A stretch of 55,296 bases of DNA from Acidobacteriota bacterium (lineage in GTDB: Bacteria > Acidobacteriota > UBA4820 > DSQY01), in NCBI GenBank assembly GCA_021787565.1, contig JAJYLT010000024.1:1-55296 (forward strand), read 5' to 3'. The position numbers and the translations under genes are program-made. Of this stretch, positions 1-55,296 are shown piece after piece (the stretch's first letter is position 1; each line of letters starts with the position of its first letter). Below the pieces are notes generated by a model. The model searched no databases and was not told where the DNA came from. It saw only the letters and a program-made list of their open reading frames with translations.

Positions 1-126
1 GCTCTTTTCTCTGAACATCGCCTCACCCCGCTCTCAGTGGCCTTGCATAGGCCTAATTACCATATAATATATAGCGATAATATCAATTTGTCAAGAACCG
101 AGAGAGGGGGTTTTTACGAGAGAATC

Positions 127-324
127 ATGAATTACTTCGGGGTCAGCGGGAACACGCGAGCATTGACGGAGTTGGCCCATCACGCTCAACGTGCCTGGTT
201 CAAGTGGCTCTGCCGCCGGAGCAACAAGACGCGCCTCACATGGGAGAGGTTCAATAGTCTGCTCGCAGCCTACCCTCTCCCGCGCCCCAGGGTCTATGTC
301 CGAATATGGGGCAGTTTTCCGTGA
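127..324 (+). pseudogene. Group II intron reverse transcriptase/maturase, C-terminal fragment
   Basis: The 65 codons from the ATG at 127 read as the extreme C-terminus of a bacterial group II intron-encoded protein: YFGVSGNTRAL, then a WFKWLCRRSNK block, then LTWERFN and the closing PLPRPRVYVRIWG. In intact proteins (about 400-500 residues) this is the end of the maturase (X) and DNA-binding region. The reverse transcriptase palm and YADD motif are missing. The reading frame stays open upstream to base 37, but those residues do not look like an intron protein, and the DNA there is unusually AT-rich. The truncation point is therefore near base 115-125. The fragment cannot act alone. The intron RNA domains V and VI follow directly, which confirms the identification. 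Confidence 0.85.
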
Positions 325-414
325 GCCGCGCCAACGGAAGAGCCGGATGGTGGAAATCTCCAAGTCCGGATCTGGTGAGGGCCTCGGCGGGGCAACCCGC
401 CGGGGCTACTCTAC
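325..414 (+). mobile_element. Group II intron 3' end, domains V and VI
   Basis: Directly after the maturase stop lies a domain V-like hairpin (340-373). Its lower strand begins GAGCCGGA, containing the AGC catalytic triad; it has a GAAA tetraloop and a returning TCCGGATC strand. A second hairpin (381-406) has an 11-bp GC stem closed by GCAA and fits domain VI. The adenosine near 408 is a plausible branch point, and the intron should end near TCTAC at 414. Domains I-IV are absent from the window apart from the reading-frame remnant, so this is a 5'-truncated, immobile copy. The short domain V resembles group IIC introns, but the class is inferred. Confidence 0.75.
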
Positions 415-578
415 AATACCACATTCTCGTTGAGTAGATTGTGGATAACCCCGCGGCGCCTTGATCCCAGCCATCATCTACTGTCACCAGGCACGATGAG
501 CATGAGATCGCTCCGGCGCCCGCCGGCCTCCGCCGCAGGGCCGGCGGGGCCTGCCTCTCGCTCCGAGGCCGCCTCCCC

Positions 579-607
579 TTGCCCGCCCCGCCGGCCGGCG
601 CTATGCT
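579..607 (+). promoter_or_regulatory. Sigma-70 type promoter for the OmpA-family gene
   Basis: TTGCCC at 579-584 and TATGCT at 602-607 are separated by exactly 17 bases. The predicted transcript would start about 50 bases before the ATG at 666, leaving room for the GAGGAGG ribosome-binding site. Predicted by eye only. Confidence 0.5.
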
Positions 608-665
608 GAAAAGCAAGGGGAAGATCCGTCCAACCGGGGATCGAAAAAAGAGGAGGGTCACCGTC

Positions 666-1496
666 ATGCGCCTGAAGTCCACCATCGTTCTCGCCGTTCT
701 CGTCTGCCTCGTCGTCACCGCCGTCGCGGCCCGCCAGCCGGACGGCCCCGGCTTCAAGGACCCCGGGCTCTTCACGCGGATGCCCACGGCCTACGGGGAC
801 TGGGTCAAGGAGGCCCCCTTCGACGCCTACACCTTCCGGGTCTCGGACAGCAAGGAGGAGCGCGTCGAGGGGCACATGTTCACCTACCTCTACCGCTGGG
901 ACGAGGAGATGGGGCCCCGGCCCAGCACCCTCCAGATCATCCGCAACTACGAGAACGCCGCCAAGAGCATCGGGGGCCGGGTGGTCTACGAGAGCGACGA
1001 GCTCGCCACGCTCCGCATCGCCAAGGGGGACAAGGACATCTGGGTCTCGGTGGAGCCGGGCGGCCCGCAGATGCAGCTCGTCATCGTCAAGCGCCAGGCC
1101 ATGAAGCAGGACGTCCTGGCCGACGCCCAGGCCCTCCAAGGCGGGCTCGCCGCCCAGGGCCACGTGGAGGTGCCGGGCATCTTCTTCGACTTCAACAAGG
1201 CCGTCGTCAAGCCCGAGTCCAAGCCCGCCCTCGACCAGGTCGCGCGGATGCTCAAGGCCGACCCCTCCCTCAAGGTCTACGTGGTCGGCCACACGGACGC
1301 CGTGGGGACCCTCGAGGCCAACCTCAGGCTCTCCGAGGCGCGGGCGCAGGCCGTCGCCAAGGCCCTCGCCGACGGCTACGGCATCAGCCCCGCCCGGCTC
1401 AAGGGCTGCGGCGTCGGCCCCCTCTCCCCCGTGGCCTCCAACGACACGGAGGAGGGACGCGCCAAGAACCGCCGCGTCGAGCTCGTCAAGCAGTAG
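666..1496 (+). CDS. OmpA-family outer membrane/peptidoglycan-associated protein
   Basis: A 276-residue secreted protein. Start at 666 chosen because GAGGAGG lies 9 bases upstream and the product then opens with a clean signal peptide (MRLKSTIVLAVLVCLVVTAVA); a longer reading from 579 lacks one. Residues about 25-160 are a domain I do not recognise. Residues about 172-275 are an OmpA C-terminal domain: FFDFNKAVVKPES, then a YVVGHTD motif, then NLRLSEARAQAV and the terminal KNRRVELV. In this family the domain binds the diaminopimelate of peptidoglycan. The likely role is envelope anchoring from the periplasm or outer membrane. It has its own predicted promoter, and the next small gene follows in the same direction. 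Confidence 0.9.
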   Translation: MRLKSTIVLAVLVCLVVTAVAARQPDGPGFKDPGLFTRMPTAYGDWVKEAPFDAYTFRVSDSKEERVEGHMFTYLYRWDEEMGPRPSTLQIIRNYENAAKSIGGRVVYESDELATLRIAKGDKDIWVSVEPGGPQMQLVIVKRQAMKQDVLADAQALQGGLAAQGHVEVPGIFFDFNKAVVKPESKPALDQVARMLKADPSLKVYVVGHTDAVGTLEANLRLSEARAQAVAKALADGYGISPARLKGCGVGPLSPVASNDTEEGRAKNRRVELVKQ

Positions 1497-1668
1497 CAGG
1501 GCAGGAGGAAGGGCGGAGGAGCGGAGGGGCGGAGGGCACGGAACACGGGACGAGAGGCCGGGAGGGCGGGATGAGGGCATGCCGGAAGAGGCCTCCCCGG
1601 CGCCAGCGGCGCGAGGCGGGGTTGCCCGGCGATGCCGCTTCGGCGGGACGCCAACGAAAGGAGCCGTC

Positions 1669-1920
1669 ATGAGCCTCGGCGAACGCGGACGCGAATGGAG
1701 CTTCTCCACCCTTCGGATCACGGTCCTCTATGGCTCCGCCCTCATCCTGGGCGCCTATTTCGTCAGGATCCTGGAGGCCCCCAGGGGGCGAGATCTCTTC
1801 ACCTCGCTCCTGTCGGCGGCGGCCATGATCCTGGTGGGAGTCTCCCTCCTCATGCGGGCGCGCCCCCCAAAAGGGGGCCCAGAAGGGGCGAAGGATGGCG
1901 CCGGGGCCGGCCAAGGCTGA
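1669..1920 (+). CDS. Small two-helix membrane protein
   Basis: An 83-residue product. The start at 1669 has AAAGGAG six bases upstream; longer readings from 1579 add only low-complexity residues. Two hydrophobic stretches (ITVLYGSALILGAYFV, then LLSAAAMILVGVSLLM) predict two membrane helices joined by a short charged loop, with a Gly/Lys-rich cytoplasmic tail. I do not recognise the family. It follows the OmpA-like gene by 172 bases in the same direction, so co-transcription is possible. Codon use matches the high-GC background. Confidence 0.6.
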   Translation: MSLGERGREWSFSTLRITVLYGSALILGAYFVRILEAPRGRDLFTSLLSAAAMILVGVSLLMRARPPKGGPEGAKDGAGAGQG

Positions 1921-2130
1921 CAGCCCGTAGTTGCCGTGGCGTGGAGGGGCGCCGTCGCCTATCTGTCCCATTTTCACCGCAGAGACACGGGGGAAGCGGG
2001 GAAGGGCAGGCCGGAGAAAAGCAAGCGTGCCAACAAGCAATCGAGGCGGGCGACCCTCCCCAAGCAAAGATCCAGCGCGGAGGTCTGTCCTGGCGCGGGT
2101 ATTGGTGCTAGAGTGAAGTGGGGACTAGAA

Positions 2131-2511
2131 ATGGACATCAAGAGGTGGGAAGGCTACGTCAGAGCGCCGGCTTCCGGCCTATCACGCTGCCACGCGGATA
2201 ACCACATCCACCTGAGCCAGCACGGGGTCCTCCCGGCCCCAGCGAAATCTCTAACGAAAAAGAACGGAAGTGTGCATCACCGGCTGGTGCTGGTGTCATC
2301 GCCGGCCCTCCTTCTTTCCTGGTCGCTGCCAAACTGGGCTGCAGAAGGACCATGGTGGGCCTATTTGCCGATTCCCTGTCTACTGTCTCTAGGGCTCCTA
2401 GCAGGGGCAGTCATGGTCGCCCTCTGGCGGATACTCTTCGGAAGCCACGATGAAGACCTTACGGTCTTCGAAGAGGACGAGAATGCCGAGAGCAATCGCA
2501 CGAGCCTATGA
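2131..2511 (+). CDS. Hypothetical protein with two C-terminal hydrophobic segments
   Basis: A 126-codon frame from the ATG at 2131. No strong ribosome-binding site is visible. The N-terminal 50 residues look unstructured. Two hydrophobic segments follow (RLVLVSSPALLLSWSLP and PIPCLLSLGLLAGAVMVALW), then an acidic tail ending DLTVFEEDENAESN. GC content falls here toward that of the low-GC gene that follows, so it may belong to the same acquired block. No family recognised; it could also be spurious. Confidence 0.35.
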   Translation: MDIKRWEGYVRAPASGLSRCHADNHIHLSQHGVLPAPAKSLTKKNGSVHHRLVLVSSPALLLSWSLPNWAAEGPWWAYLPIPCLLSLGLLAGAVMVALWRILFGSHDEDLTVFEEDENAESNRTSL

Positions 2512-2620
2512 CATGGCTATCCCATTTGCCATCACATCGGCTCTTAGAATTGCCAAAAGCGGCGAGAAGTTGCTAGTTGCATCCGATGCGCAAGAAATCT
2601 GAACTGAGTCGGAGTCAGCA

Positions 2621-4711
2621 ATGCCCGATGGAAGAGAGCCGATTCTAGATATGACACATGGCCCCACCAGCACATCTGGGCCCGTGGCATCCCTATACGA
2701 ACTACTTACTTCGTTGCTCTCAAGGTTCACCAATCGCGACCAATCTATCCTGGCGCGTCGTTACGGACTTTTTGGAACTAATATCTATACCCTTGAAGAA
2801 CTCGGTGCTTTTCATGGGGTGACCCGCGAAAGGATAAGACAGATACAAGAAAGATTTGAAAATGATCTAAGCAAGGCGGTCACTTCCGTACAACGTGCTC
2901 ACGAATTGCAGGAACCTAAAGGCAACCCCATTCTAAGCGAATTCCTTGGCGCCCTCCTCTCGGATTTCTTCATCTCAGAGGCACGACTTCTGGCCAGCCT
3001 TGGGATAGGCCCCGCAAGTGATGCCCCCAAACCACTCCTCGAGGTCTTCTTGGGGAGTTTTCGGTTTGCCAGGGCCCATATTGGTCATTCATACTACTAC
3101 CTTCGTTGCTCTGTGAATCTTGATAGGCAGGGGCTCGCAGTTCTGGCCAGGGCTATCCTTGCCTACTTGGAGAAATCGATTGAAACGCGCTCACTGATCG
3201 ACATATTTCTTCACGTCCGCAAGAGCAGCAACGTAGAGAAGGAAACGATCTTGAGCGTCCTGCTGAAATTGGAGGAAGTTGAGGTCGTTCAGACTCTAGG
3301 CGAGCCAAGATACCAGATTAAGTTCAAGAATCTTGCCTCATTGCGAGATTGCGCCTTTAGGATTCTCGCGGAGAAGAAGGAAAAAATGCATGTTAAGGAA
3401 ATCAGCCGCATTATTCATGAGCGCCTTGCCGAAGACGGAATCTCTAAACTCCACACACTGGGTGCACTTCGGCACCAGATATCAGTCGATCCACAAATAA
3501 AGAATTACGGCCGAACTGGTTATTGGGCGTTAAGACAATTCTCTGAGAATACTGACACCATAGAACAACTGCTTAGAAAGGCATTATTGAGACTCGGACA
3601 GCCCTCTGATATCAAGACTCTGACTGAAGAAGTGATGCGAATGAGGTCAGATGTTAAGCGAGCCTCAATACAAATGACCCTTACAAAGAAGTCCGGCAGC
3701 TTCATCAAGCAATCCCGGGGAAACTACATTCTAAAGGAATGGAAAGAGCTCTATCCACAGGAAGTCGAAAGACAAGCGATTCCGCGCAAGTCCCTAATCC
3801 AGGCCGTCGAAGAATTTTGCATTGAATCTGGCCGGGATATCCATCCTCAGCGGGTCCTTGTTAGATATCTGATGGAGAAGGGCTTTACTGAAAAATATGC
3901 CCGCGCAAGGCTGGCACAGTGTGGAAGAGTCAAGAAGGAATCAAGAGAAGGGATAGTTTATTGCGTCTTGTTGAAGCCGAAGCCACTTAAGAAGGAGGAG
4001 TTCGTATTGCGCGCCAGAGATCTGATCTCATCTTCTCCAAGAGGCTACCTGACGTTGAGGGAGCTTGTAAACGCCCTGGACAAAACGGCTGGTATTCCAT
4101 CGACATCCGCCTACACGATGATCTCCGCATCGAAAGACCTCGTTAAGGTCAAAGACCCATCTACAAGGTCCACCTACGTGCTTCTGCGTTCCAATTTGGA
4201 TAACTCAAATATAGGCCGGCCCGAACAAATCGAAATGATGAAAATCATTGAAGAGGGAGAAGGTAGCCGGGTGGAATTCAAAGCCACGCTCCGATGGGAT
4301 ATGAGAGCGAACCGAGTCAACAAGGACTTGGAGTTGGCTGCCGCTCGCACAGTCTGCGCCTTTCTAAATACAGATGGTGGCAGGCTACTCATCGGGGTTT
4401 CGGACGAAGGGGCAGTCACCGGCCTCGGAACGGACTATAACACCTTTGGAAAGAAGGATCGTGATGGTTTTCTCCTGCGTTTCGATGAGGTTGTTAACCT
4501 TTACCTCGGAAGGGCGGTCCATAAGGACATCAAGCCTCGCATTGCCGCCATACACGGCAATGATCTCTGTATAGTAGAAGTAGCATGCTCAGATAGACCT
4601 GTCTTCCTTCGGGAGGAGCCTGATGAGAGTTTCTACGTCAGAGGTGCAGCCTCCAACCAAAGACTGAGCATGTCCCAAGCACTGAAGTATATTGAGTCAC
4701 ACTGGAAATAG
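2621..4711 (+). CDS. Sigma-region-4-like HTH / multi-winged-helix / AlbA_2 (Schlafen-like) fusion protein
   Basis: A 696-residue protein. Residues about 28-90 resemble sigma-70 region 4: RFTNRDQSILARRYGL followed by TLEELGAFHGVTRERIRQIQ, the sigma-type recognition helix. Residues about 190-525 contain four or five successive units, each ending in an aromatic/basic beta-hairpin such as NYGRTGYWAL or SRGNYIL, consistent with tandem HARE-HTH or winged-helix domains. Residues about 540-690 form an AlbA_2 (Schlafen AlbA) domain: GSRVEFKATL, then FLNTDGGRLLIGVSDEG, then FYVRGAASN. The E/E/D positions used by Schlafen RNases are present in spirit, but activity cannot be inferred. GC content near 50 percent against about 67 percent around it indicates horizontal acquisition. 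No restriction or toxin partner is adjacent; a defence or regulatory role is inference. Confidence 0.8.
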   Translation: MPDGREPILDMTHGPTSTSGPVASLYELLTSLLSRFTNRDQSILARRYGLFGTNIYTLEELGAFHGVTRERIRQIQERFENDLSKAVTSVQRAHELQEPKGNPILSEFLGALLSDFFISEARLLASLGIGPASDAPKPLLEVFLGSFRFARAHIGHSYYYLRCSVNLDRQGLAVLARAILAYLEKSIETRSLIDIFLHVRKSSNVEKETILSVLLKLEEVEVVQTLGEPRYQIKFKNLASLRDCAFRILAEKKEKMHVKEISRIIHERLAEDGISKLHTLGALRHQISVDPQIKNYGRTGYWALRQFSENTDTIEQLLRKALLRLGQPSDIKTLTEEVMRMRSDVKRASIQMTLTKKSGSFIKQSRGNYILKEWKELYPQEVERQAIPRKSLIQAVEEFCIESGRDIHPQRVLVRYLMEKGFTEKYARARLAQCGRVKKESREGIVYCVLLKPKPLKKEEFVLRARDLISSSPRGYLTLRELVNALDKTAGIPSTSAYTMISASKDLVKVKDPSTRSTYVLLRSNLDNSNIGRPEQIEMMKIIEEGEGSRVEFKATLRWDMRANRVNKDLELAAARTVCAFLNTDGGRLLIGVSDEGAVTGLGTDYNTFGKKDRDGFLLRFDEVVNLYLGRAVHKDIKPRIAAIHGNDLCIVEVACSDRPVFLREEPDESFYVRGAASNQRLSMSQALKYIESHWK

Positions 4712-4800
4712 TAAGATAAATCGCAATAAGCTGGGTAGGGTGGGCACCCTCCATTGGGTGCCCAGCAGTATTTTCTGAAACGGGGCCGCCTTTTCCCATC

Positions 4801-5175
4801 CTACTTCCCATACCTTCCCTTGGCCTCCTTGGCGGCGAAGCCGATGGGTTTCTTTTTCTTCTCGGGCTCGGCCATGGCAACCCCATGCTCGGTGAAGGCG
4901 CTCACCCGCTTAGAGTATTTCAGGGAATCGGCCTTCCAGGAGGATGTCACGGACTGTGATATCCTCGCGATCTCATCCCGGCTCAATTCGAACATGAAAT
5001 CTTCCGGAAAGCGTTCGCGATTGCGCCTGACCGCCTGATTCAAGGCGCGGGTCTCAACCCCATAGAGCAAGGCCAGATCTCGATCGAGCATCACTTTGTG
5101 GCCGCGGACCAGGACGATCCTCTCCTCGATCGCTTCGTACGGAACTACGGCCAAATCGTCACCCATCTCACCCAC
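4801..5175 (-). pseudogene. ORF6N-domain protein with internal deletion
   Basis: The first 100 residues are a good ORF6N domain: IEERIVLVRGHKVMLDRDL, LLYGVETRALNQAVRRN, RFPEDFMFELS, then AFTEHGVAM. In this phage-derived KilA-N/antirepressor-like DNA-binding family the last motif continues through LSSVL and about 60-70 more residues. Here the Met codon (4873-4875) is followed at once by AEPEKKKKPIGFAAKE, which is the family's extreme C-terminus. The middle has been lost in frame. Whether the 124-residue remnant retains DNA binding is unknown. A second disrupted copy of the same C-terminus lies just upstream at 5226-5322. Confidence 0.7.
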
Positions 5176-5225
5176 CCCTCGTGCCCGTTGAGGACCTCAT
5201 TCTACTTCCTATAGGTTCCCTTGTG

Positions 5226-5322
5226 TTCCTTGGCGGCGAAGCCGATGGTTTTTTCTTCTCGGGCTCGGCCATGAGGGCGCGGAGGGCGTCGAAGACGACC
5301 TTGTGCTGGGCGTCCTATTGCG
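5226..5322 (-). pseudogene. Remnant C-terminus of a second ORF6N gene
   Basis: On the minus strand this reads AQHKVVFDALRALMAEPEKK, the usual coiled C-terminal segment of ORF6N proteins. A one-base loss then follows, in an A tract compared with the copy at 4829-4876; restoring it gives PIGFAAKE. The DNA near 5230-5273 is nearly identical to 4829-4876, so the two tails come from a tandem duplication. The rest of this gene is gone; a tandem repeat begins about 100 bases away. Confidence 0.6.
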
Positions 5323-5430
5323 TTTCCAGCCTCCATCCTCGTGGGCAATGCCGGGCTTGGCGAGGCCTGTACCCACCCCGCGCGACTCGTGAACGGTCCG
5401 TTCCCGAGTCTCGGCCACTCGCCTCCGGGG

Positions 5431-5635
5431 GTGGGAAGGGTGCGATCCCAGGGTGCGCCCCCCCCTATCCGGGGGAGCGGCCCCCCCTATCTCGGGTCGG
5501 GAAGGGTCCATTCCAGGGTGGGAAAGGTGCGATCCCGAGGTGCGGCCCCCCTTATCCGAGGGAGCGGCCCCCACTATCCCGAGGTGGGAGGGGTCCTGTC
5601 CGAGGTTGGAAGGGGGCGCTCCCGGGTCGCGGCGC
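5431..5635. repeat. 87-bp tandem repeat, about 2.3 imperfect copies
   Basis: Units begin at 5431 (GTGGGAAGGGTGCGATCCC), 5518 (GTGGGAAAGGTGCGATCCC) and 5605 (GTTGGAAGGGGGCGCTCCC), an exact 87-base period. Within each unit a shorter motif of a C-run followed by TATCC/TATCT and GGGAGCGG or equivalent occurs twice, suggesting an older 22-29 base sub-repeat. Because 87 is divisible by three, all frames stay open, which explains long meaningless readings on both strands. No gene is supported in 5323-5862. Confidence 0.8.
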
Positions 5636-5862
5636 CTGGGCTCCGGGTGCGGGGTGAGGTGGTCCGGCGAGGAGATGCCCCGCGTGTCCAAGTGGATGCC
5701 TTGCATGGGTTCCTGCTTCCCCCTCGGGTTCGGGTCACCCTCAGCTAAACGCGCGTGCCGGGGGGAGTGAGGAAACCCCGGCGGGGCGTGGGAGGCACCC
5801 CGCCGGGGCCGGGGGGCGAGGCGGGGGTACCCCTCGCCGCCCGTGGAGGGAAACCGGTTCGC

Positions 5863-6159
5863 TCAGCCGGCCGGCGCCGGCTGAGGGGCGGGGGCGGGGT
5901 CGCCCTTGAAGGTGTCCCGCGCGGCGCGGGCCAGCCTCTTCATGAGGAGGTAGGCCTTGGCCTCCGCCTGCGCCGAGAACTTGGCGTGGATGTCCGCGAG
6001 CAGGGCGTCCAGCTCCGCCGTCCTGGCGGGAGGAAACCTCTTCGCCAGCTCCTTCTCGTGCGCCCTCGCCAGGGCCACCGAGACGGCGCCCTGCTCCATG
6101 AGCCGCTGCGTCGTGAATCTCGAACCGATGCTCACCAACTCCTTCTCGCTGTACGGCAC
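5863..6159 (-). CDS. Small helical protein of unknown function
   Basis: A 98-residue product. The GTG start at 6159 is preferred because GGAGGAGG lies five bases upstream and the recognisable protein begins VPYSEKELVSIGSRF; upstream in-frame residues look non-coding. The protein is predicted to be mainly alpha-helical and charged (AHEKELAKRFPP, ELDALLADIHAKF, KAYLLMKRLARAARD) with a Pro/Ala-rich tail. No signal peptide or membrane segment. I do not recognise the family. Its codon use matches the high-GC background, and it stands alone on this strand. Confidence 0.55.
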   Translation of the reverse strand: MPYSEKELVSIGSRFTTQRLMEQGAVSVALARAHEKELAKRFPPARTAELDALLADIHAKFSAQAEAKAYLLMKRLARAARDTFKGDPAPAPQPAPAG

Positions 6160-6515
6160 GCACGCCTCCTCCAAGAAACGTCCCCGTCCACGGAACACCC
6201 TTCCGAATGAGACCCGGATCGTGAAGGGCCGCGGCCGGGAACTCTCTTCCCGAAGCCCGAAGCGCCCCGCCCAAAGGGCCGGCCGCGGCCAACGAAGTTC
6301 TGTGCGTTCTTCCCCCCCCCCCATCGAAACGGCTGGTTCACGGCCCGCTTCGCTCCGGAAGGCAACCCGCACCGGTACGAGCTCAAACGCTGAGGGGGGC
6401 GTGATATCCTGACGACATTACCGGAGGGCTGGGGAGCGGCGTTCGGCAGATGGGAACCCCGCTCATGGCAGGGTTTGGCGTCCGGATCGGCCCGGAGGGC
6501 ATGGAGGGGGTGATC
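6160..6515. other. Intergenic, no gene seen
   Basis: No supported gene. A run of nine C residues lies near 6312-6320. The bases just before 6516 probably carry the upstream signals of the former TPR gene. Confidence 0.4.
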
Positions 6516-7391
6516 ATGTCTTGGCGTTCAAGAGATTGGCTCGTGGTTGCGATGGTGCTGCTGCTCGGCTCCGCCGGCGCGGCGGCTCAGCAGGGGGCGC
6601 CGGTCGGCGCGCCCGGGAACGTCCCATCACCGAAGGAGCAGGCCTCCGCCCTCATCAAGGCCGGAGACCGCGCCAAGGCCCTGGATGTCCTCCAGGGCGC
6701 TCTCGCCAAGACCCCCCAGGATCTCGATCTCCTGGAACTCAGAGTCCGCGCCCTGATGGGCCTGAGGCAGTACAAGGAGGCGGCCAACTTCTCGTGGGGC
6801 CTGGCCGTGGCCCACCTCGACCACCCCTGGTTCCGGGATGCCTGCGGGCCTGAGCGCCTTCCGCTTCGGGGCCTTCGAGCCCGCCCTCAAGGCCTGGAAG
6901 GTCCTGAGCCGGACACCGGGTTGGGAGGCGACCGGATACGACAACGGCGTGCAGAGCCTGGCGGCACTTGGGGCGGGAGGCCGAGGCGCTCGCCATGCTC
7001 CGCGAGGGGCTGGAGCGCGTCCATCCTCCGGCCCAATCCCTCGTCGCCGACTCGCTCGACCTGGAGCCCAGCGCCAAGGTCTCCTCGGCCGCGCTGGATG
7101 CCTATCTCAAGGCCGACCCCAAGGCGCCGGCCTTCTATGAGGGTCAATTCGGGCAAGTGGGGGAGCGAGCGGGGCCTCGGCGTGACGGGCGCCTTCACGT
7201 CGGGCCAGGCGGAGCAGGTGACCCTCGGGCTGGGCCTGGCCAACTTTCACCTCAGGCCCGTCCAGGTCATGCCGCTGGGCCTGGACCGCCCCCTGCTGCC
7301 CGTGTACGGCATCATCGGACGGAAGATCCTTGATCCGTTCGAGATCTTCTTCGACTACCCTCGCAACGTCATCGCCTTCAAGGCCTACTAG
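6516..7391 (+). pseudogene. Frameshifted TPR / retropepsin-like protein
   Basis: The gene starts at 6516 with a signal peptide (MSWRSRDWLVVAMVLLLGSA). TPR-like helices follow (QASALIKAGDRAKALDVLQ, DLDLLELRVRALMG). The sense then passes to the next frame near 6835 (LSAFRFGAFEPALKAWKVL), to the third near 6965 (GREAEALAMLREGLERV) and back to the first near 7150, ending IIGRKILDPFEIFFDYPRN, the final strand pattern of aspartyl-protease-like (retropepsin) domains. The catalytic DTG region expected before it is absent, so there is probably a deletion as well. The three shifts all have the same sense. Either this is a genuine pseudogene or the assembly has indel errors here. Confidence 0.65.
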
Positions 7392-7495
7392 GCTGTGGAT
7401 TTGTACCAAGAGAAGATGGGCATCCAGGAGACGAGGCCCGCCCTCTACGAGGCTGGGAAATGGGCCTGGGCATGCTCCTGGGGGAGGCGTAACGG

Positions 7496-7885
7496 ATGGA
7501 CGAGAAGCTGTTGCGCGACATGAGGGAGGACTGGCCGGAGAGCTGGATGGGGGTGCGAGCCGATCTGGAGGTGGGGCGGCGCCTGGTGGAGGAGTTCGTT
7601 TCCTTCGCGGAGTTCCTCGACGGGCGGGGATATGCGAAGAGCACCCTGCGCAGGCACGTGGGCGGTCTCTGGGTTCTCGGGGGCGAATTGGTGAAGAGAG
7701 CGAGCGTTGAACCATCGCTGAGGGCCCTGCCGGCCCGCGCCCTGATCGAGCGTTACGTGGATGAGTCGGGCGGCCCGCTCCTGGGGCCTTACGAGACCGA
7801 AGGCGAACAGCGCTCCCTGGATGCCACCTGCCGCCTGCTCTGGAAGTTCCTGGCAGGGCGAGCCGAGTCCCGCGAAGGCTCTTGA
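7496..7885 (+). CDS. Small protein with tyrosine-recombinase-like N-terminal helices (hypothetical)
   Basis: A 129-residue product with GGGGGAGG nine bases before the ATG. The central segment (FVSFAEFLDGRGYAKSTLRRHV) resembles the helical SAM-like N-terminal domain that integrases use to grip DNA, but no catalytic Arg/His/Tyr domain follows. The C-terminal half is helical (GEQRSLDATCRLLWKFL). It might be a stand-alone accessory protein or an unrelated helical protein. It lies between the TPR pseudogene and the convergent coiled-coil gene. No family firmly recognised. Confidence 0.5.
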   Translation: MDEKLLRDMREDWPESWMGVRADLEVGRRLVEEFVSFAEFLDGRGYAKSTLRRHVGGLWVLGGELVKRASVEPSLRALPARALIERYVDESGGPLLGPYETEGEQRSLDATCRLLWKFLAGRAESREGS

Positions 7886-7964
7886 CCCGGCTGTAAGCGC
7901 GAAGAAGAGCCCCGCTTGGTTTGCTGCAAACGGTCCCGGGTGCCGGTTCCAAACCGGGATTTCG

Positions 7965-9035
7965 TCAGCGCCTGGGCTCTGATCCTGGCTCCTTGGCGGT
8001 CTCGGTCTGGGCGGGCGCCGCGTGGCGCAGGCCGGCGATGCCCTCGATGGCGCGGGCGGCGACGGACTGCGAGCTCGCCACGCTCTCCTTGAGGTCGGCA
8101 TCGAGGGCCTTGATGCGCCCCTCCTGCTCCTTGACCCTCTCCTGGAGGGAGGCGACGGTGAGGCGCATGACTTCGCGTTCCCGCTCCATGTCCTTTTCTA
8201 AGAGGAGCTTTTCAAGCTTGAGCCGCTCCTCGGTGGCCTTGGCGGAGGACTCGGCGGCGGCGCGGACCGCCTTTTCGAGTTGGGCGGGGAAGTCCTGCGC
8301 GCGCTGGCGCAGCTCGGCGAGCTCCTCCTCCTGGGCCGCGAGGGCCTCTTCGCGGGCCTTCACGTCCGCCTCGCGGGCGGCGAGCTCCTCCTCCAGCTTC
8401 CGGCGGCGCTCTTCGCGCTCCGCCTCGAAGGCATCCTTCTCGCGCTGGCGCCGCTGCTTGAGCTGGTACTGGTAGTCCTCCTCCTCCCGCTGGCGCTCCT
8501 TCTTGTCGAGGGCATCGCGCTCCTTGAGGGCGGTTTCATGCTCCTTCTTTTCCTTGTCCCACTGGGCCCGCGTCTCGGCCATCACGGCCTCGAAGGTCTC
8601 CTTCTCCGAGGCGATCGTCTGGCGCAGCTCCTCCAGCTTGCCGGCGGCGGCTTCGATCTCGTGCAGCTCCCGTAGCCGGGCCTCCTGCTCAGCCGCCGCT
8701 TCCTTCAAGGCCGCCAGCCGAACCGCCTCGGCCGAGAGGCGCTCTTCGACGTCGGTCAGGTGTTTGCCGATGGCGAGTTTGAGCGAAGAGAGCTCCATGA
8801 CGATGGCGTCCAGGCTGAGCGCCTCCACCTCTTTTCTCGTTTCCGCTTTCATGGCCGGTCTCTCCTCGGCAAACAGGAACGCGTCACGGGCGGAGGGCTC
8901 CTCCGGCTCCGCCTCACCACTCTCGCCCGCGGCGGTAGCCTGAGCCAGCCGCTGGTAGGCCGCCAGGATCTCCGCCTTGGTGCTCCTCTCAGTGATCTCC
9001 GCCTCGGGCGGCGGACCTTTGGCCTTTCTGGGCAT
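7965..9035 (-). CDS. Long coiled-coil protein
   Basis: A 356-residue cytoplasmic protein whose start at 9035 has GGGAGGG three bases upstream. After a short N-terminus rich in Pro and Glu, residues about 80-340 are almost continuous charged heptad sequence (EERLSAEAVRLAALKEAA, QRREKDAFEAEREERRRK and similar), a predicted long coiled coil with no nucleotide-binding motif. No signal peptide. It follows the SWIM-SNF2 helicase gene by 75 bases on the same strand, so the two probably share a transcript. Function unknown; a scaffold or partner of the helicase is a guess. Low-complexity coiled coils make similarity to myosin or SMC proteins unreliable. Confidence 0.75.
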   Translation of the reverse strand: MPRKAKGPPPEAEITERSTKAEILAAYQRLAQATAAGESGEAEPEEPSARDAFLFAEERPAMKAETRKEVEALSLDAIVMELSSLKLAIGKHLTDVEERLSAEAVRLAALKEAAAEQEARLRELHEIEAAAGKLEELRQTIASEKETFEAVMAETRAQWDKEKKEHETALKERDALDKKERQREEEDYQYQLKQRRQREKDAFEAEREERRRKLEEELAAREADVKAREEALAAQEEELAELRQRAQDFPAQLEKAVRAAAESSAKATEERLKLEKLLLEKDMEREREVMRLTVASLQERVKEQEGRIKALDADLKESVASSQSVAARAIEGIAGLRHAAPAQTETAKEPGSEPRR

Positions 9036-9110
9036 GGGACCCTCCCTTGCGGCTCTTGTCCGTTAGTCTACCGCAAACTGGCCCTGCAAGAACGAACCCG
9101 GGTGCCTCCT

Positions 9111-11585
9111 CTACCGCTTGCCGGCCAAAGCTCCGAGCAGGCCGGCGATCTGGTCCAGCACCGCGGGATCGGGCATGGGCAGCCGGAGGTAGGCCTGGCC
9201 CGTGGTCGCGTCGCGCTCCACGAGGGTACCGGCGCCTTCTGGCGGAGCCGCCGTCATGGCCTTGCTGAGCCTTTCCAGGAACGAGAGCCCGGCGGCGGCC
9301 ACGCCGGCCCATCCCTCCGGCGAAGGAAGGGCTGTCGCCGGCGCGGGGGCGGGACCGGGCACCTGAATAGGGGACTCCACCTCCCTCTCTTCTTCCTCTT
9401 CCTCTTCCCCGGTGAACGCGATCAAGGGTTCCATGGCGGTCGGCTCGCTTTCGGGCGGCGGAGCGGGAATGGCGCCCGCGGCCTCCTCGACGGCCTCCAT
9501 GAAGTGCTCGAGGGGCTTGCCGTTCAGGAAGACCTCGTCGGCGCCTCCCTCCAACACCCCCTCGAAGAGCGCCTTCTTGAAGGCGAGGAGGTTGAGCATG
9601 CCGTGCTCGATGGTGCCTTCCGCGATGAAGTGGGCGGCGAGCACGTTGCGTCGCTGGCCGATCCGGTGGACGCGACCGAGCCGCTGGTCCAGCACGGCTG
9701 GATTCCAGGGCAGGTCGAGGTTGAGGACCACGCTGGCGGACTGAAGGTTGAGGCCCACGCCGCCCGCGTCCGTGGACAGGAAGACGCGGCAGTCCGGGTC
9801 CTCCTTGAACCGGCGGGTGAGCTCGCCGCGCTGGCTTCCGGGAACGCCCCCGTGTAAGAAGACGAATGGAATGTGACGCGCCTCGAGTCGCCGGATGAGG
9901 AGCTCGTGGGTCCTCACCCACTGGCTGAAGACGACGGCCTTGGTACCGTCCTGTTCCATGGCCTCTAGCAGGAAGTCCACGGCCTCATCCACCTTGCGCC
10001 CATAATCGGTGGAGGGATCGAGGAGGTAGGTGCTGTTGCAGGCCATCCGCATCTTCTGCAGGGCGATGGTCAGCCGCCGCTGGTCCCCGTCGGAGAGGAA
10101 GTGGTACCGGCGCCACTTGGCCGCGATGCGCGCCACGATCTCGCGGTTCTCCTCGTGGTGGGCCCTTTGCTGGGGTGTCATCTCGATGAAGAAGCGCTTC
10201 TCCGTGCGTTCGGGGAGCTCCAGGCGCACCTCCCCCTTGGATCGGCGCAGCAGGATGGGAGCCAGGGTGGTAGCGATGCGGGAGAGGTTCTTGTAGCCGG
10301 TGACCCTGCCGTTGTCGTCGGTCTGACGGTGCTCGGCGAGGAACCGGAAGGCGGGGCCGAGGCGGAAGCGGTCCACGAACTCCACGATGGAGTGCAGCTC
10401 GTCGAGGCGGTTTTCCAGGGGCGTTCCCGTCAACACGAGGGCGTAAGGGGAAGAGAGCCGCTTGACGCTCCGGGCAGTGCGCGTGCGCCAGTTCTTGATC
10501 CGCTGGGCCTCGTCCAGAACGATCAGGTCGGGCGCCCACCGCTCGATGGCCTCGCGGTCCCTCTCCACCACTTCGTAGTTCGTGATCTTGTAGAAGGATT
10601 CCTCCCGGTAGGCGGCGGCCCGCGCCGGCAGGGGGCCCTGAATGACGAGCCCCCTCCGCTCGGTGAAGCGGCCCACCTCCTGTGCCCACTGGTGCTTGAG
10701 GGAGGTGGGGCAGATCACCAGCACCCGCTCCACGCCCTCGCAGCGGGCCAGGATTTCCGCCGCCGCCAGGGCCTGGACCGTCTTGCCCAGCCCCATGTCG
10801 TCGGCCAGCAGGCACCGGCCCGCCAGGGCCGCGAAGAGGGCGCCGCGCCGCTGGTAGGGGTAGAGCGGCACCTTCAAGAGGCCCTCGAAGGAGGGCGCCC
10901 GGGCCCCCTCGGGGAAGACCCCGTCAATGCGGTTTCTGCGTTGGCCGTCATCCCGCACCTGGGCGATGAACTGGAGGGCGTCGTCGTAGCAGCGGACCTC
11001 GTGGCTCTCCTGGCTTGCCGCCTTGAGGAACTCCTCGAAGCGGCCGAAGGCCTCCGGCTTGAGGATGCCGTTCTCGCCGAAGAAGGACGTGGCGAGCTGG
11101 CGAAGCCTAGGGGGACATTCGCCCGCCGGGGCGAAGGCCACCTCGCGGCGAGCGCCGTAGCGGAGGTAGACCTCCGAGAAGGGCGGCCGGTAGCCCTGCC
11201 GAAAGAGGGTCTTGGCGCCGCGCCGTTTGAGAAGCGCGGCCAGGGTGAACTCGATGTGCTTGCAGGTTCCCAGAGTGTTGACGCTGAAGTCCGGGCAGGA
11301 GCAGAAGTTGTCGCCCGGGTTGAGCCCTCGGATGGCGACGCGGTAGAGGCCGCCCGTGGCCGGGTTGGTGACGTGAAACTCCGAGAAGACCGCCTCTCGT
11401 CCCACGTTCTCGAGATGGAACCGCTGCTGCCGGCCGAACTCCCTCCGCAACTCGGTCTGCCAGGCCTCCAGGCTCATGCCCTCCGGCTTGCGATTGGGGG
11501 AGACGGGGGGTCTGCGATGGGCCTTGGGCCGGTGTTTTCGGGCCCGTTGAGGCGGGGTTTTCTCGTGGGGCAGGTGCGTTGTCAT
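9111..11585 (-). CDS. SWIM zinc-finger SNF2-family DNA translocase/helicase
   Basis: An 824-residue protein with GAGGAGA before its ATG. Residues about 90-120 are a SWIM zinc finger (FCSCPDF then CKHIEF). The SNF2 ATPase core follows: motif I DDMGLGKTVQAL near 265, motif II DEAQRIKNW near 358, motif III LTGTPLENR, then the C-terminal RecA lobe (VVFSQWVRTHELL, DAGGVGLNLQSA, DQRLGRVHRIGQ) near 550-650. The last 150 residues are acidic and Pro-rich, then helical. Bacterial SWIM-SNF2 proteins (RapA/HepA relatives) translocate on DNA to remodel protein-DNA complexes; the exact target is unknown. The coiled-coil gene lies downstream. A different frame on the same strand is also open because of GC bias and is not a gene. 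Confidence 0.92.
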   Translation of the reverse strand: MTTHLPHEKTPPQRARKHRPKAHRRPPVSPNRKPEGMSLEAWQTELRREFGRQQRFHLENVGREAVFSEFHVTNPATGGLYRVAIRGLNPGDNFCSCPDFSVNTLGTCKHIEFTLAALLKRRGAKTLFRQGYRPPFSEVYLRYGARREVAFAPAGECPPRLRQLATSFFGENGILKPEAFGRFEEFLKAASQESHEVRCYDDALQFIAQVRDDGQRRNRIDGVFPEGARAPSFEGLLKVPLYPYQRRGALFAALAGRCLLADDMGLGKTVQALAAAEILARCEGVERVLVICPTSLKHQWAQEVGRFTERRGLVIQGPLPARAAAYREESFYKITNYEVVERDREAIERWAPDLIVLDEAQRIKNWRTRTARSVKRLSSPYALVLTGTPLENRLDELHSIVEFVDRFRLGPAFRFLAEHRQTDDNGRVTGYKNLSRIATTLAPILLRRSKGEVRLELPERTEKRFFIEMTPQQRAHHEENREIVARIAAKWRRYHFLSDGDQRRLTIALQKMRMACNSTYLLDPSTDYGRKVDEAVDFLLEAMEQDGTKAVVFSQWVRTHELLIRRLEARHIPFVFLHGGVPGSQRGELTRRFKEDPDCRVFLSTDAGGVGLNLQSASVVLNLDLPWNPAVLDQRLGRVHRIGQRRNVLAAHFIAEGTIEHGMLNLLAFKKALFEGVLEGGADEVFLNGKPLEHFMEAVEEAAGAIPAPPPESEPTAMEPLIAFTGEEEEEEEREVESPIQVPGPAPAPATALPSPEGWAGVAAAGLSFLERLSKAMTAAPPEGAGTLVERDATTGQAYLRLPMPDPAVLDQIAGLLGALAGKR

Positions 11586-11863
11586 GAGAGATCTCCTCGG
11601 TAACCTGCCGCCTTCAAGCGGCGGCCCGTCTGACAGTATACGAGCGCGCCCTGGGATGGGAAAGGCGAGGCGGGCGGTGGCGCCTGGGAAACAATCCCGC
11701 CCCCGGCGCTGTTAGCACCGGAATGCGGCCCCGCGCCCGCGCCCCAGCCCGCCAGACCGGTTCCCGCCGCCGACAACCGGCGAGAGGGTCCGCCCTGGTG
11801 CCGAGGGGCGGCGGCTTCGGCTATGATGGGGTAAGAGGCCATGGACAGAGAGGGTACGAAACC
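11586..11863. promoter_or_regulatory. Divergent intergenic region with -10 element for aceE
   Basis: This 278-base region separates the divergent helicase and pyruvate dehydrogenase genes. TATGAT at 11822-11827 is a good -10 hexamer placed about 37 bases before the aceE start; no convincing -35 is seen 17 bases upstream. An ATG at 11841 is closed by a TGA that overlaps the aceE start, giving an eight-codon leader reading that is probably fortuitous. Confidence 0.4.
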
Positions 11864-14563
11864 ATGAGAGAGAAGGACGCCAGGGGCTCGTCGCACCTCC
11901 GGGAGACGGAGAACCGCGAGTGGCTGGAATCGCTGGACTACGTCTACCAATCCCAGGGGGCCGAGCGCGTGCGGGACCTGCTCTGGCACCTGCACGTGCG
12001 GGCCCACAAGTACGGCGTCAAGCCCCACTTCACGGCCAACACGCCCTACATCAACACGATCCCGCGGGAGCAGCAGCCGCCCTATCCCGGCAGCCGGGAG
12101 ATCGAGCGGCGGATCAAGAGCATCATCCGCTGGAACGCCATGGCCATGGTGGTGAGGGCCAACCGGGAGGAGCACGGCATCGGCGGCCACATCTCCACCT
12201 ACGCGGCCGACGCCACGCTCTACGAGGTGGGCTTCAACCACTTCTTCAAGGGCAGCGACGGGGGGCGGGAGGGCGACATGGTCTACTTCCAGGGCCACTC
12301 CTCGCCGGGCATTTACGCGAGGGCCTTCCTGGAGGGGCGCCTGAGCGAGGACGACCTGCACCGCTTCCGCCGCGAATGCCGGCCGGAGGGCGGTCTCTCC
12401 TCCTACCCGCACCCCTACCTGATGCCGGAGTTCTGGCAGTTCTCCACGGTCTCCATGGGCCTGGGCCCCATCCTCTCCATCTACCAGGCGCGCTTCAACC
12501 ACTACCTCGTGGACCGAGGCCTCAAGCCGGCCTCGGATGCCAAGGTCTGGGCCTTCCTGGGCGACGGCGAGATGGACGAGCCCGAGAGCCTGGGGGCCAT
12601 CACGCTGGCCAGCCGCGAGAAGCTGGACAACCTCATCTGGGTGGTGAGCTGCAACCTCCAGCGGCTGGACGGCCCCGTCCGCGGCAACGGCAAGATCATC
12701 CAGGAGCTGGAGGCGGCCTTCCGGGGAGCGGGCTGGAACGTCATCAAGGTGATCTGGGGAGACGACTGGGATCCCCTCCTGGAGAAGGACGCGGAGGGCC
12801 TCCTCGTGCAGCGCATGGGCGAGGTGGTGGACGGCCAGTACCAGAAGTACGTCGTCTCCGACGGGGCCTACATCCGCAAGGACTTCTTCGGCGCCGACCC
12901 CAGGCTACAGGAGATGGTCAGCACCTACTCCGACGAACAGCTCCGCAAGCTGCGGCGCGGCGGCCACGACCCCGAAAAGGTCTACGCCGCCTACAAGGCG
13001 GCCGTGGAGCACACCGGCTCCCCCACCGTCATCCTGGCCAAGACCATCAAGGGCTACGGCCTGGGCGAGGCGGGCGAGGGCAAGAACATCACCCACCAGC
13101 AGAAGAAGCTGAACGACGAGGAGCTGCGCGAGTTCCGGAGCCGCTTCGGCATCCCCATCTCCGACGACAGGGTGGCCGAGGCCCCCTTCTACCGCCCGCC
13201 CGAGGAGAGCGAGGAGATCCGCTACCTCAAGGCCCGGCGGGAGGAGCTCGGGGGCTACCTGCCCCGGCGCAGCGTCACCGCGCCGCCGGTCAAGACGCCG
13301 CCCGAGTCGCTCTTCGAGGAGTTCTACGCGGGCACGGGCGAGCGTGAGGTGGCCACCACCATGACCCTGGTGCACCTCATGGCCAAGCTGCTCAAGGACC
13401 CCGACGTGGGCCGGCTCATCGTGCCGATCGTGCCCGACGAGGCCAGGACCTTCGGCATGGAGAGCCTCTTCCGGCAGATCGGGATCTACTCCCACGCGGG
13501 CCAGCTCTACGAGCCCGTGGACCGCGAGAGCCTGCTCTACTACAAGGAGGCCACGGACGGCGCCATCCTGGAGGAGGGCATCACGGAGGCGGGCGCCATG
13601 GCCTCCTTCATCGCCGCGGGGACCGCCTATGCCAGCCACGGCATCCCCATGATCCCCTTCTTCATCTACTACTCCATGTTCGGCTTCCAGCGCATCGGCG
13701 ACCTCATCTGGGCCGCCGGCGACATGCTGGCCAAGGGATTCCTGATCGGCGGCACGGCGGGCCGCACGACCCTGGCCGGCGAGGGCCTCCAGCACCAGGA
13801 CGGCAACAGCCACCTGCTCGCCTACACCGTGCCCAACCTGAAGGCCTACGACCCGGCCTTCGCCTACGAGCTCGCGGTCATCGTGCGCGACGGCATCGAG
13901 CACATGGTCGCCAGGGGGGAGAACCTCTTCTACTACCTGACGGTCATGAACGAGTTCTACAGGATGCCGCCCATGCCGAAGGGGCCCGACGGGAGCCTGG
14001 AATCCACGAAGGCGGGCATCCTTCGGGGGCTCTACCGCTTCTCCTCCTCCTCCGCGAAGGCACCGGTCCCGAAAGCCCACCTCCTGGGCAGCGGGACCAT
14101 CCTGAACGAGGCCGTGAAGGCCGCGGCCCTGCTGGAGGAGAAGTATGGCGTGGCGGCCGACGTCTGGAGCGTGACGAGCTACAAGGAGCTCCACAGGGAC
14201 GCCGTGGACGCCGAGCGCTGGAACCTGCTCCACCCCGGCAAGCCCCCGCGCTGCTCTTACGTGCGGGAGATGCTGGAAGGACAGGAGGGGGTCTTCGTGG
14301 CGGCTTCGGACTACGTCAAGGCCCTGCCCGCCTCCATCGCCCGGTGGGTCCCCGCGCCCTTCGCGACGCTCGGCACCGACGGCTTCGGACGCAGCGACGG
14401 CCGCTCGGCCCTGAGGGAGTTCTTCGAGGTGGACGCCCGCGCCATCGCGCTGGCGGCCCTCTCCCTGCTGGCGCGGGAAGGGAAGGTCAAAGCGGACCTC
14501 GTGAAGAGGGCCATGAAGGAGCAGGGCCTCGACCCCGAGAAGCCCAATCCGGTCACCGCGTGA
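11864..14563 (+). CDS. aceE: Pyruvate dehydrogenase E1 component, homodimeric type
   Basis: An 899-residue enzyme, close to the length of E. coli AceE (887). It decarboxylates pyruvate with thiamine diphosphate and acetylates the lipoyl group of E2. The TPP-binding motif is GDGEMDEPES near residue 233 with CNLQRLDGPVRGN about 30 residues on. Other family blocks are GGHISTYAADATLYEVGFNH, KTIKGYGLGEAGEGKNITHQ and the C-terminal transketolase-like part IVPDEARTFGMESLFRQIG. Start at 11864 because in-frame upstream sequence is GC-rich noise. The E2 gene follows 19 bases later; no E3 (lpd) gene lies in the window. Confidence 0.97.
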   Translation: MREKDARGSSHLRETENREWLESLDYVYQSQGAERVRDLLWHLHVRAHKYGVKPHFTANTPYINTIPREQQPPYPGSREIERRIKSIIRWNAMAMVVRANREEHGIGGHISTYAADATLYEVGFNHFFKGSDGGREGDMVYFQGHSSPGIYARAFLEGRLSEDDLHRFRRECRPEGGLSSYPHPYLMPEFWQFSTVSMGLGPILSIYQARFNHYLVDRGLKPASDAKVWAFLGDGEMDEPESLGAITLASREKLDNLIWVVSCNLQRLDGPVRGNGKIIQELEAAFRGAGWNVIKVIWGDDWDPLLEKDAEGLLVQRMGEVVDGQYQKYVVSDGAYIRKDFFGADPRLQEMVSTYSDEQLRKLRRGGHDPEKVYAAYKAAVEHTGSPTVILAKTIKGYGLGEAGEGKNITHQQKKLNDEELREFRSRFGIPISDDRVAEAPFYRPPEESEEIRYLKARREELGGYLPRRSVTAPPVKTPPESLFEEFYAGTGEREVATTMTLVHLMAKLLKDPDVGRLIVPIVPDEARTFGMESLFRQIGIYSHAGQLYEPVDRESLLYYKEATDGAILEEGITEAGAMASFIAAGTAYASHGIPMIPFFIYYSMFGFQRIGDLIWAAGDMLAKGFLIGGTAGRTTLAGEGLQHQDGNSHLLAYTVPNLKAYDPAFAYELAVIVRDGIEHMVARGENLFYYLTVMNEFYRMPPMPKGPDGSLESTKAGILRGLYRFSSSSAKAPVPKAHLLGSGTILNEAVKAAALLEEKYGVAADVWSVTSYKELHRDAVDAERWNLLHPGKPPRCSYVREMLEGQEGVFVAASDYVKALPASIARWVPAPFATLGTDGFGRSDGRSALREFFEVDARAIALAALSLLAREGKVKADLVKRAMKEQGLDPEKPNPVTA

Positions 14564-14582
14564 GAAGGCGAGGGACAGAACG

Positions 14583-15887
14583 ATGATGCAGGAAATACGG
14601 CTGCCGGAGGTCTCCGAAAACATCCAGAAGGCCGACGTGGTCAAGGTCCTGGTGGCGGTGGGCGACGTGGTCCGCACCGACCAGGCGCTGCTCGAGGTGG
14701 AGACGGAGAAGGCCATGTTTGAACTGCCCTCCCCGCAGGGGGGCACCGTCCGCGAGATCCTCGTGAAGGCGGGCGACGCCATCGCCGTCGGGCAGATCCT
14801 CCTGCGCGTCGAAACGGATGCCGCGGCTCAGGCCACGCTCCTGCCTCCCGCCGTTCCGGCGGCCGGACCCAGCGTCAAACCCCCTCCCGCCGTCCCGGAG
14901 CCGGTGGCGCCTCCCGCCCCGGTTCCCCCGCTGCCTCGCCCCGCGCCGCCATCCCCGCCGCTCCCGGAAGGCCGAGAGGAGCCTCCCGTGAGCCGCCCCG
15001 CCGCCCCCGCCGCCCCCTCGGTGCGCAGGCTGGCCCGCGAGCTGGGGGTGGACATCGCCCAGGTGAGGGGGACCGGCGAACGCGGGCGCATCTCCATGGA
15101 GGACGTCAAGAACCACGCCAAGGCGCTGCTCTCCGGAGGCGGACTCGCCGCGCCCGCCGCGCCCCTGCCGGACTTCAGCCGGTGGGGACCCGTGCGGCGG
15201 GAGCCCATGTCGAAGGTCCGCAGGATCATCGCCCAGAGCATGGCCCAGGCCTGGCTCACGGCACCGCGCGTGACCCAGTACGACAAGGCCGACGTCACCG
15301 ACCTGGAGGCATTTCGCAAGCGGCACGCCAGGCGGGTGGAGGCGGCCGGCGGCAAGCTCACCATGACGGCCATCCTCCTGAAGGTGGCGGCCGGCGCCCT
15401 CAGGGCCTTCCCCCAGTTCAACGCGAGCATCGACCCCGCGCAGGAGGAGATCGTCTTCAAGGAGTACGTCCACGTGGGCGTGGCCGTGGACACGGACCGC
15501 GGACTCCTCGTGCCCGTGGTGCGCGACGTGGAGCGGAAGAACATCACCCGCCTCGCGTCGGAGCTCGCCGACCTGGCGGAGCGGGCGCGCACCAAGCGGA
15601 TCGCGCCCGACGAGATGGAGGGGGGCACCTTCACGATCTCCAACCTGGGAGGCATCGGGGGGACCGCCTTCTCGCCCATCGTCTACTGGCCCCAGGTGGC
15701 CATTCTGGGGGTCTCCCGATCGGAGATGCGGCCCGCCTGGCGAGACGGCCAGTTCGTGCCGAGGCTGATGCTGCCCCTCTCGCTCTCGTATGACCACCGG
15801 CTCATCGACGGGGCCGACGCGGCGCGCTTCCTGCGCTGGATCTGCGAGGCGCTCGAAGAACCCCTCATACTGGCCCTGGAGGGGTGA
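14583..15887 (+). CDS. aceF: Dihydrolipoamide acetyltransferase, E2 of pyruvate dehydrogenase
   Basis: A 434-residue protein with three recognisable parts. Residues 1-77 are a single lipoyl domain with the lipoylated lysine in VETEKAMFEL. A Pro/Ala/Val-rich flexible linker spans about 80-140. A peripheral-subunit-binding domain (VRRLARELGVDIAQVRGTG) covers about 141-178. The catalytic trimer-forming domain from about 195 ends with LSLSYDHRLIDGADAARFL, containing the active-site His and Asp. E. coli AceF has three lipoyl domains; one is common elsewhere. The start may be the ATG at 14583 or the next codon at 14586. It lies in an operon with aceE. Confidence 0.95.
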   Translation: MMQEIRLPEVSENIQKADVVKVLVAVGDVVRTDQALLEVETEKAMFELPSPQGGTVREILVKAGDAIAVGQILLRVETDAAAQATLLPPAVPAAGPSVKPPPAVPEPVAPPAPVPPLPRPAPPSPPLPEGREEPPVSRPAAPAAPSVRRLARELGVDIAQVRGTGERGRISMEDVKNHAKALLSGGGLAAPAAPLPDFSRWGPVRREPMSKVRRIIAQSMAQAWLTAPRVTQYDKADVTDLEAFRKRHARRVEAAGGKLTMTAILLKVAAGALRAFPQFNASIDPAQEEIVFKEYVHVGVAVDTDRGLLVPVVRDVERKNITRLASELADLAERARTKRIAPDEMEGGTFTISNLGGIGGTAFSPIVYWPQVAILGVSRSEMRPAWRDGQFVPRLMLPLSLSYDHRLIDGADAARFLRWICEALEEPLILALEG

Positions 15888-15933
15888 AGCAGGAGAATGG
15901 TGAGGAGGTGAGGAGGTGAGGAGGGAAAGAGGG

Positions 15934-16287
15934 ATGATTCGGAATCTGAATGACCTCCCCGTGGAGCTTCGGCGAAACATCCGGGGCGGTACGGGAGAGG
16001 CGGCTCAGCAGGAGTATTTGGCGGCGGGCGAGATGGAGGGCATCCTGGCGGCGAGCCGGATCACCCTTCAGCCGGGGGCCAGCATCGGCCAGCACCTCCA
16101 CCCCGACACGGAGGAGTTCTATCTGGTTCTGGAGGGCCGGGGCACCGGCTACCTGGATGGGGACCCCTTTCCCGTGAGTCCGGGCGACGGCTTCCTCCTC
16201 AAGGCGGGCCATTCCCACGGCCTGGTCAACGACTCCCCGGAAAAGCTGGTCTTCTTCGCCTTCCTGACGGGCCAGCCCGCCCCGTAG
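15934..16287 (+). CDS. Cupin-domain protein
   Basis: A 117-residue single-cupin protein. The ATG at 15934 has GAGGAGGG eight bases upstream, whereas the GTG at 15916 lies inside that purine-rich block. Cupin motif 1 is GQHLHPDTEEFYLVLEGRG, with the metal-ligand His, His and Glu, and motif 2 is GDGFLLKAGHSHGLVN, with the final His. A bound metal is likely. Substrate unknown; small stand-alone cupins include isomerases, dioxygenases and sensors. It follows the pyruvate dehydrogenase genes by 46 bases, so it may be co-transcribed without being part of the complex. Confidence 0.8.
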   Translation: MIRNLNDLPVELRRNIRGGTGEAAQQEYLAAGEMEGILAASRITLQPGASIGQHLHPDTEEFYLVLEGRGTGYLDGDPFPVSPGDGFLLKAGHSHGLVNDSPEKLVFFAFLTGQPAP

Positions 16288-16386
16288 GCCTCCGCGGAGA
16301 AACCGGAAGGGAAAGGCCGCCGAAAGCGACAGGGGTCCGCCGCCGGGGCGGAAGCCTTCCCCGCACGGGCGCCTCATCGAAGGCGC

Positions 16387-18990
16387 CTACCTCGAAGTGA
16401 TGCTCAGGCTGATGGTGGCGCTCGTGGTCTCCCTCCCGAGGGCATCACGGGCCACCACGTGCCAGTAGAGGGCGGAGGCCCCCGAAGCGGCCTTGCTCCA
16501 AGCCTTGCTCCCAGGCGTCCACGTGGCCCCATGCAGCCAGGGCTTCTGCCCGCTCTGGCTGGTCAGGGCGACGCCCGTGGAGAAGTCCGCGCTGCGGCTC
16601 GCCTCCACGCGGAAGCCGGCGCTGTGCTCCGGGTTCCAGGAAAACGACGGCGCGGAGGAGGCGGGGGTTCCGTCGGGCGGCTGGAGGCCGTCGGGCGCGG
16701 TGGGAGCGGCGATGGTGAGGGTGCCGCCCCCCAAGGTGCCCCCGTTCTTTCCCGCGACGCGCCAGTACACCGTGGTGGGCGCCGTGGTGGCATCCTTGGC
16801 CGAGAGGAGGATCTTGTTCCACTTGGCCTGCCCCGGCCGCCAGCTGGCCTTCTTCAGCCAGGGGTGGCCCGACTTCCTGGAGTCGGCGAGCAGGGACGAG
16901 AAGGAAGAGGAGAGCGAGAACTCCACGCGAAAGGCCGTCTCGGAGCCTGCCTGCCAGGAGAAGGGGACGGGAGGCGAATCGGCGTAGACCGTGAAGCCGC
17001 CCGAGGGGTTGCTCGATGTCACCTGCACGTCGGCCTGGCTCACGTTGCCCGCCGAGTCCTTCGCCTGCACCGAGAGGATGTGGGTGCCGTCCGTGGCGGC
17101 CTGGCTGTACCAGATGGCGGCGTAGGGGGAGGCGTTGAGGTTGGCGAAGGGAGTGCCGTCCACGAGGAAGCGGACGACCATCCCGGCGGGGAAGTCATCC
17201 GTCACGTCGGCGGACACGGCCACCTCGCCCGAGACCGCTCCACTGGCGGGCTCGGTGATCGTGACGGCGGGCGGGTCATCCCGGCGGAACAGGTGGCGCG
17301 GCCCCGCGCCCAGTTGGCTCCAGGGGGCGGTGCCGTCGGGTCCCGCGGAGACGGCGTAGCAGCGGAGCTGACCGGTTCCCGCCACGAAGCAGAGCCGGGG
17401 ACCGGCCGAGGTGTCGGCCAACACCATGTCCTGGGGCGCGGCGGGCGCCGAGAGCGTGGTCACCGTGGAGCCCGAGTTGTCGTCGATCTGGTAGACCTTC
17501 TGATCCCCCGCGCTGGGCACCCACGCCGTCCCGTCCGAGGCGAGGGCGGGGGCCGAGTTGCTCCCGATGGTCAGCGCCGGCCAGAGGGCCGTGCCGTCGG
17601 CCAGGCTATAGGCGCCAAACTGGTAGGTCGCGGTGGTGGACTCGGCCGTGGATTGGGTGGCCTCCTCCGGGCCCGGACGGGCAGCGGCCGCGCTCGAGGT
17701 GCTCGCGGTGAAGTTCTGTCCCCCCACGTTCGCGTTCACGATCGTCACGCTGAGGGAGGCCGGGCTGAAGGTGTAGCCGGTCAAGGTGGGAGTCACCGTG
17801 TAGACGCCGACGGGCAGGGGCGAGAGGGTGTAGAGGCCGCTGGAGTCGGTGGTCGCGGTGACGCCCGTCCCCGAGGAGAGCGTGACTCCCGCCAGGCCCG
17901 AGCCGCCGCTCAGGGTGACGGTTCCCGAGATGCTGTAGCCCAACGAGGCGGTGAAATTCTTTCCGGTGACGTCGGCGCCGTTCACGGCGACGCTGGCCGT
18001 GGCCGGCGTGAAGGCATATCCGGAGAGCGTCGGGGTGAGGGTGTAGGTGCCGTCGGCCAGACCCGTGATGGTGTAGTTGCCGCTGGAATCGGTGGTGGCA
18101 GAAGGTGAAGAGGAGGAGCCGCCCGTGGCCGTCACCGTGACGCCCCGCAGGGCACCTCCGCCGGAGAGCGTGATCGTGCCGGAGATGCTGTAAGTGGCCG
18201 GCGGGGGCGTGGTCAGCGTGGCGTTGAAGAAGACCGCGTCCTGGGACACCGCGGGGGAGGAGGCGGTCGTGGCGAGCGTCGAACTGCCCGGGGCCATCCA
18301 GCGCTTGGTGCCACTCGGAGTCAGCGACCACGCGGCGCCCGCGGAGTCGATGTAATAGAGATCGTCATTCCCGTCGAGGGCGATGGGGGTGGCCAGGGGC
18401 TTGGCCAGGGGCCTCGACCAGAGGAGGGCCCCCCGCGGGCTGAAGGCCCACAGGTGCGTGTAGGAAGAGACGAAGATCGTGCCCGAGTGCGCCACGACGG
18501 CGCTCTGGAGGATCGGCTCAATGGTCTTGTAGGACCAGGCGATCCGGCCCGTTCCACGGACGGCGTAGAAGCTGCCGCCCACCGTGCCCAGATAGATCGT
18601 GCCGTCGGCCGCCACCGCGGGGATGGCGCGGATGTCGGCGTGGAGGGGGAGCCGCCAGGCCAGGTGGCCGTCTAGCCCGTAGGCGTTCAGCTCTCCCTGG
18701 CTCGTGGAGAAGAGGAGAAGGTTGCCATCGAGCGCCATTCCCGTGGAAGGCAGCCCGCCCGGGTTCACGGACCACAGCAGGCCACCCGAAGGGGACAGGC
18801 CGCGGATGTGGCTGTCGCCCGTGGCGAGATAAACGGAGCCGTCTCCCCCGACCGTGGGCGGGAACAGGATGGTTTCGTTCGGGTTGTAGGTCCAGATCGG
18901 GGTAAGCCCGCCGCCGGCCAGGACCGGCACGACAGACAGAGTACCCAGAAGGACCAGGACAAGAACCCTCAAGCCGCGAATTGGACCCAT
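16387..18990 (-). CDS. Large secreted PQQ-propeller / carboxypeptidase-regulatory-like / Ig-like protein
   Basis: An 867-residue exported protein. The ATG at 18990 is chosen because GGGGGAGG lies six bases upstream; an ATG 15 bases earlier overlaps it. A signal peptide (RGLRVLVLVLLGTLSVVPVLA) leads into residues about 30-260 with repeated PQQ/WD-like blades (GGDGSVYLATGDSHIRGL, ADGTIYLGTVGGSFYAV). Two adjacent carboxypeptidase-regulatory-like beta domains follow (ISGTITLSGGGALRGVTV and ISGTVTLSGGSGLAGVTL). Then comes a further propeller-like portion and a bacterial Ig-like domain with VTVSADVT-type sequence (VAVSADVTDDFPAGMVVRFL). Two C-terminal repeats end in KAWSKAASGASALYWHV and similar. 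Likely an extracellular or surface protein; no catalytic motif seen. The 3' end faces the cupin gene. Confidence 0.8.
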   Translation of the reverse strand: MGPIRGLRVLVLVLLGTLSVVPVLAGGGLTPIWTYNPNETILFPPTVGGDGSVYLATGDSHIRGLSPSGGLLWSVNPGGLPSTGMALDGNLLLFSTSQGELNAYGLDGHLAWRLPLHADIRAIPAVAADGTIYLGTVGGSFYAVRGTGRIAWSYKTIEPILQSAVVAHSGTIFVSSYTHLWAFSPRGALLWSRPLAKPLATPIALDGNDDLYYIDSAGAAWSLTPSGTKRWMAPGSSTLATTASSPAVSQDAVFFNATLTTPPPATYSISGTITLSGGGALRGVTVTATGGSSSSPSATTDSSGNYTITGLADGTYTLTPTLSGYAFTPATASVAVNGADVTGKNFTASLGYSISGTVTLSGGSGLAGVTLSSGTGVTATTDSSGLYTLSPLPVGVYTVTPTLTGYTFSPASLSVTIVNANVGGQNFTASTSSAAAARPGPEEATQSTAESTTATYQFGAYSLADGTALWPALTIGSNSAPALASDGTAWVPSAGDQKVYQIDDNSGSTVTTLSAPAAPQDMVLADTSAGPRLCFVAGTGQLRCYAVSAGPDGTAPWSQLGAGPRHLFRRDDPPAVTITEPASGAVSGEVAVSADVTDDFPAGMVVRFLVDGTPFANLNASPYAAIWYSQAATDGTHILSVQAKDSAGNVSQADVQVTSSNPSGGFTVYADSPPVPFSWQAGSETAFRVEFSLSSSFSSLLADSRKSGHPWLKKASWRPGQAKWNKILLSAKDATTAPTTVYWRVAGKNGGTLGGGTLTIAAPTAPDGLQPPDGTPASSAPSFSWNPEHSAGFRVEASRSADFSTGVALTSQSGQKPWLHGATWTPGSKAWSKAASGASALYWHVVARDALGRETTSATISLSITSR

Positions 18991-19112
18991 GCTATCCTCC
19001 CCCATTTCCCGCTGAAGGGTTCCCCGTCGTGAGGGCCTCTACTAGGTTGGACGTCCGCGGGGCTCGTTTGTCTAGGCAACCCCCGCAGGAATCCTGGGCG
19101 GCCAGCCACCCG

Positions 19113-20012
19113 CTAGTTCCAATGCTCCGGGCCTCCCAGGGAGACTCCGCCGCCAACGCCTCCAAGGAGGGCGCCCACGACCAGCAGGGCCCCCTGGTCC
19201 GCGAGCGGAAGGAAGGATTTCGAGACCCACGTCAGCAGGAGGGCGTCGGGGCCGGCCACCCGGTGGAGAACGAGGTGCGTCACGGCCAGCAGCAGCAGAG
19301 CCAGGAGGCCCGCGAGAAACCCCAGGATCATTCCGCTGGCCACGAAGGGGCCGCGTATCCGGGCGGCCGTGGCGCCGACGAAGTGGAGGATGGCGATCTC
19401 CTCGCGGCGGGAGAGCACCATGATCCGGGTGATGGCGGCCACGGTGAAGACCGCCGCCACGCTGAGCGCGCCGAAGAGAATCCAGCCCAGCAAGGACACG
19501 AACCGCGAATAGGTGCGGATCTTCTCCACCCACTGCCAGTCGAAGAGGACCTGGCTCACGCCGGGCAGCTTGCCCGCCTCGGCCACCATTCGCCGCACCG
19601 CGGGCAGATCGAGGGGCGATTTGAGGCGGAGCGAGAGGGACGGGGGAAGCGGGTTCTCGCCGAGCTCCGAGGAGGCCTGCGCGAAGGCGGGGGCGAACCG
19701 CGAGAGGATCTTGAGGGCCTCCTCGGGCGTCACCAGGTGGGCCGAGGCCACGCAGGGGGCCCTCTCCAGCTTGCGCTGGACCGCCTGGATCTGGTCCTGG
19801 GGCAGCGCCTCGTCGAAGAAGACGCGCACCTCCAGGTCATCCTGCCAGCTCTGCACCAGCGCGTTCACGTTCCCCGTGAGGTAACGGGAGAAGCCCAGCA
19901 CGAAGAGGGAGAGGGTGACGATGAAGAGCGCGAAGCCGTGGAGGGCCCTGTGCCGCCACAGGGCGAGCGTCCCCTCGCTGAAGAAATAGAGAATCGTGCG
20001 CAGCCAGCTCAC
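19113..20012 (-). CDS. ftsX: Cell division ABC permease FtsX
   Basis: A 299-residue membrane protein. One N-terminal helix (ALHGFALFIVTLSLFVLGF) is followed by an extracytoplasmic domain (residues about 50-165, VRVFFDEALPQDQIQAV onward) and then three C-terminal helices, the FtsX topology. The segment VLSRREEIAILHFVGAT is the conserved FtsX/MacB cytoplasmic loop. With FtsE it transmits ATP-driven conformational change to peptidoglycan hydrolases at the septum. It lies 52 bases downstream of ftsE on the same strand. The partner hydrolase gene (EnvC- or PcsB-like) is not in the window. Confidence 0.92.
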   Translation of the reverse strand: MSWLRTILYFFSEGTLALWRHRALHGFALFIVTLSLFVLGFSRYLTGNVNALVQSWQDDLEVRVFFDEALPQDQIQAVQRKLERAPCVASAHLVTPEEALKILSRFAPAFAQASSELGENPLPPSLSLRLKSPLDLPAVRRMVAEAGKLPGVSQVLFDWQWVEKIRTYSRFVSLLGWILFGALSVAAVFTVAAITRIMVLSRREEIAILHFVGATAARIRGPFVASGMILGFLAGLLALLLLAVTHLVLHRVAGPDALLLTWVSKSFLPLADQGALLVVGALLGGVGGGVSLGGPEHWN

Positions 20013-20064
20013 GCAATCCCCTCCGCACGGCCTCGGCCGCGCGCCTCGCCACCTCGTGCCGTCC

Positions 20065-20727
20065 TCATTCCCCGTCGTCCACGAGCTTGCCGCGTTCCAG
20101 GATGACGACCCGCCCTCCGAACTCCTGGATGAGCGCGCGGTCGTGGGTGGCCACCACCACGGTGGTTCCCGCCGCGTTCACCTCCCGGAACAGCGCGATG
20201 ATCTCGCGGGCCAGGTCCGGGTCGAGGTTTCCGGTGGGCTCGTCGGCCAGCAGGATCACGGGGCGGTTGATGAGGGCCCTGGCGATGGCCACGCGCTGCT
20301 GCTCGCCCCCCGAGAGCTGCTCGGGGAAGGAGGACATCCTGCTCTGCAGGCCCACCCACCGGAGGGCCTCGAAGGCCCGCCGCTTGCGCTCCTTCACGGG
20401 GATGCCCTGGATCATGAGGACGAGCGCGACGTTCTCGAAGACGGTCCGCGTGGGGATGAGCCGGAAATCCTGAAACACCACGCCGATGCGGCGCCGGAAG
20501 TGAGGCATCTGGCGTTCCGGGAGGCTGGCGAGGTTGCGGCTGTTCACGAGGATCTGGCCCGCGGAGGGCCGCTCCTCCCGGATGATGAGCTTGAGCAGGG
20601 TGCTCTTGCCGGCCCCGGAGGAGCCCGTCACAAAACAGAACTGCCTGGGATGGACCATGAGGTTCACGTCCTCGAGCGCGTGAGCCTCCCCCCTGTACAC
20701 CTTGTCCACGTGGTAGAAGCGGATCAT
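20065..20727 (-). CDS. ftsE: Cell division ATP-binding protein FtsE
   Basis: A 220-residue ABC ATPase, the usual FtsE length. Walker A is GSSGAGKSTLLKLI, the Q-loop lies in VVFQDFRLIPTRTVFENVAL (the FtsE-typical wording), the signature is LSGGEQQRVAIARAL, Walker B is ILLADEPTGNLD, and the H-loop is VVVATHD. The start at 20727 (MIRFYHVDKVY) gives the standard N-terminus; longer upstream readings are GC-rich noise. Transcribed with ftsX. Its 5' region faces the cytochrome operon across about 480 non-coding bases. Confidence 0.95.
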   Translation of the reverse strand: MIRFYHVDKVYRGEAHALEDVNLMVHPRQFCFVTGSSGAGKSTLLKLIIREERPSAGQILVNSRNLASLPERQMPHFRRRIGVVFQDFRLIPTRTVFENVALVLMIQGIPVKERKRRAFEALRWVGLQSRMSSFPEQLSGGEQQRVAIARALINRPVILLADEPTGNLDPDLAREIIALFREVNAAGTTVVVATHDRALIQEFGGRVVILERGKLVDDGE

Positions 20728-21212
20728 GCGACGACGCCGCGCGGCCGCTGGAGGCGCGCCTTCCCGCCCCGGACACCCGGACGCGCGATCTCGGAAGGCG
20801 CCCCGTCCCCCGTCTCCGGCGCGGGCGGGGAAACCGCCGCGACGGGGCCCCGGGCCGCCTTCAGACGCCTCCGTGGCTGGAATTCCAGAGCCGGCACCAT
20901 CGTCGGCCATCTTATCCAATGGTCCGCCGAAGGGCAACTCCCGGCCCCGCCGGCCCGGCTCGCGGGTCGGCGGGGGAATGCCGGGACCCTCGCCGCGGCC
21001 GAGTGGGTTCCTTCCTTCCGTCAACGTCCTTGCCGGAGAGCGGCAAGCCAACACCCATCGGCGATTTGGGAGACTTGGGCAATATGACCAATGTTGGATC
21101 ATTTGCCCCCACCTCGTCCGACGGCTCGGGGGCCTCCCTTCTCAAGAAAGCGCTGGGCGACTACACTTGGCCATATTCGGAGCCGGGGGGATGACCAAGA
21201 GGAGGTGTGTCG
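20728..21212. other. Divergent intergenic region between ftsE and the cytochrome operon
   Basis: About 485 bases with no supported gene. It contains the palindrome at 21078-21107 and a ribosome-binding site AAGAGGAGG at 21198-21206. The first 200 bases are GC-rich without visible signals. Confidence 0.5.
21078..21107. promoter_or_regulatory. 30-bp interrupted palindrome, possible operator
   Basis: The sequence has arms GGCAA and TTGCC outside, ATGA and TCAT inside, and CCAATGTTGG at the centre. It lies about 105 bases before the multihaem cytochrome start in an otherwise GC-rich region. Dyad symmetry of this size suits a dimeric regulator. It does not match the textbook FNR or CRP boxes. Confidence 0.4.
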
Positions 21213-23099
21213 GTGTCGGAGAAGCGCAGGAGCAAGGAGCTCTATCGCAACACCCTGAGTTACTTCGGCGGCCTCGTGGTGGCGGCCACGGCGGTGCTCA
21301 TCGCCTTCGCCCTGATTCTCGAGTTCGGCCTCTCCCGGCCGAGCCCCTACCTGGGGATTTTCACCTACATGGTCTTCCCGGCGTTCCTGACGCTGGGCGG
21401 TCTCATTTTCCTGTACGGGATGAGGCGCGAGAGCCTTCGCCGCAGGAAGCTGGGGCCCGAGGCCGAGGCCCTGCCCTACCCGAGGCTGGACCTCAACGAC
21501 CCGCACCAGCGCAAGCGCTTCGCCTACGTGCTGGTCGGAGGGTTCGTCGGGGTCGTGCTCATGGGGTTCGTCTCCTACAACGCCTTCATGTTCACCGAAT
21601 CCGTGACCTTCTGCGGGCGAATCTGCCACACCATCATGCAGCCCGAGTACACGGCGTACCTCCACTCGCCCCACGCCCGCGTGAGGTGCGTGGAATGCCA
21701 CGTGGGCTCCGGCGCCTCCTGGTACGTGAAATCCAAGATGTCGGGCGCCCGGCAGGTCATAGCCACGATCTTCCACACCTACCCCACGCCCATCCCGGTC
21801 CCCATCAAGAACCTGCGCCCCGCCCGGGAGACCTGCGAGGAGTGCCACTGGCCGAAGAAGTTCTACGGGGCCCAGCTCGTCCAGATCCCGCACTTCGGGT
21901 ACGACGAGAAGAGCGCCGCCGAGGAGATCAGCCTGCTGGTCAAGACCGGCGGCGGAGAGGCGGCGCTCGGGACCAAGGCCGGCATCCACTGGCACATGAT
22001 CCTGGACAACACGGTCACCTTCGCGGCCACCGATCCACAGCAGGAGAACATCCCCTGGGTGGAGGTCAAGCACGCCGACGGGACCACGGAGACCTTCGTC
22101 AGCAAGGACTCCAAGCTGACGCCCGCCCAGTTGGCGGCGCTTCCCAGGCACACGATGGACTGCATCGACTGCCACAACCGGCCTACCCACATTTTCCCGG
22201 CGCCGGGACCTGCGGTGGACGACGCCATGGCCGCGGGGACCATCGATGCCTCCCTCCCGTGGATCAAGAAGGTCGCTGTGGATGCGCTCGTCCAGAACTA
22301 CCCCGATCGCCCCAGCGCCCGCGAGGGCCTCAAGAAGACCATCACCGGCTATTACGAGAAGAACTACCCGGACCTCGCCAAGTCCAAGAGCGCGGACATC
22401 CAGCAGGCGGTGGACGCGGCCATCGGCATCTACGACCGCAGCGTCTTTCCGGCCATGAAGGTGAACTGGACCACCTACGCGGACAACATCGGCCACCGCA
22501 ACTGGCCCGGCTGCTTCCGCTGCCACGACGGCCTGCACGTCTCCACCACTACCGGCAAGGCTATCACCCGCAGCTGCACCACCTGCCACACCATGCCCCA
22601 GCGAGGCCCGCTCGTGCCCCTGGGCCAGGTCATGCCCGCGAGCTCCGAGAGCTGGCACCCCTGGGAGCTGAAGGGCAAGCACGCGGAGATCCTCTGCAGC
22701 CGCTGCCACGCGGCGGGCTACCGCCCACCGGAAACCTGCGCCGGCTGCCACAAGATCGACGAGAAGGCCCCCATGATCGAGATGGGCTGCGACACCTGCC
22801 ACCTCAAGGCCCAGGAGGTCCAGCCCATCGTGGACTGCAAGAGCTGCCACACCTCCCTGGGCGGCCTCCACTTGAAGGGGGGCCACCCCGACGCGGCCTG
22901 CACGGACTGCCACAAGCCGCACACCTTCGTGGTCACGGGGCGGGCCACGTGCGAGACGTGCCACGCGGACAAGGTGAACCACTACAAGAGCGACGGCGCC
23001 TGCATCAACTGCCATGACTTCAAGGGTGACCAGGCGCGATGGCTGAGGCCCGGGTCGGAGCGCGGCCCGTCGCTCATGGCGCCCCACCTGGGGGGGTAG
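21213..23099 (+). CDS. Membrane-anchored 13-haem NapC/NirT-like cytochrome c
   Basis: A 628-residue protein. The GTG at 21213 is preferred to the GTG at 21207 because AAGAGGAGG then sits seven bases upstream. Two N-terminal membrane helices (residues about 15-75) and a third near 110-130 precede the haem region. The first haem site is CGRICH, a CX3CH variant near residue 134. Twelve CXXCH motifs follow: CVECH, CEECH, CIDCH, CFRCH, CTTCH, CSRCH, CAGCH, CDTCH, CKSCH, CTDCH, CETCH, CINCH, the last near residue 597. The part around the first three haems resembles NapC/NirT quinol dehydrogenases. The protein probably passes electrons between the quinone pool and the periplasm. First gene of a four-gene operon with a tetrahaem cytochrome, an NrfC-like and an NrfD-like protein. 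Confidence 0.88.
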   Translation: MSEKRRSKELYRNTLSYFGGLVVAATAVLIAFALILEFGLSRPSPYLGIFTYMVFPAFLTLGGLIFLYGMRRESLRRRKLGPEAEALPYPRLDLNDPHQRKRFAYVLVGGFVGVVLMGFVSYNAFMFTESVTFCGRICHTIMQPEYTAYLHSPHARVRCVECHVGSGASWYVKSKMSGARQVIATIFHTYPTPIPVPIKNLRPARETCEECHWPKKFYGAQLVQIPHFGYDEKSAAEEISLLVKTGGGEAALGTKAGIHWHMILDNTVTFAATDPQQENIPWVEVKHADGTTETFVSKDSKLTPAQLAALPRHTMDCIDCHNRPTHIFPAPGPAVDDAMAAGTIDASLPWIKKVAVDALVQNYPDRPSAREGLKKTITGYYEKNYPDLAKSKSADIQQAVDAAIGIYDRSVFPAMKVNWTTYADNIGHRNWPGCFRCHDGLHVSTTTGKAITRSCTTCHTMPQRGPLVPLGQVMPASSESWHPWELKGKHAEILCSRCHAAGYRPPETCAGCHKIDEKAPMIEMGCDTCHLKAQEVQPIVDCKSCHTSLGGLHLKGGHPDAACTDCHKPHTFVVTGRATCETCHADKVNHYKSDGACINCHDFKGDQARWLRPGSERGPSLMAPHLGG

Positions 23100-23366
23100 G
23101 AAGGCACGGGCCACGGTCCGCCCTTTGGGGAGGCGGGCCTACCGGCGCTCCGCCCCCGCGGGCCTTGTCTGGACGCCGCAGAGGGACGGGGTCCAGCGGA
23201 TTTGTTCACCTGGGAGAGAGGGGACGGCGGTCCGCCTCGCGCATCCTCCACCCCTCTCCAGCACGCGAAGAACGGGGGGGATTTCGTCGCCGCCTTCATC
23301 GGCGGATCCTTCGGGTATCCGCCGCGGGAGGCCCTGAGGCCCGGTACGGGCCGGGGAGGAGGAGCC

Positions 23367-23828
23367 GTGCCCGCGTTGGACAAGGACAAGAGGCATCTCT
23401 ACCGTCTGGCGGTGCTGTTTGCGGCGGGCATTCTGGCCTTCCTGGGCCTTCGGGCCGTCATGGTGCCCAAGGGTTTCGGGCGCTATGGCTTTTTCCGCGC
23501 GGGCGCCCTGACCGACATCAGGAGCCTTCCCATCTCCTACGCGGGGCGCGCGGCCTGTGCCGACTGCCATTCGGACATCGTGGACATGAGGAAGGGCAGC
23601 CTCCACGCGCAGATCGGCTGCGAGGCCTGCCACGGTCCCCTCGAAGCTCACGCGGCCGCCCCCGACACTACGAAGCCTCGCCTGCCCAACGGCCGCGCCC
23701 TCTGCCTGGGGTGTCACCTCGAGAACGTGGCCAAGCCCGCCTCTTTCCCGCAGGTGGACCCCAAGGAGCACGGCGACGCGGGGCCGTGCACCTCCTGCCA
23801 CAACCCGCATCATCCCGAGATCTCGTGA
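23367..23828 (+). CDS. Membrane-anchored tetrahaem cytochrome c
   Basis: A 153-residue protein. GTG start at 23367 with GGGGAGGAGG just upstream; the longer frame to 23202 lacks such a site and reads as noise. An uncleaved anchor (LYRLAVLFAAGILAFLGLRA) is followed by four CXXCH motifs: CADCH, CEACH, CLGCH, CTSCH. Small tetrahaem subunits of this type relay electrons in NrfBCD- and Cbc-like complexes. The Fe-S subunit begins 11 bases after its stop. The 267 bases between this gene and the larger cytochrome contain no gene. Confidence 0.85.
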   Translation: MPALDKDKRHLYRLAVLFAAGILAFLGLRAVMVPKGFGRYGFFRAGALTDIRSLPISYAGRAACADCHSDIVDMRKGSLHAQIGCEACHGPLEAHAAAPDTTKPRLPNGRALCLGCHLENVAKPASFPQVDPKEHGDAGPCTSCHNPHHPEIS

Positions 23829-23839
23829 GGAGGTGGACC

Positions 23840-24604
23840 ATGGCCGTGGACCGCAGAATCTTCCTTCAGGAGACGGGCAAGTTCCTGATCCTGACGGGTG
23901 TCGCCTCCGTCGCCTTCGAGCACGTCCTGGCGGGGACGGCAGAGGCGGCCGAAAATTACCACCTGACGGATCACTGGTGGGCGATGGCCATCGACATCGA
24001 CAAGTGCATCGGGTGCGGCGGGTGCGTTCGGGCCTGCAAGGCGGAGAACCACGTCCCCCTGGAGCCCTTCTACTTCCGCACCTGGGTGGAGCGCTACCAC
24101 GTGAAGCCGGAAGACATGGAGCACCCCGAGGTGGATTCCCCGGACGGAGGGTATGACGGCTTCCCCGAGCGCTACGCCCAGGGGGACGGAACCAAGAACT
24201 TCTTCGTGCCGAAGCTGTGCAACCACTGCGCCCACTCCCCCTGCGTCCAGGTCTGCCCCGTGGGCGCCACCTTCGAGAGCCCCGACGGCGTGGTCCTGGT
24301 GGACAAGAGCTACTGCCTGGGCTGCCGCTACTGCGTGCAGGCCTGTCCCTACGGTTGCCGCTTCATCGACCCGCGCACGAACACGGTGGACAAGTGCACG
24401 CTCTGTTACCACCGCATCACGAAGGGCCTCACCACGGCCTGCTGCGAGGTCTGCCCCATGGGCGCGAGGCGGCTAGGGGACCTCAAGGATCCGAAGGATC
24501 CCATTCACGCCTTCCTCCGCGATCACAAGATCCAGGTCCTCAAACCGCAGATGGCCACGGGGGCCAAGGTCTACTACAACGACCTCGACGGGTCGGTGAG
24601 GTGA
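23840..24604 (+). CDS. Tat-exported four-cluster Fe-S protein, NrfC/PhsB/DsrO type
   Basis: A 254-residue electron-transfer subunit. Start at 23840 with GAGGAGG nine bases upstream. The N-terminus carries a twin-arginine motif (DRRIFLQ) and hydrophobic stretch, so it should be exported folded. Sixteen cysteines in four groups bind [4Fe-4S] clusters: CIGCGGCVRACK, CNHCAHSPCVQVCP, CLGCRYCVQACPYGC and CTLCYHRITKGL followed by CCEVCP. It should link the NrfD quinol site to the cytochromes. NrfD follows three bases after its stop, so translation is probably coupled. Confidence 0.92.
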   Translation: MAVDRRIFLQETGKFLILTGVASVAFEHVLAGTAEAAENYHLTDHWWAMAIDIDKCIGCGGCVRACKAENHVPLEPFYFRTWVERYHVKPEDMEHPEVDSPDGGYDGFPERYAQGDGTKNFFVPKLCNHCAHSPCVQVCPVGATFESPDGVVLVDKSYCLGCRYCVQACPYGCRFIDPRTNTVDKCTLCYHRITKGLTTACCEVCPMGARRLGDLKDPKDPIHAFLRDHKIQVLKPQMATGAKVYYNDLDGSVR

Positions 24605-24607
24605 GCC

Positions 24608-27531
<2,924 letters not shown>

Positions 27532-27535
<4 letters not shown>

Positions 27536-28332
27536 CCGGACGCCGCCCCTGCCGGTCCATCCTGAACTTCCTCTTTCCCTACGGCTCCTGTTCCCTCTGC
27601 GGCGCGGACAGCGCGGGAGGCCCCGTCCCCGGGCTCTGCCGCGCGTGCTGGCGGGAGAGGGAGCGAATCCCTCCGCTCGCCTGTCCGATCTGCGGCCTCC
27701 CCCTCCCGCCCGTGGAGGAACAGGACATCCACGTCTGCGGGGCCTGCCTGAGCGATCCCCCGCCCTACGAATCCCACGCCAGCGCCTACGTGTACCGTGG
27801 CCCCGTCCGATCCCTGGTCCTGCTCTACAAGGAGCGGCGCCGGTACCCCCTCGCCCCTCTGCTGGCGCAAGCCCTGGTGAGGGCGGTGGGCCGGCGCTGG
27901 CCTCAGGAGCAGTGGGACGTCGTAGTGGGAGTGCCGAGTCCCCTGCGGAGGGTCATGGTGCGGGGCTTCGAGCCCGCGGGGCTCCTGGCCGCCCACGCGG
28001 CGCGGCGCATGGGGCTGCCCCACCGACGGTTCCTGCGGCTCAGTAGGGCTCCGCGCACCCAGAAGGGGCTCTCGGCCGCGGCGCGGCAGAGGAACCTGTC
28101 GGGCGCCTTCGTCGCCGATCCCAGGGTGCGGGGGCTCAGGGTCCTCCTCGTGGATGACATCCGGACCACGGGCGCGACGCTGAGGGAGGCCTCGCGCGCC
28201 CTCCGCCGCGCCGGGGCCCGGGTGCACTGCGCCACGGTGGCCACGACCCTACCGCGGCGGCTCGACTTGATGGCGGGAGAGCCCGGAGAGGGGCCGCCTC
28301 CGGCGGCCGAAAAAGTGAGGAGTGAGGAGTGA
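27532..28332 (+). CDS. comF: ComF-family amidophosphoribosyltransferase-like protein
   Basis: A 266-residue protein starting with a GTG that overlaps the preceding stop. The N-terminus has an eight-cysteine zinc-ribbon pattern ([24 protein letters not shown]). The phosphoribosyltransferase fold follows, with the PRPP loop [18 protein letters not shown] near residue 205 and the family block RNLSGAF before it. In naturally competent bacteria ComF acts after DNA uptake; many non-competent bacteria keep a homologue, so the role here is open. Usual ComF length is 220-260. Confidence 0.88.
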
Positions 28333-28549
28333 GAAACGGCCTACCGGCGACGTCTGCCGTCAGCCCCTCCCCAATCCAAAATCCCAAATTCCTCCGCGCC
28401 TGTGGTATAAAGGGCGCGGGAAATTCGCGGTCTGGCGACGACTCCCACGGCCCCACTTCTCCTCACCACCACACCGCCTCCCTGTTCCACCCGCCTTTCT
28501 TCCCCCTCATCCCATCTGTGGTTACGTTTCAATTGGAACTTGGTATGGC
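28333..28549. other. Convergent intergenic region
   Basis: 217 bases between the comF and tkt 3' ends. It holds purine-rich short repeats (GTGAGGAGTGAGGAGTGAG near 28315) and a low-GC stretch with AATCCAAAATCCCAAATT. No clear hairpin terminator was found. Confidence 0.4.
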
Positions 28550-30544
<1,995 letters not shown>

Positions 30545-30581
30545 GGTCGCTTCCTCCTGCGAACCCGGCGGGGCGTCCCCG

Positions 30582-31940
30582 TCAGGCGATCCAGACGGAC
30601 TTGACGTTCACGAACTCCCGGATGCCGAAGGCGGAGAGCTCCCGGCCGTATCCGGAGCGCTTCACGCCCCCGAAGGGCAGGCGGGGGTCGGACTTCACGA
30701 TGCCGTTCACGAAGACCGCGCCGGCCTCCACTTCCGCGGCCAGCGCCGCACCCCTTTCGGCGTCGGCGGTCCAGAGGCACGCCCCGAGGCCGAAGGGCGA
30801 GGCGTTAGCTAGGACGATGGCGTGCTCGGCGTCTTGGGCCCTGACCACGGCGGCCACGGGCCCGAAGGTCTCCTCCTCGAAGGCGGCCATGCCTGGCTCG
30901 ACCCCGGTCAAGACGGTGGGCGGGTAGAAGTAGCCCCGTCCCTCCATCGGGCGCCCGCCGAGGGCGAGGCGCGCCCCCGCCGCCACGGTGCGGTCCACCT
31001 GGCCTTGGAGCTCCTCCCGCAGGTCGGCCCGGGCCAGGGGCCCGACGTCCGTTGCCCGGTCCATGGGATCGCCCACCTTGAGCGCCGCCATGGCCGACAC
31101 GAGGGCCGCCTCGAAACGGCCGGCCACGGGCTCTTCGACGATGAACCGCTTGGCGGCGATGCAGCTCTGGCCGTTGTTGATGGTCCGGGCGGCGGCCGCC
31201 GAACGGGCCGCGGCCTCCACGTCCGCGTCCCGAAGGACGATGAAGGGGTCGGAGCCCCCCAGCTCCAGCACGGTCTTCTTCAGGGCCGCCCCCGCCTGGG
31301 AGGCCACGGCCACCCCCGCGGGATCGCTGCCGGTCAGGGTCACGGCGCGCACCGCCGGGTGACGGATGATTCCCTCGACGACCCTGGAGCCCACCAGCAG
31401 GGTCTGGAAGGACCCCACGGGGAAGCCGGCGGTGCGGAAGACCTCCTCGATGGCGAGCGCGCACCCCGGAACATTGGAGGCGTGTTTGAGGAGGCCCACG
31501 TTGCCGGCCATCAGCGCGGGGGCGGCGAAGCGGAAGACCTGCCAGAAGGGGAAGTTCCAGGGCATTACGGCGAGCACGGGCCCCAGGGGATCGAAGCGCA
31601 CGAGGCTCCGGGCGGCGTCCGTCTCGACGGGCTCCGGGGCCAGAAAGCGCTCGGCGTTCCCGGCGTAGAAATCGCAGACCCACGCGCACTTGTCCACCTC
31701 GGCCTCGGCGGCGGTGATGGTCTTGCCCATCTCCTGCGTCATGAGCGCCGCGTAGCCGCCCTTCTCGGCCCTCAGCCTCTGGGCGGCGCCCTTCATGAGA
31801 GAGGCGCGCTCCGAGAAGGAGGTGCGGCGCCAGAAGTCGAAGGTCCCCGTGGCTAGCTCCAGCTTCTCGTCCACCTGCGCTAGGCCGTGGTCGGGAAGGT
31901 CCCGAATGGGTTCTTCGGTGGCTGGATTGACGGCTCTCAT
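30582..31940 (-). CDS. NAD(P)-dependent aldehyde dehydrogenase, succinate-semialdehyde dehydrogenase-like
   Basis: A 452-residue ALDH-superfamily enzyme. The catalytic cysteine is in [17 protein letters not shown] near residue 259 and the general base Glu in [11 protein letters not shown] near 225. [10 protein letters not shown] marks the cofactor site. The short N-terminus ([12 protein letters not shown]) and length of about 450 match the GabD/Sad type of succinate-semialdehyde dehydrogenases rather than the 500-residue ALDHs; the substrate is inference. A GAGGTGA site precedes the ATG. tkt follows 37 bases later. Confidence 0.9.
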
Positions 31941-32410
31941 CGGTCACCTCGCAAAGAGACGCGGCGTACGACGGTGACAACTCCTCCAGGCTTGCATCGG
32001 CGCCTAGGCATGGCTGGAGTGCCATTCTACCCGCTCGCCCGATGGCGCCGCAACCGCTTTGCAGGAACGGCGCCTCGCCGCGATCCGGGTGAACGCGCGG
32101 CCACGGGGTGAGTCACGTGAACGGCCCGTCGCGCCGGGGCGGCGCTCCTACGGTGAAAAATCAATCGCGGGATTTGGGAGGCTGGGTGCTGGGGATAGGG
32201 GACAGGGGACAGGGGACAAGGGACAAGGGACAGGAAAGGCAGGGGGGGGGACTTGTCGGCATCCCCTCATCTCGGAATCTCGGTTGTGCCGAAGGGTTCC
32301 GGGCCGGCGGCTCCGCCACCCGCCCTCCCTCATCTATCATCTATCATCCCTCATCTTTAGAGGTGCCGGGCGGGCCGGCTTCTGCTACACTACCAAGTCC
32401 TGGGGGCGTG
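31941..32410. other. Divergent intergenic region with short tandem repeats
   Basis: 470 bases between the divergent ALDH and scpB genes. It carries the heptamer array at 32191-32234 and a second low-complexity stretch at 32326-32355 built of CATCTAT/CATC units. No gene is supported. Confidence 0.5.
32191..32234. repeat. Heptamer tandem repeat (GGGGACA type)
   Basis: Six successive seven-base units: GGGGATA, GGGGACA three times, AGGGACA twice, then GG. Microsatellite-like array in non-coding DNA, likely length-variable. Confidence 0.85.
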
Positions 32411-33109
32411 ATGCGGGAATCGGATCGGTTGGGGGCCGTGGAGGCTATCCTCTTCGTCGCCTCGGTTCCAGTGACGGTGCAGGACGTGGTGAGCGCCCTC
32501 GAGGGAGAGGTGACCCCTCCCGAGGCGCTGAGCCTGCTGAAGGCGCTGCAGGACGGCTATGAGGAGCGGTCGGAGGGCCTCCGCGTGGAGAGGGTGGCCG
32601 AGGGATTCCGCCTGGTCACCCAGCCCGAGCACGCCCCCTTCGTGAGGAACTTCCTCAAGGTGCAGAACCTCCGGAAACTGAGCCCGGCGGCCGTGGAGAG
32701 CCTCGCCATCGTGGCCTACAAGCAGCCCGTCACGGCCGCGGAGGTGGGCGCCATCCGGGGAACGGAGTGCGGGCCCGTCCTGAAGGGGCTCCTGGAGAAG
32801 AAGCTGATCCGCATCGCGGGCCGGAAGAACGTGGTGGGCCGTCCGCTGCTCTACACGACCACCAAGGAGTTCCTCATCCACTTCGGGCTGAACTCCCTGG
32901 AAGATCTGCCCTCCTTCCGCGAACTGGAGGAGGTGTTCCGGGAGGGGGTCCGGCAGGAGAGCCTCTTCCGCGAGGTGGCACCCCCCGCAGGGGATCAGAC
33001 CAAGCCCTTCCCCAGGGCCGTCGAACCGCCCGACCTGCCCCAGGAGGCGGTCCCGGCGGAGCAGGAGGCCGAGGGGCCTCCAGTGGAAAAGGAGCCAGCC
33101 CATGACTGA
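32411..33109 (+). CDS. scpB: Segregation and condensation protein B
   Basis: A 232-residue protein starting at 32411 (MRESDRLGAVEAILFVAS). The family core is clear: two winged-helix domains with LSPAAVESLAIVAYKQPVT, EVGAIRGTECGPVLKGLLEK, and GRPLLYTTTKEFLIHFGL. ScpB dimers bind the ScpA kleisin in the SMC-ScpAB condensin. scpA, which usually lies immediately upstream, is absent here; a divergent ALDH gene takes its place. The C-terminal 50 residues are Pro/Glu-rich. Its last codons overlap the rluB start by eight bases. Confidence 0.93.
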   Translation: MRESDRLGAVEAILFVASVPVTVQDVVSALEGEVTPPEALSLLKALQDGYEERSEGLRVERVAEGFRLVTQPEHAPFVRNFLKVQNLRKLSPAAVESLAIVAYKQPVTAAEVGAIRGTECGPVLKGLLEKKLIRIAGRKNVVGRPLLYTTTKEFLIHFGLNSLEDLPSFRELEEVFREGVRQESLFREVAPPAGDQTKPFPRAVEPPDLPQEAVPAEQEAEGPPVEKEPAHD

Positions 33110-33875
33110 GAAGGGATCGCGCCTCCGCCTGAACCTCTTTCTGGCCCGCGCCGGCGTTGCCTCCCGGCGGGGTTCCGAGGCCCTGATCCTGGAGGGCCGC
33201 ATCACGGTGAACGGGGAGGTGGTCACCGAGCTGGCCACCCTCGTCGATCCCGGGCGGGACTCCGTCAAGCTGGAGGGCAAGCGGGTTCGGCTCCAGGAGC
33301 AGGCGCGCTATTTCGCGCTCTACAAACCGAAGGAGATCGTCAGCACCCTCTCCGACGAGAAGGGGAGGCCCTGCCTGACGACCTTCCTGCCCAGGGGCGT
33401 GCAAGGGCTCTTCCCGGTGGGGCGGCTGGACTACCACAGCGAGGGCCTCCTGCTGCTCACCACCGACGGGGAGCTGGCCAACCGGCTGCTCCATCCGAGG
33501 TACAAGGTGCTCAAGACTTACCAGGTCAAGGTCAAGGGGGATCCTGCCGCGGAGGCGCTCGACAGGCTGCGCCACGGGATCGTGCTGGAGGGGAGGCGGA
33601 CGCTACCGGTGACCATCCGGCGGATTCCCTCGCGCGAGACCCGCCACACCTGGCTTCAGATCGAGATGACGGAGGGGCGCAAGAACCAGTTGCGCGAGAT
33701 GTTCTTCCGCATCGACCACCCGGTGATCAAGCTCAAGCGCGTGGCCATGGGCCCCGTGCGCCTGGGCAAGATGAAGCCGGGCGAGGTGCGCCCCCTCCTG
33801 CCCGAGGAGGTGGACGCGCTGAAGGCCCACGCGCACCTGGCGGCGGAGAAGGAGAAAGCTCCCCAGAGGAGATGA
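33102..33875 (+). CDS. rluB: RsuA/RluB-family rRNA pseudouridine synthase
   Basis: A 257-residue enzyme. An N-terminal S4 RNA-binding domain (LNLFLARAGVASRRGSEALI) leads into the catalytic domain with GRLDYHSEGLLLLTTDGEL, where the Asp is the catalytic residue, and MTEGRKNQLREMF near the C-terminus. The closest type is RluB, which modifies 23S rRNA helix 90 region; RsuA-type 16S specificity cannot be excluded from motifs alone. The scpB-rluB order with overlap is common in many bacteria. Its stop overlaps the hisC start (ATGA). Confidence 0.9.
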   Translation: MTEKGSRLRLNLFLARAGVASRRGSEALILEGRITVNGEVVTELATLVDPGRDSVKLEGKRVRLQEQARYFALYKPKEIVSTLSDEKGRPCLTTFLPRGVQGLFPVGRLDYHSEGLLLLTTDGELANRLLHPRYKVLKTYQVKVKGDPAAEALDRLRHGIVLEGRRTLPVTIRRIPSRETRHTWLQIEMTEGRKNQLREMFFRIDHPVIKLKRVAMGPVRLGKMKPGEVRPLLPEEVDALKAHAHLAAEKEKAPQRR

Positions 33876-34972
33876 TGGACATGCAGGTACCCGTTCCGCA
33901 CAACATCCGGAAAATCAGTCCGTACGTTCCCGGCAAGCCCACCCAGGAGGTGGAGCGCGAGCTGGGCATCTCCTGCAGCATCAAGATGGCCTCCAACGAG
34001 AACCCGCTGGGTCCCTCGCCGAAGGCCGTGGAGGCCGTTCGGAACCTACTCGGCGAGCTCCACATCTACCCCGAGGGCAGCGGCTTCTACCTCTGCCAGG
34101 CCCTCGGCCGGCACTACGGAATCCCCATGCAGCAGGTCATCCTGGGCAACGGCTCGGTGGAGATCGTGGAGATGTCCGCCCGGGCCTACCTGAACCGGCA
34201 GGCGAACGCCGTCTTCAGCTTCGGCTCCTTCGCCCTCTACCCCATCGCCTGCCAGATCATGGATGCCCCGATCAAGGCCGTGCCCATGCGGGAGCGCAAC
34301 CACGATCTCGATGCGCTCCTGGATGCGGTGGACGAGAATACGCGCCTCATCATTCTGGATAACCCCATCAACCCCACCGGCCGCCATGCCTCCTTCGCGG
34401 AGCTGCAGGCCTTTCTCGAACGGGTTCCGGGCCACGTCCTCGTGATCGTTGACGAGGCCTACAAGGAGTACGCCGACGCCCCCGACTACGCCACCGTCCA
34501 GCCCCTCCTGGCCCGCTTCCCCAACCTGATGGTCCTGGGAACCTTCAGCAAGGCCTACGGCCTGGCGGGGCTGCGCGTGGGCTACGGCTTCGCCCACCCG
34601 GAGGTGATCGCCACGCTCCACAAGGTGCGCTCGCCCTTCAACACCAGCTCGGTGGCCCAGGTGGCGGCCATGGCGGCTCTGCAGGACCAGGAATTCGTGG
34701 CCAAGGGGGTGGCGCTCAACGCCGTGGAGAGGGCCTACCTCACGCGGGGCTGCCAGGACGCGGGGATCCCCGTCGTCCCCTCGCAGGCCAACTTCGTCCT
34801 GGTGGACGTGCCCATGCCCGGAGAGCAGTTCTTTCAGGCCATGTTGAGGGAGGGGGTCATCGTCCGGCCCATGGCGAACAACGGCTATCCCCGTTCCCTG
34901 CGCGTCTCCGTCTTCCACCATTACGGCAATGAGCGTTTCCTGGAGGCCGCGAAGAAGGTCCTGGGGCGCTGA
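33872..34972 (+). CDS. hisC: Histidinol-phosphate aminotransferase
   Basis: A 366-residue class-I/II PLP aminotransferase. The start at 33872 overlaps the rluB stop; ATGs at 33875 and 33881 are alternatives. Motifs: MASNENPLGPSPKAVEAV, which is typical of HisC, ILDNPINPTGRHASF, VDEAYKEYAD, and the PLP lysine in GTFSKAYGLAGLRVGYGF near residue 226. It transaminates imidazole acetol phosphate in histidine synthesis; some homologues also act on aromatic amino acids. No other his genes are in the window. Confidence 0.93.
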   Translation: MMDMQVPVPHNIRKISPYVPGKPTQEVERELGISCSIKMASNENPLGPSPKAVEAVRNLLGELHIYPEGSGFYLCQALGRHYGIPMQQVILGNGSVEIVEMSARAYLNRQANAVFSFGSFALYPIACQIMDAPIKAVPMRERNHDLDALLDAVDENTRLIILDNPINPTGRHASFAELQAFLERVPGHVLVIVDEAYKEYADAPDYATVQPLLARFPNLMVLGTFSKAYGLAGLRVGYGFAHPEVIATLHKVRSPFNTSSVAQVAAMAALQDQEFVAKGVALNAVERAYLTRGCQDAGIPVVPSQANFVLVDVPMPGEQFFQAMLREGVIVRPMANNGYPRSLRVSVFHHYGNERFLEAAKKVLGR

Positions 34973-34973
34973 A

Positions 34974-35036
34974 AAAAGTAAGAAGTAAGAAGTGAAAAGT
35001 TAAGAAGTGAAAAGTGGGGAGTGGGAAGCAAAAAGC
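34974..35036. repeat. Purine-rich imperfect short repeat
   Basis: AAGTAAGAAGTAAGAAGTG, AAAAGTTAAGAAGTGAAAAG and similar units follow the hisC stop. Low-complexity intergenic DNA of the kind also seen after comF and before the cupin gene. Confidence 0.7.
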
Positions 35037-35069
35037 GGGGCTGCGGTGGTGAATTCCGGGCGTCGTTGC

Positions 35070-35075
35070 TAGACT
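35070..35075 (+). promoter_or_regulatory. -10 element upstream of the duplicated gene start
   Basis: TAGACT ends six bases before the ATG at 35082, so the original transcript would have been leaderless. After the duplication this promoter drives the truncated first copy; the intact gene 242 bases downstream lacks the same upstream sequence. Confidence 0.35.
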
Positions 35076-35076
35076 G

Positions 35077-35146
35077 GCGCCATGATCGTGATCACGACGC
35101 ACACGAACGCGGATTTCGACGCCCTCGCCTCGATGGTGGCGGCGTC
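35077..35146 (+). repeat. 70-bp direct duplication of the 5' end of the DHH-CBS gene (first copy)
   Basis: These 70 bases are identical to 35319-35388, the true start of the downstream gene, and encode its first 22 residues (MIVITTHTNADFDALASMVA plus AS). The reading frame then runs on into the GC-rich repeat element and ends at 35327, giving a chimeric 81-codon frame that is unlikely to be functional. Confidence 0.95.
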
Positions 35147-35318
35147 GCGCGCTGGCGCGCTCCCCGAGGTGGGCCTCGGCCGGCCCCCCTCGGCGCTCCT
35201 CCTCGCGTCGCTCGTCGTCGCTGCTCCCCCCTGCCCTTGCGCTGGAAGGCCTCTGGCTGGGGGAACTCCCCTTCCCCCAGGCCCCCTCGCCCCGCCGCCA
35301 CCGGGGTATGAACGAGGC
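35147..35318 (-). mobile_element. GC-rich hairpin repeat element, copy 1
   Basis: 172 bases bracketed by a perfect 70-bp direct repeat of host sequence. Read on the minus strand it contains a GGGGGAAGGGGAGTTCCCCC hairpin, then AGGGCAGGGGGGAGCAGCG, a CGACGACGAGCG/GAGGAGGAGCGCC segment, the palindrome-rich GGGCCGGCCGAGGCCC, and a terminal GCGCGCCAGCGCGC hairpin. The same modules in the same order occur at 39195-39504 and 55163-55296. No coding capacity is evident, so it would have to be mobilised in trans or be structural. Confidence 0.75.
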
Positions 35319-35323
35319 GCGCC

Positions 35324-37954
35324 ATGATCGTGATCACGACGCACACGAACGCGGATTTCGACGCCCTCGCCTCGATGGTGGCGGCGTCCCTGCTGTATCC
35401 GGGTGCGCGTCTCGTCTTCTCGGGTGCCGCGGAGCCGCTGGTCCGCCGTTGGCTGGAGGAGAACCGGGACCGGCTCCCCGAGATCCAGCCGCTGAAGGGG
35501 CTGGACCACGACCAGGTGGAGCGGCTGGTCTGCGTGGACGTCTCCTCCGGCGAACGGCTGGGACCGCTCGTGGATCTGCTCCGGCGGACCCCGCCCACGC
35601 CCACGGAAGTCTTCGATCACCATCCCGGGGCCGGGGATCTCAAGGGGGAGCGCCACGTGGTGGAGGAGGCGGGGGCCTGCACCACGGTCATGGTGAAGTG
35701 CCTCCTGGAGGCCGGGATCGAACCCACCCCCTTCGAGGCGACCCTCTTCCTGCTGGCCATTTACGAGGATACGGGCTTCCTCTCCTTTCCCACCACGCGC
35801 CCTTCGGATTTCGGGGCCGTTCTTCAATGCCTGGATTGGGGAGGCGACCTGAGGGCCGTCCAGCAGACGCTGCACCGGGGATTCACGGAGGCGCAGATGC
35901 GCCTCCTGGCCGCCATGTTCGAGCACCTGGAGGCGGTGGCCGTGGGGGGAGTCACGGTGCACCTGACCACCCTGGCCCTGGACGACTACGTCCCCGACCT
36001 GTCGGTCCTCGTCCACGAGATCCTGGCCATGGAGGGGATGCAGGCCGTCTTCCTCCTGGCCTACCTGGAAAACCGGGTGCACATCATCGCGCGCTCCAGG
36101 ACGCCGCACGTGAATGCCGCCCAGGTCCTCTCGGTCTTCGGCGGAGGCGGACACCCCTCCGCGGCCTCCGCCGTGATCAGGGACAAGACGCCCGCGGAGG
36201 TGAGGGCCCTGCTCCTGGATGAGCTGACCTTCGTCCATCCCGCGGGCCTCAGGGCGAGCGACATCATGACCCGGGACTATCACCGGCTGGAGGCCACCGC
36301 GACCACGCGTGAGGCCTTTCGCGAGATGAACCGCTACCGGGTCAACGCCTTGCCGGTCCTCAGAGAGGGCAGGCTCGTGGGGGTCGTGACGCGGCAGGAG
36401 GTGGACGGGGCTCTCCAGCACGGGCTGGCGGAGAGGCCCATCTCGGACTTCCTCATCTCGCCCCCGCCCTTCTTTCCACCCGAGGTGGCGGCGGAAGAGG
36501 TCCGCCGGCTCATGCTGGAGAACAACTGGCGCATCGCCCTGTTCGGGCGCGACCTGGACCACGTGGAGGGGCTCGTCTCCCGGATGAGCCTCTTCAAATC
36601 CCTCTACCACCAGGACAAGACGCTCATGGTCCATCGGTCGGGGGGCCAGCCGTCGGCCAAGGAGATCGGCCATCTCATGCGCGGCGCCTTCCCGCCCGAG
36701 GAGCTCGGAAGGCTGAAGTCCCTGGGCGCCCTGGCGGAGGTCGCGGGCACCCCCTGCCTGCTCGTGGGCGGCGCCGTGCGGGACCTCCTGCTGGGGCGGC
36801 CCGTGCAGGACGTGGACTTCGTCGTCGAGGGGGACGCCGTAGAGCTGGCCGAAGCGTGGGCCCGACGGGAGGGCGGGCGGATCCGGGCCCACCGGGCCTT
36901 CGGTACGGCCCTCTGGATCCGCCCCGATGGGAGCCACTGGGACTTCGCGACGGCACGGGCCGAGTACTACGAGACGCCGGCGGCCCTGCCCACGGTGGCC
37001 CACGCGGCCCTCTATCAGGACCTCTACCGGAGGGACTTCACCATCAACACGCTCGCCCTCTACCTCACGCCGGATCGGTTCGGGGAGGTCCTCGACCTCT
37101 TCGGCGGGGTCAGGGACCTGAAGGCGGGGCGCATCCGGGTGCTCCACGGCCTCTCCTTCGTGGAGGATCCCACCCGCGCCTTCCGGGCCGTCCGATTCTC
37201 CGTCCGCCTCGGCTTCACCCTGCCGGCCGAGACGGAACAGCTCATCGAGGCCACGCGCAAGCAGCAGCTCTTCCGCCACCTCTCCCCCAAGCGGGTGCTC
37301 GCCGAGGTCCAGCAGATCCTCGCCGGCCCCAACGCCGTCGAGGGGCTGAAGGCCATGGAGACCTACAGGCTCCTGGAGGTCTTCTGGCCCGCCCTCAAAC
37401 TCACCCCCAAGGTGCTGGAGACGCTCTACCGCGTCCAGCAGGCCCTCGGCTTCTTCGACACGCAGTTCCCCGACGAGCCCATGGACCGGCCCTGCGTCTA
37501 CCTGATGGCGCTCACGGAGCGGCTGTCGAACGCGGAACTGGCCACCTTCAGGGACCACTACCCCTTCTCGCAGCAGACTCGGGACGCGCTCGCCCGCTAT
37601 CGCTCCCTCACCTGGCACGCCATCCGGGCGCTCACCTCGGAGGAGGGCTGCGGACGAGGCTGTGCCTACAAGGTCCTGAAGGGACAGCCTCTCCCCTGGG
37701 TGCTCTTCCTGCTCGCCAAGATCCAGCCGCCGTCCCGGCAGGCCCGGGTGCGAGACTTCCTGGTCAAGGATCGGTTCCTGAAACTGACCATCTCGGGCCA
37801 CGATCTGATCCGTGCGGGCATTCCCCCCTCCCCGGCCATCTCCCGGGCCCTGGAGCAGACCCGCGTAGCCAAGGCCGACGGCCGGTTGCAGAACCGGAGC
37901 GAGGAGCTGGCCTTCGCGTTGGAGGCGGCGCGCCGGGGCTCGGAGGAGATCTGA
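35324..37954 (+). CDS. DHH-CBS-tRNA nucleotidyltransferase (A-adding/CCA-adding type)
   Basis: An 876-residue fusion. Residues 1-310 are a DHH/DHHA1 phosphoesterase-like domain (THTNADFDALASMVAAS, VFDHHPGAGD, VFGGGGHPSAASAVI). Two CBS domains follow (SDIMTRDYHRLEAT then VNALPVLREGRLVGVVTRQE, and a second around 380-435). The C-terminal half is a class II nucleotidyltransferase: LLVGGAVRDLLLGRPVQDVD with the catalytic DVD, then RRDFTINTLALYL and DPTRAFRAVRFSVRLGF. In bacteria with this architecture the enzyme matures tRNA 3' ends, often as the A-adding partner of a separate CC-adding enzyme. No ribosome-binding site is obvious. Its 5' end is duplicated upstream around a repeat element. Confidence 0.93.
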   Translation: MIVITTHTNADFDALASMVAASLLYPGARLVFSGAAEPLVRRWLEENRDRLPEIQPLKGLDHDQVERLVCVDVSSGERLGPLVDLLRRTPPTPTEVFDHHPGAGDLKGERHVVEEAGACTTVMVKCLLEAGIEPTPFEATLFLLAIYEDTGFLSFPTTRPSDFGAVLQCLDWGGDLRAVQQTLHRGFTEAQMRLLAAMFEHLEAVAVGGVTVHLTTLALDDYVPDLSVLVHEILAMEGMQAVFLLAYLENRVHIIARSRTPHVNAAQVLSVFGGGGHPSAASAVIRDKTPAEVRALLLDELTFVHPAGLRASDIMTRDYHRLEATATTREAFREMNRYRVNALPVLREGRLVGVVTRQEVDGALQHGLAERPISDFLISPPPFFPPEVAAEEVRRLMLENNWRIALFGRDLDHVEGLVSRMSLFKSLYHQDKTLMVHRSGGQPSAKEIGHLMRGAFPPEELGRLKSLGALAEVAGTPCLLVGGAVRDLLLGRPVQDVDFVVEGDAVELAEAWARREGGRIRAHRAFGTALWIRPDGSHWDFATARAEYYETPAALPTVAHAALYQDLYRRDFTINTLALYLTPDRFGEVLDLFGGVRDLKAGRIRVLHGLSFVEDPTRAFRAVRFSVRLGFTLPAETEQLIEATRKQQLFRHLSPKRVLAEVQQILAGPNAVEGLKAMETYRLLEVFWPALKLTPKVLETLYRVQQALGFFDTQFPDEPMDRPCVYLMALTERLSNAELATFRDHYPFSQQTRDALARYRSLTWHAIRALTSEEGCGRGCAYKVLKGQPLPWVLFLLAKIQPPSRQARVRDFLVKDRFLKLTISGHDLIRAGIPPSPAISRALEQTRVAKADGRLQNRSEELAFALEAARRGSEEI

Positions 37955-39174
37955 TGCGGCGATCTCGTGGCCTTCTCGCGGCTCTGGGTGCTTTGGCCCT
38001 GCTCCTGGCGGGGCTGCTGGCAGCGCGGGCGGCGCCGCCGCCGGCCCGGCCCACGGTGGTCCTGATCTCCATGGACGGGGTGCGCTGGGACTACCCAGAG
38101 AGGGACCACCTGCGCGCCTTCGCCGCCGTGGCCAGGGACGGCGCGAGGGCCGCGCGGCTGATTCCTCCCTTCCCCTCCCTCACCTTCGCCAGCCACTCCA
38201 CCCTGGCCACCGGCTGTCTGCCGGGCCGCCACGGCATCATCGCGAACAGCTTCCTGGATCCAGAGACGGGGCGGCGCTTCTCGGATTCGGACGACGCCGG
38301 CTGGCTCCTCGCGCCGCCCCTGTGGGCCCTGGCCGAGGAGGCCGGCCTCGGCGCCGCCGTGTCGGGATGGCCCGTTTCAAAGGGTCCGTGGCGCGGCGTC
38401 CAGGCGAGCTTCTACAGGCCCTTCGAGGAGGGCGCCTCGGACGCGCAGACCGCGGCCTGGATTCTGGGTCTGCTCCGGAGGCCGGAGGGGCAGAGGCCTC
38501 ACCTCGTCATGGCCTGGACCCACGGCGCCGACGGCCCCGGCCACGCGGAGGGACCCGACGGGCCCGCGGTGCACGCGGCCATGCGGCGCACCGACGCCCT
38601 CCTGGCGCAACTGAGGGCGGGCATACGCGCGCTCGGTCCGGCGGTTCCCGTAGACCTCATCCTCGTCTCCGACCACGGCATGGCGGCCGTCTCCCGCGTC
38701 ATCGACGTGGTGAAGGTGATTCCCAAGCGCGGCTTCTACCCCTACATCGCCACCTCCGGCCCGGTCTGCAATGTCTACGTGAAGACGGAGGCGCAGCGGC
38801 GGCAGGTGGCGGCGGGACTGAGCCGGCTGCCCGGCGATGTGCGCATCTACACCCGGAGCACTCTCCCCTCCCGCTGGGACTACGCGGAGAGCGGACGGGA
38901 GGGCGACTTCATCCTCGTGGCCCCTCCGGGGGCTTTCTTCTCGAGCTTCAATCGCAAGGGAGAGAAGTCGCTCCCCCGCGGCATGCACGGCTGGCCTCCC
39001 TCCGAGCTGCCCCAGATGGACGGCATCTTCTACGCCGAGGGGCCGGGCATCCCCTCCGGCAAGCTCCTCGGCTCTGTTTCCGCCACCGACGTCGCCCCGA
39101 CCGTCTGCTCCCTGCTGGGGATTGCCCCACCACCCAGAGCCGAAGGTACTTCCCTCTTCCCTCCCAACCGCTGA
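37954..39174 (+). CDS. Secreted alkaline-phosphatase-superfamily phosphodiesterase (NPP-like)
   Basis: A 406-residue protein whose ATG overlaps the stop of the preceding gene (TGATG). Signal peptide LLAALGALALLLAGLLAARA. The type I phosphodiesterase/nucleotide pyrophosphatase signature follows: metal ligand Asp in VVLISMDGVRWDY, nucleophile Thr in FPSLTFASHSTLATG, then GRHGIIANSF, DLILVSDHGMAAV with Asp and His ligands, and MHGWPPSELPQMDGIF. It should hydrolyse phosphodiester or pyrophosphate bonds in the periplasm; substrate unknown. Its last 81 bases are duplicated at 39505-39585. Confidence 0.88.
   Translation: MRRSRGLLAALGALALLLAGLLAARAAPPPARPTVVLISMDGVRWDYPERDHLRAFAAVARDGARAARLIPPFPSLTFASHSTLATGCLPGRHGIIANSFLDPETGRRFSDSDDAGWLLAPPLWALAEEAGLGAAVSGWPVSKGPWRGVQASFYRPFEEGASDAQTAAWILGLLRRPEGQRPHLVMAWTHGADGPGHAEGPDGPAVHAAMRRTDALLAQLRAGIRALGPAVPVDLILVSDHGMAAVSRVIDVVKVIPKRGFYPYIATSGPVCNVYVKTEAQRRQVAAGLSRLPGDVRIYTRSTLPSRWDYAESGREGDFILVAPPGAFFSSFNRKGEKSLPRGMHGWPPSELPQMDGIFYAEGPGIPSGKLLGSVSATDVAPTVCSLLGIAPPPRAEGTSLFPPNR
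39094..39174 (+). repeat. 3' end of the phosphodiesterase gene, duplicated downstream (copy A)
   Basis: The last 81 bases of the gene recur without gaps at 39505-39585 with ten mismatches (about 88 percent identity). Both copies keep the frame and stop codon (APTVCSLLGIAPPP versus APTVCALLGIAPPP). Confidence 0.9.
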
Positions 39175-39194
39175 GCAGGAGGGCGCAGAGGGGA

Positions 39195-39504
39195 GGGGCG
39201 GGGCGAAGGGGTGCGGGGAAACGGGGAGGTTTCCCCGCGGCGGAGGGCTGCCTGCGCGAGGGCGGGGGGAGCAGCGACGACGAGCGGAGCGAGGAGGAGC
39301 GCCGAGGGGCCGCCGAAGGCGGCTCTTCGAGGGGCGTGGGGAACGGAAAGGTTCCCCACAGCGAAGGCTCACTCACGCGAGGGCAAGGGAAAGCAGGGCG
39401 CGAAGCGCCTGCCGGAAGGGACCGGCCTAGGTCCCTTCTGGAGAGCGAGCCTGCGAGCGACGGGCCGGCCGAGGCCCCCCTTCGAGAGCGCGTTCTCGCG
39501 CGAG
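39195..39504 (+). mobile_element. GC-rich hairpin repeat element, two tandem units (copies 2 and 3)
   Basis: Unit one starts with a GGGGAAACGGGGAGGTTTCCCC hairpin region (near 39215-39237), followed by GAGGGCGGGGGGAGCAGCG and CGACGACGAGCGGAGCGAGG, almost identical to the core of copy 1. Unit two (from about 39336) starts with GTGGGGAACGGAAAGGTTCCCC-type sequence, then GAGGGCAAGGGAAAGCAGG, and ends with GGGCCGGCCGAGGCCC and a GAGCGCGTTCTCGCGC hairpin that abuts the second copy of the phosphodiesterase 3' end. No gene is supported here. Confidence 0.75.
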
Positions 39505-39585
39505 GCCCCGACCGTCTGCGCCCTGCTGGGGATTGCGCCGCCACCCAGAGCGGAGGGTAGCGCCCTCTTCCCCCCCGACCGCTGA
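39505..39585 (+). repeat. 3' end of the phosphodiesterase gene (copy B)
   Basis: Second copy of the 81-base gene end, stop codon at 39583-39585. It is followed at 39586-39655 by a further copy of the element's first hairpin (GGGGAAACGGGGAGCGTGTCCCC region), as copy A is. Confidence 0.85.
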
Positions 39586-39712
39586 ACGGGGGGGCGCCGA
39601 GGGGAGGGGCGGGGGCGAAGGGGTGCGGGGAAACGGGGAGCGTGTCCCCGCGCGTGACCGTGCTAGAGTGGGCCGTTCAACGGGCCCGTGCGGCCTGGGG
39701 AGGGATAGCACC

Positions 39713-39880
39713 ATGGCGGCGAGGGTCCCCGCCGGGGTCCGCAACCTGCTCTTCGCCCAGATCGCCTCGCAGATGGGGGACGCCGCCTTCGGCGTCCTCC
39801 TCCTCTTCGGAACGATCGCCGTGCTGGCGGCCCTCTGCGGACCCGCCGCGTGGCTGAGCCGGGAGTTCCGGAGCGCGTGA
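39713..39880 (+). pseudogene. Remnant of an MFS transporter
   Basis: A 55-codon frame. The first 30 residues (VRNLLFAQIASQMGDAAFGV) match the start of a major facilitator transporter. The following segment (TIAVLAALCGPAAWLSRE) resembles the last helix and tail of such a protein, so most of the twelve-helix protein has been deleted. It starts within a plausible context (GGGAGGG nine bases before ATG) but cannot transport. It lies between the repeat cluster and the CTAG-ended palindromic element. Confidence 0.45.
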
Positions 39881-39919
39881 TGGCCCCGCCCTCTTTGCTT
39901 TCAGAATCCGGTGACGCTG

Positions 39920-40117
39920 CTAGTGTTGTGTCCCCGTCATGTGTTTACAGTGGCCTTTCCCCGGGACACAACACTTCCCAAGGGGCTCCGCCCCTAGGGC
40001 GCCCGCCTTCGGCGGGCTGTTACCCCGAAAGAGCGGGGAGGCTTCCTCCCCGCGCCCCTCCGTGTGCTGTCTGTCGCCTGCTTCCATTGTGAACCTATCA
40101 CTGAGACAGCACACTAG
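39920..40117. mobile_element. 198-bp palindromic MITE-like element with CTAG ends
   Basis: Outer ends CTAGTGTTGTGTC (39920-39932) and, inverted, CTAGTGTGCTGTC (40105-40117) match at 11 of 13 positions. Each end also forms its own hairpin: GTGTTGTGTCCCCG (39923-39936) with CGGGACACAACAC (39962-39974), and GTGTGCTGTCT (40062-40072) with AGACAGCACAC (40104-40114). The interior carries three GC-rich hairpins (AGGGGCTCCGCCCCT, CCCGCCTTCGGCGGG, GCGGGGAGG..CCTCCCCGC). No coding capacity. A TA duplication within CTAG would fit IS630-type transposition, which is inference. Confidence 0.65.
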
Positions 40118-41583
40118 CCCTCGTCGGAGGGGAACTTCCAGGCGGCGAGGAGAGCGAAGGCGAGCGTGAAGGACAGGAGGATGGCCACGGCGGGCAGGGC
40201 CGAGGCGAGGCCGAGGCCGCGCCACGTGACGCCGTCCAGGGCATCCATGGCCCAGCGGGTGGGCAGGAGGAGCGTCGCCTTCTGGAGCCAGGCCGGGAAG
40301 ATGAAGGCGGGCACCCAGGCGCCGCCCAGCATGACGAGGATCAGGACGGCGAAGACGGCCAGCCCTCGGGTGGCTTCGGGGGTCCGGCCCAGGGCGGCCA
40401 GGAGGAGGCCGAAGGCCGAGGCCATGAGGGCATACGCCACGGCCAGCAGGAGGAAGCCCGGCCAGCTCCCCTGGACCCGGACGCCGAAGACCGCCATCCC
40501 AAAGCCCATGCAGACGAGGAAGATGGCGAGGGAGATGAGGGCTCCGCTGATTCCCCGGGCGAGGAGCAGGGTGGAGCGGTGCAGCGGTGCCGCGAGGAGC
40601 CGCTTCCAGATCCCCGTCCGCCGCTCCAGCAGTATCCCCATACCGAATTCGATGGAGGCCATGAGGATGAACTGGAGGGCCATGCCGCCGAAGGAGTGGG
40701 CGTAGCCGTTGTACACCTCTCCGACGCGGGCCGTGACCTCCTCCTCCTTGGTGTCATAGGGTACGCCGATGCCCCCCCGGGGTCCGAGAGCCTCCGTCTT
40801 CTCGCTCGTCGAGTGGTCCTGCAAGTTCACCACGCTCTGGAGGAGGGCCGTGAGGTCCTTCCGGTCGGAGGGCGCCATGGCCTTGTCCTCCGAGACCTGC
40901 CGGAGGGCCTGGCGCGCCGAACGAAGCCCCGCCGGGCCGCTGAAGGCCTCCTTGCTCACCACCTCCATGACGTGCTGAGTGAGGATGCCGCGAAGCATGC
41001 CCGCCTCCGCCGTGTGGGACGGGTCCCTCAGGAGGATGAGGCTGGGTTTGTCCCTCTGGCGGAAGATGGCGTTGCGGCTCTGGGGGTCCACCCCCACCGT
41101 GGGCTCGTCGAGGAGGAGGACGGAAGGATCGTGGAGCAGGCCGGCGGCCAGGTTGAGGCGCCTCTTCATGCCGCCGCTGAAGCTCTTCACCCTGCTGGAG
41201 GCACGCTCCAAGAGGCCCACGAAGGCGAGCCCCTCCTCCACGGCGCGGTCCAGCCCCGGCCCCCCCAGCCCGTATAGGGCGCCGAAGAGGCGCAGGTTCG
41301 CCTCCGCGGTGAGGCCATCGAAGAGGGCGAGGTCCTGGGGAACCAGGCCGAGCGCCCGCTTGGCGGCGCCGTTCGTGGAGGGAGGCCGGCCCATGAGCAG
41401 AACCTCCCCTCCGTCCGGGGCCAGGAGGCCCGCGATCATGGACACGGTGGTGGTCTTGCCCGCCCCGTTGGGGCCGAGCAGTCCGAGGATCTCGCCGGGT
41501 TCGAGGCTCAGGGAGACGTCTTCGACCGCTCTCAACGTGCCGTAGTTCTTCGCGAGGCGACGGGCTTCCAGGAGGGGTGCCAT
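40114..41583 (-). CDS. ABC transporter ATPase fused to ABC-2 permease by apparent deletion
   Basis: A 489-residue frame. Residues 1-175 are an ABC-2-type ATPase: Walker A LLGPNGAGKTTTVSMIAG, Q-loop GLVPQDLALFDGLT, signature FSGGMKRRLNLAAGLL, Walker B VLLLDEPTVGVDPQSRNAIF. Immediately afterwards the sequence reads RQRDKPSLILLRDPSHTAEA, which is the extracytoplasmic part of an ABC-2 permease, followed by five or six membrane helices (MALQFILMASIEFGMGILL onward). The ATPase lacks its H-loop and C-terminal part and the permease lacks its first membrane helix, so this looks like an in-frame deletion between two adjacent genes rather than a functional half-transporter. The stop codon is supplied by the CTAG end of the adjacent palindromic element. 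Confidence 0.8.
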   Translation of the reverse strand: MAPLLEARRLAKNYGTLRAVEDVSLSLEPGEILGLLGPNGAGKTTTVSMIAGLLAPDGGEVLLMGRPPSTNGAAKRALGLVPQDLALFDGLTAEANLRLFGALYGLGGPGLDRAVEEGLAFVGLLERASSRVKSFSGGMKRRLNLAAGLLHDPSVLLLDEPTVGVDPQSRNAIFRQRDKPSLILLRDPSHTAEAGMLRGILTQHVMEVVSKEAFSGPAGLRSARQALRQVSEDKAMAPSDRKDLTALLQSVVNLQDHSTSEKTEALGPRGGIGVPYDTKEEEVTARVGEVYNGYAHSFGGMALQFILMASIEFGMGILLERRTGIWKRLLAAPLHRSTLLLARGISGALISLAIFLVCMGFGMAVFGVRVQGSWPGFLLLAVAYALMASAFGLLLAALGRTPEATRGLAVFAVLILVMLGGAWVPAFIFPAWLQKATLLLPTRWAMDALDGVTWRGLGLASALPAVAILLSFTLAFALLAAWKFPSDEG

Positions 41584-41616
41584 GCACCCTCCAACGGAGA
41601 GGGGCGCCGGAATGTT

Positions 41617-41790
41617 TCAGGCGGGGCCGGCGGGATCGAGCAGCTCTTCGGGCACGTCGATCTCCATCCGCAGCATGGCGGAGGAGAAGGTCTTGCCCTG
41701 GGCGTCCGTCTGGAGGGCCTGCGTGCCGCCTCCCCCGAGGCTCTCGTGGAGGAGGAAATTGAGCGCGCCGATTCGGATGAGGCTCTTCAT
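41617..41790 (-). CDS. 57-residue conserved-looking small protein coupled to folP
   Basis: The ATG at 41790 overlaps the folP stop (ATGA), and the frame (MKSLIRIGALNFLLHESLGG ... EIDVPEELLDPAGPA) continues to 41617 with codon use like its neighbours. The tight coupling argues for a real gene. No signal peptide, membrane helix or family recognised. It sits between folP and the fused ABC gene, 33 bases before the latter. Confidence 0.5.
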   Translation of the reverse strand: MKSLIRIGALNFLLHESLGGGGTQALQTDAQGKTFSSAMLRMEIDVPEELLDPAGPA

Positions 41791-42998
41791 CGTCCCTCTC
41801 GACCCAGCGCGGCCGGTTCTTCGGACCTCTTTCCCATCATGGCCGCCGCACAGGCGAGGGCCTGCCGGTGCTCCTTCACGTCGTGGACGCGGAGGATGTT
41901 CGCCCCGTGGAGAAACGCGGCGGTGTGGAGCGCCAAGGTCCCCGGCAGGCGATCCTCGGGGCCGGCCCCCGTGAGCACGCCGATGGTGCTCTTGCGGGAG
42001 GCGCCCAGAAGGATCGGGTAGCCGAGCGCCCGCAGCCCCTCAAGCTCCGCCACGAGCGCCAGGTTGTCCTCGGGGCGCTTGGCGAATCCGAATCCCGGGT
42101 CCACCACGAGGGTTCCCGCGCTCAGGCCCGCCGCCTCGGCCGTCCGCACCCTCTCGAAGAGTTCGAAGGCCACCTCGGCCGCCGCGTCCTGGTAAAAAGG
42201 CGCCTCCTGCATGGTCTTGGGAAGGCCGCGCGAGTGCATGAGCACGATGGGCGCCCGCCGCTGGGCACAGAGGGGGATCATCGCCTCATCGGACCTTCCC
42301 GCGGAGACGTCGTTGATGAGGTCGGCCCCGGCATCGAGGGCCGCCTCGGCCACGGCCGCCTTCGTGGTGTCCGCCGAAATGGGGAGGTCGGGCAGCACAC
42401 GGCGCAGCTCCCGGAGGGGCGGCAGCAGGCGCCGGAGCTCCTCCTCGATGGGGACGGTATCGCTGCCCGGGCGGCTCGATTCGGCGCCGAGGTCCAGGAG
42501 GTCGGCGCCCTCCTCCGCCAGCCGAAGCGCGTGCGCCACGGCCGCCTCGGGCGCAAGAAACCTTCCGCCGTCGGAGAAGGAGTCGGGGGTCACGTTGAGC
42601 ACGCCCATGAGGAGGCAGGGGCTCTTCTCGAGCAGGTCCCGGCCGCGAACCATCAGGGCCGGCCGGCGGGCGCTCCGGTCCAGGGTGTCGGCCAGGGCCG
42701 AGGCCACTTCGCCCATGTGCTCCCATTTGCTCAGCGAATCGACGAGGCGGGAAAAGGCGTGGCGCGGACCGCGAATCGCGAGGCCGCCCGCGGGCGAGGA
42801 AAGCGTATCGACCCAGAGGGATGGGCCCAAGGCGGCCGCGAAAATCCGTCCCACCTCTTCGAGCACGGCCGCCTGGCGGGGCGAGAGGCCAAAGGCGCGT
42901 ACACCAAAGGCCGGCTCCAAACGCCCAGTGCCGGGAAGGGGAAGGAACAGGATCCCGTTCTGGCCGGGGGCCGGATGACCCGCAGCCCGCCCGTCCAT
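41787..42998 (-). CDS. folP: Dihydropteroate synthase
   Basis: A 403-residue protein, about 120 longer than typical FolP. The catalytic TIM barrel starts near residue 125 with LLMGVLNVTPDSFSDGG, the pterin-binding signature, followed by LLDLGAESSRPGSDTV, DTTKAAVAEAAL, LINDVSAGRSDEAM, VLMHSRGLPKTMQ and VVDPGFGFAKRPEDN, and LLGASRKSTIGVLTG. It condenses dihydropterin pyrophosphate with p-aminobenzoate in folate synthesis. The N-terminal extension has no recognised domain. It follows ftsH by seven bases, the widespread ftsH-folP order. folE, the first pathway enzyme, lies at 48815. Confidence 0.93.
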   Translation of the reverse strand: MDGRAAGHPAPGQNGILFLPLPGTGRLEPAFGVRAFGLSPRQAAVLEEVGRIFAAALGPSLWVDTLSSPAGGLAIRGPRHAFSRLVDSLSKWEHMGEVASALADTLDRSARRPALMVRGRDLLEKSPCLLMGVLNVTPDSFSDGGRFLAPEAAVAHALRLAEEGADLLDLGAESSRPGSDTVPIEEELRRLLPPLRELRRVLPDLPISADTTKAAVAEAALDAGADLINDVSAGRSDEAMIPLCAQRRAPIVLMHSRGLPKTMQEAPFYQDAAAEVAFELFERVRTAEAAGLSAGTLVVDPGFGFAKRPEDNLALVAELEGLRALGYPILLGASRKSTIGVLTGAGPEDRLPGTLALHTAAFLHGANILRVHDVKEHRQALACAAAMMGKRSEEPAALGREGR

Positions 42999-43005
42999 GG
43001 AGCCC

Positions 43006-44928
43006 TCAGGCCCCGCCCACGGGACCCGAGAGGCTCGGCGAGGGGGAGATCGCGGGCGTGCCCGGAGAGGGCTCCGGCGAGGAGGCGGCCGCTTCGCCCA
43101 CGGCCGGCGGCACCGGGCGGTCCGGGAGCGGCTCGCCCTTCATGATGGCCGTGAACTCCTCCTTGTCCAGCACCTCCCGGTCCAGGAGGGCGCGGATGAG
43201 GTGTTCCATCTGGGGCTTGCGCTGGGTCAGGAGATCGCGCGCCGTCTGCTGGGCCTGCAGGACGATCCGCTTGACCTCCTCGTCGATCTCCTGGGCGGTG
43301 CGCTCCGAGTACTGGTTGCGCACCCCCGTCTCCCAGAAGGGCATGAATTGGGCCTTGTCGGAGTTGTACGACAGCGGTCCGAGTTTCTCGCTCATGCCCC
43401 AGGCCGTGACCATCTTCCAGGCCATCTCGGTGGCCTTCTCGAAGTCGTTTCCGGCGCCCGTGGTGATGGAGCCCAGGAACAGCTCCTCGGCCGTCCGGCC
43501 GCCCAGCATGACGGCGATCTCAGCCTCCAGATATTCCTTGCTGTAGTTGTACTTGTCGTCCATGGGGAGCTGCTGGGTGACGCCGAGGGCCATGCCGCGG
43601 GGCACGATGGAGACCTTGTGAATGGGGTCGGCCGCGGGGAGGTTGTAGGCCACCACGGCGTGGCCCGACTCGTGGGTGGCCACCACCTTCTTGTCCTCCT
43701 CGGAGAGGATCATGGAGCGCCGCTCGGACCCCATGAGGACCTTGTCCTTGGCGAACTCGAAATCCTCCATCTCCACGGCCTTGACGCCGCGCCGCGCGGC
43801 CCGGAGCGCCGCCTCGTTGGCGAGGTTGGCCAGGTCGGCCCCGGAGAAGCCCGGTGTTCCCCGGGCCACGACAGAGAGATCCACGTCATCGGCGACCTTG
43901 AGCCCTCGCACGTGCACCCCGAGGATCTCCTCGCGCCCGCGCAGGTCGGGTCGCGGCACCACGATGCGCCGGTCGAAGCGGCCCGGCCGCAGGAGGGCCT
44001 GGTCGAGCACGTCGGGCCGGTTGGTGGCGGCGATGATGATGACGCCCTCGTTGGCTTCGAAGCCGTCCATCTCCACGAGGAGCTGGTTGAGGGTCTGCTC
44101 CCGCTCCTCGTGGCCGCCGATGTTGCCCATCCCCCGGTTCCGCCCCACGGCGTCGATCTCGTCGATGAAGACGATGCAGGGGGAGTTTTTCTTGGCCTGC
44201 TCGAACATGTCGCGCACGCGGCTGGCGCCCACGCCCACGAAGAGCTCCACGAACTCGGAGCCGGAGATGGAGAAGAAGGGCACCCCCGCCTCGCCGGCGA
44301 TGGCCTTGGCGAGGAGGGTCTTGCCCGTTCCGGGCGCCCCCATGAGCAGAACGCCCTTGGGGATCTTGCCGCCCAGCTTGGAGAACTTCTGGGGCTCCTT
44401 CAGGAACTCGATGATCTCGTAGAGCTCCTCCTTCACCTCTTCGATGCCCGCCACGTCCTTGAAGGTGATCTTGTTCTTGGCTTCTCCGACCATACGGGCC
44501 TTGGACTTGCCGAAGCTGAAGGCCTTGTTCCCGCCGGACTGCATCTGGCGCATGAAGAAGATCCAGAAGCCGATCATCAGGACGATGGGCAGGATGTAGG
44601 CCAGGGCGAAAACGTACTGGCCCGAGTTCGGCTCCACCGACTTCACGTCCACACCCTTGGCCACCATCTGCGGGGTGTAGTTCTGAAGGTCGGGCGGGAG
44701 GTTCGTCGTGTAGTGAGTGGCCCCGTCGATGGCCTGCTTGAGCTCACCGTGGACGGCCGTGCCTTTGATCACGGCGCTCACGATCTGCCCCTGCTGAACG
44801 AGCTGATCGAACTTGCTGAAGGGGAGATCCGTCTCCTTGAGCGTAGCCTTTCTCAGGAGCCCGATGGAGACGGCGATGACGACGAAGATCAGGGCCCAGA
44901 GGATCAAATTCCGTAACTGCTGGTTCAC
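43006..44928 (-). CDS. ftsH: ATP-dependent zinc metalloprotease FtsH
   Basis: A 640-residue inner-membrane AAA+ protease. GTG start with GGGAGC upstream. Two N-terminal helices (residues about 5-25 and 107-127, [17 protein letters not shown]) flank a periplasmic segment. AAA motifs: Walker [16 protein letters not shown] near 205, Walker [18 protein letters not shown] region [17 protein letters not shown]. The zinc protease site is [13 protein letters not shown] near 421, with the third ligand in the later helix region. The Pro/Ser-rich tail is a little longer than usual. It degrades misfolded and regulatory membrane proteins. Operon order tilS-hpt-ftsH-folP is conserved across many phyla. Confidence 0.97.
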
Positions 44929-45068
44929 TGCTGCTCCCTTCGGTCAGGCTGCCGGCCAAGGCATCGGAGGATCGGGGGAACGGGCACCGGCCGGAGCCTT
45001 CGACTCGAGACCTCCAACCCGCGGGCCGGGTCTCTAACCTATGATGCGGAACGCCCGCGGTGGTGACA

Positions 45069-45590
45069 TCATTCCGGTTCCACCCAGGTGATGAAGGGGA
45101 GGTTCCGGAATCTCTCCTGGTAATCCAGGCCGTAGCCCACCACGAACTTGTCCGGCACGGTGAACCCCCGGTAGTGGACGGGCACCTCGATCCGCCGGGC
45201 CTCGGGCTTGTCCAGGAAGGCGGCGACCCTGAGGGAGGCGGGAGCCCGCTCGGCGTCCAGGTGCTTGAGGAGGTAGTCCAAGGTGATGCCCGTGTCCACG
45301 ATGTCCTCGATGATCAGCACGTGCCGGTCAGCCAGATCGAGGCTGGAGGTGAAGAGGATGGAAGCGTGCTGTCCGTCCACTTGGCTCTTCATCTCGATGA
45401 GCGCGAGGCGGACGTCCCCCTGGATGTGCCGCATGAGGTCGGCGAGGAAGGGGATGGAGCCCTTGAGGATGGCGCAGAGGACGAGCGTCTTCCCCTCGTA
45501 GTCCCTTTGGATCTGGCGGGCCAGCTCCGATACCCGCTGCTGGATCTGCTGCTCCGTGAACAGAATGCCGTGGGCCAGCTTCATGGTCAT
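45069..45590 (-). CDS. hpt: Hypoxanthine phosphoribosyltransferase
   Basis: A 173-residue purine salvage enzyme that converts hypoxanthine (and guanine) with PRPP to the nucleotide. Its ATG at 45590 overlaps the tilS stop (ATGA). Motifs: LVLCAILKGSIPFLADLMRH, the flexible catalytic loop region, the PRPP-binding VLIIEDIVDTGITLDYLLKH, and DKFVVGYGLDYQERFRNLPF near the C-terminus. All standard residues are present. tilS-hpt-ftsH is a conserved trio. Confidence 0.96.
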   Translation of the reverse strand: MTMKLAHGILFTEQQIQQRVSELARQIQRDYEGKTLVLCAILKGSIPFLADLMRHIQGDVRLALIEMKSQVDGQHASILFTSSLDLADRHVLIIEDIVDTGITLDYLLKHLDAERAPASLRVAAFLDKPEARRIEVPVHYRGFTVPDKFVVGYGLDYQERFRNLPFITWVEPE

Positions 45591-46588
45591 GATCTCGTCC
45601 TGCCGGCGGACAGCGCCCGCAGCCGGATCCCCGCCTCTTCTCGGACGCCGGCCCATCCCCCGGGGAGGGCCACCGTGGCTCCCGGGCGCGCTTCCCGCAA
45701 GGCCCAGAGGGCCCGCAGATGGCGTTCGCCGATGCTGCGGAGGTGTCCCCGCACCAGAGCCAGTCCCTGGCGCAGGGCTTCCAGCCCCTCGCCCCGAGGG
45801 AGAGCGGCCAGTGCATCACACCGGTAATATAAGGTACCCGCGCTCAAATCCGCAAATTCCAAGGGATTCGACCCAGGTCCCGCCTCGGCGGCGAGGCGGG
45901 CCAGGGCCGACAGGCGGCGGGTGAATCCCGGCATGGAGGCCTCCAGGACGGGCATCACGTCCAGCCTGAGGCGGTTGCGCAGAAAGCGCCGGTCCCTGTT
46001 GGAGGAGTCCTCGATGTAGCTCAGCCCGCACGCGGCGGCGGCCTCTCGCAGCTCGGGGCCGGAAAATTTCAGGACGGGCCGCAGGACCCTGCCCACCACG
46101 GGGCGGATGGCCGCCAGGCCCTGCAACCCCGTGCCCCGGTGGATTCTGAGGAGCACGGTCTCGGCCTGGTCGTCCCCCGTGTGGGCCGTGGCCAGCCAAT
46201 CCCAGCGTCCTCTTTCTCGCATCGATTCCAGGGCCGCGTAGCGGCCCTCCCGGGCCCACTCCTCCCAGCTCTGGGCGGGGGCGGGCTTGCCGCGAAGGGT
46301 GACAGAGGCGCAGGAAAGGCCCAGGGTCTCTGCCAGGCGGCGCACGAACTCCTGATCGCGGTCCGCCTCCTCTGCCCTGAGATTGTGGTGGACGTGGGCC
46401 AGGCCCAACGCCAGGTCGGGGCGGGGGCGGGCCGAGAGGAACAGGGCGAGCATCCCCACCGAGTCCCCGCCGCCCGACACGGCCAGGAGCAGGCGTTGGC
46501 CGCCCGCCAGCGGAAGTTCCTTGAGGTCTCGCCTGAAGCGCTTGAGAAGAGGATGGTGGCGGTGCAGGGACTTGAACCCCGGACACAA
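45587..46588 (-). CDS. tilS: tRNA(Ile)-lysidine synthetase
   Basis: A roughly 330-residue N-type ATP pyrophosphatase with the PP-loop LLLAVSGGGDSVGMLALFLS near the N-terminus, HVHHNLRAEEADRDQEFV, LATAHTGDDQAETVLLRIHR with the His/Asp metal motif, and IEDSSNRDRRFLRNRLR, all diagnostic of TilS. It changes C34 of the CAU-anticodon tRNA-Ile to lysidine. No ATG, GTG or TTG lies between the tRNA gene and the PP-loop: the only in-frame starts are TTG 46588 and GTG 46615, both inside the tRNA, or a CTG at 46567. The start is therefore uncertain. C-terminal anticodon-binding domain of long TilS proteins is reduced. Confidence 0.88.
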   Translation of the reverse strand: MCPGFKSLHRHHPLLKRFRRDLKELPLAGGQRLLLAVSGGGDSVGMLALFLSARPRPDLALGLAHVHHNLRAEEADRDQEFVRRLAETLGLSCASVTLRGKPAPAQSWEEWAREGRYAALESMRERGRWDWLATAHTGDDQAETVLLRIHRGTGLQGLAAIRPVVGRVLRPVLKFSGPELREAAAACGLSYIEDSSNRDRRFLRNRLRLDVMPVLEASMPGFTRRLSALARLAAEAGPGSNPLEFADLSAGTLYYRCDALAALPRGEGLEALRQGLALVRGHLRSIGERHLRALWALREARPGATVALPGGWAGVREEAGIRLRALSAGRTRS

Positions 46589-46630
46589 CGGATATGAGCC
46601 GTTTGCTCTAACCACCTGAGCTACACCGCC
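46554..46630 (-). tRNA. tRNA with CAU anticodon (Met or Ile2)
   Basis: A complete 77-base cloverleaf with encoded CCA. Acceptor GGCGGTG pairs with CACCGCC; the D-arm GCTC/GAGC, anticodon stem AACGG/CCGTT with loop CTCATAT, and T-arm CGGGG-TTCAAGT-CCCTG are all intact. The anticodon is CAU. Acceptor pairs 4-69 and 5-68 are G-C, which differs from the E. coli Ile2 pattern and favours elongator tRNA-Met, but the position directly before tilS keeps tRNA-Ile2, the TilS substrate, in play. Not an initiator, since the 1-72 pair is G-C. Confidence 0.93.
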
Positions 46631-46640
46631 CCGGCCCGAA

Positions 46641-46670
46641 AGTATACGGAAGGGGGCGATCTCCTGTCAA
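46641..46670 (-). promoter_or_regulatory. Consensus sigma-70 promoter for the tRNA-tilS operon
   Basis: On the minus strand TTGACA (46670-46665) and TATACT (46646-46641) are 18 bases apart, and the tRNA 5' end lies 10 bases further on. This is the closest match to consensus in the window, as expected for a tRNA promoter. Confidence 0.8.
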
Positions 46671-46690
46671 TTCGGCGTCTGCCGGCGTGG

Positions 46691-48076
46691 CTAGGAGCGC
46701 GCGAGGAGGCATAGCGTCTCGACGGAGTACGTTTGGGGGAAGAGATCCCAGGCCTGCATGCGCAGCGGTTTGTAGCCCGACTCCCCCAGGATCTGCAGGT
46801 CGCGCTCCAGGGCGGGCAGATTGCAGGAGACGTACAGGATGCGCTTGGGAGTCAAGTGGACGAGGGTCTCCAGGATGTCCCTGGCGCCCGCGCGGGGCGG
46901 GTCCAGGAGGACCGCCTCGAAGCTCTCGCTGGCGGCGGCCATCTTGGCGACCCACGGGGCCGCTTCCCCCAGGAGGTGGCGAAGGTTCAGGAGGCCGTTG
47001 ATCCGCGCGTTTTCCTTCGCGTCCTCGTGGGCCGTGGGGCCGGATTCGACGGCCACGACCTCGCGGCAGACGGAGGCCAGGGGCACGGAGAAGTTCCCGA
47101 TGCCGGAGTAGAGATCCAAGAGGCGCTCGTGGCGGGCCAGGCCGAGCCACTCGCGCACCGTTCCGACCAGTTTCCGGTTCATGAGGTAGTGGGCCTGCGA
47201 GAAGGAGCGCACGTCGGCCTGCATCCGAAGCTCGGGAGCGCCGGCCTCGGCTCCCGGCAGGGTGTATCGGGTCCAGGGCCTGCCCCATCGCGCCAGGATG
47301 CGTCCCGGCTCCCGGGCAGGCGTCACCAGTCCCCCACCCAATCCCGCGGACTCCCCCAACCTGGCCAGGGCCGCCGCCTCCTCGGCGGATGCCCCCTCGC
47401 GCAGGTGGAGATGGGCGGCGTAGTGCGCCCCGTTCTCGTCCCTGCCCAGCGTCAGCCTTTCCAGCGCCTTCGCCCGCGGCTCTTCGCGGAGAAGGGAGCG
47501 GAGGTTCTGGTAGAAAATGTTGTAGTCACGGTCAAAGAGCAGGCAGAAGTCCAAGTTGACCACGTGGTGGCTGCCCTCCTGATAGAAGCCTATGCGGAGG
47601 GTGTCACCGGAGGCGTGGACGTGGAAGTCGCCCTTGTGGCGATAGCCCCGATCCGGTTCGGCCCCAACGATGGCCTCCGGTCCACCCTCGGGGAGGTGAT
47701 GGCGAAGGATGGAGCGCAGGAGGAGCTCCTTTTCCCGCAGTTGCCGGGCGTAGGCCGTGCTCAACCACTGGCAGCCGCCGCAGTGGCTGAAGAATTTGCA
47801 CTTCGGTTCCACCCGGTCGGGTCCGGGAGCCAGGACGGCCCGGATGTGGCCCTCCGCGTAACGGGATTTGACGCGGTCCAGACCCACCAGGAGCTTGTCC
47901 CCGGGCACGGCCTTGGAGACGAAGATGATCTTGCCTTCGTGCCTGGCCAGTCCTCGGCCTCCCCAGGTCAGGGCCTCGATCTCCACCGTCGCCGTTGGCT
48001 CCCCGTGCGGTGACTGTTTTCGGCGGGGAGAGTGCGGGGGGGTCTTCGCTTTCGGATGGGGGCGGGCGTATCGCAT
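46691..48076 (-). CDS. RlmD/TrmA-family RNA (uracil-5-)-methyltransferase
   Basis: A 461-residue enzyme. The ATG at 48076 has AAGGTGA seven bases upstream. After a basic N-terminus, a TRAM domain (EIEALTWGGRGLARHEGKII) and a [4Fe-4S] site (CKFFSHCGGCQW with an upstream Cys expected) precede the methyltransferase fold: LLDLYSGIGNFSVPLAS binds SAM, VLLDPPRAG follows, and YVSCNLPALERDL carries the catalytic Cys. RlmD and RlmC methylate 23S rRNA uridines and TrmA methylates tRNA U54; the Fe-S site favours RlmD/RlmC type. The substrate is not decided by sequence. Confidence 0.9.
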   Translation of the reverse strand: MRYARPHPKAKTPPHSPRRKQSPHGEPTATVEIEALTWGGRGLARHEGKIIFVSKAVPGDKLLVGLDRVKSRYAEGHIRAVLAPGPDRVEPKCKFFSHCGGCQWLSTAYARQLREKELLLRSILRHHLPEGGPEAIVGAEPDRGYRHKGDFHVHASGDTLRIGFYQEGSHHVVNLDFCLLFDRDYNIFYQNLRSLLREEPRAKALERLTLGRDENGAHYAAHLHLREGASAEEAAALARLGESAGLGGGLVTPAREPGRILARWGRPWTRYTLPGAEAGAPELRMQADVRSFSQAHYLMNRKLVGTVREWLGLARHERLLDLYSGIGNFSVPLASVCREVVAVESGPTAHEDAKENARINGLLNLRHLLGEAAPWVAKMAAASESFEAVLLDPPRAGARDILETLVHLTPKRILYVSCNLPALERDLQILGESGYKPLRMQAWDLFPQTYSVETLCLLARS

Positions 48077-48142
48077 CACGGGTCACCTTACCATGGTCTT
48101 CAGGACGAGCGTAAGCCAAAGCGCACTGGGAAAAGGGAGGGG

Positions 48143-48173
48143 CCCCCCGGTCGTCTTGAAACGGACCGGGGGG
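48143..48173 (-). terminator. Strong hairpin between fmdB and the methyltransferase gene
   Basis: CCCCCCGGTC (48143-48152) pairs perfectly with GACCGGGGGG (48164-48173) across an 11-base loop. There is no long T-run on either side (CCCCTCCCTTTTCCC follows on the minus strand), so termination is likely but not certain. Confidence 0.45.
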
Positions 48174-48273
48174 ACTATAAAAGAGGAGGGATTAGGCTTA
48201 GGTGGGTAGAGAAGTAAGGCGGGAAACCGTCGAAACGGTCTGTATACGAGGGTAAGATAGTGTCAGGTGGGAT

Positions 48274-48534
48274 TTATTCATGGCTCGAACCTCCAGGAGA
48301 TCCTGCCTCAGACGGCGAGGCGGGCTTCTTCTCGGAGGCTACGCTCCCGCTGGGGCGATGAGCGTAATCCGTCGTGTAGAATCCAGTGCCCTTGAACTGG
48401 AGGGCCGGGACGGAGAACATCTTGTGCACAGAACCCCCGCACTTCGGACACACCGTAAGAAGCGGGTCCGAGAGGCGCTGAAGGCGTTCGAAGCGCTGGT
48501 TGCATTTGTCGCAGTGGTACTCGTAAATGGGCAT
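48274..48534 (-). CDS. FmdB-family zinc-ribbon protein
   Basis: An 86-residue protein beginning MPIYEYHCDKCNQRFERLQR, the hallmark of the FmdB/CxxC_CxxC_SSSS regulatory-protein family. Four zinc ligands are in CDKC and CPKCGG. The LQFKGTGFYTTDYA segment is also typical. The Ser/Pro/Glu-rich tail is disordered. Members are widespread and mostly uncharacterised; the original FmdB was proposed as a regulator of an amidase operon. It has its own consensus promoter upstream. Confidence 0.92.
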   Translation of the reverse strand: MPIYEYHCDKCNQRFERLQRLSDPLLTVCPKCGGSVHKMFSVPALQFKGTGFYTTDYAHRPSGSVASEKKPASPSEAGSPGGSSHE

Positions 48535-48566
48535 GTCGCTAATCCTTCCTTATGATGCCGGAGCCA

Positions 48567-48595
48567 ATAGTAATCCATGGAAGCCCCCTTGTCAA
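48567..48595 (-). promoter_or_regulatory. Consensus promoter for fmdB
   Basis: On the minus strand TTGACA (48595-48590) and TACTAT (48572-48567) are exactly 17 bases apart, about 33 bases before the fmdB ATG. Confidence 0.7.
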
Positions 48596-48760
48596 GTCTC
48601 GGGAGAGGAGTGTGTACTGGGTTCACGAAATGGCGCCTTTTTCACCTGCCGCCTCGGCGTTCAAGTCCTTAGTGGCCATGCGCTGCTTGAGTTGCGTGTT
48701 GTGAGGGGGTGCTAACCTTGTTACCGGAAAGCTGGGTCACGGAGCCAGGAACCGACCCTT

Positions 48761-48790
48761 TTGCAGGCCTCCGGCGGGGGCGCGTATACT
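48761..48790 (+). promoter_or_regulatory. Promoter for folE
   Basis: TTGCAG at 48761-48766 and TATACT at 48785-48790 with an 18-base spacer. Transcription from near 48797 leaves an 18-base leader that holds the AAGGAGAGG ribosome-binding site. Confidence 0.65.
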
Positions 48791-48814
48791 CACCCCTTGG
48801 CTGAAGGAGAGGAC

Positions 48815-49372
48815 ATGGAAGAGGCCGTAAGAGCGATCCTGGCGGCCCTGGGTGAGGACCCGGGGAGGGAAGGTCTCCGCCGGACCCCGGCCCGGGTTTC
48901 AGAATCCCTGCTGGATCTGACCCGTGGCTACCGCGAGTCCATCGAGGAGATCCTCGAGAACGCCGTATTTCCAGATCCTTCTCAGGCTCTTGTCCTGGTG
49001 AAGGACATCCCCTTCTACAGCCTTTGCGAGCACCACCTGCTGCCCTTCTTCGGCAAGGCTCACGTGGCCTACATACCCGATGGACGCCTCATGGGACTCT
49101 CCAAGGTTCCCAGGATCCTGGAGCACTTCGCGCGCCGGCTGCAGGTTCAGGAGAGGCTCACGGAGCAGGTGGCCGACACCATCGCCCACGCCCTGAAACC
49201 CAGGGGCTTGGGGGTGGTCCTGGAGGCCACCCATCTCTGCATGGTCATGCGCGGCGTTCAGAAGGAGGGGAGCCAGGCCACCACCTCCGCGCTTCGTGGG
49301 ACCTTCCTCTCCGATCCGAGGGCGCGCGCCGAATTTCTCTCGCTCATCGGAAATCGTACCGGCACCCGCTGA
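48815..49372 (+). CDS. folE: GTP cyclohydrolase I
   Basis: A 185-residue enzyme that opens GTP to 7,8-dihydroneopterin triphosphate, the first folate-synthesis step. Start at 48815 with AAGGAGAGG upstream. Core motifs: [36 protein letters not shown] with the zinc ligands, [20 protein letters not shown] and [20 protein letters not shown] with the second Cys. Length and residues are standard. It converges with the lolA-like gene 24 bases away. folP is in the same window at 41787. Confidence 0.97.
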
Positions 49373-49396
49373 GGGCCGCGGGACCGGCCCTGCCGA

Positions 49397-50062
49397 TCAG
49401 CCACCCGACCGGATGATCTGAGCTCCCTTCGGGGGGGTAAAGGCGAAGAGGTCCGCGGGGAGGTGCCCGGGCGTCCGGATGCCGGTCAGCCGCAGGTCCA
49501 CCTGGTTGCCCAGGGCGTCCGTGTAGCTGACCTCGCTGATCTGCTTGCCATCCTTGTCCACCCGCACCTCCAGGTCGTGCACCCCCTCCGCATCGGAGGC
49601 GAGGCCGAGGCGGAGAACCACCGCATTCCCGTCGCGGCTGGCTCCTAGGCAGAGCAGGTCCTTTCCGGGCTCAACGTCCCCGGAGAGGAGCCTGATGGCG
49701 AGAGGGGCATTCGGACCCGTCCCCAGGGGCTGGATGAACACCTGGTTCTCCGAGGGCAGGTAGAGGTAGCTTTCTTTGCCGTCCGCCACCGCCAGCTTGC
49801 CCGGGGGCGTCGTGTAGTCCCAGCGCATGCGTCCCCCCTTCTCGATGTAGAGGGTCCCCTCGTCCAGCTCGTTCTGGCCCAGCGCCGGAGCGTGAAGCGT
49901 GTGGACAAAATGGGCTTCCAGGGCCGTGAAGTGCCGGTAGTTCTCCGCGAGCTTCGCGAAGGTCCTGGCGCAGAGGCCGTCGTCAGGTTTCTCCTGGGCG
50001 AGTCCACACAGGGGCGCGAGAAAGAGGAGCGCGAGCAAGGCAACCCGTCTGATCCGATGCAT
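49397..50062 (-). CDS. LolA-like outer-membrane lipoprotein carrier
   Basis: A 221-residue periplasmic protein. Start at 50062 (MHRIRRVALLALLFLAPLCG), giving a clear signal peptide; the longer frame has none. YRHFTALEAHFVHTL, GTLYIEKGGRMRWDYTTPPG, KLAVADGKESYLYLPSENQV and the C-terminal ISEVSYTDALGNQVDLRL are the LolA pattern of short beta strands around a lipid cavity. LolA ferries lipoproteins from the inner to the outer membrane. LolA-superfamily proteins also include DUF4292-like and RseB-like members, so the exact role is less certain than the fold. Confidence 0.82.
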   Translation of the reverse strand: MHRIRRVALLALLFLAPLCGLAQEKPDDGLCARTFAKLAENYRHFTALEAHFVHTLHAPALGQNELDEGTLYIEKGGRMRWDYTTPPGKLAVADGKESYLYLPSENQVFIQPLGTGPNAPLAIRLLSGDVEPGKDLLCLGASRDGNAVVLRLGLASDAEGVHDLEVRVDKDGKQISEVSYTDALGNQVDLRLTGIRTPGHLPADLFAFTPPKGAQIIRSGG

Positions 50063-50121
50063 TCGACCTCCCGCAAATGGGCCGGTGAAACATGAGGACT
50101 GGGTGTGAAAGCCGCTGGCGG

Positions 50122-51228
50122 TCACGGGGTGGAATCGGAGGAGGAGGCCTCGGTGTTGCCCCACCGCGCCTCGATCCAAAGCACGTATCCCTGAGTGGCC
50201 CCGGCGACATCCCTCGTCAGATAAAAGGGAACGGGCTGGTCGGGCAGGAGGCTCTTCTCCGCCGAAATGTCCACCGCAGGAAGCGGCTGGTGGGTCGTCG
50301 GCGATAGCATCTGGCCGACGACCTGCACCTTGAGATCCAGATGGTTGTCCCTGATGGATAGGGGGGACAGCGTCAGGTGATAGAACTCCTTGTCCCAGAC
50401 CAGCTTTCTGGGTGGGTTGGGGGTCTCCTTCTTGCCCGCTTGGTCCGCTTTCTCCTTTTTTCGGGTCTTGGAGGATTGTTTCTCGTCCAGCGGAATAGTG
50501 AACCCCTCGCCCGCCTGGATGACGGGGGTGCCCTTGCTGAAATCCAGCTCCTTAAGGTGTTGGGTGGAGATCTGATCGGGGCCGGATGGCTCGCCCTCCA
50601 CCCACCGGGGAACGCTCCGCTGGTAGTCGTGGCCCACGGCCTTGCCTTCCAGAGACTGGAGCTGGAGGGTTTCGATCTCGGAGCGTTGGGCCCCGGTCCA
50701 CTGCTCCACGCGGACCAGGAACAGGATGGGGGGGAATTTGGAGCCCGCCTCGGTGGCGGATGGGTCCGCGAGAGCGGCTTGAACGGCCATGACGACCTGA
50801 GTCCCCGTTCTCGGGTCCGCGAAAAGCTCCATCAATTGCTCGCCCGGCGTCGCGAAGGCGACGTCCTTGGCGCGGGTGGTGGGATTGCCCCCCTGGGGGT
50901 TCACGTCGGAGAGAATCACACAGTGAAGGCGGCCGCTCTCGTCCAGGACGGGCGTGAGCGAAAGCTTGAGCGCCAGAGAAGTGGAGACGTCGCGGGTCTG
51001 GTTGGTGATGGTCAGCAGCCTGTCGAGCTGGCCCGCCTTGCCCAGCGGAAGGGTGGAGGAGAATGTCCCGATGGTCTGAGTGGTCTGGTGCGAACCCGTG
51101 GTCAGCAGCCGGAAGGTCACCTGGCAGAATCGCGGTGGCTGGGCGGGGGGCGCCTGGATGGGCCCGCCGGCCAAGGTGGCCACCGCCAAGCCGATGCCGA
51201 GGCCCGCGCCCATGAGAATTTTCCTCAT
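50122..51228 (-). CDS. Secreted protein of unknown function
   Basis: A 368-residue product. The ATG at 51228 (MRKILMGAGLGIGLAVATLA) gives a signal peptide and has a GGGG tract five bases upstream; the ATG at 51240 is an alternative. The mature protein is rich in beta-strand patterns. The N-terminal part (VTFRLLTTGSHQTTQTIGTF, TRDVSTSLALKLSLTPVLDE) and the C-terminal part (FYHLTLSPLSIRDNHLDLKV) resemble each other only loosely. A charged low-complexity segment (KTRKKEKADQAGKKETP) lies between. I recognise no family. It lies 60 bases upstream of the lolA-like gene on the same strand, so an envelope role is possible. Confidence 0.65.
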   Translation of the reverse strand: MRKILMGAGLGIGLAVATLAGGPIQAPPAQPPRFCQVTFRLLTTGSHQTTQTIGTFSSTLPLGKAGQLDRLLTITNQTRDVSTSLALKLSLTPVLDESGRLHCVILSDVNPQGGNPTTRAKDVAFATPGEQLMELFADPRTGTQVVMAVQAALADPSATEAGSKFPPILFLVRVEQWTGAQRSEIETLQLQSLEGKAVGHDYQRSVPRWVEGEPSGPDQISTQHLKELDFSKGTPVIQAGEGFTIPLDEKQSSKTRKKEKADQAGKKETPNPPRKLVWDKEFYHLTLSPLSIRDNHLDLKVQVVGQMLSPTTHQPLPAVDISAEKSLLPDQPVPFYLTRDVAGATQGYVLWIEARWGNTEASSSDSTP

Positions 51229-51329
51229 GACCCCAAGCATAGGAGGGGCGAGAAAGGAGGTCAAGCGCGCCGAAACCTCGTACCGCAGGGACAGATGGGG
51301 AGCATATCACACAGCAACCGCCCCTATGG

Positions 51330-51335
51330 TATACT
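51330..51335 (+). promoter_or_regulatory. -10 element placing carD transcription start at or near its ATG
   Basis: TATACT ends six bases before the carD ATG at 51342, so a start seven bases downstream of the hexamer falls on the A of the start codon. No ribosome-binding site is present. The -35 region is weak. Confidence 0.5.
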
Positions 51336-51341
51336 CACAGC

Positions 51342-51854
51342 ATGGCCAGAACTCGCAAGCTGTGGTTCAAGGTCGGGGACACCATCGTCTATCCCGGATA
51401 CGGCGTGGGGCTGGTGCAGGACATCCGGGAGCGCCAGATGGGCGATACCCAGCGCGTGTTCTGCGTGCTCCTCTTCAAGGACAGCACGGGCGAATCCAAG
51501 GTACTCATCCCGCTCGACAACATCGAGGAGGTTGGACTCAGGCCCCTCTCCACGAAGCGGGGGGTCGAGGAGGCCCTGACCTATCTGGGAGAGGGCGAGC
51601 CGGAGATTCTGCCCTCCTGGAAGGACCGGTTTGCCCAGCACGGCAGCATGCTGGCTTCGGGCGACCTCATGTCCGTGGTCCGGGTCCTCAAGGCCCTATG
51701 GATCCTGAACAACAAGAAGCCCCTCTCCTTCCGGGAAAAGAAGATGTACCAGAAGGCGCTCGGTCTGATCGTGGCGGAGGCCTGTGAAGTCAAGGTGACC
51801 TCGCGGGAGACGATGGAGCAGGAAATCCTCCGACGCCTCTCGCCGGCGACCTAG
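51342..51854 (+). CDS. carD: CarD-family transcriptional regulator
   Basis: A 170-residue protein. The N-terminal RNA-polymerase-interaction domain shows KVGDTIVYPGYGVGLVQDI and FCVLLFKDSTGESKVLIPLD, followed by VGLRPLST, as in CarD/CdnL. The C-terminal DNA-binding helical domain (SGDLMSVVRVLKALWILNN, LSFREKKMYQKAL) is also typical. CarD proteins stabilise promoter open complexes, especially at rRNA promoters, in mycobacteria, myxobacteria and others. The expected promoter would produce a leaderless message. Confidence 0.93.
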   Translation: MARTRKLWFKVGDTIVYPGYGVGLVQDIRERQMGDTQRVFCVLLFKDSTGESKVLIPLDNIEEVGLRPLSTKRGVEEALTYLGEGEPEILPSWKDRFAQHGSMLASGDLMSVVRVLKALWILNNKKPLSFREKKMYQKALGLIVAEACEVKVTSRETMEQEILRRLSPAT

Positions 51855-51976
51855 CCCCGGCCGTATTACTGCAATTTCGCAACACACCAGCCAAACTCCG
51901 GTCATCCTTCCCGCCTAACCTGGAACTGGAAGCGGTCCTTGCACCGAGGGTCGTTCCGATGACGAAGGAGGACTGG

Positions 51977-53032
51977 ATGAAGAAGCTCTTGCTAACCGCG
52001 GGTATCGTGGTTCTGGTGGGCGTGGGCGCCATGGCCCAGGGACCCAAGGTCATCAATGGGGCGGGATCGACCTTCGCCTACCCTCTCTATTCCCAGTGGG
52101 CCTATGAGTACAAGGCCCAGGGAGGGGCGGGCCTGAACTACCAGTCCATCGGATCGGGCGGGGGCATCCAGCAGATCAACAACCGCACCGTCGATTTCGG
52201 CGCCTCCGATGCCCCCCTCTCCGGGGCGGACCTGGGAAAGCACGACCAGGTCCAGTTCCCCACCGCCATGGGGGGAGTGGCCATCATGGTGAACATCCAG
52301 GGGATCGGCACGGACCAGCTCAGGCTCTCGGGGCCCGTCCTGGCGGACATCTACCTCGGCACCATCACCAAGTGGAACGATCCGCGCATCGCCTCCCTGA
52401 ACAAGGGCCTCAAGCTGCCCAACGAGGACATCACCGTGGTGCACCGGGCGGATGGCTCGGGCACCACCTGGATCTTCACCAACTACCTCTGCAAGGTCTC
52501 CAAGCCCTGGCAGGAGAAGGTGGGCTTCTCCACCGCCGTCAACTGGCCCGTCGGCGTGGGCGGCAAGGGCAGCGAGGGCGTCACCTCGTACGTGAAGCAG
52601 GTGGATGGCGGCATCGGCTACGTGGAGTACTCCTACGCCAAGCAGAACCACCTCACGACGGTGGAGCTCAAGAACAAGGCGGGCTTTTTCGTGAAGCCCA
52701 CCATGGCCGCCTTCCAGGCGGCGGCGGCCAATGCCGACTGGGCCCACTCGGACCACTTCGGCGTGGTCCTCACGGACCAGCCGGGCAAGGACACCTGGCC
52801 CATCGCGGGCGCCACCTTCATCATTCTCTACGCGAAGCAGACCGAGCCCGCCACGGGCCAGGCGATTCTCAAGTTCTTCGACTGGGGCTTCCGCAAGGGC
52901 AGCACCATGGCCGCTGGCCTAGACTACATCCCGCTTCCCATGAACGTGGTCGATATGATCGAGGCCATGTGGGCGAAGGATGTCACGGGCGGCGGGAAGG
53001 CTCTCTGGAACGCCGGCATGCAGGCGAAGTGA
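51977..53032 (+). CDS. pstS: Phosphate ABC transporter substrate-binding protein
   Basis: A 351-residue periplasmic protein. Start at 51977 with GAAGGAGG five bases upstream and a signal peptide MKKLLLTAGIVVLVGVGAMA. Phosphate-binding motifs: NGAGSTFAYPLYSQWA, SIGSGGGIQQI, DFGASDAPLS, and VVHRADGSGTTWIFTNYL; the closing segments match PstS of the class with about 340 residues. It delivers phosphate to PstCAB, which is not encoded next to it. No Pho-box-like repeat was seen in the 122 bases upstream. A hairpin terminator follows. Confidence 0.95.
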   Translation: MKKLLLTAGIVVLVGVGAMAQGPKVINGAGSTFAYPLYSQWAYEYKAQGGAGLNYQSIGSGGGIQQINNRTVDFGASDAPLSGADLGKHDQVQFPTAMGGVAIMVNIQGIGTDQLRLSGPVLADIYLGTITKWNDPRIASLNKGLKLPNEDITVVHRADGSGTTWIFTNYLCKVSKPWQEKVGFSTAVNWPVGVGGKGSEGVTSYVKQVDGGIGYVEYSYAKQNHLTTVELKNKAGFFVKPTMAAFQAAAANADWAHSDHFGVVLTDQPGKDTWPIAGATFIILYAKQTEPATGQAILKFFDWGFRKGSTMAAGLDYIPLPMNVVDMIEAMWAKDVTGGGKALWNAGMQAK

Positions 53033-53061
53033 CCACCTCGACATCGGATCTTGAATGGCGC

Positions 53062-53085
53062 AAGGGCCGGGGTTTCCCGGCCCTT
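53062..53085. terminator. Terminator hairpin between pstS and guaA
   Basis: AAGGGCCGGG (53062-53071) pairs with CCCGGCCCTT (53076-53085) around GTTT, 30 bases after the pstS stop. The symmetric A/T ends suit bidirectional use with the convergent guaA gene, although the T tract is short. Confidence 0.65.
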
Positions 53086-53182
53086 GTCTGTTGAACGGGA
53101 GGGGCGAAGAGCGAGGGGCAGGCCCCAGGCCTTTCGAAGGGCGACGCTCTCCCTGTCTCTCTGTTTCCGTGGCTCTATCCAC

Positions 53183-55000
53183 TCACTCCCACTCGATGGT
53201 TCCGGGGGGCTTGGTGGTCACGTCCAGGGCCACTCCCGACACTCCGGGCAACGCCGAAATGGCCGCGTACAACTCGTCGAGAAGGGAGGCGGGGAGAAGG
53301 GCCGGCCGGGCGGTCATGGCCCGCTCGGACAGGACGGGCCTGATCACCACGAATTCCCTCCCCCGGCCGTCCAGCTCCAGGGGAACCAGGACGATGGGGC
53401 ACTGCCACACGGTGCGGTAGAGGCCGTGCCGCCTCAGCCCCCCCATCACCATGGCGTCGGCTTCCCGCAGGAGGTCCAGCCGTTCCCGGGTGACCGTCCC
53501 CGCCAGAGGCTTGGCGGCCTTGAACCCCTTCCCGGAGAGGTCCACCACGCAGCGGTTGACGCCGGGCACCTCCTGGTAGAGCCTGGCGGCCAGGGTCTCC
53601 GCATGGGGCAGGAGGCCCGGTCCCCAGAGGATCACCGGCTGTTCGTAGGCGCGCAGGTCGGCCTTGACCCCCACGGAGCGCACGGGGAGGATGGCGGCGC
53701 CCACGCCGGTCTGGGCCGCGAGCCGAGCCAGCGCCTCCTCGGCGCCGGGCGTCCGATCGGGGGCCCTGCCATCGGAGCAGAGCAGCCGGATTCCGAGTCC
53801 TGGACCTGGGAAGGGGTGCCGCCAGACCAGCTCCTCGGGGAGGCCGAGGGCCTCGCCCAGTTCCCGGACTTCCACCTTGTAGAGCTCGCGCAACGGTTCG
53901 ATGACCTGCCCCCTGGCGATCAGGGCCTCCACCGCCGGTACGCGGTTGTGGTGCGTCTTGATCACGTCGGCGCGCTTGGTCCCGCCCGTCTCAATGGTGT
54001 CGGGATAGATGGTCCCCTGGGCCAAGAGGCAGTCCCGGAGGTCCAGCCGGGAGGCCTCTTCCTGAAACACCTCCAGGAAGGTGTCGCCGATGATCCGGCG
54101 CTTGCGTTCGGGTTCCACCACGCCCGCGAGGGCGGAGAGGAATCGCTCCGAGGCGTCCACGAAATGAAGATTCCGGTCGAACCCATGCCGGCGGAAGGCC
54201 TCAAGAACCTCGGCGCTCTCGTTCTTTCGAAGCAGGCCGTTGTCGATGTGGAGCAGGTGGACCCGCTCGGGCCCCAGCGCCTCGCCGAGCAGCACCGCGC
54301 AGACGGTGGAATCCACCCCGCCCGAGGCCAGCAGAAACACGGGCCGGTCGTGCGCCTGCTCGCGGATCCGCTCCTCCTCCTCCCGGGAAAAGAGATCCAT
54401 GGTCCAATCGGGTCGGCAGCCGCAGATGTCCAGCACGAAATTCCTCAGCATCTCCTCGCCGTGCAGCGTGTCGTCCACCTCGGGGTGGAACTGGAAGCCG
54501 TAGCGCCGGAGTCCCTGGTGGGCGATGGCGGCGTTGCGGTGGGCCGGTCCCCGTTCGGACGAGGAGACGCCGATCTCCTCGAATCCCTCGGGCAGAGCCG
54601 TCACCGAATCGCCGTGACTCATCCAGACCGTCTCTTCGGGAGCGAGGCCGCGGAAGATGGGACTGGAGCCCCGCAAGGTCAGGACGGCCGGCCCATATTC
54701 GCGCTGGGTATGCTCCACGCGGCCGCCGTAGTGTTTGGCGATCTCCTGGTGGCCGAAACAGAACCCCAGGATGGGCACGGGCAGGTCGTAGATTCTGCTG
54801 TCGTAGGCGTTGTCTTCGTCGTAGGCCGACAGGGAGGGACTTCCCGAGAGGATGATCCCCTTGAACTCCGCGAAGCGCTCGACGGGGTCCTCGGGCTGGA
54901 GTATCTCTGCCAGAACCTTCAGACGCCGGACCTTGGTGGCGATGAGGTGGGCGTACTGCCCGCCGAAATCCACGATGGAGATCTTGTCATGAGCGTCCAT
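53183..55000 (-). CDS. guaA: GMP synthase (glutamine-hydrolysing), long form
   Basis: A 605-residue enzyme that aminates XMP to GMP. Residues 1-190 are a class I glutamine amidotransferase with Cys81 in GFCFGHQ and the His172/Glu174 pair in FQFHPEV. The ATP pyrophosphatase follows with the PP-loop LLASGGVDSTVCAVL near 223-237, and the C-terminal part has HPFPGPGLGIRLL and ends TTKPPGTIEWE. Typical bacterial GuaA has about 515 residues. The extra length lies in the C-terminal dimerisation region after GLGIRLL, as in the long eukaryotic-type enzymes. guaB is not adjacent. Confidence 0.96.
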   Translation of the reverse strand: MDAHDKISIVDFGGQYAHLIATKVRRLKVLAEILQPEDPVERFAEFKGIILSGSPSLSAYDEDNAYDSRIYDLPVPILGFCFGHQEIAKHYGGRVEHTQREYGPAVLTLRGSSPIFRGLAPEETVWMSHGDSVTALPEGFEEIGVSSSERGPAHRNAAIAHQGLRRYGFQFHPEVDDTLHGEEMLRNFVLDICGCRPDWTMDLFSREEEERIREQAHDRPVFLLASGGVDSTVCAVLLGEALGPERVHLLHIDNGLLRKNESAEVLEAFRRHGFDRNLHFVDASERFLSALAGVVEPERKRRIIGDTFLEVFQEEASRLDLRDCLLAQGTIYPDTIETGGTKRADVIKTHHNRVPAVEALIARGQVIEPLRELYKVEVRELGEALGLPEELVWRHPFPGPGLGIRLLCSDGRAPDRTPGAEEALARLAAQTGVGAAILPVRSVGVKADLRAYEQPVILWGPGLLPHAETLAARLYQEVPGVNRCVVDLSGKGFKAAKPLAGTVTRERLDLLREADAMVMGGLRRHGLYRTVWQCPIVLVPLELDGRGREFVVIRPVLSERAMTARPALLPASLLDELYAAISALPGVSGVALDVTTKPPGTIEWE

Positions 55001-55162
55001 GCTCCCTCCCCGTTCATCCCGGCGTGCCGCGCGGCCGGAGCGGCGATTGTCCCATGGCGCCCTTCGGTCTTCAATCCTGGGCCGCGCCCGGCGGCCCCTT
55101 CGCCTCGCCGCGGCCTAGGATCGGTGCCTGGCCACTTCGAACATGGCCAGGGCCGCGGCGTC

Positions 55163-55296
55163 GCGCGGGGGCGCGCTCCCAGAGGCGGGCCTCGGCCGGC
55201 CCTCCTCTGCGCCCGCCGCGCCGGTGCGCGGCGGGCTGCTCCTCCCTGCCCTCACGGTGGAGGTCCTTCGCCGCGGGGGAACCTTGCCGTTCCCCC
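55163..55296 (-). mobile_element. GC-rich hairpin repeat element, copy 4 (cut by window end)
   Basis: Follows an ATG-initiated frame (MARAAAS) that starts at 55143. It aligns along its whole length with copy 1: GCGCG hairpin, GCGCGCTCCCAGAGG, GGGCCTCGGCCGGCCC, the GCTGCTCCTCCCTGCCCTC core, and GGGGGAACCTTGCCGTTCCC at the far edge. The 55001-55162 stretch between guaA and this element has no gene. Confidence 0.75.

Follow-up and report, generated by a model that had tools for sequence, protein, structure and literature searches.

A small hairpin-forming repeat of Acidobacteriota found between host duplications and beside an inverted copy of its target

At some 20 unrelated sites in several genomes of Acidobacteriota, a non-coding, hairpin-forming repeat of 130-148 bp, here called E, is accompanied by a direct duplication of host DNA and touched by a short inverted copy of the target sequence (X'); occupied and empty versions of such sites exist, and some have grown into tandem arrays. 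We see an even chance that E is a non-autonomous element whose insertion combines primed copying and a fold-back step of synthesis. From the scar we infer one replicative event, together with its enzyme and its polarity. For many small non-coding repeat families of bacteria we know of no transposase or mechanism. The insertion mechanism of E is testable, because its scar is informative: it comprises a long duplication, an inverted target copy, and occupied as well as empty alleles in species that are 93% identical.

The DHH site and the repeat family

The window, that is, the whole stretch of 55,296 nucleotides that was analyzed, belongs to a genome of 3.47 Mb (G000). An earlier note on this DNA had reported two identical 70-bp segments at 35077-35146 and 35319-35388 with 172 bp in between, and sequence comparison confirms them; their starts lie 242 bp apart. 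The first, on the plus strand, is an orphan copy that carries the ATG and first 22 codons of a gene and, judging from the window sequence and from empty sites in sister genera, stands beside the original upstream region. The second, also on the plus strand, forms the 5' end of a gene for a DHH-CBS-nucleotidyltransferase (35324-37954, plus strand, 876 aa; Pfam DHH, DHHA1, CBS, and PolyA_pol), which is intact, as the note had stated. From the orphan start codon, a chimeric open reading frame of 81 codons continues through E (35082-35327, plus strand), and the sister genome G001 carries a comparable frame. Insertion of E can create chimeric frames such as this one.

The intervening 172 bp had been taken as a single element. 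They do contain a genuine structured repeat, but only about 144 bp are E (35148-35291), which is joined by a 10-bp inverted copy and a 16-bp spacer. The canonical orientation of E lies here on the minus strand; the repeat forms two to three GC-rich hairpins and scores 91.4 bits with the covariance model R1, and its definition is based on alignment, covariation, and folding compared with shuffled sequences (z of -2.7). The inverted copy X' (35293-35302, minus strand, GGTGGCGGCG) lies 1 nt from E and corresponds to the first bases of the duplication, termed X. On the plus strand, X occupies 35377-35386 in the intact gene copy and 35135-35144 in the orphan copy, where it abuts the end of E; the GTC at 35144-35146 is common to the host and the E end. 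The spacer s (35303-35318) leads from X' to the intact gene copy. Neither the inverted target copy beside the element nor the smaller core of about 140 bp appeared in the earlier note.

The orthologous place in the sister genome (G001, contig C66) carries the same insertion and duplication at 93% nucleotide identity. Since this genome was assembled independently, chance and misassembly, the latter a concern of the earlier note, can be excluded for the DHH duplication. The insertion predates the split of the two species because both share it, which contradicts the recent origin that the note had read from the perfect identity of the two segments. In the sister genome, 4 of the 70 positions differ between its own two copies. 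That the copies in the window are perfectly identical is due to gene conversion, to chance, or to the constraint under which the coding copy stands. Comparison with relatives had been suggested as a way to find clean empty sites, and these exist: in other genera of the same family (G002, G005, G007) only one DHH start, and no element, comes after the end of a hisC-like gene. Just upstream of the DHH site, the window also holds degenerate short tandem repeats rich in AAGT/GAAAAGT (34972-35036), which are similar in the sister genome and differ there in size.

In canonical orientation, E reads G[GT]CGAGGGGG...GCGCGAC. Thirty-two copies align over about 136 model positions, for which RNAalifold predicts two strong hairpins and one small one; in 13 of the 26 pairs, one or more sequences have both partners changed, which represents covariation. 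A longer subfamily has one further hairpin. The ends of E share merely a short GTCG/CGAC inverted repeat. The genome of the window contains 23 blastn matches to the 172 bp and 26 places recognized by the covariance model (E-value < 1e-6), and the recurrence of the intervening DNA within the window that had been noted before (39197-39315, 39462-39516, and 55155-55296) is confirmed. The last of these places holds the first E of an array that runs past the window end (55164-55296, minus strand, by blastn and covariance model; contig C73, 55164-55658). E is present in 11 of the 13 genomes of its class, in two families, and when a phylum-wide sample of 199 genomes was examined at a stricter cut-off, 9 carried it, all from this same order. 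An Rfam search of eight E loci gave no match on E at an E-value of up to 5, with only tRNAs above gathering scores, and a known structured RNA was rejected for lack of such a match. Likewise, a phage or plasmid origin was rejected, as E had no match among phage or plasmid records, and a 26-base exact core pattern of E found nothing in viral contigs.

Two other repeats touch on this family. At 39918-40117 the window contains a MITE-like repeat of about 200 bp with CTAGTGT...ACACTAG ends, which is also found in the same genome at C37:38515, C48:69160, C56:50930, and other places; its 103-bp middle resembles E in its GC-rich hairpins and a GGGGTAACAGCC-type core, and it gives weak E-model matches at a dozen or so places. 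A composite subfamily of E lies inside a larger repeat (C29:92390, C33:84251, C44:91713, and C49:16351 of the same genome, and partly C58:20114 and C60:4953), where it is bordered by a GCTTTTCGCTTGCAGCGAAAAGC hairpin and, at the opposite side, by a conserved tail; its flanking repeats measure just 9-12 bp.

Host duplications and their alleles

The expectation that duplication accompanies the element and is no one-off holds for most other full-length copies, which are flanked by host repeats of varied length. When the two flanks of each of 54 full-length copies were compared with one another, 45 had direct repeats that scored at least 19, the threshold used, as opposed to a 95th percentile of 12 for random positions in the same loci. 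This control has a tail produced by other tandem repeats (99th percentile 41, maximum 193), so that the set as a whole carries more weight than any one duplication. Collapsing orthologues and arrays left 21 independent contexts with duplications of 22-109 bp (median 64; one array outlier of 196), and the earlier view that the duplication is far longer than those of insertion sequences is thereby borne out. Copies of E that lack the 3' half are generally without duplication.

Targets comprise the 3' ends of GGDEF, thiolase (several genes), fumarase, M13-type peptidase, aldo/keto-reductase-like, phosphodiesterase, and radical-SAM-like genes (names that are readings of translated ends, except for the Pfam-assigned DHH gene and phosphodiesterase), as well as tRNA 3' ends together with their terminators; at the DHH site the target is a gene 5' end. 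Read in the orientation of E, a host sequence X-Y-z has become X-Y-s-X'-E-X-Y-z. The gene adjoining X' stays whole because X lies inside it and Y runs outward past its end, and insertion of E can in this sense duplicate the ends of genes and the 3' ends of tRNAs without disrupting the genes.

Several sites exist in both occupied and empty form. The second site of the window consists of a phosphodiesterase 3' end (39094-39200, plus strand, Pfam Phosphodiest), two adjoining copies of E recognized by the covariance model (39202-39315 and 39326-39457, together 39202-39457, plus strand), and a second phosphodiesterase 3' end with the start of a third, truncated E (39505-39652, plus strand), which is 88.5% identical to 39094-39239. 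This last part is absent from contig C93 of the sister genome, where the site is single-copy, although a short GCGCGAGG stretch there might be the trace of an old insertion that was excised. Conversely, the aldo/keto-reductase-like site is occupied in the sister and single-copy, without X', in the genome of the window. The fumarase site is occupied in both, with E shrunk to about 45 bp in the latter genome. Among the copies without the 3' half of E, G005:C212 matches the occupied site G002:C64 and is best read as a deletion derivative. Arrays of two or three units of host end plus E are found in the window's genome at C7:36672-37282, C26:4081-4821, C64:11857-12233, and C73:55164-55651, with periods of, for example, 242 bp (C7), 226 bp, and 233 bp (C64), and likely vary between strains.

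It could be argued that E inserts in the manner of a REP or MITE, with little or no duplication, and that the flank is duplicated later, when GC-rich sequences recombine or slip; we regard this as rather unlikely. Such a history would suit those copies that have no flanking duplication (the composite subfamily, G001:C81, and G003:C147), and secondary tandem amplification is clear in the arrays of C7, C26, and C64. However, in 45 of the 54 copies E stands exactly between the repeats, with one edge of the duplication at an end of E, and X' would be left unexplained. Moreover, natural host sequence comes after the second copy at the DHH and M13-peptidase sites, so that a duplication of XY...E could account for them only together with an additional, exact deletion.

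The many targets at tRNA and gene 3' ends, the preservation of the gene by the inserted copy, and the arrangement of units in circle-like tandem arrays recall integrative elements. A tyrosine recombinase would in that case insert a circle of the form Y-s-X'-E, the duplication would represent an att identity block by which the end of the gene is rebuilt, and E would be a remnant or a satellite site. We consider this quite unlikely, since the roughly 20 target genes have no common core and every duplication is target-specific, the DHH target is the 5' end of a gene, and the readable genes beside E are ordinary housekeeping genes.

The inverted target copy and a possible route of insertion

X' lies directly before E, usually within 0-4 nt, and repeats in reverse complement the 8-20 nt with which the duplication starts. 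An X' that adjoins E and maps to the duplication start was found in 14 of the 21 independent contexts, compared to 4.6% of mismatched controls in which E flanks were paired with the targets of other sites; seven contexts are without a clear X', and when all copies are counted it is present in 27 of 40. Apart from the DHH site, examples are CGCCACCGAG at a thiolase gene, GGCCGCGGCG at the fumarase gene, and, in genome G008, a perfect 19-mer (GGGATTCGAACCCGCGACC) matching the T-arm of tRNA-Gly. X' resembles the copy that precedes E (mean 10.2) more closely than the one that follows it (7.9).

Could X', E, and X form a functional RNA stem, acting as terminator, attenuator, or antisense and kept by selection, with the duplication incidental? 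The X/X' stem is present in predicted folds, E together with X and X' folds better than shuffled sequences (z of -2.7 as DNA and -3.0 as RNA), and at the thiolase sites X' varies in step with X. Yet the pairing was not maintained after the sister species split: at the DHH site of the sister (G001:C66), a GCCCCC in the downstream X breaks it, and at its tRNA-Gly site (G001:C152), where X' reads GGGATTGGAA, it is damaged. E's own hairpins covary whereas the X/X' pairs decay, and the upstream tRNA would presumably suffer from a long antisense match to its T-arm. A selected stem is accordingly a very doubtful explanation, and because of this decay in the sister species, X' is better read as a fossil of insertion. 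An artefact of assembly or binning deserves practically no credence, for although this metagenome-assembled genome is in 77 contigs and a run of N joins array copies near window position 55297, the same junctions occur in the independently assembled sister at five site types (DHH, tRNA-Gly, tRNA-Asp, thiolase, and peptidase) and a similar anatomy is found in nine other genomes.

Where E has inserted at tRNAs, the portion of the downstream copy that lies next to E (GGAGCGTGG) departs from the target identically in different genomes, and GGAGCGTGG beside E is common to the tRNA-Gly insertions of both families. This shared difference suggests a donor-derived tail. As a separate observation on tRNA-site downstream junctions (for example at loci L096, L276, and L269), the E-proximal sequence is GAGCGACGGAGCGTGGTTCGAATCC in both families and the target reads GGTCGCGGGTTCG.

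On the reading that insertion combines primed copying and fold-back synthesis, a break or nick would open the host where X begins on the left, and E would be copied at this end, be it from RNA, from a single strand, or from another genomic copy. In the same event, a 3' end would fold back and copy 8-20 nt of X, giving X'. The XY duplication would result when synthesis returns to the host at a distance of 20-110 bp. The layout would then be that of an asymmetric tandem inversion duplication whose turn-around is occupied by E, and arrays would form later by recombination between XY copies. A donor-derived 3' tail of E annealing to similar targets would account for the shared GGAGCGTGG. The simplest version, fold-back copying of the downstream junction, fails at some sites because X' matches the copy before E better, and it does not account for the shared GGAGCGTGG either; we place less confidence in the detailed polarity of insertion than in the overall reading. 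The alternative mechanism envisaged in the earlier note holds insofar as the best fit is a replicative event akin to template switching, with an enzyme and a polarity that we infer.

The inserting enzyme is probably supplied in trans. A search for RVT_1 domains gave hits in four of the nine family genomes, none of them beside E among the loci examined; they comprise a single protein of group-II-intron-like type, to which proteins in G002 and G005 are related, and, in G001, an RT-trypsin protein that is unrelated to it. A reverse transcriptase was consequently rejected as a consistent partner of E, given this patchy presence and the absence of adjoining copies. Y1 transposases are encoded in eight of the nine family genomes, and none of the eight Y1 loci examined in the window's genome and its sister has an adjoining E; one stretch (C33) has an E about 5 kb away. 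Cas1 was found in only two of the 13 class genomes and is absent from both the window's genome and its sister; CRISPR or casposon Cas1 integration was rejected, as Cas1 is mostly absent from the carriers. E may be moved by a host enzyme or a trans-acting one, or may have lost its partner. A search for a larger parent with an internal open reading frame read through one 3'-truncated copy (G004, contig C46) and revealed CRISPR-like repeats and no gene. This E, located at a tRNA-Gly gene (about 9100-9280; loci L066/L281), holds three 28-29-bp repeats of the form GGGCATCCCGCGYGAGGGCGGGGG(G)TKAC, split by two unrelated 33-bp sequences, and so looks like a two-spacer CRISPR array inside E; cas1 was sought in that genome and was not found.

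Comparison with known mobile repeats

Target-primed reverse transcription, as performed by LINE-type elements and group II introns, is a copy-out insertion that produces target duplications of variable length, and fold-back or twin priming can invert pieces. The E sites share the variable duplication length, but they have no consistently present reverse transcriptase, and their inverted piece derives from the target and not from the element. Tandem inversion duplications of the order A-A'-A in Salmonella, on which Kugelberg and colleagues reportedly published in 2010, are said to be rare, large, and selected, and to have been attributed to fold-back synthesis with later trimming. As in these rearrangements, direct copies enclose an inverted piece at E sites (14 of 21 contexts, control 4.6%); in contrast, the inverted piece measures only 8-20 nt and a specific repeat is always found at the turn-around.

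MITEs derived from insertion sequences and moved by DDE transposases leave short duplications of fixed length, unlike E with its 22-109 bp and one array outlier of 196; no autonomous copy was seen, the enzyme searches having covered reverse transcriptases, Y1 transposases, and Cas1. With REPs and BIMEs, E has in common that it is an interspersed, GC-rich palindromic sequence and that Y1 genes occur in eight of nine family genomes, the GTAG- and CGTC-tagged REPs being associated with RAYT proteins of the Y1 HUH type (PMC2817692; PMC3733652). CGTC REPs without a linked transposase are also described (PMC3733652), and relatives of IS200/IS605 make no larger target duplications (PMC2817692). In contrast to the single palindrome of 20-40 bp typical of REPs, E has 130-148 bp with two to three hairpins, CGTC-like letters are found at its 3' end only, and no E lies beside the examined Y1 genes, as would be the case for REPs with their RAYT.

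YPAL/RU-2 of Yersinia, as summarized in PMC2229807, is a structured element that measures 168 bp; its target duplications range from 3 to 26 bp, and its targets span or lie beside dyad symmetry (De Gregorio et al., 2006, in PMC2229807). Measured against this account, E is similar in its size, its structure, its lack of A+T-richness and of TA ends, its empty and filled sites, and the variable length of its target duplication (PMC2229807). E differs from the element as portrayed there in duplications of up to about 110 bp, in the inverted target copy that touches it, and in arrays that include host DNA; the comparison, between Acidobacteriota and Yersinia, is one of descriptions.

For the combined signature of long duplication and inverted target copy, the open-access literature that was searched yielded no description. 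We therefore put forward, tentatively and at less than even confidence, that E is the first example of a bacterial element which, by its mode of insertion, both leaves an inverted target copy next to itself and doubles a host stretch of 20-110 bp. If true, its fold-back-primed copy-in would constitute a pathway distinct from known bacterial transposition. Altogether, E joins the known small structured mobile repeats, among which YPAL and the REPs are the closest kinds and YPAL/RU-2 is the nearest, and it is distinctive in its insertion scar.
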